Part shown: positions 1 to 45,486 of the stretch, in pieces
Numbering within the stretch: position 1 is the first letter of the stretch
How the letters are laid out: every line of letters begins with the position of its first letter
Assembly (NCBI GenBank): GCA_947589115.1
Contig: CANPZP010000008.1
Location: 1-45,486, forward strand
Reading direction: 5' to 3'
Origin: Candidatus Gastranaerophilales bacterium
GTDB taxonomy: Bacteria; Cyanobacteriota; Vampirovibrionia; Gastranaerophilales; Gastranaerophilaceae
DNA: 45,486 bases
The notes under the pieces: generated by a model
What the model saw: the letters and a program-made list of their open reading frames with translations, nothing else
What the model was told of the DNA's origin: nothing
Database searches by the model: none
Program-made: the position numbers and the translations under genes

Positions 1-210
1 AGAAGGCATGTCCATATCAAAAGCTTCTCTATATATATCTCTACCAAATCCAATATTACCGGATATATCAGAATATAATCCGGAAAGGTATACAAATCCT
101 GTTCCTGCCTGATTTTTTGAATAGAAAGAAATTAAAGAATCATTTGGTGTCTTATCATCTTGGTAATTTTTTACAACATTTAATTTTGCTGAATGTAACC
201 CGTCACGAAG
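1..210 (-). pseudogene. 3' part of an interrupted pilin-like surface protein gene
   Basis: On the minus strand an open frame enters from the element boundary and runs off the window start. It reads ...LRDGLHSAKLNVVKNYQDD and later ...SGNIGFGRDIYREAFDMD. There is no start codon or ribosome site, and a stop lies just upstream inside the element's terminal repeat. The orientation matches the truncated pilin-like gene at 15230-15436 on the other side of the element, which ends ...SGNSQQLWLGVGGG, so the two are probably the front and back of one gene. Function is inferred only from the class III signal-like N-terminus of the other half. The C-terminal part resembles no enzyme family I know. Confidence 0.55.
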
Positions 211-245
211 TTTGAGAATTTTTTGCAGTTAGTTTGAGAATTTTT
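210..245 (+). repeat. Left terminal repeat, two copies at 22-bp spacing
   Basis: GTTTGAGAATTTTT occurs at 210-223 and again at 232-245, exactly 22 bp apart, with GCAGTTA between. The inverse of this motif followed by ACAGTT is at the right end (15101-15132). A 22-bp register equals the length of MuA recognition sites, so these are likely transposase binding sites at the element tip. Confidence 0.7.
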
Positions 246-377
246 AAAAACAAAAAATATATATTATAGATATATAACATTATTTTATAAAATTGTTATT
301 TTTTATTAAACAAAACTTTCTTTTTGGTTTAATAAAATTTGTTTTAATATAAATTCTCCAATATAACTAAACAGGAC

Positions 378-860
378 AAATTGAAAATAAGTAATTGATT
401 GATTTATAGCCGTTCGCCCCGTTGTGTTTGGGTTTCAGGCACTTCCCCTAAAATTGAAAAATAAGTAATTGAAAGTCCGAAAAGTCCACTTTCGATTACA
501 TGAAAATCCGTTTTAAATCCTTTTTAATTGCCGTTTAATATAGATTTCATCGGGGTTTTAGGCATTGATTGAAATCGGACATTTCAATTACCTTTTTTAA
601 TTACTTCCCACGAAAGTCGGAACTGTTTACAATCCAATAAAAACGATAACTTTCCCGATTTTAGTGGGAAGTATCTTCCCTCCCGTTTCAATTACATTTT
701 ATAAAATTTCAATACTTTCTGTTATTTACATCTGACTAAACTAAAACCCTTAACAGGGAAGATTTTGCGAGAGATTTTGGGGTAATTTTCAACATTTCGC
801 TTTTAGAATACAAAAATTAATGCGCAGGTAATCGAAAATTCAAAAAATATGTAATTGAAA
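378..860. promoter_or_regulatory. Array of about nine TAATTGAAA-type sites in the 750-bp gene-free left end
   Basis: The stretch 246-968 has no gene. It holds repeated sites of consensus NRGTAATTGAAA in both orientations: plus at 389-398, 463-474, 826-837 (GGTAATCGAAA) and 849-860; minus at 493-502, 523-532 (weak), 582-592, 597-606 and 687-698. The first two lie in a longer direct repeat (378-398 and 451-472). A perfect dyad GGGAAG-TAT-CTTCCC is at 666-680. The position between the element end and the transposase suggests transposase or repressor binding sites, comparable to the operator/enhancer region of Mu. This is inference from position and repetition only. Confidence 0.5.
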
Positions 861-968
861 CCTCTTAAATTTTAGATAATTTTAGACACAAAACAATACA
901 TTTCCCCCTAAACGAGTTCCAATTTGAGAACATTCAGTCTAACATCGGATAGCTCAAAGGAGAATTCT

Positions 969-3059
969 ATGGAAAACAACATATTAAATAACATACAGAC
1001 AGAAAATACTTGGATTGATGTTGAAACATTAGCAAAATTAAAAGGTGTTACAAAAAGAGCCGTCAGGATATCAATTAATAAATATGAATACCGAACAGAA
1101 AATACTCGTGGCGGAAAATCATATAAAATTAAATTAAGCAGTTTGGAAGAAGAATTACAGATTAAATATATTCAGGAATATTACAATGATTTTAAATCAG
1201 ACGGTAATGAGATTATTGAATTAAATAATTTAAAAGTAAAACAGGAAAAAATAATCTCCGAAGAACAGAAAAAACAAGCACTTGCAAAATATGACATAAT
1301 TAATAATTGGCTTGGTTTTAGAAATAACTTTAAATCTAATAAAAAGAAAAATAAGTTAGATCCGATTTATAAAAATAAAAGAGCGGATCAACAATTTATA
1401 ACATTATATAATACAGGAACTCTGTATCCTGAACTATATAATATAACAGGTAAAATATCGATTGGTTCATTATATCGCTGGCGCAAGTTATTAGGATACA
1501 ACGGCGATTGGACTTGTTTAGTCGGACAGTATAAATATTCAACCCGAAAGGAATATAGAACAACTTTAAACGAAGAACAGATAAAAATATTTATACAGAT
1601 ATTATTATCCCCAAGCGCATTTTCAATCGGGAAGTCCATTTCGCTTACAAAACATATATTAAAAGAGCGTGGTTATGACATACTTCCCAAAGATGTAACA
1701 TTTAGAAGATACGCAGAATGGTTCAGGGACAACAACTTTGACAAATGGACACTCGCACGACATGGAGAAAAAGCATTAAAGGATAAAGTTGCGCCATATA
1801 TCGTAAGAAACGCAAAATTATTAAAGCCGGCACAAGTTTTAATTGCCGAAGGTCATGACCTCAACTTCCAAGTAATAAACCCGTTTACAGGAAAACCATG
1901 CCGAGCGACATTACTTGGTTTTTTAGATTGGAAGTCGGAGGCTCTTGTCGGATATGACATTATGCTTGAGGAATGCACACAAAATATAGCCTCTGCTCTG
2001 CGTAATGCAATATTAAACTTGGATCACATTCCGCAGTTTGTTTATCAAGATAACGGCAGAGCCTTTAAAAGTAAGTTCTTTAACGGGGATAAAAAGTTCG
2101 AGGAATTAGGTTTTACAGGAGTTTACAAAAGGCTTGGAATAGAGCCTGTTTATGCCACTCCATATAACGCTCGTGCTAAAGTCATTGAGCGTTTCTTTTT
2201 AGAATTTCAGGAAGAATTTGAAAAATTAGTTCCAAGTTACATCGGAACATCAATAGAAAATAAGCCGGCACATTTAATGAGGAATGAAAAATTACACAAA
2301 CAAATCCACGAAAAATATGGCTTTACTCCGACAATAGAACAGACTCGGATGATGATAGATAAATGGCTTGAGAAGTATCATTCAAAGCCATGTCCGAATG
2401 ATAAAACGAAAACTATTAAAGAAGTTTTAAATGAAGTTGAAAAACAAAATATTGATGAAAATATACTTGACGATTTGATGATGGCGCAGGAAATGAAAAA
2501 TATTGGAAGAAACGGTATAAGGTTCTTAAAAGCTGATTACTTTGACGAGGCATTATACGGAATTAGAGAAAAAACAGTTATTAAATATAGTTTATTCGAT
2601 CTTTCATATATTAAAGTTTATACCCTCAAAGGTGAATTTATCTGTAAAGCGCATCGTGTAACGGAAACGCATCCGCTTGCGCATCAAATGGGCGATATTA
2701 ACGATATTGAAGATTACAAACAAAAAATAGAAAAACAACATAAATTAAGAAAGAAAACTATAAAAGCCGTTCGGGAACATTTCAATCTTGAAGATATTGA
2801 TTTTATTGAAAAAGAATTGGTAGACAATATGAAATTTCAAAAAATCGAACCTATAAAAGAGATAACAGTTCAGCCGGTGCAACAAAAGGAGCAGGAATTT
2901 CAACCTAAAATTAAGACCTCAATAGTTGCTCGACCTTTATTTAAGAGCAATTTTGAACGCTATGAATGGCATATAAATAACGGTTGTATAAATCCTGATG
3001 ATAGGGAATGGTTTGAAAATTATATAAAATCCGACGAGTACAAAGAAATATACAAGTAG
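969..3059 (+). CDS. MuA-like DDE transposase (left)
   Basis: Predicted 696-residue transposase that would bind the element ends and catalyse strand transfer. The N-terminus (TWIDVETLAKLKGVTKRAV...) is a Mu-type winged-helix DNA-binding domain. A retroviral-integrase-type core follows with the acidic triad D297 (AEGHDLN), D361 (YQDNGRAF) and E407 (KVIERFF), then a Mu-type C-terminal beta domain and a basic tail that may contact the ATPase. I chose ATG 969 because AAAGGAG lies just upstream (956-962); the longer reading from TTG 924 has no ribosome site and overlaps a TTTGAGAACATTCAG sequence resembling the end repeat. Twelve bases separate it from the MuB-like gene, so they form an operon. The family assignment is confident; the target preference is unknown. 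Confidence 0.9.
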   Translation: MENNILNNIQTENTWIDVETLAKLKGVTKRAVRISINKYEYRTENTRGGKSYKIKLSSLEEELQIKYIQEYYNDFKSDGNEIIELNNLKVKQEKIISEEQKKQALAKYDIINNWLGFRNNFKSNKKKNKLDPIYKNKRADQQFITLYNTGTLYPELYNITGKISIGSLYRWRKLLGYNGDWTCLVGQYKYSTRKEYRTTLNEEQIKIFIQILLSPSAFSIGKSISLTKHILKERGYDILPKDVTFRRYAEWFRDNNFDKWTLARHGEKALKDKVAPYIVRNAKLLKPAQVLIAEGHDLNFQVINPFTGKPCRATLLGFLDWKSEALVGYDIMLEECTQNIASALRNAILNLDHIPQFVYQDNGRAFKSKFFNGDKKFEELGFTGVYKRLGIEPVYATPYNARAKVIERFFLEFQEEFEKLVPSYIGTSIENKPAHLMRNEKLHKQIHEKYGFTPTIEQTRMMIDKWLEKYHSKPCPNDKTKTIKEVLNEVEKQNIDENILDDLMMAQEMKNIGRNGIRFLKADYFDEALYGIREKTVIKYSLFDLSYIKVYTLKGEFICKAHRVTETHPLAHQMGDINDIEDYKQKIEKQHKLRKKTIKAVREHFNLEDIDFIEKELVDNMKFQKIEPIKEITVQPVQQKEQEFQPKIKTSIVARPLFKSNFERYEWHINNGCINPDDREWFENYIKSDEYKEIYK

Positions 3060-3071
3060 AAAGGAGTAGAA

Positions 3072-3791
3072 ATGAAAAAAGTCTTTGTAAAAACAAACAA
3101 TGTTAAACGATTTATCACCATGATGAATAATCTACAAAACCGAGCAGAAGGAGTCCCCGGAATGGGACTTGTATATGGCGAGCCGGGATTAGGTAAAACT
3201 CAAACGATAAATTGGTGGGCATTCAAAAATAATGCAATATTAGTAAGATGTACTCAGCTAATGTCGGCTCGGTGGCTACTATCAGAGATACTTGAAGAGA
3301 TGGGGGAAATATACGGTTATAAAATTTCAGACTGCTTTAAACTTGTAGTCAGAAATCTATTGGTAAATCCCCAAATAATAATTATTGATGAAGTTGATTA
3401 TTTAACAGTAGATTCAAGAGCGGTTGAAACATTAAGAGATATTCATGACAAAACAAATGTCCCCATAGTTTTGGTTGGAATGATTAATGCTAAATCAAGA
3501 TTGAAAAAATTTAACCACTTATATGACAGATTATCTGAAATAGTAAAATTTGAAAAATTTTCAAAAAACGATATTAAAACAATTGTTCAGGAATTATCCG
3601 AAGTTGAAATGACCGATTGCGCAATAAGGTATATTTATACGAATCTAAACAGGTTCCGACAAATTGTAAAAGTAATAAATAAAGCTGAAATAATAGCAAA
3701 AGCAAACGGATTAAATTCTATTGACGAAATACTTATAAAGGAGGCAATTGCAAATGAAACAGAAAATATTGAAACTAATCAAGAAGCTTGA
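3072..3791 (+). CDS. MuB/TnsC-like AAA+ transposition ATPase
   Basis: 239-residue ATPase with Walker A GEPGLGKT (residues 36-43) and Walker B IIIIDEVDYL (D106, E107). MuB, TnsC and TniB proteins of this size polymerise on DNA, choose the target and activate the transposase. Its place directly after the transposase, behind AAAGGAG, fits that role. The C-terminal part (about 150-239) is helical and basic, as expected for the small AAA+ lid plus DNA-contacting region. The gene overlaps the next one by 38 bases, suggesting coupled translation. It could equally be called TniB-like; no TniQ or TnsD partner is encoded nearby. Confidence 0.88.
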   Translation: MKKVFVKTNNVKRFITMMNNLQNRAEGVPGMGLVYGEPGLGKTQTINWWAFKNNAILVRCTQLMSARWLLSEILEEMGEIYGYKISDCFKLVVRNLLVNPQIIIIDEVDYLTVDSRAVETLRDIHDKTNVPIVLVGMINAKSRLKKFNHLYDRLSEIVKFEKFSKNDIKTIVQELSEVEMTDCAIRYIYTNLNRFRQIVKVINKAEIIAKANGLNSIDEILIKEAIANETENIETNQEA

Positions 3792-5310
3792 GAAATTTAA
3801 GTTAGAGGATATCGTTGCTCTGACAGAATTAAATGAAAAAACTGTAAATAACTACATCAATGATTTGTTGTCTGAAAATAAAATATGCAAGATATCAAAA
3901 AATGAATATGCTTTTTTACCCGAAATTATTAACAAACAAGAGATAAAAAGCGAAAGAAAAAAGGGCTTATACAAAAAGCCAATATATCAAATTGATTTAA
4001 GAAAAGAAAAACTTGAAGACATCAATCCTGAAGAACTATTCCCCAAAAAAGATGAGGTTAAATTCTTTAATAACGCAAAAGATTATGATAAAAGAAATAT
4101 CGTAAAAGTATTAACAATATTCAAACTTGCAGGAAATTTAAGAGGAGAAAGTTTAAGAAAATTTTTAATTGAATTATCGGAAAAACATCCTGAATACAAA
4201 ATGTCGTATTCAACTTTTGTTAGATATTATAGACTATATTATACACAAGGTATTGGGGGATTATGTTTAAAATATGCAAATTATGCAAATGTAAAAACGA
4301 CAGTTCAGCCTGAAATGTACGAAGTATTTAAAAAGTATTATTTATCAACAAAAAAATACTCTATAACAACAGCATATAAAATTGTATGTAAAAATTTCCC
4401 CGATTCGGATATTCCCAGCGATAAAGCATTTTATAGGCTTTTATTAAAAGAATATAAACCCGAACACATTAAGCAATTAAGAGAAGCGCCTATTAATTTG
4501 CCTGAATTATCATATAATTTCAAAAAGAAAAAAGATGATAAAAAATTATTTGAAAAATTTATCGATGCTGCAAATTATCACTATGATTTATTAGATAAAA
4601 AGAATACGGAAGTTGCAATTTGTCAAAAAGGATACATTAAAAACCATTTAATACCTTATTTTGAAGGATATAAATTTAGAGATATTACACAAGATGTTGT
4701 AATAAATTACGAAAGCAAAATGGTCGCTTTAGGATACTCAATGGCAAGTATCCGCAGATTTTTATCCGTATTTAGTATCATATTTTTAAAATATTCCGAA
4801 TGTGCGGAAGATTTAAAGTTTGTAGCCGATAATACCCCGATTCCCTCTCTTGAAATAAGCTACTATAACAATAAGGAAATAAAAGAAATAATAGAAAATA
4901 AAAAGCCTGAATTATGGATATTATGTTTAGGAATTACTCCGGCGGAGCTGTCAGCTTTAAGGTACGATGATATAGATAAAAATAACAGGACTGTTTTTAT
5001 TCAAAGAGCAGTATTTCAAGGAGTTGAACAACCTCACAGGGCAAAATATCGTAAGCGACATTTAATAATGCCTTCAATAATATTTAAAGACATTAATTTC
5101 AAAAAGAAAGGATTAATTTTTAAAGATATAAAAATAGAAAATTATGACAAACTTATAAACACGCATATTCACTTACTGTTAGAGAAAAATGTTCAAATAA
5201 ATATAATCAGTAAAAATCTTGGTTTTCATAATATAAAAGATTTTGCCTCAAGGTATAATTTCCTGCTTCCGCAAAAATTAGATGATAATTTTGAGATTTT
5301 GCAAAATTAA
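3754..5310 (+). CDS. Mu-transposase-like DNA-binding region fused to a degenerate tyrosine-recombinase domain
   Basis: 518 residues. The first 60 form a winged helix (KLEKFKLEDIVALTELNEKTV). Residues about 110-245 resemble the subterminal DNA-binding part of MuA-type transposases: compare STFVRYYRLYYTQGIGGL and DKAFYRLL with SIYKARAKYEEYGVAGL and ARTFDRML in the right transposase. Instead of a DDE core there follows a phage-integrase SAM-like domain and a tyrosine-recombinase catalytic fold (LGITPAELSALRYDDID ... THIHLLLEKNVQINIISKNL ... RYNFLLP). The usual first Arg is Thr, the HxxR box is lost and the LGH His is Phe; only the beta-strand Lys and the final Tyr remain. It is therefore probably a DNA-binding adaptor and not a recombinase. 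ATG 3754 sits behind AAAGGAGG. Confidence 0.72.
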   Translation: MKQKILKLIKKLEKFKLEDIVALTELNEKTVNNYINDLLSENKICKISKNEYAFLPEIINKQEIKSERKKGLYKKPIYQIDLRKEKLEDINPEELFPKKDEVKFFNNAKDYDKRNIVKVLTIFKLAGNLRGESLRKFLIELSEKHPEYKMSYSTFVRYYRLYYTQGIGGLCLKYANYANVKTTVQPEMYEVFKKYYLSTKKYSITTAYKIVCKNFPDSDIPSDKAFYRLLLKEYKPEHIKQLREAPINLPELSYNFKKKKDDKKLFEKFIDAANYHYDLLDKKNTEVAICQKGYIKNHLIPYFEGYKFRDITQDVVINYESKMVALGYSMASIRRFLSVFSIIFLKYSECAEDLKFVADNTPIPSLEISYYNNKEIKEIIENKKPELWILCLGITPAELSALRYDDIDKNNRTVFIQRAVFQGVEQPHRAKYRKRHLIMPSIIFKDINFKKKGLIFKDIKIENYDKLINTHIHLLLEKNVQINIISKNLGFHNIKDFASRYNFLLPQKLDDNFEILQN

Positions 5311-5491
5311 ATCCTGCAAATGTACTTATAAAAGCTATTTAGGTTCAGGTCATTTTATAGCACCAACCTCAGATTTTGTTTCTTGTACACTTGCCAAATT
5401 CTCTTGCGACTGCAAGTGGATAAATACAAATAACTTATATTACCCTGTTATTGTATGTACTTGGTTTAATACCCCAAAATAGGAGAATTTT

Positions 5492-6118
5492 ATGAACAGA
5501 AAAATTGAAGAAAAAAAGGAAATTTTTCTTGATAATTTAAAAAAATATAAGGAAAGAAAAGAGTTAAACAGTGAATTATGCGGAAGATTAATGGATGCTC
5601 GTCAAAACATAGTGGATTTAGAGGAAGAAAAAGAAAAACTCCGAGCACAACGTCCGGCTTTATTAGCAGACAAGAAAGATGTAACAAAATTAAATAAAAG
5701 ACTTAAAGAAATAGACGAAGAGATTGAATTAAATAATGATACGATAACCGGTGTAGATGCAAAAAATAAAGATGTCCTTTGGTCGGTATATGGAACTTTA
5801 TGCGATACTCAATCTGCTTACCAAGATTATATTCAAGAAATCTTGAATGAATTGGGGCATAAATATGCATCAATCGGCAAAAAATATGCAGATTTGGTAA
5901 AAGAATATATTACCCTCGAACGGCTTAGAGATGGAGGAAAAGATCACAGAACCAAAATTGGCTTTAATTTTGAAATCCCAAATGTTAATGAACCCAAAGA
6001 CCCGCTATTAAGCGGACAGCACCATAAAATTTATGATAATAATAAAGAAAAAATTCTGAAAAAATATGACATTCCTTATTTTGGAGTTAGTTACATAAAC
6101 CATCATTACTATGAATAA
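5492..6118 (+). CDS. Coiled-coil protein of unknown function
   Basis: 208 residues, not recognised. Residues about 1-95 are strongly charged heptad-like helix (EEKKEIFLDNLKKYKERKEL, then EEEKEKLRAQ and LNKRLKEIDEEIELN), predicted coiled coil. The rest is a mixed domain ending in an aromatic, His-rich tail (GVSYINHHYYE). There is no signal peptide or membrane segment. It has its own ribosome site (AGGAG) 180 bases after the recombinase-like gene and an intrinsic terminator after it, so it is the last gene of the left rightward block. A Gam-like DNA-end-binding or accessory transposition role is conceivable from position, but nothing in the sequence proves it. Confidence 0.7.
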   Translation: MNRKIEEKKEIFLDNLKKYKERKELNSELCGRLMDARQNIVDLEEEKEKLRAQRPALLADKKDVTKLNKRLKEIDEEIELNNDTITGVDAKNKDVLWSVYGTLCDTQSAYQDYIQEILNELGHKYASIGKKYADLVKEYITLERLRDGGKDHRTKIGFNFEIPNVNEPKDPLLSGQHHKIYDNNKEKILKKYDIPYFGVSYINHHYYE

Positions 6119-6141
6119 AAATCATATTTTTTTAGGATATT

Positions 6142-6185
6142 AAAAAAGGGCTTTGTTAAACACTCCTCAAAGCTCTTTTTTACAT
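6142..6185 (+). terminator. Intrinsic terminator of the left transposition operon
   Basis: AAAAAAGGGCTTTG pairs with CAAAGCTCTTTTTT (G-U pairs allowed) around a 12-base loop, ending in a run of six Ts just after the coiled-coil gene. Confidence 0.8.
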
Positions 6186-6214
6186 AGTAGGTATATTTTG
6201 TCATTTATTACCCC

Positions 6215-6264
6215 AAAAATTAAAATTAAAAGGAGTTAAAAATGTTTTAAACAATTTTTAACTC
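6215..6264 (-). terminator. Terminator-like hairpin overlapping the stop of the 76-residue gene
   Basis: On the minus strand GAGTTAAAAATTG (starting at the stop codon) pairs with CATTTTTAACTC, followed by T-rich sequence. It would end the small minus-strand transcript. Confidence 0.55.
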
Positions 6265-6488
6265 TCTTTTATATTCGCTTTTTCATTATCAATAAAAAAT
6301 GCATTTAATAAATCTGCGCTATTCCGTAAATTTTTAACTACCGGTGCAAGGTTATAGCATTCTTCTATCTCTGGCTGATTACCGACAAAATAATCGACAA
6401 CTACGGCAATATTATACACATCCTCTGCCCACTTGCTGATTTTCTTAAACTCCTGCTCGCTGAGATTATATCCACTGACTTCTTTCAT
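6258..6488 (-). CDS. Small acidic protein of unknown function
   Basis: 76 residues, acidic, with no recognised domain; it contains YNLSEQEFKKISKWAEDVYN and a Cys-Tyr near the middle. The start is well supported by AAGGAGG seven bases upstream. It is transcribed alone, divergently from the 66-residue gene at 6623, with a 134-base intergenic region between them. It lies in the accessory element between transposition and defence genes. Helical content and size would fit a small regulator or inhibitor, but that is a guess. Confidence 0.6.
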   Translation of the reverse strand: MKEVSGYNLSEQEFKKISKWAEDVYNIAVVVDYFVGNQPEIEECYNLAPVVKNLRNSADLLNAFFIDNEKANIKES

Positions 6489-6622
6489 AAATCCTCCTTA
6501 TATCAAGAAACACATTAGCTCCAAAGATGACAAAAAGCATTCAAATCTTTACATAGCAACACATTCGGTTGATTTCCTACTTATTGTAATCGATTAATGT
6601 TGATGACCGAAAGGAGCATAAT

Positions 6623-6823
6623 ATGGCTGAAAAAGATTATCAATTATACGGGACAAAGATTTTGAATTTAAAAACTCAAGAAATCGGTTTGCTGATTTGC
6701 ATTTGGCAAAACAAATATGCTGATAAAACTGTGGATTTTGCTACTTGTGTAGACAAAACCGGTATACGGTACAATATTGAACTCGATAACATTAGAGTCT
6801 TTGAAGATGATTTTGAAAAATAA
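6623..6823 (+). CDS. Small protein of unknown function
   Basis: 66 residues beginning MAEKDYQLYGTKILNLKTQE, preceded by AAAGGAG at good spacing. The pattern of short alternating hydrophobic strands (IGLLICIW, DKTGIRYNIELDNIRVF) suggests a small beta-barrel fold, such as those seen in short element-borne DNA-binding or regulatory proteins. It converges on the ATPase-nuclease gene, with only 24 bases between the two stop codons. I know no homologue. Confidence 0.6.
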   Translation: MAEKDYQLYGTKILNLKTQEIGLLICIWQNKYADKTVDFATCVDKTGIRYNIELDNIRVFEDDFEK

Positions 6824-6847
6824 ACGAATGGAAAAATACAATCTTGT

Positions 6848-8797
6848 TTATGAAGTTTGATTACCAAAAAGTTCAGTATATTGCTCTTTTATATAATTTG
6901 CATCGTAAGGAAAATCTTTGCTTATTTCTTTTTGTATAAAATATAGTTCTTGTTTTTTTATGTCTATTATTTGGCTCCAAGTTAATGCTTTAAACTCTAC
7001 CATTCCCTTTGATTTTTGCGTATCGCTTATTTGAATATTATATTGATCTGTTATACTTCTTTCTGAAAATTTATTTTGAATCTTATCTGAAATTAAATAT
7101 AAATACCAACAAGTATTTGGAAAACGACCACTTCTTGTTAATTCGTCAAACCGATCTATTAATTTTTCCTTATGAGAAAGTTCTATTGGAACCCCCGGTT
7201 TCTTTATTTCTATTAATAATATATGTTCGTTTTTATTTATTTCATCATATTTTTTATATCCTAATAAAAAGTCCGGTAACAAATCACTTGATTGTATTTC
7301 TGAATTATAACCCTCACTTTTTAGTATATTGCTAATTCTTGTATCAAAATACGCAATGTTAAATTCTTCCTTAAAAAGCCACAAGTTATCTTCAATAATT
7401 TTTTGTAGCTGAGTTCTTTCTGCGACGTTGTATTCTTTATAGTCATAAACTAAGGATTCAAAACTATTTAAAAATTCTAATCTGCCAATCGTTGAGTTAT
7501 ATAATTTAGAAAATTCTTCAAATTTTAAAGTTCCTAAAATTTTATCTAATTCTTGAACTTCTTTAGCTGATAGTCCTATTAATTTTTGCAATAATGATAT
7601 AAAATTATTATCACATAATGCTTTATCTAAAAATGAAAATATAATATTTTTAATTTTTTCAGATTGAGAAATAAAATTAACTTTTTCATTTATAACTGTT
7701 AAGCATTTATCATATACCATTTTATTTATTTTTTCGTATTCGTTTAAATCCGTTTTTTTAAATCTTGCAGGATAACCTTCCATTTGAGCAGCAAGAGTAA
7801 TGAATGGTACATTTAATTCTTTTGATTTCTTATTCGCAAAGTTTTCACAAGCGTTTATACAACATTGTTTAAACTCATTAAAATCAGTATCTAATCCAAT
7901 AATTCTATTTCTACTCAAATCAGTAGTAAATTTATTTGAAGTAGCAATCGCAATATATTTATGTTCTGGGATTTCAATATTATTTAAAAATTCTTTTTGA
8001 ACAGTAATATCTTTTTCTGAAAAAATTATTTGAGAACTTTTTTCTAAAGATACGGTTTTGTCTAATATTATATGTTTTAATTCTCCTGATATTTTTGATG
8101 TTGAGATTTGCTCTTTCTCTGTATCAACAACAAGATTATCGAAAGTTATCAATTCTGATTTTTCTTCATAAATTATTTCTTCATTATTTTCAATTTTTGT
8201 TGCATACATGGATAATTTTATTTTAATATCCTTTTTAGAGAGTAATAATGCTGCAAATGTTGTTGATAAAGAATTTTTTAATGTTCCATACTTTGATAAT
8301 CCATAATATTTATCTTGATGAATTTGTTCGATTATAATTGTGGTTCCTGATTGAATATTTTGTTCTTCTGTATAACTACAAGCAACTTTTTCTTGTCCGC
8401 TACTATCAAGTGTAAACTTTATGATAGAAACTTTATCTTTTTCAATTTTTGCCCTCGTTTCCCAGCTAATTAATGATCCAAGGGTATACACTGAAAAACG
8501 ACCTATCCCGAACTGACCAATTTGATTTGGATTTTTTGCTTTATTATCTGTAGCAATTTGTGAAAATATATTTAATACAACATCTTTTGTCATTCCAAGA
8601 CCATTATCGGAAATGATAACTTTACTAATCCCGCCTATTAGATTTTTGTATATTTCAACTTCGATATTTGTAGCTTCCGCATCTATACTATTGGTTATAA
8701 TTTCGCGAAAAACATCTGGAATATACGGATATTGTTTTGTGATAATTTCAGTTCTTATTCTATTTTGATTTGTTTTCCATGAAAAAGAAAAATCCAT
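6848..8797 (-). CDS. GHKL (HSP90-like) ATPase with C-terminal PD-(D/E)xK nuclease domain
   Basis: 649 residues. The N-terminus is a GHKL ATPase of MutL/HSP90/Morc type: N-box FREIITNSIDAEA (E32, N36), G1 ISDNGLGM (D64), G2 QIGQFGIGRF (94-101). A helical middle (about 300-460) is followed by a Shedu/DUF4263-like nuclease signature: LPDFLLGYKK (D509) and LLIEIKKPG (E530, K532). It lies 63 bases downstream of the restriction gene in the same direction, with GAGGT before the ATG, so it is the last gene of the restriction-modification operon. I infer an added DNA-cleaving or restriction-assisting defence activity. All ATPase and nuclease key residues are present. Confidence 0.82.
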   Translation of the reverse strand: MDFSFSWKTNQNRIRTEIITKQYPYIPDVFREIITNSIDAEATNIEVEIYKNLIGGISKVIISDNGLGMTKDVVLNIFSQIATDNKAKNPNQIGQFGIGRFSVYTLGSLISWETRAKIEKDKVSIIKFTLDSSGQEKVACSYTEEQNIQSGTTIIIEQIHQDKYYGLSKYGTLKNSLSTTFAALLLSKKDIKIKLSMYATKIENNEEIIYEEKSELITFDNLVVDTEKEQISTSKISGELKHIILDKTVSLEKSSQIIFSEKDITVQKEFLNNIEIPEHKYIAIATSNKFTTDLSRNRIIGLDTDFNEFKQCCINACENFANKKSKELNVPFITLAAQMEGYPARFKKTDLNEYEKINKMVYDKCLTVINEKVNFISQSEKIKNIIFSFLDKALCDNNFISLLQKLIGLSAKEVQELDKILGTLKFEEFSKLYNSTIGRLEFLNSFESLVYDYKEYNVAERTQLQKIIEDNLWLFKEEFNIAYFDTRISNILKSEGYNSEIQSSDLLPDFLLGYKKYDEINKNEHILLIEIKKPGVPIELSHKEKLIDRFDELTRSGRFPNTCWYLYLISDKIQNKFSERSITDQYNIQISDTQKSKGMVEFKALTWSQIIDIKKQELYFIQKEISKDFPYDANYIKEQYTELFGNQTS

Positions 8798-8860
8798 TCG
8801 TTACCTCACTTTTAAGGTGATTTAATTATATTATAAAAATATGTAATAAGCTAAAACATA

Positions 8861-10432
8861 TTAACCCACAAGTAATTCTTTGACTTTTTGTTTTTGTTGT
8901 ATGCTTTCTATAAATTCATTAATGTTTAACGGTATAATATCTAAATTTTCATTAAATTTAATCCAGGCAACAGATTTTTTCGTGTCTGGATGTATAACTG
9001 GAGCAATAAAAACAGAAAAAGATTTTTCATTTTTATGTTTTTGCTCTGCTAAATGCCTACTTATAGGAATTATTTCATTATGCACTTGGTCTTGGCGTCC
9101 ACACATTAAAGTAACTTCAAATAAACTATTGCAATCAGAATCAAAGCATTCAATATCAGCAATTCCTCCTCCGGCTGTGAATGTCGGTAAACCTTCATCA
9201 TCGACAGAATAGTTTGGGTTAACATCAAGACCTTTAAACTGTTGAACAAGAGATATGCTTGTCAAAAATTCTAACCTTGTTGGAGCATTGATAAATTTTA
9301 AAATATTATCAGAACTATCTTTTTTGTTACATACTTTTAGTAATTCTTCAAAAATTTTATCTTGCGAATATTCTTCTGCGTATTTATACAAAGTTTGTTT
9401 GCGAACATTTGATAAATCTATTTTTGTAGATTGTTGAATTTCTAAGATATTATGATCAATTGTCCCCATATAATCATAGTATTCAATTTTGTTATTAAAT
9501 AATGGATATTCTGAGTAATTTGCTATTATATAATTTATCTTATCTTCCTCAACCATGTTGAAGTCTATAAAACGTCCATTCCCACGCAAAGAAATGATTC
9601 CTGCAATTCTCATCTTTCTTATATATTCATCTACTGCATTACCGCATATTTGACTCATTTTAAATCTGCGACTCTGTGAAAGATTTGTTCCAAGTATATT
9701 TAGGCATTTTTCATAAATGTATTCATCAGAATATTCATATCCAACTTGTTTTCTTAAATTTTTTATATAATCATAAATATTCTTTGCATTATTGTCATTC
9801 CAACAAGCTAAAATAGATATTTCTTTTCTATATAATCCGGCACCATTTTCATCGGAGTCATTTTTTAGTAATTTCAAAACATTTAGTAATAATGGTAATG
9901 GTGCATTTGAATTTAAGTTCTTTTTAAATGGATTGTTCGTTTGATATTTCATTAACGCATTGAGCATAACATCTTGAATCTTTCTTTCATTGACAGGAGT
10001 TTCATTGTATGCATCAATTAGCATGTGTCCTGTATTCGAAATATGAATCGGTTTATTTATTTCATAATATACAAACCCAAATTCCATTGGTAGCTTATAC
10101 CAAGTGTCAAATCTTGAATCCCAACCTTTATTAAAACCTGCTTCTTTATGATTCTGGGGACTATTTTCTATTATGTCCTCAATTTGAATTTCATTATATG
10201 TACTGTCTTCATCTTCAAATATTTTATTTAATAATGGAGTTCTACTTATATAAGTAGGTTTGTATAATTTATATCTAATTATATTTTTTATAATATCATG
10301 TATTAATTCCGATGTTAATGTTTTATTTTCATATGGCAAAAGACAATTTAAAAATCCTGCGATTCTTGCAGGGTTTCGCATTGTTGTTGAAAATGAGAGA
10401 GCTTTTCTTTCAGCATTCCTTGTTCTTGGCAT
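8861..10432 (-). CDS. AlwI/BstNBI-family type IIS restriction endonuclease
   Basis: 523 residues. The C-terminal part matches the catalytic region of the AlwI, BstNBI, MlyI and PleI group: LPTFTAGGGIADIECF (D426) followed by LFEVT (E439), then the ISRHLAEQ helix corresponding to their VTRHYLNKK. Family members recognise short asymmetric sites (GGATC for AlwI, GAGTC for BstNBI) and cut or nick outside them. The N-terminal 300 residues would hold the DNA-recognition domain. ATG follows GAGG, eight bases after the preceding methyltransferase stop. Two upstream methyltransferases agree with an asymmetric target needing each strand methylated. The exact site cannot be read from sequence. Confidence 0.85.
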   Translation of the reverse strand: MPRTRNAERKALSFSTTMRNPARIAGFLNCLLPYENKTLTSELIHDIIKNIIRYKLYKPTYISRTPLLNKIFEDEDSTYNEIQIEDIIENSPQNHKEAGFNKGWDSRFDTWYKLPMEFGFVYYEINKPIHISNTGHMLIDAYNETPVNERKIQDVMLNALMKYQTNNPFKKNLNSNAPLPLLLNVLKLLKNDSDENGAGLYRKEISILACWNDNNAKNIYDYIKNLRKQVGYEYSDEYIYEKCLNILGTNLSQSRRFKMSQICGNAVDEYIRKMRIAGIISLRGNGRFIDFNMVEEDKINYIIANYSEYPLFNNKIEYYDYMGTIDHNILEIQQSTKIDLSNVRKQTLYKYAEEYSQDKIFEELLKVCNKKDSSDNILKFINAPTRLEFLTSISLVQQFKGLDVNPNYSVDDEGLPTFTAGGGIADIECFDSDCNSLFEVTLMCGRQDQVHNEIIPISRHLAEQKHKNEKSFSVFIAPVIHPDTKKSVAWIKFNENLDIIPLNINEFIESIQQKQKVKELLVG

Positions 10433-10440
10433 AATATCCT

Positions 10441-11427
10441 CTAATAGTTTGTTACTAATACTTCCCTTGTAGGACGTGCTTTATTATTGTTAAAACTTAT
10501 ATAATAACTGTTTATTTCGTGAATGTTATATTTTTGCATCCAATTATCAAAAATTTCGTTATGTGTACCTTTGTTATAATCTGCAACTAAATTTGATATA
10601 GCCCATTTTACTTTGTTAAGAGCCAATTCATCAAGTAATTCTAACAATTCTCTTTCTTTATCTTCATTCCATAGTTTGTTATATTCAGAGAATGTGATTA
10701 AATATGGTGGGTCTAAATATATAAAGTCATTTTCTTTATATGTAAGTAAATTAACAAATTCTTTATAGTCAAAATTAAAGAAATGAATTGTTTTTGAACA
10801 CACATTTTTAAAATAAGTTTCAAGTGCATTTACAACATTTTTATTGAAATCAACATTGCCAACAGGTAAATTAAAATCGCCTTTAGAATTAAATCTTAAA
10901 ATTCTGTTAAAACCATATATCAGCAACAAATACAAGTCTAAAACATTTTCCTTGTTTTTATTGTATTCATCACGCAAACGAGCATAACTTTCTTTATTAT
11001 ATTTTGCATAATATGTTTTCGGATATTCTGATTTTAAATTACTTGGAACAACATCTTCTATAAATGAACGAGATAAACCAAGCTCTAATATTCTGTTTGT
11101 AATTTGTTCAAAAAATATGTCAGGGCATGATGAACATGTACACAGATAATTGTGTAATTTTATCATATTCTTATCAATATCATTTAAAACGAATTTTTGG
11201 GCATTTACGTTTAAAAATACTGACCCCCCACCAACAAACGGCTCAACATAAGTATTTATTTGTGTAGGAAAATAAGGCAATATTTGATTAAGTATGCGAT
11301 ATTTATCGCCTACATAAAAAAATGGTGAACGTATTAAATTGTTATCTGACTTCTGTAATAAAGAGGAACTCTTTATGGTCGTTAAAGTCTGTTTTCCCTG
11401 AATTGAAGAATTTATGATTGTGCTCAT
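10441..11427 (-). CDS. D12-class adenine-N6 DNA methyltransferase (Dam/DpnM type)
   Basis: Up to 328 residues. Motifs are SPFFYVGDKYRIL (AdoMet site), YVEPFVGGGSVFLN, and the catalytic DFIYLDPPYLIT. It would protect one strand of the restriction site. The reading from ATG 11427 overlaps the upstream methyltransferase by 86 bases and has no clear ribosome site. The conserved fold starts only at SPFF (about residue 34), so a shorter product made by coupled or non-ATG initiation is possible. It is followed after eight bases by the endonuclease. Confidence 0.88.
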   Translation of the reverse strand: MSTIINSSIQGKQTLTTIKSSSLLQKSDNNLIRSPFFYVGDKYRILNQILPYFPTQINTYVEPFVGGGSVFLNVNAQKFVLNDIDKNMIKLHNYLCTCSSCPDIFFEQITNRILELGLSRSFIEDVVPSNLKSEYPKTYYAKYNKESYARLRDEYNKNKENVLDLYLLLIYGFNRILRFNSKGDFNLPVGNVDFNKNVVNALETYFKNVCSKTIHFFNFDYKEFVNLLTYKENDFIYLDPPYLITFSEYNKLWNEDKERELLELLDELALNKVKWAISNLVADYNKGTHNEIFDNWMQKYNIHEINSYYISFNNNKARPTREVLVTNY

Positions 11428-12337
11428 ATCTTGTTGTTTTTCCTTTTGAACTTAATATTTCTTCGATTTGTTCTAAAGAAATTTTATTTTTTGACGAACT
11501 ACTCTTTGAATTATAAGTGTTATTGTAAGAAACCGCAATAAATTTACATTGTAAGTTATCTATAAGTTCTTTAAATGCTTTTGGTGCATTTGTCCTGCAA
11601 TATTCACTCATATTTTCTGCCGGAGGTTTTAATGCAACCCCCTCTAATTTTGGTTTTTCCCATTTTACGAGATTTTCTAATACATGGTAAAAACGGCTAT
11701 ACTGTCTTGAATTATAAGGAGGGTCAATATAAACTATATCTGCCTTTAATTTTTTTGATAATTTATTAACATCTTCTCTATATATATCAATGTTTTTAAT
11801 TGGAGTCGGATTAATCATTTGATATATAAATTGCTGAGGTATATCTTTTTTATGAAAATATGCCTCATAGTGCCCAACGGTATTTGCAATTTTATCAATA
11901 GAATAAATAAGCGAAACTAATAATATATTTTTTTCTTTTTCATTAAAAGTTTTATTTTTTTGTAAATCTTCTCTTATTGCACCAATTTTTTTTGCATCAT
12001 CTCCATTAAAAAATTTGCCACCGAAATTTTTTGAAAAATAGTTGTCTTCTAAAGTATTACTATTTTTTTTATTCCATTTATTGATATATTTTTCTACTTT
12101 TTCTTTATCCCAGCCGTTACTATCAAAAAATGCTTTGTAGATTATATTATTTGAGTATAAAAAATCGTTTATTATTAATTTAGAATATTTTTTTGCTGCT
12201 TTTTTACTTATTATTGCAGTTCCGGCAAAAATATCTGCAAAAGTATCACCAGTACAATTTTCTTGAATTAATTCTATAATCCAATCAGATAAATCTGCTT
12301 TACTTCCTATATACCGTCTATTCTCGAGATTAAACAA
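11342..12337 (-). CDS. D12-class adenine-N6 DNA methyltransferase, first gene of the R-M operon
   Basis: 331 residues. Motifs are NRRYIGSKADLSDWI, FADIFAGTAIISKKAA (AdoMet binding) and IVYIDPPYNSRQYSRFYHV (catalytic DPPY). The sequence differs from the following methyltransferase, as expected when each methylates a different strand of an asymmetric site. The start is TTG 12337, supported by GGAG seven bases upstream; no ATG fits. A minus-strand TATAAT lies at about 12364-12369, with a TATGTC/GACATA dyad further upstream. Being first in the operon lets methylation precede restriction. Confidence 0.87.
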   Translation of the reverse strand: MFNLENRRYIGSKADLSDWIIELIQENCTGDTFADIFAGTAIISKKAAKKYSKLIINDFLYSNNIIYKAFFDSNGWDKEKVEKYINKWNKKNSNTLEDNYFSKNFGGKFFNGDDAKKIGAIREDLQKNKTFNEKEKNILLVSLIYSIDKIANTVGHYEAYFHKKDIPQQFIYQMINPTPIKNIDIYREDVNKLSKKLKADIVYIDPPYNSRQYSRFYHVLENLVKWEKPKLEGVALKPPAENMSEYCRTNAPKAFKELIDNLQCKFIAVSYNNTYNSKSSSSKNKISLEQIEEILSSKGKTTRYEHNHKFFNSGKTDFNDHKEFLFITEVR

Positions 12338-12402
12338 TTTACTACTCCATAAATCTTGTACTTATTATACCTCAAACATGTAATTTTATTCTTGCATATG
12401 GC

Positions 12403-12421
12403 TATGTCAAAAATGGACATA
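12403..12421. promoter_or_regulatory. Dyad TATGTC-N7-GACATA upstream of the R-M operon
   Basis: A perfect 6-bp inverted repeat with a 7-base centre lies between the Mor-like gene and the first methyltransferase, about 35 bases upstream of its likely -10. Related GACATAA sequences occur at 14764 and, inverted, near 14953 by the second transposase. An operator, or a binding site of the Mor-like protein, is possible. Confidence 0.4.
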
Positions 12422-12435
12422 ATAATTTAAAAGAA

Positions 12436-12720
12436 TTAAATTTTCTTCAGTCCTTTTCTTATAACCCTATAAATATAATTTTCAGATAAATCGCAAAGCT
12501 TTGCCAATTTTATACGAGATTGTTTTGTCCCGTCATAAACATCTTTAATATAAGCAATCTTTGCAGGTAATGTTGCATTTTTAGGAACAGAAATTAATAT
12601 CCCCGGAAGTTCGCACATAAGTTCAATTGTTGCATCCAATCCTATAACTGTTGCAACAATATTTAAATCTTCATTAGGCAGATTTTCCATTGTTATGTAT
12701 TTAATCCAAGGTTTATCCAT
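12436..12720 (-). CDS. Mor/C-type transcription activator-like protein
   Basis: 94 residues. The pattern VIGLDATIELMCELPGILISVPKNATLPAKIAYIKDVYDG followed by a helix-turn-helix (IKLAKLCDLSENYIYRVIRKGL) resembles the Mor family of Mu-like phages, which activate middle transcription as dimers with a C-terminal HTH. It starts two bases after the right transposase stop with no strong ribosome site, so translation is probably coupled. Its target may be its own transposase region or the downstream defence operon, whose upstream dyad lies only 15 bases past the stop. Family call is moderate: the beta-strand PG.ISVPK segment and HTH fit, but identity to Mor appears low. Confidence 0.6.
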   Translation of the reverse strand: MDKPWIKYITMENLPNEDLNIVATVIGLDATIELMCELPGILISVPKNATLPAKIAYIKDVYDGTKQSRIKLAKLCDLSENYIYRVIRKGLKKI

Positions 12721-12722
12721 AT

Positions 12723-14663
12723 TTATAGTGCTTGTTTTGCTAAACTCTCTTCCGCTCTTCTCTTTTGCGCTTCTGTTAAATACAACATCCGCTTTGGTTT
12801 TGGTGCTGGAGTAACGTATCTAAATTTAGAAGATACCTTTGCAGTATTTTCTTGTTTTATAACTTTATCCATTTTCGTATTGGTTAATTGTGAAATTTTC
12901 GGAGTATTGTTGAATTCGACCTTATTCAAACTACTCTTTAAATTAGCAACAATTTCTTCATTAGTGGGGTTATATTTAGTTGAAATCATTGCCTTAATAA
13001 GTTTCTTTTCTTTATTTTTAAGCGCAATCGCATTTTTATAAGCTTCTTTTTCAATATTTGTTTTTGCAAGGAATGATACAGAGTGATATACGTTTGCCTT
13101 GCCAAGATATTCTTCGGTTAATGCATCAAATACCCAAGCTTCCTGATATGCCTTTATATCTCTGCGAATAAATACTTTTCGTCCTTTTTCGCATATCATC
13201 CATTCTCCCCAATAAGTTAATTGCAGTTGTGAATCATAAATTCCGTTTCTGCCGATTGTCATAGTTTTTGACGTGCGCATACAGAATAATCTGAGAGCAT
13301 CTTTGCTAATAACCTTTTTAATTTTGTATTCTTCCGACCATAATTCATCAGGACATTTACCCTGCAAAACTTTTCCTTTGGAAGGCTTTTTATTCAAATA
13401 GTTTTCAATAAAATCATCAAATAAAAGTTTAAAATCATCAAAATTCATTATCTTGCCGGATTTTATTTCATTCTTTAACTTTTCAGGTCTTTCTGTAATC
13501 TTTCCGCCTCTGTAACCGACAAAACCCTTTGAAAGGAACGACTTAATTTTCAAGAAGTCCCTTTCTACAGGTTTTGTTTGCGCATTATATGGGAGAGCAT
13601 AATGAACATTTATTCCCATATTTACAAGCAGAGCATTTTCTTTTTGGGTGTTATGTTTAACCTGAATTTTTCTTCCGCCTGCAAAATCTCTGCATCTGTA
13701 ATCTTTACCGTTATCTATATACACGTCCTCAGGTAGACCGAATTTTTCAGCGCCATAATAAAACGCTTGAAAAATATGGTCGGAATTTGGAGCTTCTGCG
13801 TGCAAAAACCAACCTAACCATTTTGAGGTTTTTACATCTCGGAATACCGTTACCCAAGGGAAGCAAGTTGTATCATTATGTTTAACTGCAACGTCTATTT
13901 GTGCGTGATCCGAAACCCAACAACTTCCTGCAAGGATATTTGAATAATCTCTTGGAATAAAAGTTGCAAATTTTTTATTCCAAGCAGAATTACCAAACCT
14001 TGCATAATATATTGCCTGTTTGGATATTCTTGATTTAAGCATTCTGTCAAAAGTTCTTGCAGAAGGGAATTCAACAGGACTGATATTGTCTTTTGATTTG
14101 GCATAACCTAAAGTTACTTGCCAACAAAAATTAACAGAAGGAGCACCTTCTCGTAAATATAAACTTTTATAATATTCATAATAATCACTGTTTACTTGTA
14201 TTTTGTTACTGTATTTACCTCGGTGCGACAGTAATCCTGCAACACCATATTCTTCATACTTTGCTCTTGCTTTATAGATTGATTGAACACTGGTGGTATT
14301 ATCAGGGAAATCTTTATTCCATTTATCCACAAATACTTCAAGAGCTCTGCGCTTCATTCCTTTTGTAAAAGATAACAATTCCAAATATTTATCTGCCTGT
14401 TTTTTAGACCATTCGGGAGCATTTGTATAATATTCAGATGAACTGCAAATATCTGTATTATTTAATTTTAACAGTTTCTTTTGATATTTTAGTAAATCTT
14501 TTTCAGGAAGTGAATTTATATCAATCTCATATTTTTTGAACTTACCGGTCTTATTAAACCTGCAAATATATTTTTTCGCAACACAATTTCTGCGCAGAGT
14601 TTCTTCTTTGCACTCTAAAATAACTGCAAGTTTTTCAAGCTCTATCCACTCGGGATTACGCAT
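12723..14663 (-). CDS. MuA-like DDE transposase (right, second)
   Basis: 646 residues, faces the left transposase. The N-terminal Mu-type DNA-binding domain (EWIELEKLAVILECKEETLRRN) is followed by a helical subterminal domain (RRALEVFVDKWNKDF... SIYKARAKYEEYGVAGL), then the catalytic core with D252 (WVSDHAQIDV), D317 (YIDNGKDY) and E367 (TKPVERDF), a Mu C-terminal beta domain, and a Lys-rich tail. All catalytic acids are present. AAAGGAG precedes the ATG. It is only distantly like the left transposase and has no ATPase partner of its own; the Mor-like gene follows. It may belong to a second, nested element, or work with the left module. Confidence 0.88.
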   Translation of the reverse strand: MRNPEWIELEKLAVILECKEETLRRNCVAKKYICRFNKTGKFKKYEIDINSLPEKDLLKYQKKLLKLNNTDICSSSEYYTNAPEWSKKQADKYLELLSFTKGMKRRALEVFVDKWNKDFPDNTTSVQSIYKARAKYEEYGVAGLLSHRGKYSNKIQVNSDYYEYYKSLYLREGAPSVNFCWQVTLGYAKSKDNISPVEFPSARTFDRMLKSRISKQAIYYARFGNSAWNKKFATFIPRDYSNILAGSCWVSDHAQIDVAVKHNDTTCFPWVTVFRDVKTSKWLGWFLHAEAPNSDHIFQAFYYGAEKFGLPEDVYIDNGKDYRCRDFAGGRKIQVKHNTQKENALLVNMGINVHYALPYNAQTKPVERDFLKIKSFLSKGFVGYRGGKITERPEKLKNEIKSGKIMNFDDFKLLFDDFIENYLNKKPSKGKVLQGKCPDELWSEEYKIKKVISKDALRLFCMRTSKTMTIGRNGIYDSQLQLTYWGEWMICEKGRKVFIRRDIKAYQEAWVFDALTEEYLGKANVYHSVSFLAKTNIEKEAYKNAIALKNKEKKLIKAMISTKYNPTNEEIVANLKSSLNKVEFNNTPKISQLTNTKMDKVIKQENTAKVSSKFRYVTPAPKPKRMLYLTEAQKRRAEESLAKQAL

Positions 14664-14776
14664 TTTTCTCCTTTAAGTCTTGTTTATAAATATTTTATGG
14701 TAAGATATGCATTAAATAAAACCCCTTAAAAATAAGTCAGGAATAAATATTCCACCCTAAAAGGACATAAAATAAG

Positions 14777-14821
14777 GAATAACTTAAAAGTTATTCAAAA
14801 AAACTGGTATAAACTTACCAG
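14777..14821. promoter_or_regulatory. Two operator-like dyads upstream of the right transposase
   Basis: GAATAACTTAAAAGTTATTC at 14777-14796 is a perfect 9-bp inverted repeat. CTGGTA ... TACCAG lies at 14804-14821. Both sit 110-160 bases upstream of the transposase start, as repressor or transposase operators would. Confidence 0.45.
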
Positions 14822-14849
14822 AATAAAACTTAACAATTTACATAAAAAG

Positions 14850-14945
14850 TTATCAGAGATTATTGAACATTTTGACAGTAAGTATTGAACAAATTATCAG
14901 ATAGTTTTGAACAATTTCCGACTTAATGACTCACAAAATTGAACA
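14850..14945. repeat. Three tandem 22-bp repeats plus one extra TTGAACA site
   Basis: The stretch 14664-15229 holds no gene. It contains three adjoining 22-bp units at 14850-14871, 14872-14893 and 14894-14915 with consensus TT(A/G)(A/T)CAG....T.TTGAACA, and a further ATTGAACA at 14938-14945. The 22-bp period equals a MuA recognition site. This motif is unlike the GTTTGAG end repeat, so it probably binds the right transposase or its regulator. Confidence 0.6.
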
Positions 14946-15100
14946 TGTCTCATTTTATGTCAAAGTTGTCTAATTTTAACTGTCTCTTTATAATTTTTTA
15001 ATAAATTTTAGATAAAACTTCAACGAGAAATTTTATAAAAAAGAATAAATGCTGAAAAACACTGTAATAAAAGGGAAATAAGTATAACTTTAAATGGAAT

Positions 15101-15132
15101 AAAACTGTAAAAAACTGTAAAAATTCTCAAAC
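15101..15132 (-). repeat. Right terminal inverted repeat
   Basis: Read on the minus strand from 15132 inward: GTTTGAGAATTTTTACAG, then TTTTTTACAGTTTT. It matches the left tip (GTTTGAGAATTTTTTGCAG). ACTGTAAAA is repeated twice in tandem here. Confidence 0.65.
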
Positions 15133-15229
15133 CTCAAAAACCACCCAAACGTACGGCGCTTTCTATATCTCAAGCCCTTTTATAAATTCCTAAACTTCTT
15201 GATTGATTACACTGAATTTTGAAGGTTAT

Positions 15230-15436
15230 TTACCCCCCCCCGACACCAAGCCATAATTGTTGCGAGTTTCCGGATACACCTTTTACGTTTGCTCCGTTAA
15301 AATAACTAAAGGGGTTTTCGTTAATTGAACTTGCTCTTCTTGTTATTGTCGGTACGGTTGCAGATAAAATCATGCTTGTTACAAGCAGAGATATTAAAAG
15401 TTCTGCAAGCGAAAATGCTTTCTCTTTTTTCATCAT
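15230..15436 (-). pseudogene. Truncated class III-signal pilin-like protein (5' part)
   Basis: 68 residues starting MMKKEKAFSLAELLISLLVTSMILSATVP: a prepilin-peptidase-type signal (A-F-S-L-A-E) and hydrophobic helix, as in type II secretion or type IV pseudopilins. The body, NENPFSYFNGANVKGVSGNSQQLWLGV, then enters a run of nine Gs (minus strand) and stops at TAA. Stops follow in all three frames, so the real C-terminus is missing; the likely remainder is at 1-210 beyond the transposon. A longer upstream reading to 15544 lacks a ribosome site and would bury the signal, so I chose 15436. Confidence 0.65.
15233..15241. repeat. Run of nine Cs at the end of the truncated pilin gene
   Basis: TTTA-C9-GACACC. 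It is one of five runs of exactly nine Cs in the window. It lies precisely where the pilin-like coding frame is lost. Confidence 0.9.
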
Positions 15437-15626
15437 AATATTTACTTCCGTTTCTGTATAATAATTACTTAATATTTTAGATACCCAGTTTAAAGTTTTT
15501 TTAAACTTACATTTATATATTAGCAGATTTTTTGCATTTTTCAACTATTTTCTTTATAAATATTTAATTTGACCTTTGATTTATTCTTTTTTAAAATAAA
15601 ATAAAAAAGAAATAGCGGAGTATAAA

Positions 15627-16625
15627 ATGGAATCAAGATATGTTGCAGTCATAGGCTGCGGAATATGGGGAAAAAATGTAGTCAGAAATTTTTATAATTT
15701 AAACGCATTAAATACCGTATGTGACTTAGACGAAGAAAACAGAAGAAATTTAAGAAATTTGTATCCTGATATTAATTTAACGGCTGATTATAACGAGGTA
15801 TTAAACAACCCCGAAATTAAAGCTGTTGCGGTAGTTACCCCGAGTCACACACATTACGGGATAGTAAAAAAAGCAATCAAAGCAGGAAAGCATGTATATG
15901 TTGAAAAACCGATATCCACAGTTTCTGCCGAAGCAAAATCGTTAACTGAACTCGCAGATAAAAACAATATTATTTTAATGGTAGGTCATCTTCTTATGTA
16001 TCATCCTGCCGTCAACAGACTTAAAATGCTCATAAATGAAGGAGTATTAGGCGAAATAAGATATGTACAAAGCGACAGGCTTAACATCAATCATTTTAAA
16101 AACGACAGAAGCGTTATGTGGGATTTAGCACCGCATGATGTTTCCATGACAAGTTATATACTCGGTAAAGAGCCAATAAGAGTTATAAGTGCGGTAGGCG
16201 CATCCTCTGATAATAATGACATTATGGATATTACACACGTTACAATTGAATATGAAGATAACATAATAGCTCATATATCAGACAGCTGGATTCATCCTCA
16301 AAAAAGAGTAAATCTGCTGGTTAGAGGTACAAAAGCAACGGCAATATTTGACGATACTTTATCCGAAAATAAATTGCAAATTTTTGAAAGTTCAACACCT
16401 AAAATATCAAAAACGGAGGCGTTGGATTATATTGAGATTGAACCGTTAAAACTGGAATGCCAACATTTCTTAAACTGTATAGAACAGGGAAAACAAGCAA
16501 GAAGTGACGGGCATAACGGATTTAACGTAGTTAAAGTTTTGGAAGAAGCTGAAAAAATTATGCTCGGAGAAAAAGTTAAAGCGTTAGATTCGGTTAATTT
16601 TGCAGTTTCAAGAAGTAAAAGATAA
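15627..16625 (+). CDS. Gfo/Idh/MocA-family NAD(P)-dependent sugar oxidoreductase
   Basis: 332 residues. The Rossmann motif VIGCGIWGKN (residues 8-17) binds the dinucleotide; the EKPIS loop (K about 93) and DLAPHDVS (catalytic His) are typical of the family, especially the UDP-GlcNAc(A) 3-dehydrogenase (WlbA/WbpB) group that feeds surface-sugar synthesis. The C-terminal domain would form the beta sheet that binds substrate. The ribosome site CGGAG precedes ATG. It is the first gene of a five-gene run with PgsA, TrmL, NnrD and a TPR protein. The sugar substrate cannot be told from sequence. Confidence 0.85.
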   Translation: MESRYVAVIGCGIWGKNVVRNFYNLNALNTVCDLDEENRRNLRNLYPDINLTADYNEVLNNPEIKAVAVVTPSHTHYGIVKKAIKAGKHVYVEKPISTVSAEAKSLTELADKNNIILMVGHLLMYHPAVNRLKMLINEGVLGEIRYVQSDRLNINHFKNDRSVMWDLAPHDVSMTSYILGKEPIRVISAVGASSDNNDIMDITHVTIEYEDNIIAHISDSWIHPQKRVNLLVRGTKATAIFDDTLSENKLQIFESSTPKISKTEALDYIEIEPLKLECQHFLNCIEQGKQARSDGHNGFNVVKVLEEAEKIMLGEKVKALDSVNFAVSRSKR

Positions 16626-16642
16626 TAAGGAGCAATATCATA

Positions 16643-17287
16643 ATGGCTAATCTATTAACAATATTAAGAATGCTGCTTGCAATAGCCGCAATAGAATTTC
16701 TGTTTTCAGGACGTCCTGACTATTGTATAACTGCTTTTTTCATAACATTAATAGTTATAATTCTTGACGGTTTAGACGGATATGTCGCAAGAAAACATAA
16801 TGAAACATCAAAATTCGGTTCGGTTTTTGATATTATAGGCGATAGAGTTGTTGAAAACTTCTACTGGATTGCATTTGCCATAATAGGCTGGGTCGCAGTT
16901 TGGGTTCCGTTTGTTATCTGTGCAAGAGGAATAATTATTGACGGATTAAGAAGTATGGCATTGGCCCAAGGTTATACGGCATTCGGAAAAGACAGTATGA
17001 TGAAAGAAAATACTTTTATGCATTTTTTAACGGCTTCGAGATTTTCAAGAGCAGTATACGGAGTCGCAAAAGCCTTGGTATTCCTTTTAATAATTATTGC
17101 TTACATCCCGAATTTTGAATATTTTGAATTTTTAACGGTAGAACAATTCTTAAAGTTTGCCGAAATACAGCCGTATTTGGTTAAAACCGCCAATATATTT
17201 GTATATATTACGGTTGCAATGTGTATAATCCGAGGAATACCTGTTTTAATTGAAAGTAAAAGATTTATACAAGATGATAAAAAATAA
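16643..17287 (+). CDS. pgsA: CDP-alcohol phosphatidyltransferase, probable phosphatidylglycerophosphate synthase
   Basis: 214 residues, integral membrane, about five or six hydrophobic segments. It carries the full family signature D-G-x2-D-G-x2-A-R-x8-G-x3-D-x3-D as DGLDGYVARKHNE... then GSVFDIIGD (about residues 42-67). PgsA transfers glycerol-3-phosphate to CDP-diacylglycerol as the first step to phosphatidylglycerol. AAGGAG lies upstream. Other CDP-alcohol transferases share the motif, so PgsA is the most likely and not the only choice. Its end overlaps trmL by 14 bases. Confidence 0.8.
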   Translation: MANLLTILRMLLAIAAIEFLFSGRPDYCITAFFITLIVIILDGLDGYVARKHNETSKFGSVFDIIGDRVVENFYWIAFAIIGWVAVWVPFVICARGIIIDGLRSMALAQGYTAFGKDSMMKENTFMHFLTASRFSRAVYGVAKALVFLLIIIAYIPNFEYFEFLTVEQFLKFAEIQPYLVKTANIFVYITVAMCIIRGIPVLIESKRFIQDDKK

Positions 17288-17732
17288 ATTTAATATAGTG
17301 CTTTTTGAACCTGAAATACCGCAAAACACAGGAAATATTGCCAGATTATGCGCTTGCAGCGGTGCAAGATTATTTCTTGTCGGTAAATTAGGCTTCTCTC
17401 TATCCGATAAATACCTGAAAAGAGCGGGTCTGGATTATTGGAACAGTGTGGAAATAATGAAGTATGATAATTTAGATTTACTTAAAGCAGATTACCCCGA
17501 TGGCGTATTTTATTATTTAACAACTAAATCTAAAAATATTTATACCCAGAGAAAATTTAAAGAAAATGATTTCTTTATTTTCGGGCCGGAAACAAGAGGA
17601 ATACCGGAAGAAATACTAAATGAAAATAAAGATTATTCAATAACTATTCCGATGGTTGATGGTCAACGGAGTTTGAATCTTTCAAATTCTGTTGCTATAG
17701 TATTATATGAGGCAATAAGACAAAATGGCTAA
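17274..17732 (+). CDS. trmL: tRNA (cytidine/uridine-34 2'-O)-methyltransferase
   Basis: 152 residues of SPOUT fold. The start FNIVLFEPEIPQNTGNIARLCA and the knot region FIFGPETRGIPEEIL ... IPMVDGQRSLNLSNSVAIVLYEA are diagnostic of TrmL, which methylates the wobble ribose of tRNA-Leu. I chose ATG 17274: an upstream TTG at 17250 in the same frame adds eight residues not seen in the family. It overlaps pgsA by 14 bases and nnrD by eight, so translation is coupled. Confidence 0.92.
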   Translation: MIKNKFNIVLFEPEIPQNTGNIARLCACSGARLFLVGKLGFSLSDKYLKRAGLDYWNSVEIMKYDNLDLLKADYPDGVFYYLTTKSKNIYTQRKFKENDFFIFGPETRGIPEEILNENKDYSITIPMVDGQRSLNLSNSVAIVLYEAIRQNG

Positions 17733-18579
17733 ATACATAAATAAAGATACGGTATATGAAATATTTCCCGAAAGATTAGAAGATATAAATAAAGGGAGTT
17801 TCGGGCGAATTTTAAATATAGCCGGTGCAAAATCATATGTAGGTGCGGCATATTTATCTTCATTATCAGCACTTAAAATAGGAGCAGGTTTTCTGACATT
17901 GGCATGCCCGGAAGAAATAGTTAATCCGATTGCAACTCTGGCTCCGGAAATACCTTTTATTCCTCTTAAATCATCATCTTTTTCCGAAATAGAAGATGAA
18001 TTTAATAAATCTGATATAATCTCTTTAGGCTGCGGGTTATCAACTAAAGACAATGTTAAGAACTTTGTTTTTGATATTCTCAAAAATAAAAAAGACAATC
18101 AAAAATTTGTTGTTGATGCAGACGGAATAAATATTATGGCACAAGCTGATTTTGAAATCAGTCTGAAAAATTCAGTTATAACCCCTCATCCTAAAGAATT
18201 ATCAAGACTTTTAAAAGTAGACATGGAAGAAATTCTGGATAATAAAGAGAAATACTCAAGAATTGCAGCTAAAAAATATGATTGCATAACCGTTTTAAAG
18301 GGACATGAAACAATAATAACCGACGGAGATGAAATATATATAAATAAAACAAAAACGTCAGCATTGGCAAAAGCAGGAAGCGGCGACGTTTTAACAGGCA
18401 TTATTTCAGGAATGGCAGCTCAGGGCGCAAGCCTCTTGGAAAGTGCAATATCGGGAGTATTTATTCACGGCTTGGCAGGTGATATTGCAGCTGAAGATTT
18501 ATCAGCATACTGCGTTTTAGCTTCCGATATTATTGATTATTTACCGTTTTGTATTAATGAAATTTTATCGGACGAATAA
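17725..18579 (+). CDS. nnrD: ADP/ATP-dependent NAD(P)H-hydrate dehydratase
   Basis: 284 residues of ribokinase-like fold. KGSFGRILNIAGAKSYVGAAYLSS..ALKIGAG and TSALAKAGSGDVLTGIISGMAAQG (anion hole and catalytic Asp, about 213-236) identify the enzyme that repairs hydrated NAD(P)H. Many bacteria fuse it to an N-terminal epimerase domain (NnrE); here it stands alone and no epimerase is nearby. ATG overlaps the trmL stop (ATGGCTAA). Confidence 0.92.
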   Translation: MAKYINKDTVYEIFPERLEDINKGSFGRILNIAGAKSYVGAAYLSSLSALKIGAGFLTLACPEEIVNPIATLAPEIPFIPLKSSSFSEIEDEFNKSDIISLGCGLSTKDNVKNFVFDILKNKKDNQKFVVDADGINIMAQADFEISLKNSVITPHPKELSRLLKVDMEEILDNKEKYSRIAAKKYDCITVLKGHETIITDGDEIYINKTKTSALAKAGSGDVLTGIISGMAAQGASLLESAISGVFIHGLAGDIAAEDLSAYCVLASDIIDYLPFCINEILSDE

Positions 18580-18591
18580 GGCTTTTTAAAT

Positions 18592-19524
18592 ATGGATGAA
18601 AACGAATTAAATACTCTCAAACAAGCTGCAGAGAATAACCCTGAGGATTATAAAGCGAAAGAAGCATATGCCATTGCTCTTTCAGACTCCGGAGATAATG
18701 AAAAGGCGCTTAAACTGTTTATGGAGCTTAAAAATATATTTCCCGATAATGCCGAAATATACTATAACATAGGGATTATTTTAGAAAAATTAAAATATAA
18801 AGAAAAAGCCATTCAGGCATATAACAAAGCTCTTTCCATTAACAATACCGATACGGATATAATGTTTAACCTTGCCGTTCTTTATATAAATATGAACAAG
18901 CTTTCACAAGCGGAAGAACTTTTGCTTGAGGTAATAAAATCTGATGCGAATGACCAAAATTCATATTTCCAATTAGGTGAAATATATACAAAACAAAAAG
19001 CTTTTGATAAAGCCGTGGAGTATCTTCAAAAGGCGGTTCAGCTTGATGACGATGACTTAATAGCTAAATTCTATCTGGCATACGCCTATAAAATGACCGG
19101 AGATGTTCAAACCGCAATAAAGCTTTATGAGCAAGTTATAGCTAAAAATCCCGATTACAGCTGGGCATATTTTAATCTTGCATCAATATATACCGAACAA
19201 AATGCTGAAGATAAAGCAATATTTTATCTTGAAAGAACGGTGCAGACTAATCCTCTGGATAAAAAAGCCATTAAATTATTAGTAAAAATACTTTCAAAAA
19301 ATAAAAAATATGTTGCCGCAGAAAAAATATTAAAAAAAGCAATAACAGATATGCCCGATGATGCTGACCTTTATTACATTCTGGCTAAAGTATATAAAGA
19401 ATTAAAAAGTAAATTAAATTACATAAAATATTTAAAACAAACCATTCAGAAAAAAGAAACATTTTCAGGCAGCATCAATAAAGTAATACAAGAATTAGAA
19501 GAAAATGATAAAAAAACAAAATAA
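18592..19524 (+). CDS. Tetratricopeptide-repeat protein
   Basis: 310 residues made almost entirely of TPR units, about eight, with the A-x-x-x-Y-x-x-A-I/L and P-x-x-x-x-x-Y/F spacing (for example AEIYYNIGIILEKLKYKEKAIQAYNKAL, DLIAKFYLAYAYKMTGDVQ). There is no signal peptide or membrane helix, so it is probably a cytoplasmic scaffold. It is the last gene of the operon, 12 bases after nnrD. The partner is unknown. Confidence 0.88.
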   Translation: MDENELNTLKQAAENNPEDYKAKEAYAIALSDSGDNEKALKLFMELKNIFPDNAEIYYNIGIILEKLKYKEKAIQAYNKALSINNTDTDIMFNLAVLYINMNKLSQAEELLLEVIKSDANDQNSYFQLGEIYTKQKAFDKAVEYLQKAVQLDDDDLIAKFYLAYAYKMTGDVQTAIKLYEQVIAKNPDYSWAYFNLASIYTEQNAEDKAIFYLERTVQTNPLDKKAIKLLVKILSKNKKYVAAEKILKKAITDMPDDADLYYILAKVYKELKSKLNYIKYLKQTIQKKETFSGSINKVIQELEENDKKTK

Positions 19525-19525
19525 A

Positions 19526-19550
19526 TTAGGATTCCATATAGGAATCCTAA
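19526..19550 (-). terminator. Intrinsic terminator of the SRP RNA
   Basis: TTAGGATTCC and GGAATCCTAA form a 10-bp perfect stem. On the minus strand it is followed by TTTATTTTGTTTTTTT. Confidence 0.85.
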
Positions 19551-19552
19551 TA

Positions 19553-19813
19553 AAAGCCGTGCCACTACCTATCGACACATATAAATAAAGTTTCATATCA
19601 TAATTTCTACTTTGAAGATATACACACCCACAGGCTACACCTTAGTGCTGCTGCGTTCCCGCCCTGACACGGTTCGATGCTCTATGCCATATATACCTGC
19701 AATATCAACGATTTTACAATATTACACAATATCCACACGTGCCTCACGGTAGGCTCTTCACCCCGCAGTGCGTTCGGGTCAAGGGTTCCGCAACGACCCC
19801 GTGGAGCACGGCT
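19553..19813 (-). ncRNA. ffs: Signal recognition particle RNA, large type with Alu domain
   Basis: On the minus strand the apical SRP domain is plain: GTCAGG-GCG-GGAA-CGC-AGCAGC (around 19640-19675), with the GGAA tetraloop and the asymmetric loop that bind Ffh and FtsY. The 5' GCCGTGC (19812-19806) pairs with the 3' GCACGGC (19562-19556), and the 5' part has a GC-rich double hairpin like the Bacillus-type Alu domain. About 260 nt long. The promoter and terminator flank it exactly. Open frames read on the plus strand here (19677-20079) are antisense artefacts. Confidence 0.9.
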
Positions 19814-19818
19814 TTTCT

Positions 19819-19847
19819 ATTATAAATCGAAATTATTTTTCTTGCAA
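19819..19847 (-). promoter_or_regulatory. Sigma-70-type promoter of the SRP RNA
   Basis: On the minus strand: TTGCAA (19847-19842), a 17-base spacer, then TATAAT (19824-19819). The predicted start, about 7 bases later, coincides with the first base of the terminal stem. Confidence 0.85.
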
Positions 19848-19859
19848 TTATATGTTATT

Positions 19860-20594
19860 TTATCTTCTGTTCAGCCTTGCAATAATATTAAGAATTTCTA
19901 TATACATCCAAGCTATAGTAGTTGCAAGTGATAATGCACCGTACCATTCACAAAATGCGGGCATTCTTACAGCTGCCATCCTCTCTATCATCGAAAAATC
20001 CAATACTAAATTTAATGATGCCACTAATGCAAATATTATATTAAGAAATAGTGATAAAGTGCTTGTAGTTCTAAAATAAGGGAACTCGATTCCAAACAAC
20101 ATTAATAAGAAATATATTAAATAAAATAATGCTATTGCAATTGTCGCACTTGTTACCACCAGAACAAATTTTCTTGTGGCTCTTATTATTTGAAACATAT
20201 ATAAGCCAGCAACAACAAGAACAACTAAGAATGTTACGGATACAGCCTGCAAAACTATACCGGGAAATCGAGATTCAAGTATGCAAGATACCCCTGAAAG
20301 CGCAGCCCCCTCAGCAAATGCATACACGGGAACTAAATACGGCGACATATGCATAAAAAATCTGCATATAAGAACGGCTATAAAACTTATTACTAATCCG
20401 GCAGATGTCAATAACATAACATAATCAACCCGCTGGAGTGAATATTGATAATACACCAGCGCCGCTGATGCTATCATTATTAATGCTGTCATTAAAAGTT
20501 TTTGAGCCGTACCCTGAATAGTCATAGGCTGCTCGGGAATTGCATATTCTCTTGCCATTACATTATCCCTTAATAACGGATTAGAACTTCTCAT
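19860..20594 (-). CDS. Bax inhibitor-1/YccA-family membrane protein
   Basis: 244 residues with about seven transmembrane helices. The N-terminus MRSSNPLLRDN is typical of one bacterial BI-1/YccA branch. The family includes pH-sensitive calcium-leak channels (BsYetJ) and the FtsH modulator YccA; which role applies is unknown. A ribosome site (AGGAGG) lies before ATG. It stands alone, upstream of the SRP RNA promoter on the same strand and divergent from enolase. Confidence 0.8.
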   Translation of the reverse strand: MRSSNPLLRDNVMAREYAIPEQPMTIQGTAQKLLMTALIMIASAALVYYQYSLQRVDYVMLLTSAGLVISFIAVLICRFFMHMSPYLVPVYAFAEGAALSGVSCILESRFPGIVLQAVSVTFLVVLVVAGLYMFQIIRATRKFVLVVTSATIAIALFYLIYFLLMLFGIEFPYFRTTSTLSLFLNIIFALVASLNLVLDFSMIERMAAVRMPAFCEWYGALSLATTIAWMYIEILNIIARLNRR

Positions 20595-20718
20595 TTTTCC
20601 TCCTATTTTATATTATTATTTGTTGAAATCAAAATTATACATGTAGATTATATCACATTTTGATTATCTGTGAGATGCTCTTTTTATTATACTGTTGACT
20701 TAATAAAGAGGTGCAAAT

Positions 20719-21963
20719 ATGAGAACAAAAATAAAGGACATTAAATCAAGACAAATATTAGATTCAAGAGGGATACCTACAATTGAAACCGAAGTTATAC
20801 TTGAAAACGGTATATCAGGAACTGCCTCAGTCCCGTCAGGAGCTTCTACCGGTAAATATGAAGCCGTTGAATTAAGAGATAACGATATGAGTCAATATTT
20901 CGGGAAAAGCGTTTACAAGGCTTTAAATAATATTGAAAAAATTATCAAACCTGCTCTTACAAACCATAATCCTTTTAATCAAAAAGAAATTGATTTAATT
21001 ATGATTGAAAAAGACGGAACAAAAAATAAATCGAAGTTAGGCGCAAATGCAATACTCAGCGTTTCGTTAGCTAATGCAAGAGCGTGCTCTAATATGCTGA
21101 ATATTCCCCTGTATAAGTACCTTGGCGGTTTAAACGCTTCAATATTGCCTGTTCCAATGATGAACATAATTAACGGAGGCGCTCACGCAAATAATAAATT
21201 AGATTTTCAAGAATTTATGATATATCCAGTTTCAAGCTGCAGCATTAAAGACAGCATAAAAATGGGGGCGGAAGTTTTTCACGAATTAAAAAAACTGCTT
21301 CATTATAAAGGATTTTCAACTAATGTGGGAGATGAAGGCGGGTTTGCTCCCGATTTTAAATCTAATCGTGAAGCGCTTGAAGCAATTACGATGGCAATTT
21401 TAAACGCAGGTTATTCTGCAGATGAAATAAAAATCTGCATTGATGCCGCCGCTTCGGAACTTTTTATAAATAATAAATACTATTTAAAAGGTGAAAATAT
21501 AGAGTTTACAACTAATGAAATGATTGAATACATTGAAGAACTCGTATCAAATTACCCGATAATATCAGTAGAAGATGCTCTGAGCGAAGATGACAGCGAG
21601 GGCTGGATTTCTTTAACCCAAAAATTGGGAACAAAATGCCAACTCGTCGGAGATGATTTATTCGTTACAAATTACCGAAAATTAGAAAAAGGCATTAAAA
21701 ATAAAATGGCAAATGCCATTCTTATTAAACCCAATCAAACAGGTACATTATCAGAAACACTTGATACCATTCTTTTGGCTCAAAAATATAACTATAAAAC
21801 CATAATCTCTCACCGTTCGGGAGAAACAACCGATACATTTATAGCGGATTTAAGCGTTGCCGTTAATTCAGGACAAATAAAAACAGGCTCCGTTTCAAGA
21901 GGGGAAAGAACCGCAAAATATAACAGACTTATAAATATTGAAGAAGAATTAACAAATGTTTAA
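20719..21963 (+). CDS. eno: Enolase
   Basis: 414 residues, slightly short for the family (about 430). The glycolytic enzyme interconverts 2-phosphoglycerate and PEP. Seen are SRGIPTIETEV, the catalytic-loop PSGASTGKYEAVE, GGAHANNKLDFQEFMIYP, GDEGGFAPD (catalytic Glu), the metal ligands in SVEDALSEDD and GDDLFVTN, IKPNQTGT (catalytic Lys) and SHRSGETTD. It is monocistronic with AGAGGTGC before ATG. It precedes the FkbH/ACP locus, whose substrate is also a glycolytic three-carbon phosphate, but a 136-base gap suggests separate transcription. Confidence 0.96.
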   Translation: MRTKIKDIKSRQILDSRGIPTIETEVILENGISGTASVPSGASTGKYEAVELRDNDMSQYFGKSVYKALNNIEKIIKPALTNHNPFNQKEIDLIMIEKDGTKNKSKLGANAILSVSLANARACSNMLNIPLYKYLGGLNASILPVPMMNIINGGAHANNKLDFQEFMIYPVSSCSIKDSIKMGAEVFHELKKLLHYKGFSTNVGDEGGFAPDFKSNREALEAITMAILNAGYSADEIKICIDAAASELFINNKYYLKGENIEFTTNEMIEYIEELVSNYPIISVEDALSEDDSEGWISLTQKLGTKCQLVGDDLFVTNYRKLEKGIKNKMANAILIKPNQTGTLSETLDTILLAQKYNYKTIISHRSGETTDTFIADLSVAVNSGQIKTGSVSRGERTAKYNRLINIEEELTNV

Positions 21964-22099
21964 CCCCCGATTTCTACCTTATTTATTGAAATATAAACCC
22001 TATATGTACAATATAAATATCTATTTATTATAAAATAGTATTTTAAACATATGTTTCTGTTAAAATATTTATGTCAGATAAAATTTTAACGGATTTAGT

Positions 22100-22513
22100 A
22101 TGGAAAATTTAAAGTTACATCATATAGGAGTTGTAACAAAAAACATAGAAAAAGAATTTAAAGTTTTTGAAAAGTTAGGTTATTCTAAGGTTTCGGATAT
22201 CTTTACCGACCCGATTCAAAAAATAAAAGGGGTTTTTATATCAGCCGAAAATCAACCTACATTAGAATTGCTTGAAAATTTAACACCTGACGGTCCTTTA
22301 AATTCTTTTATTAAAAATCGTATTAAGTTTTATCATTTTGCATATATTTCAAATAATATAGAGCAAGATATAGAGCTGTTTATCAATAAATACAATGCCT
22401 TCCTGATTTCACCCCCCCCCGAAACAGTTACGTACTTTGAAAAAATATGCTTTTTAATGCTTCCCAATCAAATGATTATAGAACTTGTACAAGAAAGACA
22501 AAAGAATGAATGA
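22100..22513 (+). CDS. VOC-superfamily (glyoxalase/methylmalonyl-CoA epimerase-like) protein
   Basis: 137 residues of paired beta-alpha-beta-beta-beta modules: LHHIGVVTKNIEKEFKVFEKLGY and later FYHFAYISNNIEQDIELF, with metal-ligand-like His at 7-8 and 75 and Glu at the C-terminus (MIIELVQE). Small VOC proteins of this kind often sit before FkbH-like genes in surface-polysaccharide loci. A run of nine Cs (22412-22420) encodes the PPP of LISPPPETV; a one-base slip would truncate the protein. Its end overlaps the FkbH-like start by eight bases. Confidence 0.8.
   Translation: MENLKLHHIGVVTKNIEKEFKVFEKLGYSKVSDIFTDPIQKIKGVFISAENQPTLELLENLTPDGPLNSFIKNRIKFYHFAYISNNIEQDIELFINKYNAFLISPPPETVTYFEKICFLMLPNQMIIELVQERQKNE
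22412..22420. repeat. Run of nine Cs inside the VOC gene, in frame
   Basis: TTTCA-C9-GAAAC. The frame is intact at this length, unlike the tracts in the pilin leaders. Confidence 0.9.
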
Positions 22514-24299
22514 ATATATAAAGCAATTAGAATATCCGACAGAACCGATTATTTTATTAAGTAAGAAATTAAAAATAAAAAAGTTTTTAAAAGAGAATAA
22601 TAAAAAGAAAATCAAAAAGAATATAGCGGTTCTCGGAGGCTCAACCACGCATGATATAGTTGAAATTTTGGATTTATTTCTTTTATATAACGGGATTGAA
22701 GCGAATTTTTATGAATGTGAATATAACCGATATTATGAAGATATAATGTTCAATAATGAAGCGCTGAAAGACTTTAAGCCTGATATTATTTGGATTCATA
22801 CCTCTTTCAGAAATTTAAAAAATCTGCCCCAAATCAATGATTCAAAAGAGATTGTTGAATGTAAAGCGGAAAATGAATATAAAAAATATTTATCAATGTG
22901 GGAAAAATGCCGTCGGGATTATCAATGTACAATTATACAAAATAACTTTGAGCAGTCTTTTTATAGGCTGATGGGGAATAAAGATGTATCGGATTTTCAC
23001 GGCGCATTAAATTTTATTTCGGAGTTAAACTTAAAATTTTATGAATACGCTCAAAAGACAAATAACTTTTATATTAATGATTTAAACTATATTGCATCAT
23101 ATTACGGATTACAGGAATGGCATGATTTATCCTCGTGGTATTTGTATAAATACTGTTGTAAAATTGATGCAATTCCTTATCTGTCGCATAACGTATCAAG
23201 AATAATAAAATCAATATACGGTAAAAATAAAAAAGGGTTTGTCCTTGATTTAGATAATACTTTATGGGGCGGAATCATAGGAGATGACGGAGTTGAAAAT
23301 ATACAAATAGGTTCTGAAACAGCTAATGCACAAGCATATTTGGAGTTCCAATCTTATTTGAAAAACTTATCTTATTTAGGGGTTATTTTAAATATAAATT
23401 CAAAAAATGAGGAATCTAATGCAATAAAAGGGTTAAATCATCCTGAGTGTTTGCTCAAGCCAAGTGATTTTATTGTAATTAAAGCAAATTGGAATCCTAA
23501 AAGTCAAAATATGATTGAGATTGCCAATGAATTATCATTATCTCCGGATAGTCTTGTTTTTGCGGATGATAATCCCGCCGAACGGGAAATTGTAAAAACA
23601 CAAATTAATGATGCCTGTGTACCTGAAATTTCCCAAGCGGAAAATTATATAAAAGAAATAGACAGAAACGGTTACTTTGAAATAACTACACTTTCAAATG
23701 ATGATTTGTCAAAAAATAAAATGTATAAGGCAAATGCTGAACGTTTTAAACTGGAGCAATCATTTAGTAATTATGACGATTATTTACGTTCATTAAATAT
23801 GAAAGCTATAATTAAACCGTTTGAAGCAATATATATGCAAAGAATCGCTCAATTAACAAATAAATCAAACCAATTCAACCTGACAACAAAAAGATATTCA
23901 CAAAGCGAAATAGAACAAATCTCATCAGACTCAAACAGTATTTGTCTATACGGGAAATTAGAAGATAAATTCGGAGATAACGGCGTCGTTTCCGTTGTAA
24001 TAGGCAGACAAGATAATGATAAGTTACATATAGAATTATTTTTAATGAGCTGCAGAGTATTAAAAAGAGGAATGGAATATGCAATGCTGGATGAATTGGT
24101 TTATCAGGCTAAGAAACGCAATATTAATACATTAATCGGATATTATTTTAAATCCGGCAAAAATTCCATGGTTAAAAATTTGTATAAAGATTTCGGGTTT
24201 ACCTTAAAAGAAATAAATAACGAGGACAGCGTTTGGGAATTAAACATAAAAGATTATGTTAATAAACAGGAAATAATAGAAGTGGAGAGTATAAAATGA
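22506..24299 (+). CDS. FkbH-like HAD-IIIC enzyme, probable three-carbon acyl loader of the adjacent ACP
   Basis: 597 residues. An SGNH-like N-terminal part (NIAVLGGSTTHDIVEIL, about residues 33-50) is followed by a HAD-IIIC domain with the nucleophile motif GFVLDLDNTLWGGIIGDDG and a later VFADDNPAEREIV, then a GNAT-like C-terminal domain. Characterised FkbH proteins dephosphorylate 1,3-bisphosphoglycerate while loading glyceryl onto an acyl carrier protein; the ACP gene here overlaps its stop (ATGA). ATG 22506 lies within the VOC stop region; an upstream TTG at 22485 is unlikely. The loaded acyl group is inferred from family knowledge. Confidence 0.85.
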   Translation: MNEYIKQLEYPTEPIILLSKKLKIKKFLKENNKKKIKKNIAVLGGSTTHDIVEILDLFLLYNGIEANFYECEYNRYYEDIMFNNEALKDFKPDIIWIHTSFRNLKNLPQINDSKEIVECKAENEYKKYLSMWEKCRRDYQCTIIQNNFEQSFYRLMGNKDVSDFHGALNFISELNLKFYEYAQKTNNFYINDLNYIASYYGLQEWHDLSSWYLYKYCCKIDAIPYLSHNVSRIIKSIYGKNKKGFVLDLDNTLWGGIIGDDGVENIQIGSETANAQAYLEFQSYLKNLSYLGVILNINSKNEESNAIKGLNHPECLLKPSDFIVIKANWNPKSQNMIEIANELSLSPDSLVFADDNPAEREIVKTQINDACVPEISQAENYIKEIDRNGYFEITTLSNDDLSKNKMYKANAERFKLEQSFSNYDDYLRSLNMKAIIKPFEAIYMQRIAQLTNKSNQFNLTTKRYSQSEIEQISSDSNSICLYGKLEDKFGDNGVVSVVIGRQDNDKLHIELFLMSCRVLKRGMEYAMLDELVYQAKKRNINTLIGYYFKSGKNSMVKNLYKDFGFTLKEINNEDSVWELNIKDYVNKQEIIEVESIK

Positions 24300-24538
24300 C
24301 AAAAGACGAACTTTTAAAAGAATTAAATGAAATTTTCAAAAATGTACTGGATTTAGATGATTTAACTTTACAAGATTCAACAACTGCTGATGATGTTGAA
24401 GGATGGGATTCTTTATCTCATATTACCTTAATTGCGACAATAGAAAGAAAATTTGGCATAAAATTTAATATGAAAGAAATTGTTGAGCTTCATAATGTAG
24501 GAGAACTTGCCGATGTTATTCTGAGTAAATTGGCATAA
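24296..24538 (+). CDS. Acyl carrier protein
   Basis: 80 residues, acidic, four-helix ACP. The phosphopantetheine-accepting Ser is in EGWDSLSHITLIATIE. The ATGA overlap with the FkbH-like gene shows coupling. This is a dedicated ACP, not the fatty-acid one: WDSLSH replaces the usual DSLD. It would carry the acyl group to the MBOAT acyltransferase encoded convergently 26 bases downstream. Confidence 0.92.
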   Translation: MTKDELLKELNEIFKNVLDLDDLTLQDSTTADDVEGWDSLSHITLIATIERKFGIKFNMKEIVELHNVGELADVILSKLA

Positions 24539-24564
24539 ATTATTTCTATTATTAAAATATTTTC

Positions 24565-26016
24565 TTAAAATCTGAAATATATAAACGGATTATATGTTCC
24601 TGATGCTATAAAAGCTGTCGACAGTATAAACAGTAATAAAAGCCAAACATTAATAAACGCATCAGCAATTTTATTCTTTACACTCAACATATTTTTAAAT
24701 ATAGGAACGGAACAAAGAATTGCAATAATAAACGTTATAATTTCAATATTATTTACGTAATAAGATAACGAATGTATAAAATTATCTTTATGTAGGTGTA
24801 ATAATCCAAACATATTCATAATATAATCCCAAGCATACTTTATGCTTTCAGAACGAAATATAATAAATCCCAAAAGCGCAACGAGAAGCATATAACAATG
24901 CTGTATAAATCTGACTAATTTTGTTTTTCCTTCTTTACTCCATTTTGTTACAACCTCAACAAAAATAAAAAATCCGTTGTAAAGACCATGAACTAAAAAT
25001 GTCCATTCAGCCCCATGCCACATTCCGATACACGCCCAAGTGACGAAAAGTGAAGAGAATGAAAGAATTATTGATGCCTTTTTACGTCCTATTTTTTCCG
25101 TTAATTTATAGAAAAATTCGGACGTACTAATTAATCTTGATATCGGGAAGAATAAATAATCTCTAAACCAAGAGGACAGAGAGATATGCCATCTTCTCCA
25201 GTATTCCGATATTGATTTTGAAATAAACGGATAATTGAAATTCTCCATAAATTGGAAACCGAATATCAAACCTAAACCTATAGCCATATCGGAATATCCG
25301 GAGAAATCATAATATATTTGAAAAGCATATGCAAAAGACCCGAGCCATGCAATTGAATGTGAAAAATCATGAGGATTTTGAGCAAATATTTTATCGGCTA
25401 CCAAAGCCATTGTATTCGCTATTAATACTTTTTTTGATAATCCGATAATAAAACGTTTTACCCCTAACTCAACCTTCTCAAAATTCACCTCTCTTGAATC
25501 AATCTGCTCTGAAACGTCGTGATATTTTACAATAGGCCCCGCTATAAGCTGAGGAAATAAACATATATACAATGCTAACTTATATATATCTCTCTGTGCT
25601 TTTACTTCTTCTCTAAATACATCCAATAAATAAGACATTGCCTGAAAAGTATAAAACGATATACCGATAGGCATAATAATATTTAGTATACTTATATGCG
25701 AATTAAAAACGGCATTTATATTTTCTATAATAAAATTAAAATATTTAAAATATACAAGAAAACTTAAATTTAAAACTATTGAGAAGAATAGAATCAGCCT
25801 TTTTATCTTTGGCTTATCTTCAATTAAAATTGCGCCAAAATAATTAATTAATATAGTAACAAGCATTATAGCCAAATATTTAGGCTCGCCCCAGGCATAA
25901 AATAATATACTTGCCGTTAAAAGTATAGGATTATGAAGTTCTTTTTTAGTAATTAAATATAAGAACAACACTATAGGTAAAAAAACATATATAAAAGTCA
26001 TTGAACTAAATAACAT
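24565..26016 (-). CDS. MBOAT-family O-acyltransferase (AlgI/DltB-like)
   Basis: 483 residues with about 11 membrane helices; N-terminus SSMTFIYVFLPIVLFLYLI and the hallmark YWRRWHISLSSWFRDYLFFP, followed by the active-site His region GMWHGAEWTFLVHGLYNG. These proteins move an acyl group across or at the membrane onto surface polymers with a periplasmic SGNH partner, as AlgI does with AlgJ/AlgX. The partner gene lies two bases upstream. The ribosome site GGGGA is inside the end of that gene. Confidence 0.93.
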   Translation of the reverse strand: MLFSSMTFIYVFLPIVLFLYLITKKELHNPILLTASILFYAWGEPKYLAIMLVTILINYFGAILIEDKPKIKRLILFFSIVLNLSFLVYFKYFNFIIENINAVFNSHISILNIIMPIGISFYTFQAMSYLLDVFREEVKAQRDIYKLALYICLFPQLIAGPIVKYHDVSEQIDSREVNFEKVELGVKRFIIGLSKKVLIANTMALVADKIFAQNPHDFSHSIAWLGSFAYAFQIYYDFSGYSDMAIGLGLIFGFQFMENFNYPFISKSISEYWRRWHISLSSWFRDYLFFPISRLISTSEFFYKLTEKIGRKKASIILSFSSLFVTWACIGMWHGAEWTFLVHGLYNGFFIFVEVVTKWSKEGKTKLVRFIQHCYMLLVALLGFIIFRSESIKYAWDYIMNMFGLLHLHKDNFIHSLSYYVNNIEIITFIIAILCSVPIFKNMLSVKNKIADAFINVWLLLLFILSTAFIASGTYNPFIYFRF

Positions 26017-26018
26017 TA

Positions 26019-27719
26019 CTATTCCCCATATAAGTCTTTAAAACATTTTATTTCTTGAGATAATACGGTTAAAATTAAAATGTCGGGTTTATGATTGAGA
26101 ATATCATCTTCAAATCTATTAATCTGCAATTTCTTACTTTCCGTAACATTAAACCGCCTTTTATATACTCTTTGAAAAGACGGTATAATAAAATCAGCAA
26201 GATTTTCCTCGTATGAATTACCAATCATAAAGACGGACAGTTTATTCCGGCTGTTGTCATATGAAACATCTTCGTCTGTCACTTTACCTATTCTAAGCTC
26301 GATAATATTTTTTAAATCTTTATAGATAAAATGCGAATATATTGTATCCAAATACTTTTTACCTATATGAAGCTCACGATATAAACAACCTTTTTCAGGA
26401 TAATTTCTAAAATCTGTTTGTGAATAAACGTCTTTTACTATGTCAAAATCATTTTCATTTAATATATATAAAGAAGGGAAATCTTCTTTTATCCGATTCA
26501 TTAGTTTTTTATACGAAATAAAAGCACCAAGTTCATTCCAATGAACATCTCCTTTTGTATAAGTTATCTCATCTTTTTGTGATTTCAACTCCTTTAACGG
26601 AGAAACTATATAATCCATGTTCCTCTTTTTAGCCCAAACGGAAAAATTTTCTCCGTTATATACTATATTTTTTATTCCCGTAGCCGCACTAAATTCATCA
26701 GGATATATTTCCGGTGACGGCGGGGCAATTAAAATATATAGTTTTATATTATTTTTTTTACAAAAATTATTTAACTTCTTTATATTTACTTCAAATTCTT
26801 CAAACTCATTTTCATATGAAGATACAGCCGCATAGCCAGCATTAAATGCCCAATGAGTCCTTTTGTCAAAATATACGTTTCTCTCATTATATATATCACT
26901 CTCAAGATGAAACCTTATAAAATTATTTATCCTTATTAATTCATTACGAAGGAAAAATCTGTCATTAAACCATTCTTCAAAATTTTTCCCGAAGTTAAAA
27001 TTTATTTCCTTGGTATTTGTGATTAAAGGTTTAAAATTCGCAAGAGTTCTGTTTTCTCTCACGGAAATCTTCTCTTTACTAATATGGCTCATGGGAATAA
27101 ATAACAATATAAAAAATATTGATAAAAATATAATTTTTACCCTGGACTTTTCTTTAACGGTATTAAAATTTGCAGCATAGTCGGATAGTTTATACGCAAA
27201 TAAATATACTAAAACAAATAATATTATTAATATTTTGATATCAACATTAATTGACGAGAAAATATTTATCTTATCAGCAAATGTAATATTAACTACGCTA
27301 TTATTAGGTTTAATGATTAATTCGTTCTTATTACTAAGTATTTGTGCGCCTCTTACCTCTGCCCTTTCATAATCCCGGATTTTAAACTTCCCGTTCTTTA
27401 AATTCATATTTTTTATGGTAAAAGGAACATTAATCGGCAAATTTAATATTACAAGTCTTATTTTCTTAGGATGCTTTGAATCCTTAATCTTAAATTCTAA
27501 ATGTGAAGTATTATCTAAATTTACTTCCTTTACTTCTTGCCTTATTTTATTAAATAAAGTATTGTCTTTTTTATTTAACTGAACTTCAATACTGCAATTA
27601 CCTTTTCCCTCTACATCCATATCAACCGGCATGGGGAGAGGAAACAGCCAATATTTGTTTGTTGCGGCAACGGCTATTATCGTTATTATTAATGCTATTA
27701 TTGCTCTTTTTTTTATCAT
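26019..27719 (-). CDS. AlgJ/AlgX-like SGNH-type acetyltransferase partner, membrane-anchored
   Basis: 566 residues. The N-terminal segment RAIIALIITIIAVAATNKYWLFPL and a second pair of helices near 165-225 (ILIILFVLVYLFAY, IIFLSIFFILLFIPM) anchor it; about 230-566 is the exported SGNH-like domain. Conserved parts seen are SVRENRTLANF, the DHHW-type element TKGDVHWNELGA (Asp-His) and FMIGNSYEEN (Ser). These give the Ser-His-Asp set of AlgX/AlgJ/PatB-type acyltransferases. It is the first gene of a two-gene operon with the MBOAT protein. The ribosome site is weak. Confidence 0.82.
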   Translation of the reverse strand: MIKKRAIIALIITIIAVAATNKYWLFPLPMPVDMDVEGKGNCSIEVQLNKKDNTLFNKIRQEVKEVNLDNTSHLEFKIKDSKHPKKIRLVILNLPINVPFTIKNMNLKNGKFKIRDYERAEVRGAQILSNKNELIIKPNNSVVNITFADKINIFSSINVDIKILIILFVLVYLFAYKLSDYAANFNTVKEKSRVKIIFLSIFFILLFIPMSHISKEKISVRENRTLANFKPLITNTKEINFNFGKNFEEWFNDRFFLRNELIRINNFIRFHLESDIYNERNVYFDKRTHWAFNAGYAAVSSYENEFEEFEVNIKKLNNFCKKNNIKLYILIAPPSPEIYPDEFSAATGIKNIVYNGENFSVWAKKRNMDYIVSPLKELKSQKDEITYTKGDVHWNELGAFISYKKLMNRIKEDFPSLYILNENDFDIVKDVYSQTDFRNYPEKGCLYRELHIGKKYLDTIYSHFIYKDLKNIIELRIGKVTDEDVSYDNSRNKLSVFMIGNSYEENLADFIIPSFQRVYKRRFNVTESKKLQINRFEDDILNHKPDILILTVLSQEIKCFKDLYGE

Positions 27720-27901
27720 TTAATAATGTGAATCAATAAAGACTCTTCCTCTTTTACCTATTTTTAATATCTTTTTTTATATAAATTACCCTTATAAATT
27801 ATACAATAGCATACTAGAATATCTTTTTCAAATAATTTAGATATTTTTAAGGGGTAACACTCTTTTAAGGAAAATATAAAATAATTTTACAAGGAGTGAT
27901 T

Positions 27902-28219
27902 ATGGATTCACAAAAATTATTTGGAAAAAGAATAAAAGAACTAAGAAAGATTAAAGGTTTAACCCAAGAAGAATTATCAGAGAAATTAGGAGTATTTCAA
28001 AAACAAATAGGTAATATAGAAACCGGAACAACTTTTACAACAATGAAAAATATAGAAAAACTTGCCCAAATTTTTAATGTGGAAATTGCGGATTTATTTG
28101 AATTTAATCACCAAAAATCAAGAAAAGAAATAACAGACGAAATAAATAAATATATACTTGATGCATCGGATAAAAATTTAAGAACTATCTATCGGGTTAT
28201 TAAAGAGATAGTAAAATAA
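27902..28219 (+). CDS. XRE-family transcriptional regulator
   Basis: 105 residues. A Cro/CI helix-turn-helix at about 5-60 (GKRIKELRKIKGLTQEELSEKLGVFQKQIGNIETG) and a C-terminal helical tail. ATG 27902 follows AAGGAG by five bases; the GTG at 27896 overlaps the ribosome site itself. Upstream, TTTTTAAGG and TTTTAAGG are directly repeated (27844-27880), possibly its own operator. Monocistronic; target unknown. Confidence 0.85.
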   Translation: MDSQKLFGKRIKELRKIKGLTQEELSEKLGVFQKQIGNIETGTTFTTMKNIEKLAQIFNVEIADLFEFNHQKSRKEITDEINKYILDASDKNLRTIYRVIKEIVK

Positions 28220-28225
28220 AGTACT

Positions 28226-28256
28226 AAAAAAGGCGCAAATATGCGCCTTTTATATT
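28226..28256 (+). terminator. Intrinsic terminator, usable from both sides
   Basis: GGCGCA-AATA-TGCGCC flanked by AAAAAA and TTTTATATTT. It lies between the converging regulator gene and the 113-residue gene. Confidence 0.88.
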
Positions 28257-28272
28257 TAAAAATTTGTGATAA

Positions 28273-28614
28273 CTACCTTCCTTTTGTTATTAAAGTTTTA
28301 ATCGGATTTTTAACTTTTTCAAGGAAAATAATTACTTCTTTACCGGCTTCTTCAGTTATTTCTACAGCGCCGTGAGCATTTAAGAAATTGTATTTACCTT
28401 GAGGATTGACAGGTTTTAATTTTTTACCGATAATTTCACCGACATTTTTAAGTATTTTATTAACATTATCGGAATTAATAGCACCAAAAGAATCGAACTC
28501 CGCACCGTTTTTTACGAATGTATCAAGAATTTTTTCTTTATTTACTTTATTAGCAACTAATTTAACACTTTCAACCGCATTCGTCGGATTAAACCTTACT
28601 ACACCTACATTCAT
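28273..28614 (-). CDS. Small basic protein of unknown function
   Basis: 113 residues, MNVGVVRFNPTNAVESVKLV..., basic, no signal peptide or membrane helix, no family recognised. It has mixed helix and strand, including FLNAHGAVEITEEAGKEVIIFLEKV. AAAGGAG lies nine bases before ATG; an overlapping earlier ATG is followed at once by a stop. Probably monocistronic. The style (short, Asn/Lys-rich) recurs in other orphan proteins of this window. Confidence 0.65.
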   Translation of the reverse strand: MNVGVVRFNPTNAVESVKLVANKVNKEKILDTFVKNGAEFDSFGAINSDNVNKILKNVGEIIGKKLKPVNPQGKYNFLNAHGAVEITEEAGKEVIIFLEKVKNPIKTLITKGR

Positions 28615-28710
28615 TACATATTACTCCTTTATCTGTTATTCAAGCTTATAAAAACAAATGAAGAAGAAAAAATTACATAATTAAAATTCATTGTTACAAT
28701 ACTTAATAAA

Positions 28711-28733
28711 AAAGAGCGGATAAACCGCTCTTT
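28711..28733 (-). terminator. Intrinsic terminator of pckA
   Basis: AAAGAGCGG/CCGCTCTTT stem with a five-base loop. The minus strand continues TTTTTTATTAAG, 20 bases past the pckA stop. Confidence 0.88.
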
Positions 28734-28754
28734 CAACATATAGATAATAAATTA

Positions 28755-30353
28755 TTAAACTCTGACTTTTGGTTTAGGACCTGCATTAACAATTTCAGCA
28801 GGCATATTAGGATATTTAGCCTTAAAGTTATCTTCAAACATTTGAGCAAGTTTATTTGCAGATTCGTCATATGCATTTTTATCTGACCACATACCTCTTG
28901 CATCAAGCATTTCATCAGGTACATTGGGGCAGTTTGAAGGATAATCTACATTAAATACATCATGATGTTTAAATTCAATATTATCAAATGAACCGTTTAA
29001 TGCAGCTGTAACCATAGCTCTTGTGTAACTTAACTTCATACGTTTAGCACCTGAAGCTGCGCTTCCGCCTGCCCATCCGGTATTTACCAAGTAAACCTGC
29101 GTACCGTATTTATCAAGTTTGTCGCCTAACATTTTAGCATATACTGAAGCATCCATAGGCATAAACGGTTCTCCGAATAATGTTGAGAATGTAGGCTGAG
29201 GTTCCGTTACACCACGTTCCGTTCCTGCTAATTTTGAAGTAAAGCCTGTAACAAAGTGATACATAGCTGCATTTTTATTTAATCTTGATATCGGAGGTAA
29301 TACACCAAATGCGTCAGCTGTTAAGAAAACAACAACTTTAGGTATTCCGCCTTTAGATGGTACTTGAGCATTGTTAATGTATTCAATAGGATAACCAACA
29401 CGAGTATTTTCTGTTAAACTTCCGTCATTAAAATCAAATTCTCTTGTTGTATCATTCATAATTACATTTTCAACCAATGAACCAAATTTAATTGCGTTAT
29501 ATATATCCGGTTCATGTTCTGCTGAAAGGTTAATACATTTTGCGTAGCAGCCGCCTTCAAAGTTAAATACACCGTCAGGTGACCAGCCGTGTTCATCGTC
29601 GCCGATTAATTTTCTTGCAGGATCAGCTGATAATGTTGTTTTACCTGTTCCTGATAATCCGAAGAATACTGCTGTTTCGCCCGTTACAGGGTCCATATTT
29701 GCACTGCAGTGCATTGGAAGTACATTTTCTTTTGTCATTACATAGTTCATTGTAGCGAATACTGATTTTTTAATTTCGCCTGAATATTGAGAACCGCAAA
29801 TGATAATTGTATGTGCTTCATAGTCTATAGCTATACAAGCTTCAGAGTTAACTCCGTCAACTTCAGGGTCGCATTTGTAACCGGGAGCGCAAAGTATTGT
29901 ATAATCAGCTTCACCGTAGTTTGCAAGTTCTTCTTGAGAAGGTCTGATTAATAATTGGTGTATAAATAAGTTTTGGCTTGCAAGTTCATTAATTACTCTG
30001 AATTTTTTTGTATATTTTTTATCAGCACCTGCAAAACCGTCAAATATAAATACTTCTCTATTTTCTAAGTATGCTGCGATTTTGCCTTTTATAGAGTTAA
30101 ATTTTTCTCTTGAAATAGGACGGTTTACTTTTCCCCATGCTATTTCGTTGTGTATTGTGTCTGTATCAACAATAAATTTGTCTTTAGGAGAACGTCCCGT
30201 ATATTTACCTGTTGTTACAACTAAAGCGCCTGTATTACTTAATTTGCCTTCGCCTCTTGCCAATGCTCTTTCCGTTAATTCAGCAGGCGTAAGGTTTCTG
30301 TAAACTGCTTTCGGGTTTATAATACCCCATTGTTCAATTCCGTATGTTTCCAT
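28755..30353 (-). CDS. pckA: Phosphoenolpyruvate carboxykinase (ATP)
   Basis: 532 residues, the usual length. It interconverts oxaloacetate plus ATP with PEP plus CO2 plus ADP. Seen are the P-loop FFGLSGTGKTTLSADP (kinase-1a), the metal-binding IGDDEHGWS, NTGWAGGSAASGAKRMKLSYTRA and the substrate-binding YTGRSPKDKF near the N-terminus. AGGAGG precedes the ATG and the gene is monocistronic. In anaerobic gut bacteria it commonly runs toward oxaloacetate to feed mixed-acid fermentation; that direction here is inference. Confidence 0.96.
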   Translation of the reverse strand: METYGIEQWGIINPKAVYRNLTPAELTERALARGEGKLSNTGALVVTTGKYTGRSPKDKFIVDTDTIHNEIAWGKVNRPISREKFNSIKGKIAAYLENREVFIFDGFAGADKKYTKKFRVINELASQNLFIHQLLIRPSQEELANYGEADYTILCAPGYKCDPEVDGVNSEACIAIDYEAHTIIICGSQYSGEIKKSVFATMNYVMTKENVLPMHCSANMDPVTGETAVFFGLSGTGKTTLSADPARKLIGDDEHGWSPDGVFNFEGGCYAKCINLSAEHEPDIYNAIKFGSLVENVIMNDTTREFDFNDGSLTENTRVGYPIEYINNAQVPSKGGIPKVVVFLTADAFGVLPPISRLNKNAAMYHFVTGFTSKLAGTERGVTEPQPTFSTLFGEPFMPMDASVYAKMLGDKLDKYGTQVYLVNTGWAGGSAASGAKRMKLSYTRAMVTAALNGSFDNIEFKHHDVFNVDYPSNCPNVPDEMLDARGMWSDKNAYDESANKLAQMFEDNFKAKYPNMPAEIVNAGPKPKVRV

Positions 30354-30449
30354 GCTAATGTTCCTCCTTATGTTTATTTAATCTTAGAATAACACAAAAG
30401 TAAAAATTTGTAAGACTCCATAAGAAAGAATAACATTAATTCTTTTTAA

Positions 30450-30734
30450 TTAATTTTGCAGTTTATCAAGAAGATTCTTAATCTCTTCTATTTTTTGTTT
30501 CGCATCCGGATTATCTTTAAATGAATCCATAACACAATTTTCCATGTGTTTTTTTAATATATTGCTTTCAATGTGCTTAACGGCAGAGCGAACAGCTTTT
30601 AATTGGATTATTATATCAGGACAATACCTTCTGTCCTCTATCATTTTTTTTATTCCCTCAAGCTGTCCGATTGCCCTGTTAAGCCTTGGTATTTCCGATT
30701 TATGACACGGATTCTTTTCTTTGTTTTCATTCAT
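30450..30734 (-). CDS. csoR: CsoR-type copper-sensing repressor
   Basis: 94 residues of the CsoR/RcnR (DUF156) fold. The Cu(I) ligand set C38-H63-C67 (RRYCPDI; KKHMENC) has the CsoR spacing, not that of RcnR (nickel/cobalt) or FrmR (formaldehyde). It releases its operator on metal binding. ATG overlaps by one base the stop of an upstream 39-residue Cys-rich gene, and two palindromes with the CsoR-type pattern lie at that gene's promoter, so the pair is probably autoregulated. No copper ATPase gene is adjacent. Confidence 0.87.
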   Translation of the reverse strand: MNENKEKNPCHKSEIPRLNRAIGQLEGIKKMIEDRRYCPDIIIQLKAVRSAVKHIESNILKKHMENCVMDSFKDNPDAKQKIEEIKNLLDKLQN

Positions 30735-30853
30735 TATTTTTCTTCTTTTTTTTCATCTTCTTTCGGGCAGCAGCACGTATTTTCGTCGCATTTACAATTT
30801 TCACCGCAAGTACAGTTTTCACATTTACATTTGGGATTAGAACATTTTGACAT
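30734..30853 (-). CDS. Metallothionein-like 10-cysteine peptide
   Basis: A 39-residue gene with AAAGGAG before ATG. The protein starts MSKCSNPKCKCENCTCGENC and has Cys at 4, 9, 11, 14, 16, 20, 22, 27, 28 and 29 (CxC, CxxCxC, CxC, CCC), then a Lys/Glu tail. It has no aromatic residues, as in metallothioneins, so a soft-metal (Cu, Zn, Cd) buffer is likely. The TAATG overlap with csoR and the two CsoR-type operators tie it to copper. I do not recognise a named family; a 30-residue Cys-rich domain this short could not be assigned by fold. Confidence 0.8.
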   Translation of the reverse strand: MSKCSNPKCKCENCTCGENCKCDENTCCCPKEDEKKEEK

Positions 30854-30871
30854 ATATTTCTCCTTTTATTT

Positions 30872-30888
30872 ATACCCCTTTGGGGTAT
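30872..30888. promoter_or_regulatory. CsoR-type operator, promoter-proximal copy
   Basis: ATACCCCTTTGGGGTAT is a perfect inverted repeat of the TACCC-N-GGGTA type recognised by CsoR proteins. It lies about 19 bases upstream of the Cys-rich peptide start. Confidence 0.82.
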
Positions 30889-30906
30889 TTGTATTATATT
30901 ATTAAT

Positions 30907-30923
30907 ATACCCTATAGGGGTAT
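30907..30923. promoter_or_regulatory. CsoR-type operator, distal copy
   Basis: ATACCCTATAGGGGTAT, near-perfect dyad. Between the two operators the minus strand has TATAAT (about 30893-30898), so the pair straddles the -10 and would shut the promoter when both are bound. Confidence 0.8.
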
Positions 30924-30973
30924 AATTTTCGACATGAAAATACTTAATTTTTATTAATTTTTACAATTTTTCA

Positions 30974-31022
30974 TAAAAAAACATCCGAAATAAAATTTCA
31001 GAGAAATTTTTATTAAGGATGT
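30974..31022 (-). terminator. Intrinsic terminator of the rubrerythrin gene
   Basis: ACATCC/GGATGT closes a long AT stem (AATAAAAATTTC/GAAATTTTATT). The minus strand ends TTTTTTTATG. Confidence 0.85.
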
Positions 31023-31031
31023 CTTTCAATA

Positions 31032-31571
31032 CTAATAATTTTTTGGTTTTTCAAAGAAGAAGCTTTTCGGATGTGCGCAAACGGGACAAGTTTCTACGGC
31101 ACTTGAGCCTTTATATGAATATCCGCAATTAGCGCATTCCCAAACAATTTCATTTTCTTTTTGAAAGACTGTTTGATTTTGAATATTTTCGAATAATTTT
31201 CTGTATCTTTCTTCGTGGTCTTTTTCAATTTGAGCTACTTTTTCAAAGAGGAAAGCTATTTCATTAAATCCCTCTTCTTTAGCTTCTTTTGCAAATTGAG
31301 CATACATTTGAGTCCACTCATAGTTTTCACCCTTAGCTGCATCTTCAAGATTATCTATTGTGGAAGGAAGTTTACCGCCGTGAAGAAGTTTAAACCATAT
31401 TTTAGCGTGTTCTTTTTCGTTGTTTGCGGTTTCTTCAAATATTTTACTTATTTGAACATAACCGTCTTTTTTTGCCTGAGAAGCATAATAAGTATATTTA
31501 TTTCTCGCTTGCGATTCACCCGAAAATGCTTCCGTTAAATTTTTTTCTGTCTTTGAGCCTTTTAAATCCAT
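31032..31571 (-). CDS. rbr: Rubrerythrin
   Basis: 179 residues. An N-terminal diiron four-helix bundle ([46 protein letters not shown]) and a C-terminal rubredoxin-like iron centre (CANCGY ... CPVCAHP). It reduces hydrogen peroxide in anaerobes. I chose ATG 31571 because GGAG sits six bases before it; the ATG four codons earlier (31583) contains that ribosome site. Monocistronic, with its own terminator. Confidence 0.93.
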
Positions 31572-31766
31572 AGTTTTCTCCATTTATTTATATATGTAAT
31601 TTTGTTGTTTAATTATACCATATTTTTATACCAATGACATATTAAAACTTGCAATCGGTTTTAGAACTGAGTTGTTTTTATTTTTTGCTTAACAAACTTG
31701 TACAAATTAGCAATTTTTTAATAATAAAAGTGTTTATTAATGTAAGAGAGAAACAGAGGATATTTT

Positions 31767-32303
31767 ATGACACAACCATTATCGAATGTAGATTACAGCA
31801 GAAATTTTAATATTAATAACGGAACAAATTATCAAGACTCCGTAATTAAAGATGAAAGCGAATTTAATTCGCTTTGCGGTATTGTCAAAACCAAATTGGA
31901 TGATAATACAACAATATTTTTAACAATAAACTCCCATCAAATTGATGATTATAAGGGAAAAAGTCTTGAAGATTTATATAATGAAAATAAGCTTCTAAGC
32001 TACAGTTTAGATACAAATAATGACGGTCAAGAGGACTATACCTGCCATATAGACAAAGAGGACGGAAATACTGAAAATGTATTTATAAATGACTCTATGG
32101 TCACATATGTTTATAATAATGAAAATAATTTAACGGAAGTAAAAGAGCAAAAGAAGGATGAACACGGAAATACACAAGTATATACAGATGAAAATTTAAG
32201 CGGTAATGCTGAAAAAAGTAAAACACCGAATGTACTTAGAGGAATATTAGCTACTTTAAATATTGCAAATTATATAAACAAAAAATTTGATAATTCTCTA
32301 TAA
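31767..32303 (+). CDS. Acidic protein of unknown function
   Basis: 178 residues, Asn/Asp-rich, not recognised. It begins MTQPLSNVDYSRNFNINNG and contains an EF-hand-like stretch DTNNDGQEDYTCHIDKEDGN (about 89-108) that might bind calcium. There is no signal peptide. AGAGGA precedes ATG. It is followed 39 bases later by a 67-residue gene on the same strand with its own ribosome site. Confidence 0.7.
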   Translation: MTQPLSNVDYSRNFNINNGTNYQDSVIKDESEFNSLCGIVKTKLDDNTTIFLTINSHQIDDYKGKSLEDLYNENKLLSYSLDTNNDGQEDYTCHIDKEDGNTENVFINDSMVTYVYNNENNLTEVKEQKKDEHGNTQVYTDENLSGNAEKSKTPNVLRGILATLNIANYINKKFDNSL

Positions 32304-32342
32304 TATTTTTATGTAGTATCATAAAAATAAAAGGAGAAATTT

Positions 32343-32546
32343 ATGTATCACGTTATAACAGAAAAAGATTATTCCGAATTTTCAAGAAAACAAATCGGAG
32401 AATACACCGACTTTGATAAAGCGCTGGAAGTTGCACAAAAAGCAATAGAAGGTAAAGAGGGTGTAAGATATGTTATAGAAAAGACCGACGGACACGTAGA
32501 CAGCTACGGAAATCAAATCGTTACGGTTGTTGCCGAGAGTGAATAA
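32343..32546 (+). CDS. Small protein of unknown function
   Basis: 67 residues (MYHVITEKDYSEFSRKQIGE...) with a strong AAAAGGAG ribosome site. The pattern strand-helix-strand-strand (FDKALEVAQKAIEG, VRYVIEKTDG, NQIVTVVAES) looks like a compact alpha/beta domain. It converges on the OppD-like gene, with only five bases between them. No homologue recognised. Confidence 0.68.
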   Translation: MYHVITEKDYSEFSRKQIGEYTDFDKALEVAQKAIEGKEGVRYVIEKTDGHVDSYGNQIVTVVAESE

Positions 32547-32551
32547 TCGAT

Positions 32552-33502
32552 TTATTTATATAACCAGCACACAACATCTGAATTATTAATTTTATAAACC
32601 GGCGGAAATTTTAAAGAACAAATTTCCGTTTTATATTTACATCTTGGTTCAAAAGGACAGCCGGGGAAATAGTCCTTCACTGAAGGAGGCTGACCTTCAA
32701 CAGGTTCAAGCTGCGATGAATTAAAATCGGGCAAAGCATTAATTAAAGCTTTTGTATAAGGATGTTTCGGATTTTGGAAAAGTTCCGAAGAGGATGAATA
32801 TTCAACAATTCGCCCGTTATACATTACTGCCGTTTTATCCGCAGTTTCGTATACGAGTGCAAAATCATGCGATATAAAAATAAAAGCGGTGCCTAACTCT
32901 CTTCTTATTTCTTTTAACAATTCAATAATTTGAGCTTGAACAGTTACATCAAGCGCCGTCGTTGGTTCATCGGCTATAATTATTTTTGAATTGCAGGCAA
33001 TTGCCATTGCAATAATAACTCTTTGCCTCATTCCTCCTGAAAATTCGTGCGGATATGAATTTAATCTTGATTCTGCATCGGGGATTCTTACCCGTTCTAA
33101 GACTTCAACCGCAACCTTTTTAGCTTCATCTCCTTTTAAGCCCTGATGAACTTCTATAATTTCAGTAAGCTGAGAACCTATTGTGTACAAAGGATTTAAA
33201 GAGGTCATAGGGTCTTGAGGAACTAATGCAATTTCTTTTCCTCTTATTTTAGTCATTTCTTTTAAGGGTAATTTTAACAAATCCTGATTATTATATATTA
33301 TCTCTCCCGATGTGATTTTGGCATTATTCGCAAGAAGCCTTAGTACAGACATAGCCGTAATTGTTTTACCGCAGCCTGATTCCCCCACTATTGCCAGAAT
33401 CTCTCCTGAATCCAATGATAAATTTACATTATAAAGTGCCTGATAATCTTTATCTCGGCTCTGAAACGACAAATTAAGATTCTTTATTTCCAAAATACTC
33501 AT
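32552..33502 (-). CDS. Oligopeptide/dipeptide ABC transporter ATP-binding protein
   Basis: 316 residues, OppD/DppD type. Walker A GESGCGKT, Q-loop PQDPMTSLNPL, signature FSGGMRQRV, Walker B IIADEPTTALD, H-loop ISHDF, and the oligo/dipeptide C-terminal Cys motif CPFEPRCKYKTEICS (often an iron-sulphur site). No permease, substrate-binding protein or OppF is adjacent, so it must be served from elsewhere. It follows dapF and the hydrolase on the same strand. Confidence 0.9.
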   Translation of the reverse strand: MSILEIKNLNLSFQSRDKDYQALYNVNLSLDSGEILAIVGESGCGKTITAMSVLRLLANNAKITSGEIIYNNQDLLKLPLKEMTKIRGKEIALVPQDPMTSLNPLYTIGSQLTEIIEVHQGLKGDEAKKVAVEVLERVRIPDAESRLNSYPHEFSGGMRQRVIIAMAIACNSKIIIADEPTTALDVTVQAQIIELLKEIRRELGTAFIFISHDFALVYETADKTAVMYNGRIVEYSSSSELFQNPKHPYTKALINALPDFNSSQLEPVEGQPPSVKDYFPGCPFEPRCKYKTEICSLKFPPVYKINNSDVVCWLYK

Positions 33503-33567
33503 AAAAAAATATTATATGATATTTTTGTTATTTTCAATCGGTTATGTGTTTTAAATTATCTTCAATC

Positions 33568-34413
33568 TTATACTTCAACTTGTCCCGTAAAAGAAAATTC
33601 AGCATCACCCGACATAAAAACATCAAAATCCGTATTATTCTTTGAACCGTTCCATTCGATAAACAAAGAACCGCCCGGTAAATTTACCTTTACTTTATTA
33701 TCGCAAAGATTATTTAAAATTGCGGCGACAACAGAAGCACATGCCCCCGTACCGCATGCCAGAGTAATAGCACATCCTCTTTCCCATACATCCAGATTTA
33801 TTTCATTTCTTGAAATTATTTTTATAAATTCAACATTTGTTTTTTCGGGGAATAACTTATTTGTTTCAATTTCACCGCCGTATTTCAGTGCTAACTTCTT
33901 AGTATCCCCGTCAGTAATAATTATGCAGTGAGGATTTCCCATACTTACAGCATTTGCCTTAAATACATTATCATCTGTTTTCAAGTCAAAATTGAGGTTA
34001 TTTTCAACATTTACCGGAATTTTAGAAGGTTCTAAGACAGGCTTTGACATATTAACTCTTACTTTTCCGTCATCTAAAATTTTAGGAATAATTGTTCCCG
34101 CCTTTGTTTCAACTGAAAATTCTTTTTTATTTATAAAACCCTTGCTGTAAACATATTTAGCAAAACAGCGCATACCGTTTCCGCACATTTGAGCCACGGA
34201 ACCGTCAGAATTATAGAATATCCAGCCTATATCGGTTTTTTCAGTATTCGGATTAACTATAATTAACCCGTCCGCCCCTATTGAAAAATTTCTTTTGCAC
34301 AACTTTTGCGCTAATTCTGAAGGTGTTTTATTTGTTTTTTTATACTCTTCATAATCTAATATAATAAAATCGTTACCTAATCCTTGCATTTTTGTAAAAT
34401 TAATTAAAGTCAT
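33568..34413 (-). CDS. dapF: Diaminopimelate epimerase
   Basis: 281 residues. It converts LL- to meso-diaminopimelate for lysine and peptidoglycan. The two catalytic cysteines are in QMCGNGMRCFAKY and ACGTGACAS, with the N-terminal FTKMQGLGNDFIILD. Located 17 bases after the GH10-like gene and read in the same direction. Confidence 0.95.
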   Translation of the reverse strand: MTLINFTKMQGLGNDFIILDYEEYKKTNKTPSELAQKLCKRNFSIGADGLIIVNPNTEKTDIGWIFYNSDGSVAQMCGNGMRCFAKYVYSKGFINKKEFSVETKAGTIIPKILDDGKVRVNMSKPVLEPSKIPVNVENNLNFDLKTDDNVFKANAVSMGNPHCIIITDGDTKKLALKYGGEIETNKLFPEKTNVEFIKIISRNEINLDVWERGCAITLACGTGACASVVAAILNNLCDNKVKVNLPGGSLFIEWNGSKNNTDFDVFMSGDAEFSFTGQVEV

Positions 34414-34430
34414 ACTTTTCCTCTTCCTGA

Positions 34431-36389
34431 TTATCTGTTTTTGTTTCTTTTTTTCTTTTTATTTTCTTTCACCGTGAAATTATGTTTACTTTGCTCAGAA
34501 TACGTTTTAGGTGTTTTTTCGATACCGTAATCTCTATTGTATACTCTTGTAGTCAAAGCTTCAATATATTTATCATTTAAGTGTGCATAATCAAAGAGCA
34601 CAGAACCTTTTGTTCTAAATTCTCTTGTTTTGTGGATTTGTAATAATAAATCATCAAACGAACCGCCCATAAAAGTAACAAATAATCCGGGATAAATTCC
34701 GGTTGAGCCGGATGTATTATTCAAAACATCCTTAAGCAATAATATCGCCGTATTTTTATCGCCCGTAAGTATTAAAGGAGTAAATCCGTCAATATAATTA
34801 TTTATTGACCAATCACGCCAATTTTGCATTTTAGTTGAAATACATTTTTTCAAATCCGGGAATATTACGGCAGTCAACATAGTTTTATAGGGTAAAGTTA
34901 TTTGTTTAACTTCGGTTAAAAATTCGGTAATTTTTCTTTGACGATATAAAGACCACAATTGCCATTCATTTGTACCGTAAACGATATCGACAGGGTCAAT
35001 ATTGTATAAAGACTTAAATTCGTATCTTGCATATTTTGTATACCCCCAATTAGACAGAGTGTAATTGGAATAACTCGGTTCAACAGACTGAGGATAACGT
35101 ATATAATCAAGATTTATCCCATCGGGGCGGTAATTTTGAACGATTTCTTTTATTATTCCCAATAAGTATTTTTTTACTTCATAGTTAGCAGGGTCAAGGA
35201 AATAGCCGTTATGTTCGGATAAAGAAGGAACAGGGATATCAGAATCATAACTCATTAAGCGTTTGTTACTCCACTCGGGGTATTGAGATAAGACATGTTT
35301 AGGGTTATACTGAGGTTTTTCATTTCCCACATAAAAGGTTTCAAACCATACATGAAGCTTCATTCCTTTCGAGTGAGCTTCATTTATCCATACCCGTAAG
35401 GGGTCAAACCCTTTAAATTCTTCTCTTTGGTCTATTACACCGTATTCTTTCAAAAATTCACTCGGATAAATTGTTTTGCCATGGTAATACGTTTCAAGAA
35501 ATATATCGGTAATCCCCGCATTATACATTCTGTCAACGGACTTTTTTATTTGCTCCGGAGAAATTTCGACAGGTCTGACCCAAATTCCTTTTAATTCATT
35601 ATTATAATAAGGAATTGCATTTTTCATCGCATCATCTAAAGATGTCATAGCTTCATTAATATACATTTGAGCATTTTGAGGACTTTTATCGGCTTTTTTC
35701 AAAAAGTCTTTGGATTTTTCTATACACTCCGCAGCTTTTTTATCAGAATACCTGAAATCATTCTTTTTATAATATTCAATAACGGAATCAACCTCTTTTA
35801 ATTTTTCATTGGCAGCAAAGATTAAACTTTCCGGAGTAAGAAAAGTTCTTAATGCATTATTGGAATAGTCAATATAAACTTTAGTACCCACTTGAAGATT
35901 TTGTACTATCCAATTTTTAGCTCTTCCATGCCCTGAGATGACAAAACCGTTTTTCGGAATAACTGAATCAGCCCCGTTAAGCCGCACAACCATATTATCT
36001 TCAACAATAGCTTCCGTACCAAATTCATTAGTTCCAGTTCTTAAACCGAAAGCGGGAGTATAAACAATCAATTGGTTAGGACCTCTCATCCCCGGATATC
36101 CTGCATTTACGTTCCCTTGTTTTTGCGGATTTATTGCGTTTAAAGCTTTATAATTTTCTTTATATATAATTCCGTCAGGTCTTACTGGAGAGGATACGGA
36201 AGGCAATATAGATATATTTAATACTTTTTCGTTTAATTCAAATTTATTATTTAGTGTTACCGTCGATTTTGGAGTGTTAGTATCGTTAAATCTGTAGTTA
36301 TTTTTGAACGAAGAATACGATGCATCCTCCGCAAGTGATGATGAAACGAATAAAAACATTATTAAGAATAAACTGAATATTTTAAACAT
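34431..36389 (-). CDS. Exported glycoside hydrolase-like protein (GHL10/YddW, DUF187)
   Basis: 652 residues. Signal peptide FKIFSLFLIMFLFVSSSLAED. Residues about 90-190 look like a phosphodiester glycosidase/SLH-associated beta domain (GFVISGHGRAKNWI), 190-260 is helical, and 265-620 is the TIM-barrel GHL10 domain: ELKGIWVRPVEISPEQIKKSV, LHVWFETFYVG, YRPDGINLDYIRYPQ, GFTPLIL. Related proteins act on peptidoglycan or surface glycans. The tail is strongly basic (KKKKRNKNR). It is first in the operon with dapF. Confidence 0.85.
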   Translation of the reverse strand: MFKIFSLFLIMFLFVSSSLAEDASYSSFKNNYRFNDTNTPKSTVTLNNKFELNEKVLNISILPSVSSPVRPDGIIYKENYKALNAINPQKQGNVNAGYPGMRGPNQLIVYTPAFGLRTGTNEFGTEAIVEDNMVVRLNGADSVIPKNGFVISGHGRAKNWIVQNLQVGTKVYIDYSNNALRTFLTPESLIFAANEKLKEVDSVIEYYKKNDFRYSDKKAAECIEKSKDFLKKADKSPQNAQMYINEAMTSLDDAMKNAIPYYNNELKGIWVRPVEISPEQIKKSVDRMYNAGITDIFLETYYHGKTIYPSEFLKEYGVIDQREEFKGFDPLRVWINEAHSKGMKLHVWFETFYVGNEKPQYNPKHVLSQYPEWSNKRLMSYDSDIPVPSLSEHNGYFLDPANYEVKKYLLGIIKEIVQNYRPDGINLDYIRYPQSVEPSYSNYTLSNWGYTKYARYEFKSLYNIDPVDIVYGTNEWQLWSLYRQRKITEFLTEVKQITLPYKTMLTAVIFPDLKKCISTKMQNWRDWSINNYIDGFTPLILTGDKNTAILLLKDVLNNTSGSTGIYPGLFVTFMGGSFDDLLLQIHKTREFRTKGSVLFDYAHLNDKYIEALTTRVYNRDYGIEKTPKTYSEQSKHNFTVKENKKKKRNKNR

Positions 36390-36534
36390 AACTACATCAT
36401 AATAAAAAACTTTATATTTGTTAATTCCTTAATATACCTTTAACAAAAATCCCACTGAAAATATAATTAAAAAATAATTAACTATTAAAGGAATAAAGTA
36501 TTTTTATATTATTATAAGAATAAGGAGATTTAAT

Positions 36535-37608
36535 ATGGAATACAAAGATTACTATAAAATATTAGGAGTGGAAAGGGATGCGACGGAAGCTAAAATAAAG
36601 TCCGCATACAGAAAGCTGGCAAGGCAGTACCATCCAGATATTAATAAATCTCCGGATGCAGTAAATAAATTTAAAGATATAAACGAAGCATACGAAGTAT
36701 TATCGGATAAAGAGAAGAAGCAAAGGTATGACAGTTTAGGCGCAAACTGGCAGCAAGGCGCAAATTTTACACCGCCTCCGGGATTTGAAGGATTTAATTT
36801 TAATAATTTTAATCAGGGCGGTTACAGTCAAAGTTTTTCAAATATGGGAGATTTTTCTGATTTCTTCAGTTCAATATTCGGAGATCTAATGGGCGGAATG
36901 AGAGGCGCTCAAAAATCAACAAGAAGAACTCAATCCTCCTCTCAAGGGTTTTCATATGATGATTTATTCTCTTCTCAAAAAAAATCTTCAGCTTCGGGAA
37001 GAAAAATGTATGAAGAAGAACAAACAAAAAAAGAAAATCTTGATATAACGCAGGAATTAAATATAACGGCAAAAGATTTAATGAGTGATAAACCCGTAAA
37101 TGTTAAAATGAATACCGTAGAAAAATGCACAAAATGCTCAGGCGGCGGTTCTCATTGCGTGGAATGCGGAGGAACGGGAATTGTCAGCAAAACAAAAAAT
37201 CTTACCGTTAAAATTCCAAAGGGAGTAAAAGAAGGTCAAAAAATAAGACTTCAAGGTGAAGGAAAAACAAATAATTACGGAAGAAAAGGCAATCTGTATT
37301 TCATTATTAAATTTAAAGATAATGAATATTCAATAGAAGGTGAAAATCTGACAAAAACACTTGAAATAACACCTTCAGAAGCTGTTTTAGGATGCAAAAA
37401 AGATGTTTCAACTCTTCACGGGATTATAGGCATAAAAATTCCGCCGGAGACAAGAAGCGGTAAAATATTAAGACTAAAAGACTTAGGACTTCCTCAAAAA
37501 AACGGCGGATACGGTAATTTAAATCTAAAGATATCAATAAATCTTCCTGCTTCAATTTCCAACGAAGAAAAAGCATTATATAAAAAATTATCAGAAATTG
37601 AAAAATAA
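36535..37608 (+). CDS. DnaJ-like chaperone with a single zinc site
   Basis: 357 residues. J domain 1-70 with HPD at 33-35; Gly/Phe-rich region (GFEGFNFNNFNQGGYSQSF) to about 150; then a reduced Cys-rich segment CTKCSGGGSHCVECGGTG (C198, C201, C208, C211) where classical DnaJ has four CxxCxGxG motifs; then the two beta domains that bind clients (TVKIPKGVKEGQKIRLQGEG). It would stimulate DnaK. No dnaK or grpE nearby. It is intermediate between DnaJ and zinc-free CbpA. Confidence 0.88.
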   Translation: MEYKDYYKILGVERDATEAKIKSAYRKLARQYHPDINKSPDAVNKFKDINEAYEVLSDKEKKQRYDSLGANWQQGANFTPPPGFEGFNFNNFNQGGYSQSFSNMGDFSDFFSSIFGDLMGGMRGAQKSTRRTQSSSQGFSYDDLFSSQKKSSASGRKMYEEEQTKKENLDITQELNITAKDLMSDKPVNVKMNTVEKCTKCSGGGSHCVECGGTGIVSKTKNLTVKIPKGVKEGQKIRLQGEGKTNNYGRKGNLYFIIKFKDNEYSIEGENLTKTLEITPSEAVLGCKKDVSTLHGIIGIKIPPETRSGKILRLKDLGLPQKNGGYGNLNLKISINLPASISNEEKALYKKLSEIEK

Positions 37609-37610
37609 AT

Positions 37611-38492
37611 TTATTTTCTAATTTGTAAAACTGTTTTGAAATGCATCTTTGCGACTTCATTTAATCTTTCGTAGGAATAGCGGCTGACAAATAATTTTGC
37701 CTCTTCTAAAACAGAAGATGAAGCACCTTTTGAAAGCTGCATTTCATATTTATTTTCAAGCTCCTTCATACGTTTAACAAACTCGGCTCTTGCAAGAACG
37801 GAAGCAGAAGCAACCGCAATATCGGATTCTGCCCTTACCATTTGTTTCAACTCTATTTTTCGTCCTTTTTCCATCAGGGAATTTAATATTAAACTTTCAT
37901 CCCCGAATTTATCGGCAAGCGCAAAATTACAAGGCGATTTTTCCAATATATTTTCTATTGCACGGGCATGTGCCCATGCTAAAAGCTTATTTAAATTATT
38001 GAATTTTTTATATAGTTCATTGTATTTAACGGGAGTTATAACTACAACCGAATGAACAGCATTTGCTTTTATTTTTGAAGCCAATTCCAAGATTTTTTTA
38101 TCATCAAGTTTCTTACTGTCTTTAATTCCTAAATCAATAAATTTTTGTCTGTTTGAGGCATCGACCTCTACCCCCGCACAAACTAAAGGCCCGAAGAAAT
38201 CCCCCTTTCCCGATTCATCCGTTCCTATGTATTTTGAAGGCACTTCAATATTATTATCTTTTATTTTTTCTTCTTTAATCCCCAACAGTTCATTAATCAG
38301 AATAACGGAATCAGAGATATTTTTCCCCTGCAGGAGAAGTTTACCGCTTGAATAGTATATAGCTTGAAAATCATTCATTTTCGCTCTCCACAGTGAATAT
38401 TGAACACTGTCAAAGACAGCACCTTTTGAAGATAAAAAATCCTTTACTTTTTCAGCCTCTATATTCGAAATCTTTACGGTATAACTATTCAT
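37611..38492 (-). CDS. rnhC: Ribonuclease HIII
   Basis: 293 residues. An N-terminal TBP-like substrate-binding domain (VKISNIEAEKVKDFLSSKGAVFD) precedes the RNase H core with IGTDESGKGDFFGPLV, IKDSKKL and ADKFGDE. It removes RNA from RNA/DNA hybrids. ATG 38492 begins the family N-terminus; the extra 43 codons upstream (to 38621) cover the divergent MBL promoter and are not coding. The stop lies three bases from the convergent DnaJ-like stop. Confidence 0.92.
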   Translation of the reverse strand: MNSYTVKISNIEAEKVKDFLSSKGAVFDSVQYSLWRAKMNDFQAIYYSSGKLLLQGKNISDSVILINELLGIKEEKIKDNNIEVPSKYIGTDESGKGDFFGPLVCAGVEVDASNRQKFIDLGIKDSKKLDDKKILELASKIKANAVHSVVVITPVKYNELYKKFNNLNKLLAWAHARAIENILEKSPCNFALADKFGDESLILNSLMEKGRKIELKQMVRAESDIAVASASVLARAEFVKRMKELENKYEMQLSKGASSSVLEEAKLFVSRYSYERLNEVAKMHFKTVLQIRK

Positions 38493-38575
38493 TTTATTAA
38501 TAATATCATATATTGTGCATTTTTTAATAATAAAAAAAGCATGATATACTAAAATAAAATAACTGAGAGGTTCAA

Positions 38576-39208
38576 ATGGAAATAAAGAAGCAAATAACCG
38601 GGCCGTTAGGTGTAAATACATATATAATAACTGATTCTTTATCTAAAGAAGCGGTAATAATTGATTTAGGCGGAGATTTTGACACAATTTACGAGGAATT
38701 AACAAATAAAGGATATAAAATAAAATTTATACTCAATACGCACGGACACTTTGACCATGTTTTGGGAGAAGGAGGTCTTAATGAAACTCATCCCGAAATT
38801 CCCATATATATGCACAAAGATGATGAATATCATTTAAATAATATTGAGAAAGAATTAAAAATTTTCGGTATAAATCAAAATGTACAAAAACCTCAAATCA
38901 CCGAATATATAGATGAAAATTCCAAGCTTTCAATCGGAGAAAATGAAATAAAAATATTGCATACTCCGGGGCACTCCAAAGGAAGTCTCAGCTATTTAAT
39001 AGGGGATTATCTGTTTTCAGGCGATACATTATTTTATATGTCAATCGGCAGAACTGACTTTATTGACGGAGATTATGACGAACTAATAAACTCCATACGA
39101 ACAAAAATTTTAACACTGGATGATAAAACAACAATATATCCCGGTCACGGACCCGAAACTATGTTGTATAAAGAAAAGAACTTTAATCAATACGTAAAAA
39201 TAATGTAG
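38576..39208 (+). CDS. Metallo-beta-lactamase-fold hydrolase, glyoxalase II-like
   Basis: 210 residues. The metal-binding motif THGHFDH is followed by HTPGHSKGS, FSGDTLF and YPGHGPET in the order of the hydroxyacylglutathione hydrolase group. It probably hydrolyses a thioester, but short versions like this have several substrates. The last codons lie within a perfect 13-bp inverted repeat shared with a convergent small gene. Confidence 0.88.
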   Translation: MEIKKQITGPLGVNTYIITDSLSKEAVIIDLGGDFDTIYEELTNKGYKIKFILNTHGHFDHVLGEGGLNETHPEIPIYMHKDDEYHLNNIEKELKIFGINQNVQKPQITEYIDENSKLSIGENEIKILHTPGHSKGSLSYLIGDYLFSGDTLFYMSIGRTDFIDGDYDELINSIRTKILTLDDKTTIYPGHGPETMLYKEKNFNQYVKIM

Positions 39209-39234
39209 AAGTTATGATTACATAACTTCTACAT
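39205..39234. terminator. 13-bp inverted repeat shared by two converging gene ends
   Basis: TGTAGAAGTTATG and CATAACTTCTACA around ATTA. It includes the MBL stop on one strand and the last codons of the 42-residue gene on the other. No T run follows, so termination strength is uncertain. Confidence 0.5.
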
Positions 39235-39346
39235 CCGTGTTTGAATTTAATTTTAAATATTCTTGAATTCCTTTGACTACATCATCTCTGAATCCCATTA
39301 AAAAAACCGAGAGGTTTTCAGAAAGGTTTTGATTTAATTCGTTCAT
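39218..39346 (-). CDS. Small protein of unknown function
   Basis: 42 residues (MNELNQNLSENLSVFLMGFR...), with AAAGGA five bases before ATG. Acidic and amphipathic, with a predicted helix through most of its length; no domain. It converges on the MBL gene with both 3' ends inside one palindrome. Coding is supported by the ribosome site and ordinary codon use, but the length makes this uncertain. Confidence 0.5.
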   Translation of the reverse strand: MNELNQNLSENLSVFLMGFRDDVVKGIQEYLKLNSNTDVEVM

Positions 39347-39569
39347 ATCTGTCCTTTATCTTTCCTATGCTTTTTATATCGACATTATTAATTAAAAACT
39401 TTAGAGAAGTATATACAAAAGATACATTTCGTAACATTTTAAAAAAAGTAGTACATTTGTATGCAAATAATAATTATTATTTCCACCAAAAGTATGATAT
39501 TAAAAATGTTAAAATATGTTAACCTTAATTTACACGAATGTAATCAAGAAGGAAAGAGGAAAGAAAAAA

Positions 39570-40019
39570 ATGGAAATAGGAAAAATTAGTCTGCACAAGA
39601 CAACCGGCTTAAAAAAAGCTGAAAAAAGCAATAATAAATTAACAACGAATCCATTCGGTGTTAGTTTTAAAGGAAATGTAATCCAAGCTGACGTATTTGA
39701 GGCAGGGAAGAAAAGTTCTCCGGTTAACAAAATTGCGGAGAAAAGCAAATTATATGCATCAATATTGGTTTCAGGAATAAATAATTTCAACGAAGCATTT
39801 AAATCAAGAATAAATTCCGTAATTTCTTTTGGTAAAAAGATGACAACCGATGTAATGGATACATTGGAAAGAATCGGGAATACCGAAATCAAATTTGATA
39901 TGGAAGGAATAAAGAATAAAATGTTCCCGGACAGACAATACAGTGTAAAACAGCTATCAAACAAATCCGTAGGGGAACTGAAGAGCTTGTGGAATGATAT
40001 AGAAACAACTGAAATATAG
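39570..40019 (+). CDS. Lineage-type small protein with an 'SFKG' N-terminal segment
   Basis: 149 residues, basic, no recognised domain. Near residue 30 it has NPFGVSFKGNVIQADVFEA. I recall short Phe-Lys-Gly segments of this kind near the N-termini of many proteins in Gastranaerophilales-like genomes, with unknown meaning. ATG 39570 follows a purine-rich site (GAGGAAAG); the reading from 39516 has none. It is followed 10 bases later by the HEAT-like gene, so they share a transcript ending at 40448. Confidence 0.65.
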   Translation: MEIGKISLHKTTGLKKAEKSNNKLTTNPFGVSFKGNVIQADVFEAGKKSSPVNKIAEKSKLYASILVSGINNFNEAFKSRINSVISFGKKMTTDVMDTLERIGNTEIKFDMEGIKNKMFPDRQYSVKQLSNKSVGELKSLWNDIETTEI

Positions 40020-40029
40020 AGGGGAAGAT

Positions 40030-40395
40030 ATGGAAAAAATAAATAAAATAAAAAATATTATACAGGCATTAGGAGAACATGAAGATTCCAAAGCTGCAAT
40101 AGAATTGTTAACGGAAATGGGAACAAACTCTCCGGATGATGAAATTCGTGAATATACCGCTCAAACACTTATAAGAAAGAATACGCATGAAGCGCTGAGA
40201 GTGGTATTAATATCAAAGGGCAAGGGAATAAATGATTTAAGCGCAAGAGTAGCAATGGCATCAATTAATGAATTATTAGCATTAAAAGATAAAAAAGAAG
40301 CCGTAAAAATATTGGATGACACAATAAAAATGCACTCTGACGAGGAAGTAAGAAATACTGCCCGCTCAGTAAGAGCATTAATGACATTTTCATAA
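40030..40395 (+). CDS. Helical (HEAT/ARM-like) small protein
   Basis: 121 residues of paired amphipathic helices: SKAAIELLTEMGTNSPDDEIREYTAQTLIRK, then ARVAMASINELLALKDKKEAVKILDD and DEEVRNTARSVRALMT, matching HEAT-type repeats. GGGGA precedes ATG. Probably a protein-protein interaction scaffold working with the upstream protein. No specific function can be named. Confidence 0.7.
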   Translation: MEKINKIKNIIQALGEHEDSKAAIELLTEMGTNSPDDEIREYTAQTLIRKNTHEALRVVLISKGKGINDLSARVAMASINELLALKDKKEAVKILDDTIKMHSDEEVRNTARSVRALMTFS

Positions 40396-40421
40396 AAAAC
40401 AAGAAGGGAATATCATATAAT

Positions 40422-40448
40422 AAAAAGCCTCCTAAACGGAGGTTTTTT
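40422..40448 (+). terminator. Intrinsic terminator
   Basis: CCTCC-TAAAC-GGAGG preceded by AAAAAG and followed by six Ts, after the HEAT-like gene. Confidence 0.9.
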
Positions 40449-40520
40449 GTTAATTAACATAAGTAAACAAAATTAGCAAAAAAAATAATGTTGAGATTTA
40501 TAATAAGCAAGGTGTTTATT

Positions 40521-42224
40521 ATGAAAATCAATTCTGCATCAAACATAGCGGGAAAAGTAAGTTTTTCCGCAGCTACAGTAAACATATTGGCTACTTCGGA
40601 TAATCATGGGAATGTGCATTCTCTTCCGAAATTTATCCGAACGGTAGAAGTCAATAAAGATGAAATCTTTAAGGATTCAAAGAATAACAGTACATTAAAT
40701 ATAATGGCTTTAGGCGGCGACTGGTTTATAAACCCGTCGAAAAAAGGATTTATAACAAAACCGCAAATGACAAACGGAGATATTCAGCTTGGTTTTCTGA
40801 GAAAAACCATAGAAACAATGAGAAAGCTGACCGGAGAAAAAGGGAATTACCATACAATATTTACAATGGGCAATCATGATTTAGACGGCGGGGACAAATT
40901 TATGTACCACGTTATTGAAGATTCACCCATGAAAACATTAATAACAAATGTAGATATAAAAAAATCGCCGGGAATACGAAACTTAATGGAAAAAGACAAT
41001 TGTAAATGCCGAACGGCTGTTGTACATGAAGTACCCGACGATAAAAATCCCAATTTAAAACATAAAGTTTTGTTTTTGGGTGTAACAATACCCACAATGG
41101 GGTTTTACAATCCCGGATTATTAAAGAAAATGCAATTTAAAGATAACGGGAATCAAAAAGATGCCAATTTAACGGCAGAAAACATACAAGGAACAATTGA
41201 ATCCGTAAAAAATGAGGTGGAAAAATTCAAGAAAGAAAACCCCAAAGGTGCGGTTGTATTATTATCTCATATGGGGAATCCTCTGTCTAGAGCGGTAAAA
41301 GATGCAGTTCCCGATATTGATATTATTTTAAACGGTCATGACCATAAAAATTTAACGACTTTGGAAGGTAAAACAAGTATAAATTCTTTAGGTCAGGATA
41401 ATAAAATGGTAAAATCCCTAAACATCCATTTTGATGATGACGGCAGCATAAAAACTACGGATTTAAATTCATTTTATACCGATTTAACATTAATGGACAA
41501 TATAGAAAATCATCCAATGCAGTTATTTATAAACGAAAATTTTTCGGAAGATATGAAGCCTATAGTCACACTTGACGATTTAACGGGTGAAGAAACTCAG
41601 CTTGATTACGGAACTGAAATAAGGTATTCCAACAGTTATTTAGCAAATTATTTAACCAGTGCAATAAAAAGAAGCGTAAGAAGGATAGAACCCGAGGTAT
41701 TTTCTGTCGGACTTCAATCATCAATTATAAGAGGCGGAATAAAGAAAAATTCAAATAATCTTGATTTAATGAAAATATTTGACGGAGTAAGTGAAGATTT
41801 ATCAAACCTCAGAATAGGGGATGTTGATGCTGAAGAACTGGTAGGACTGATTAGCGAAAATATTTTATCTAACTTAAAGTCGCCCACAAGAAACACAATT
41901 ATTCACTGGTCAGATATTCAGGTAAACAGAACATTAATATCCGAAATAGCAAGCGGAAAATCCGATAAAGAATATAAAGATGCAATAAAAGTAAGAAATA
42001 ATGAAACCAAGAAGTTTGAACCGATTGATATGAATAAATCATACAAAATAGTGCTTGCGGAAAAATATTTAATAAAAGACGATATAGAATGGCCTAAAAA
42101 AATCCGCAACAAGTTCATATCCCTGAATCAAACATATGATACGATGTTCAGAGAGTATTTAAAAAATACAATAGATTACGATATGCATATTACTCCAAAG
42201 ACAAAAGAACAAAGAATTTTATAA
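40521..42224 (+). CDS. 5'-nucleotidase-family metallophosphoesterase (UshA/CpdB-like)
   Basis: 567 residues. The calcineurin-like domain has TSDNHGNVH, MALGGDWF, TMGNHDLD, LLSHMGNPL and NGHDHKN in order, i.e. a complete two-metal site. A 5'-nucleotidase C-terminal domain follows (YLANYLTSAIKRSV, FSVGLQSSIIRGGI, GDVDAEELVGLI). UshA relatives are exported, but no signal peptide is seen: the N-terminus is MKINSASNIAGKVSFSAATV, with an SFSA segment recalling the SFKG tag of the upstream protein. ATG 40521 is better than TTG 40488. Confidence 0.87.
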   Translation: MKINSASNIAGKVSFSAATVNILATSDNHGNVHSLPKFIRTVEVNKDEIFKDSKNNSTLNIMALGGDWFINPSKKGFITKPQMTNGDIQLGFLRKTIETMRKLTGEKGNYHTIFTMGNHDLDGGDKFMYHVIEDSPMKTLITNVDIKKSPGIRNLMEKDNCKCRTAVVHEVPDDKNPNLKHKVLFLGVTIPTMGFYNPGLLKKMQFKDNGNQKDANLTAENIQGTIESVKNEVEKFKKENPKGAVVLLSHMGNPLSRAVKDAVPDIDIILNGHDHKNLTTLEGKTSINSLGQDNKMVKSLNIHFDDDGSIKTTDLNSFYTDLTLMDNIENHPMQLFINENFSEDMKPIVTLDDLTGEETQLDYGTEIRYSNSYLANYLTSAIKRSVRRIEPEVFSVGLQSSIIRGGIKKNSNNLDLMKIFDGVSEDLSNLRIGDVDAEELVGLISENILSNLKSPTRNTIIHWSDIQVNRTLISEIASGKSDKEYKDAIKVRNNETKKFEPIDMNKSYKIVLAEKYLIKDDIEWPKKIRNKFISLNQTYDTMFREYLKNTIDYDMHITPKTKEQRIL

Positions 42225-42277
42225 TAACTTCTTATTCCTTATTGATTAATTAAAAATCATATTATATAATTAAACAT

Positions 42278-42380
42278 CATGAAGGAATAAATGGAGAGAA
42301 AATATGCAAAATAAACATCAAATCTACCCCCCCCCGTGGCGAAAAAACGCTTGCTTTTACGTTATCTGAGGTATTAATTA
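42278..42380 (+). repeat. Pilin leader repeat, copy 1
   Basis: The segment from CATGAAGG through the start codon, the ATCAAATCTA-C9-GTGGCG tract and the first pilin codons is nearly identical to 45254-45357. The two copies mark recently related pilin genes. Confidence 0.85.
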
Positions 42381-42928
42381 CCCTTGTTGTTATAGGAATT
42401 ATAGCCGCAATCACAGTTCCCGTAATATATTCACATTATAAGAAAAAAGAAACTGTAACAAGATTAAAAAAAATATATTCTACAATATCTCAAGCCATAA
42501 AACTTTCCGAAAATGAATACTGAACAAAAATATATGAAAATTGGAGAGTAGTCTACAATAAAAGTTTATGGGATATTATAAAAAAATATATTTCATATAC
42601 GGATGATTCTAATCTTAACTGTTCGCAGGACTATTCTTGTTACGGTCTTGTTACCTTTAGTGACGGCTCATCTTTACAACATATTAACAGTACGGTATTT
42701 TATGTTGATGTTAACGGGATTAAAGGTCCAAACAGACAAGGTGTTGACATATTTGCCATGCAATTCTTTGACAGCTTCTATTACTATTCTAAAGATACAA
42801 ACAGACAAACCCTGATAAATGATTGCAAGGGTAATCCAAAATCCACGGATAAAACATATCTTAGCTGTTTTGAGCTAATCCGCAGGGACAGTTGGGAAAT
42901 AAAGGATGATTATCCGCACAAAATATAA
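42304..42928 (+). pseudogene. Pseudopilin gene, out of frame at a C9 tract and with one internal TGA
   Basis: ATG 42304 (after GGAGAG) reads MQNKHQIYPPPWRKNACFYVI and stops at TGA 42367-42369. The pilin itself is one base out of frame: RGEKTLAFTLSEVLITLVVI (signal and hydrophobic helix), continuing through SQAIKLSENEY, an in-frame TGA at 42521-42523, then NWRVVYNKSLW ... RRDSWEIKDDYPHKI to the stop at 42928. Eight or eleven Cs would join the start to the pilin. The C-terminal WEIKDDYP matches the intact pilin at 44285-44947. The extra TGA means that slippage alone would give only a short product. Confidence 0.75.
42327..42335. repeat. Run of nine Cs in a pilin leader
   Basis: ATCTA-C9-GTGGCG, eight codons after the ATG. 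Nine Cs set the frame that stops early; eight would fuse the leader to the pilin. Confidence 0.92.
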
Positions 42929-42938
42929 ACATAAAAGA

Positions 42939-43024
42939 GTAGATTGAAACAAATGTAACCGAACTATTTTAAAATAATACCTTTTCGCAACCCCGAAAGA
43001 CAGTGTTCGTTAGTTTCAATCTAC
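42939..43024. other. Large inverted repeat / structured RNA candidate
   Basis: GTAGATTGAAAC (42939-42950) pairs perfectly with GTTTCAATCTAC (43013-43024). Inside, TAACCGAAC pairs with GTTCGTTA with one bulge, and TTTTCG...CGAAA forms an apical stem. It lies between the converging pilin pseudogene and leuB. It may be a long two-way terminator, a small RNA, or the relic of a miniature element. The strand cannot be told. Confidence 0.5.
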
Positions 43025-43122
43025 ATTTATACTATAACAAATTTTTTATCACATATCACTGCCTTATAGTATAAAATTTATACGGGTTAAATACTACATG
43101 AAATGTAGCTCTTAAGAATTAC

Positions 43123-44205
43123 TTACGGATGTAAAACGTTGTCTTTAATAACATTACCCATTTCTGACGTGCCGATAATTTCCATGCCAGCCTGCGCAAT
43201 ATCTTTTGTTCTATACCCCAATTTAAGTGTTTTTCTAACTGCATTTACAATATCATCATGTGCTGAATCAAGATTAAATGAATATTTCAGCATCATTGCC
43301 GCAGATAAAATAGTAGCAATAGGATTAACAACATTTTGACCTTTTAAATCAGGAGCACTGCCATGGATAGGTTCATACATGGCATATTTGGAATCGGACA
43401 ATGAAGCACTGGGCAATAACCCTAATGAGCCTGACAACATTGATGCTTCATCCGAGAGTATATCGCCGAAAATATTTCCCGTAAGTATAACATCAAATTG
43501 TTTCGGCGCTCTTATTAACTGCATTGCCGCATTATCCACATACATATGAGTTAATTCCACATTAGGATACTCTTTAGATACTTCAATAACCGTTTCCCTC
43601 CAGAGTCTTGAAACATCCAAAACATTAGCTTTATCAACGGAGCATAATTTATTGTTTCTCTGAGATGCAACCTTGAAAGCCGTATGCGCAATCCGTTTAA
43701 TTTCACTTTCAAAATAACACATATTATTGAATCCGAACTTTTGCCCCTCTTTAATTTCTATTCCTTTCGGAGTGCCAAAATATACATCGCCTGTTAATTC
43801 TCTGACAATCATAATATCCGTGGAGGCAACAACTTCTTCTTTTAAGGGTGAGAGTTGTGTTAGTTCGGGATAAACAGAAGCAGGCCTTAAGTTCGCAAAC
43901 AGATTTAACCCTTTTCTTATTCCTAAGAGCGCCTTTTCCGGTCTGACTTCCGGCGGAAGATTATCATATTTCCAATCCCCGACAGCACCAAGCAAAACCG
44001 CATCAGACTTCTTTGCCAAGTCCAATGTAACGTCAGGGAGCGGAGTTTTATACACATCATAAGCACATCCGCCTATAAGTGCAGGTTCAAAATCAAATTC
44101 TATACTATATTTCTCTCCGACAGCTTTTAATACTTTAACAGCTTCATCAGTAACTTCTTTACCGGTACCGTCACCTGCCAATAATGCTATATTATATTTT
44201 TTCAT
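43123..44205 (-). CDS. leuB: 3-isopropylmalate dehydrogenase
   Basis: 360 residues. It oxidises and decarboxylates 3-isopropylmalate in leucine synthesis. Seen are [13 protein letters not shown], the substrate site [15 protein letters not shown], metal ligands in [15 protein letters not shown], and [24 protein letters not shown] 44205 follows GGGAG and matches the family start; the ATG seven codons upstream has no ribosome site. No other leu genes are in the window. Confidence 0.95.
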
Positions 44206-44284
44206 TCTTCTGACTCCCTGATACATTATGTGTAAATTATATCACGGATTATATTCTAAAAATAATTTTATTAAAGACAAATGT

Positions 44285-44947
44285 TTATATCCTAATCGGA
44301 TAATCATCCTTTATTTCCCACCCGTCAATATGCAGTAAACGTGAACAAGATGAACCCGGATATTGTTTACAAGAAGAAATATTAGTTTCTCTTGAAGAAG
44401 AAAAGCAATTAGAACCGCCGCAAACCTTAATCCAGTGTACACCTTCATCAGACTTATCATACTGTTCAACCTTAAAATAGAAAAGGTCACGTCCTTTATA
44501 ATTCGGCCCTTTTTCTCCGTTTACGTCATAATATAAATCTATCGACCCTTCATCCCACATATAAGCCAGAATAACAGAACCATCATTTAACATATATAAA
44601 TATTTTGGTTTTTCTCCTTCTCCGGCAGTTGATGAATACATTGCGTAGTTAGTATTTACTTTCTTTGTAACAGGGAAATTACTCAAATATTTGTTCCACC
44701 ATATGTCAAGATTATCATAAAAAACTGAGCGCCTTTCATCATCAGTATCTTTTATAAAGCTGTAATTGTCGAGCTGTGCCATTTTTACCGCTTGTGATAA
44801 GGAAGAATAAAACTTCTTTAATCTTGCCGAAGTTTCTTGTTTTCTGTGGTTTGCCATTACAATGGGAACAGTTATTGCCGCTATAATACCAATAATAACA
44901 AGAGTAATTAAAACTTCCGCTAACGTAAAACCCTTACTCTTTTTCAT
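44285..44947 (-). CDS. Type II secretion/type IV pseudopilin
   Basis: 220 residues. MKKSKG then FTLAEVLITLVIIGIIAAITVPIV is a class III signal with the cleavage Gly and Glu+5, followed by the pilin helix. The globular part has the features of this lineage's pseudopilins (LKKFYSSLSQAVKMAQLDNY, YVDVNG-like YYDVNGEKGPNYKGRD, WEIKDDYPIRI) and several Cys (CGGSNCF, SSCKQYPGSSC) that may form disulphides. AAAGGAG precedes ATG. Intact, unlike the neighbouring copies. The leader upstream has its own short frame and hairpin. Confidence 0.9.
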   Translation of the reverse strand: MKKSKGFTLAEVLITLVIIGIIAAITVPIVMANHRKQETSARLKKFYSSLSQAVKMAQLDNYSFIKDTDDERRSVFYDNLDIWWNKYLSNFPVTKKVNTNYAMYSSTAGEGEKPKYLYMLNDGSVILAYMWDEGSIDLYYDVNGEKGPNYKGRDLFYFKVEQYDKSDEGVHWIKVCGGSNCFSSSRETNISSCKQYPGSSCSRLLHIDGWEIKDDYPIRI

Positions 44948-45010
44948 ATTCTTCTCCTTTATTTAGTTATATTTATATGTATATATAAGTCAATAATATT
45001 AATACTAAAA

Positions 45011-45038
45011 ATGCACTCAAACTTTTTGTTTGGTGCAT
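45011..45038 (-). promoter_or_regulatory. Attenuator-like hairpin in the pilin leader
   Basis: On the minus strand ATGCACCAAAC pairs with GTTTGAGTGCAT around AAAAA, with one mismatch, and is followed by TTTTAG. It lies between a short leader frame and the pilin start 64 bases on. As a terminator it is weak (four Ts). Confidence 0.45.
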
Positions 45039-45072
45039 AAAATTCTTTTTAATATTCAAAAGGAGAAATGAA

Positions 45073-45129
45073 TTATAATTGAATCCTGATTTTACCCCCC
45101 CCCGTGCGGGTTTTAGCGTTAATAAACAT
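45073..45129 (-). CDS. Leader peptide with a G9 tract upstream of the pseudopilin
   Basis: 18 codons: MFINAKTRTGGGKIRIQL, with AAGGAG before ATG. The sequence before the start, CATGAAGGAGAAAGTATA, resembles that before the two C9 pilin leaders. The run of nine Gs (minus strand; 45103-45095) lies at codons 9-12. At eight Gs the frame would stay open for about 35 codons more, through the hairpin at 45011-45038. The region 44948-45278 holds nothing else coding. Whether the peptide is made is unknown. Confidence 0.4.
   Translation of the reverse strand: MFINAKTRTGGGKIRIQL
45095..45103. repeat. Run of nine Cs upstream of the intact pseudopilin
   Basis: TTTTA-C9-GTGCGG on the plus strand. It shares its TA before and GTG after the run with the two pilin-leader tracts although the flanks differ. 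Confidence 0.9.
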
Positions 45130-45253
45130 TATACTTTCTCCTTCATGGTTATAATGTTATTATATCAGTAATTTAAGATAATGTAAATATAAACGGCATT
45201 TATAAAATTTTATTTTCTTGCTAAAAATAATAACAAGTGGTAAAATAAGAAGT

Positions 45254-45357
45254 CATGAAGGAAATAAGGAGAGAAAATATGGAAAATGAGCATCAAATCT
45301 ACCCCCCCCCGTGGCGGAAAAACGCTTGCGTTTACTTTATCTGAGGTATTAATTACC
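45254..45357 (+). repeat. Pilin leader repeat, copy 2
   Basis: Near-identical to 42278-42380: same CATGAAGG, GGAGAGAAAATATG start, CATCAAATCTA-C9-GTGGCG tract and first pilin codons. Confidence 0.85.
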
Positions 45358-45486
45358 CTTGTAATAATAGGAATCATTGCAGGGCTAACCGTTCCCGTAT
45401 TAATACAGCATCATAAACGAATTGAAACCGCATCTAAATTGAAAAAATTTTATTCCGCATTATCTCAGGCGGTAAAGCTTGCCGAA
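45279..45486 (+). pseudogene. Pseudopilin gene, off-frame at a C9 tract, cut by window end
   Basis: ATG 45279 after AAGGAGAG reads MENEHQIYPPPWRKNACVYFI and stops. One base out of frame lies the pilin, RGGKTLAFTLSEVLITLVII then GLTVPVLIQHHKRIETASKL and SALSQAVKLAE, running off the window. Eight or eleven Cs in the tract 45302-45310 would join them. It may be an intact gene in an off state; no other lesion is seen in the 208 visible bases. Confidence 0.7.
45302..45310. repeat. Run of nine Cs in the second pilin leader
   Basis: ATCTA-C9-GTGGCGG. Same position, eight codons after ATG, as at 42327-42335, and same off-frame result. Confidence 0.92.

Follow-up and report, generated by a model that had tools for sequence, protein, structure and literature searches.

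A target selector derived from a catalytically dead tyrosine recombinase (TR) has already been published, namely TnsF of Tn6022 (Faure et al. 2023, PMC10293859), which has zinc fingers at its N-terminus and core-binding domains in tandem, works via TniQ and has comM as its target (PMC10293859). In another role, that of a DNA-binding repressor, a dead TR fold is known from MrpR of SPbeta, which has lost the other catalytic residues but kept K and Y (PMC10516654). Our search of the open PMC literature, which left most subscription papers outside its reach, returned no description of a third gene of the kind reported here in Mu-type elements; nor did that literature describe such transposons in Gastranaerophilales, which is no proof of novelty. 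As far as searched, no dedicated target selector was found described for Mu-like or IS21-like machines. The protein under study, hereafter X, is encoded in a window of 45,486 nucleotides (the whole stretch of DNA that was analysed), belonging to a 1.82-Mb genome of 98 contigs. Its relatives form a large order whose genomes are small and AT-rich and which has characteristic prepilin-like genes, features that suggest Gastranaerophilales. The preliminary description had suggested that X may replace a target selector, and may be a new type of transposition adaptor. The first part gained indirect support from the insertion of related elements at tRNA genes and from module swapping behind a constant winged helix; the second proved too strong as a principle, since TnsF came before it.

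Operon and domain layout of X

The genes for MuA1, MuB and X follow one another on the forward strand with starts that lie close together or overlap, the start of X falling within the 3' end of the MuB ATPase gene (Table 1). The limits previously given for the X reading frame (ATG at 3754, stop at 5310) were correct.

Table 1. Features of the window that bear on X and its operon
Feature	Position	Strand	Evidence or remark
Probable left end of the MuA1 element (tentative), TATAACTAAACAGGACA	362..378	+	Matches the left ends of relatives
MuA1, MuA/TnsB-type DDE transposase, 711 aa	924..3059	+	Pfam Mu-transpos_C 1.7e-13; PHROG 310 2.6e-95
MuB, AAA+ ATPase of MuB/TniB type, 239 aa	3072..3791	+	Pfam AAA_22 3.7e-17, TniB 2.7e-8; PHROG 296 3.9e-51
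X, 518 aa	3754..5310	+	In-frame TTG at 3748
X, N-terminal winged helix (residues 1-58), constant part of third genes	3754..3927	+	AF2 model and VIA Z 9.4 to wHTH domains; common to third-gene types
X, MuA Ibeta/Igamma-like DNA-binding region (residues ~86-250)	4009..4503	+	PHROG 310 1.6e-7; Foldseek 4fcy prob 0.99, 2ezi prob 0.97
X, TR core-binding (SAM-like) domain (residues ~266-359)	4549..4830	+	Pfam Phage_int_SAM_3 2.4e-4; VIA Z 10.2 to 3nrw over 264-360
X, TR catalytic domain, predicted dead (residues ~365-518)	4846..5307	+	VIA Z 13.9 against the catalytic domain of HP1 integrase; lacks Arg I, the second Arg and the LGH His
Accessory ORF, 208 aa, after X in several related elements	5492..6118	+	Homologues in L032, L033, L056-L058
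Mor-like regulator, companion of these elements	12436..12720	-	PHROG 836 5.7e-11; homologues adjoin MuA1 operons
MuA2, second MuA-type transposase, the genome's closest relative of the MuA-like domain of X	12723..14663	-	PHROG 310 4e-81; matched by X residues 86-233

The C-terminal half of X was matched by the integrase profile PHROG 1 (residues 259-460, 9.5e-7), and structural comparison agreed with this assignment. An AF2 model of X built on 23 relatives had a pLDDT of 80.8 and a pTM of 0.46, the packing of its domains being uncertain. Foldseek searches with residues 266-518 of this model returned XerA (E 1.6e-5) and the Tn1549 Int (E 2.0e-5), VIA-align superposed the TR part on Tn1549 Int (6en2) with a Z of 14.1 over 227 residues, and the integrases of HP1, P2 and lambda were among the further structure matches. 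The TR fold, with both its core-binding and its catalytic domain, is thus present in X by Foldseek and by VIA; no sequence match to X was found in the PDB.

The N-terminal half had been described as resembling the DNA-binding half of the MuA-like transposase now called MuA2, and this was borne out: the profile of MuA-type transposases (PHROG 310) matched residues 111-238 with an E of 1.6e-7, and in a tblastn search MuA2 was the closest match, through residues 86-233 (E=1.3e-4, 22% identity). The Pfam family HTH_Tnp_Mu_2 remained below threshold on this half of the window protein (0.055); in the family member L043 the same family (PF09039) scored above the cut-off, at 1.5e-5, together with Phage_integrase (PF00589, 4.2e-18) in one protein. 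A lack of structural resemblance to MuA had been set beforehand as the result that would speak against the assignment. When the N-terminal half was modelled alone (pLDDT 82), its best Foldseek match was the Mu transpososome 4fcy, with a probability of 0.99 and an E of only 0.011, and the Mu Igamma domain (2ezi, probability 0.97) stood lower in the list. By VIA, residues 1-58 of this model form a standard winged helix, which filled the list of matches, so that the MuA part was barely tested there. The MuA-like character of this half is based mainly on the profile match and on the two-domain protein L043.

Searches for other families in X gave no match to zinc fingers among domain-family profiles, its N-terminus consisting of winged helix and MuA-like domain, and none to the TniQ domain at E values up to 1. 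The TniQ family PF06527 had no match in 8 genomes, but control genomes gave none either. Neither IMG/VR contigs nor phage records yielded relatives of X.

Catalytic residues and element ends

The catalytic residues of the TR part were inspected one by one, and the losses and retentions listed in the preliminary description were confirmed. In the window protein, box I reads LGITPAEL (R to T), the HxxR box LINTHIH (R to I) and the LGH box KNLGFHN (His to F); the Lys strand RAKYRKR and Y501 in SRYNFLL are kept. The first Arg was absent from all 29 related proteins inspected: it was replaced by S, T, N or K in 23/23 aligned full-length copies and was likewise missing from further TR-bearing copies (L044, L051-L053, L059 and L064). 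At the position of the second Arg, the window and 548-aa classes have I or Q, whereas L043, L045, L049 and L050 retain the Arg; among the 23 aligned full-length copies only L043 and L045 retain the LGH His. Four copies (L036, L037, one L039 copy and one L049 copy) have Phe in place of the catalytic Tyr. Decay is graded, being least in L043 and L045 and greatest in the window type. The nearest intact integrases (L250-L254), which come from genomes of the same family and share about 41% identity with L043, carry the full catalytic set (TGMRRGE or TGMRQGE, HDLRHTYAS, LGH and LYTH boxes), which indicates that the alignment of X picks the correct catalytic columns. Neither window X nor any other copy has the R-K-H-R-(H/W)-Y set of an active TR; homologues with a complete set, previously named as counter-evidence, were not seen in this operon, no member of a MuA-MuB-X operon showing the full R-K-H-R-H-Y. 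From its residues, the TR part of X is predicted to be catalytically dead.

The ends of related elements were then compared. Left ends read TATGGTTTAACAGGACA in G104 and TGTAAAGAAACAGGACA in the 548-aa class, the latter at about 50 independent junctions, and the right end of the 548-aa class is ...TTAACA; the elements are bounded by TG/TA...CA. Exact 5-bp TSDs were found in the 548-aa class, CCACA around an element of 16.6 kb in G074 and TTGGA around one of 14.2 kb in G064; those of the window's clade were TAAAA (G059, 20.3 kb) and CAAAA (G163, 23.4 kb, best match only). With a DDE transposase, an AAA ATPase, such ends and 5-bp TSDs, the relatives' elements are of Mu/Tn7 type, as observed in G074, G064 and G059 and, as best match, in G163. 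For the window element, neither a right end nor a TSD was found by TSD matching or copy comparison. Repeats of TTTGAGAATTTTT farther out, at 209-245 and 15119-15133, had been considered as its ends and were set aside because the relatives start with a AACAGGACA-type end.

These data bear on whether X could still recombine DNA, either to resolve cointegrates or to integrate the element, as the Tyr and Lys strand retained in the window copy might suggest. Such a role is barely conceivable, given that Arg I is gone in every copy, the second Arg and the LGH His are gone in the window and 548-aa classes, Tyr has become Phe in the four copies named, and TSDs and ends point to DDE transposition.

Module exchange and insertion sites of the related elements

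The preliminary description had predicted that the same gene would follow MuA/MuB-like pairs in related genomes, and this held across the order whether the search started from X or from MuB loci. In 40 loci fetched around X matches, the order MuA1-MuB-X was found wherever the contig covered it; two candidates proved to be other genes, namely an integrase of the ordinary kind (L063) and a fragment resembling MuA2 (L068). Starting from MuB, which was found in 114 of the 192 genomes of the order, a recognisable X lay downstream in 83 of 86 loci analysed, the other 3 having no called third ORF. The same winged helix opens X throughout, and the C-terminal part is exchanged among classes: the core-binding domain of the TR by itself (169-228 aa), that domain joined to a dead catalytic domain (~364 aa), a MuA-like domain followed by a dead TR (508-568 aa, the layout of the window protein), a MuA-like domain by itself (243-255 aa), a different domain called X224 (~224 aa), and a MuA-like domain with X224 (415 aa). 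MuA-like matches at L209-L215 belong to the next gene, MuA2, and not to X. Fused forms turned up in this order only, matches elsewhere in the phylum being limited to the TR part. Window X is 96% identical to X in two other genera (G183 and G104), and the G104 operon shares 89% DNA identity with the window over 5.3 kb, which indicates horizontal movement.

Some copies of X are split or tandemly duplicated; L039, L049 and L050 have X genes in tandem duplicate with dead TR domains in each. Loci L209-L215 are double systems, MuA1-MuB-X224 followed by MuA2-MuB2, some of them with Mor and most with an upstream tRNA. The window element carries defence cargo at 6848-12337 (minus strand), comprising an AlwI-type restriction enzyme (PADLOC REase_II 1.8e-193), two adenine methyltransferases and a HATPase protein; type I-like restriction-modification, Gabija-like and GmrSD-like genes were seen in other elements, by eye or from partial matches. 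In elements of the 548-aa class, a Pkinase-domain protein (2.4e-32; L048, 4468-5616, minus strand) is conserved adjoining Mor at the left end.

Fifty left-end flanks were collected for the 548-aa class, which has the layout of the window protein. In 23 of the 50, the 3' end of a tRNA gene lay within 300 nt of the left junction (37-281 nt), and all 23 tRNA genes pointed toward the element. Random sites in the same sequence gave a tRNA rate of 0.36%, corresponding to a binomial tail of 6e-43, a value that takes the flanks as independent where a few share flank sequence (e.g. L154/L155). The tRNAs were of the Ser, Phe, Met, Gln, Ile, Asn, His and Arg kinds. Two elements with no tRNA on the left had a facing tRNA-Met close to the right end, at a distance of 72 nt in G064 and 40 nt in G152, which extends the rule to insertion behind a tRNA gene in either orientation. 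Pieces of the ends of other elements lay between tRNA and junction in some flanks, indicating nested insertion at one hot spot. A facing upstream tRNA was also present at 17/24 loci with winged helix and core-binding domain only and at 9/12 with winged helix and X224, counts that are softer than those from mapped left ends because they were made in a wider window of 6 kb upstream of MuB. The idea that only the TR module directs insertion at tRNA genes was abandoned: X classes with the non-TR module X224 are equally tRNA-adjacent, so the TR part is unnecessary for this adjacency. The class with the MuA-like domain only (L057 and L058) was likewise rejected as tRNA-His-adjacent, its left ends lying ~1-1.8 kb away from that gene. 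The similarity between X proteins gave no prediction of tRNA isotype that could be separated from MuB similarity, with which it is confounded.

The window's clade, defined by MuB at least 60% identical, behaved differently from these classes. A nearby facing tRNA was found at 1 of 10 loci with full-length X and at none of ~11 loci with the 415-aa X; the sole instance, in G104, whose X is the one 96% identical to that of the window, is 69 nt behind tRNA-Met. The window's own element is inserted not at a tRNA locus but in the poly-G tract of a prepilin-like gene, which it interrupts, and paralogues (L104-L106) give the uninterrupted reading of that gene. Three clade flanks (G059, G099 and L159) lie inside a repeat resembling the element's own right end, and the TSD of G059 falls within such a repeat. 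This clade, which combines the most decayed TR part with a MuA-like domain, shows a weak tRNA preference or has lost it.

Several side observations concern these sites. At 1-361 and 15119-15545 of the window, the insertion splits the prepilin-like gene, whose poly-G tract may allow phase variation; it is flanked by GTTTGAGAATTTTT in both direct and inverted copies, which were found nowhere else in the genome. In G059 (L074, 4839-9367), a 182-nt intergenic repeat present in four copies is MITE-like and resembles the elements' right end; it also occurs in G072, G145 and G014. At L165, an element of the 415-aa class lies inside a TR gene, as judged by eye from the flank.

The preliminary description had also raised end synapsis. 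X would then be an end-synapsis factor or transposition activator whose MuA-like domain, of a kind that binds transposon ends, binds the element ends and helps MuA1 to assemble, the tRNA preference coming from MuA1/MuB or the host locus; the occurrence of tRNA adjacency with differing C-terminal modules and the confounding of X with MuB similarity would fit. We regard this as unlikely, since several X classes lack the MuA-like domain entirely, so that X in general cannot act by binding ends with this domain, and since target selectors typically exchange their recognition modules. Less probable still is that X regulates or represses transcription of the element with its dead TR as operator binder. 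MrpR (YopR) of SPbeta, which likewise retains K and Y (PMC10516654), offers a model for this, YopR and SroF structures are among the fold matches of X, and X begins with a winged helix; against it, X of every class stands directly after MuB in the transposition operon, the elements already have a regulator of their own in the Mor-like protein, and repression leaves both the module swapping and the tRNA pattern unexplained.

Proposed role of X and comparison with known systems

We favour the reading that X is a DNA-binding target-selector subunit of a Mu/Tn7-like transposon and probably chooses its landing place. This is the simplest account of a protein that is always co-encoded with transposase and ATPase, has a constant adaptor-like domain and swapped DNA-binding modules, has shed catalysis and accompanies a strong preference for safe sites. 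In the proposed mechanism, MuA1, the DDE transposase, would cut and join DNA, MuB, the AAA+ ATPase, would bridge to the target, and X, probably made by translation coupled with that of MuB, would grip DNA and tell MuB/MuA where to insert. The winged helix may serve as a constant adaptor whose partner is probably MuB or MuA, and the C-terminal module would recognise DNA; in TR-bearing forms this module may be an exapted integrase whose core-binding and catalytic domains, their chemistry lost, still clasp DNA. The place recognised in the sister classes would be the 3' side of tRNA genes. The weak link of this proposal is the causal one: we infer that X, rather than MuA or MuB, makes the tRNA choice and that X contacts MuB, and the preference could lie in MuA1 or MuB, X and MuB similarity being inseparable.

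A wider and more tentative idea, for which we hold limited confidence, is that a TniQ-free lineage of modular selectors for MuA/MuB-type transposons exists in gut Melainabacteria. Its constant winged helix and interchangeable modules (a dead integrase or the core-binding domain alone) might send the element behind tRNA genes, and a MuA-type end-binding domain in the window's clade might have redirected insertion away from them, perhaps to end-like repeats. If X is a target selector, dead integrases have been adopted as aiming devices by DDE transposons more than once, and the module swaps found in nature across a whole bacterial order reveal how aiming evolves and might be of use in genome engineering. 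Because restriction-modification genes and others for defence travel on these elements, the aim also decides where defence islands grow.

Among described proteins, MuA of phage Mu (Ibeta/Igamma, PDB 4fcy and 2ezi) shares fold and sequence family with X residues ~86-250, whereas X lacks the DDE core and has a TR fold in its place. The fold of residues 266-518 is that of the Tn1549/Tn916-type, XerA and phage integrases, which, unlike X, have intact catalytic residues. MrpR of SPbeta and SroF of phi3T resemble X as TR folds that bind DNA without catalysis, but they stand alone as repressors outside any transposition operon. Tn7-like TnsD/TniQ systems and tRNA-targeting CASTs insert, as relatives of the window element do, at a safe site next to an essential gene, for example one that encodes a tRNA; the TniQ domain is absent from X and the selector proteins are unrelated. 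TnsF of Tn6022, also found in the Tsy transposon, is like X a catalytically dead, TR-derived protein encoded in a DDE and AAA transposition operon. The two differ at the N-terminus, X having a winged helix and a MuA-like domain where TnsF has zinc fingers, and in target, which is comM for TnsF and a pilin-like gene (window) or the region behind tRNA genes (relatives) for X. On this comparison, X appears analogous to TnsF, with different partners, a different N-terminus and a different target.
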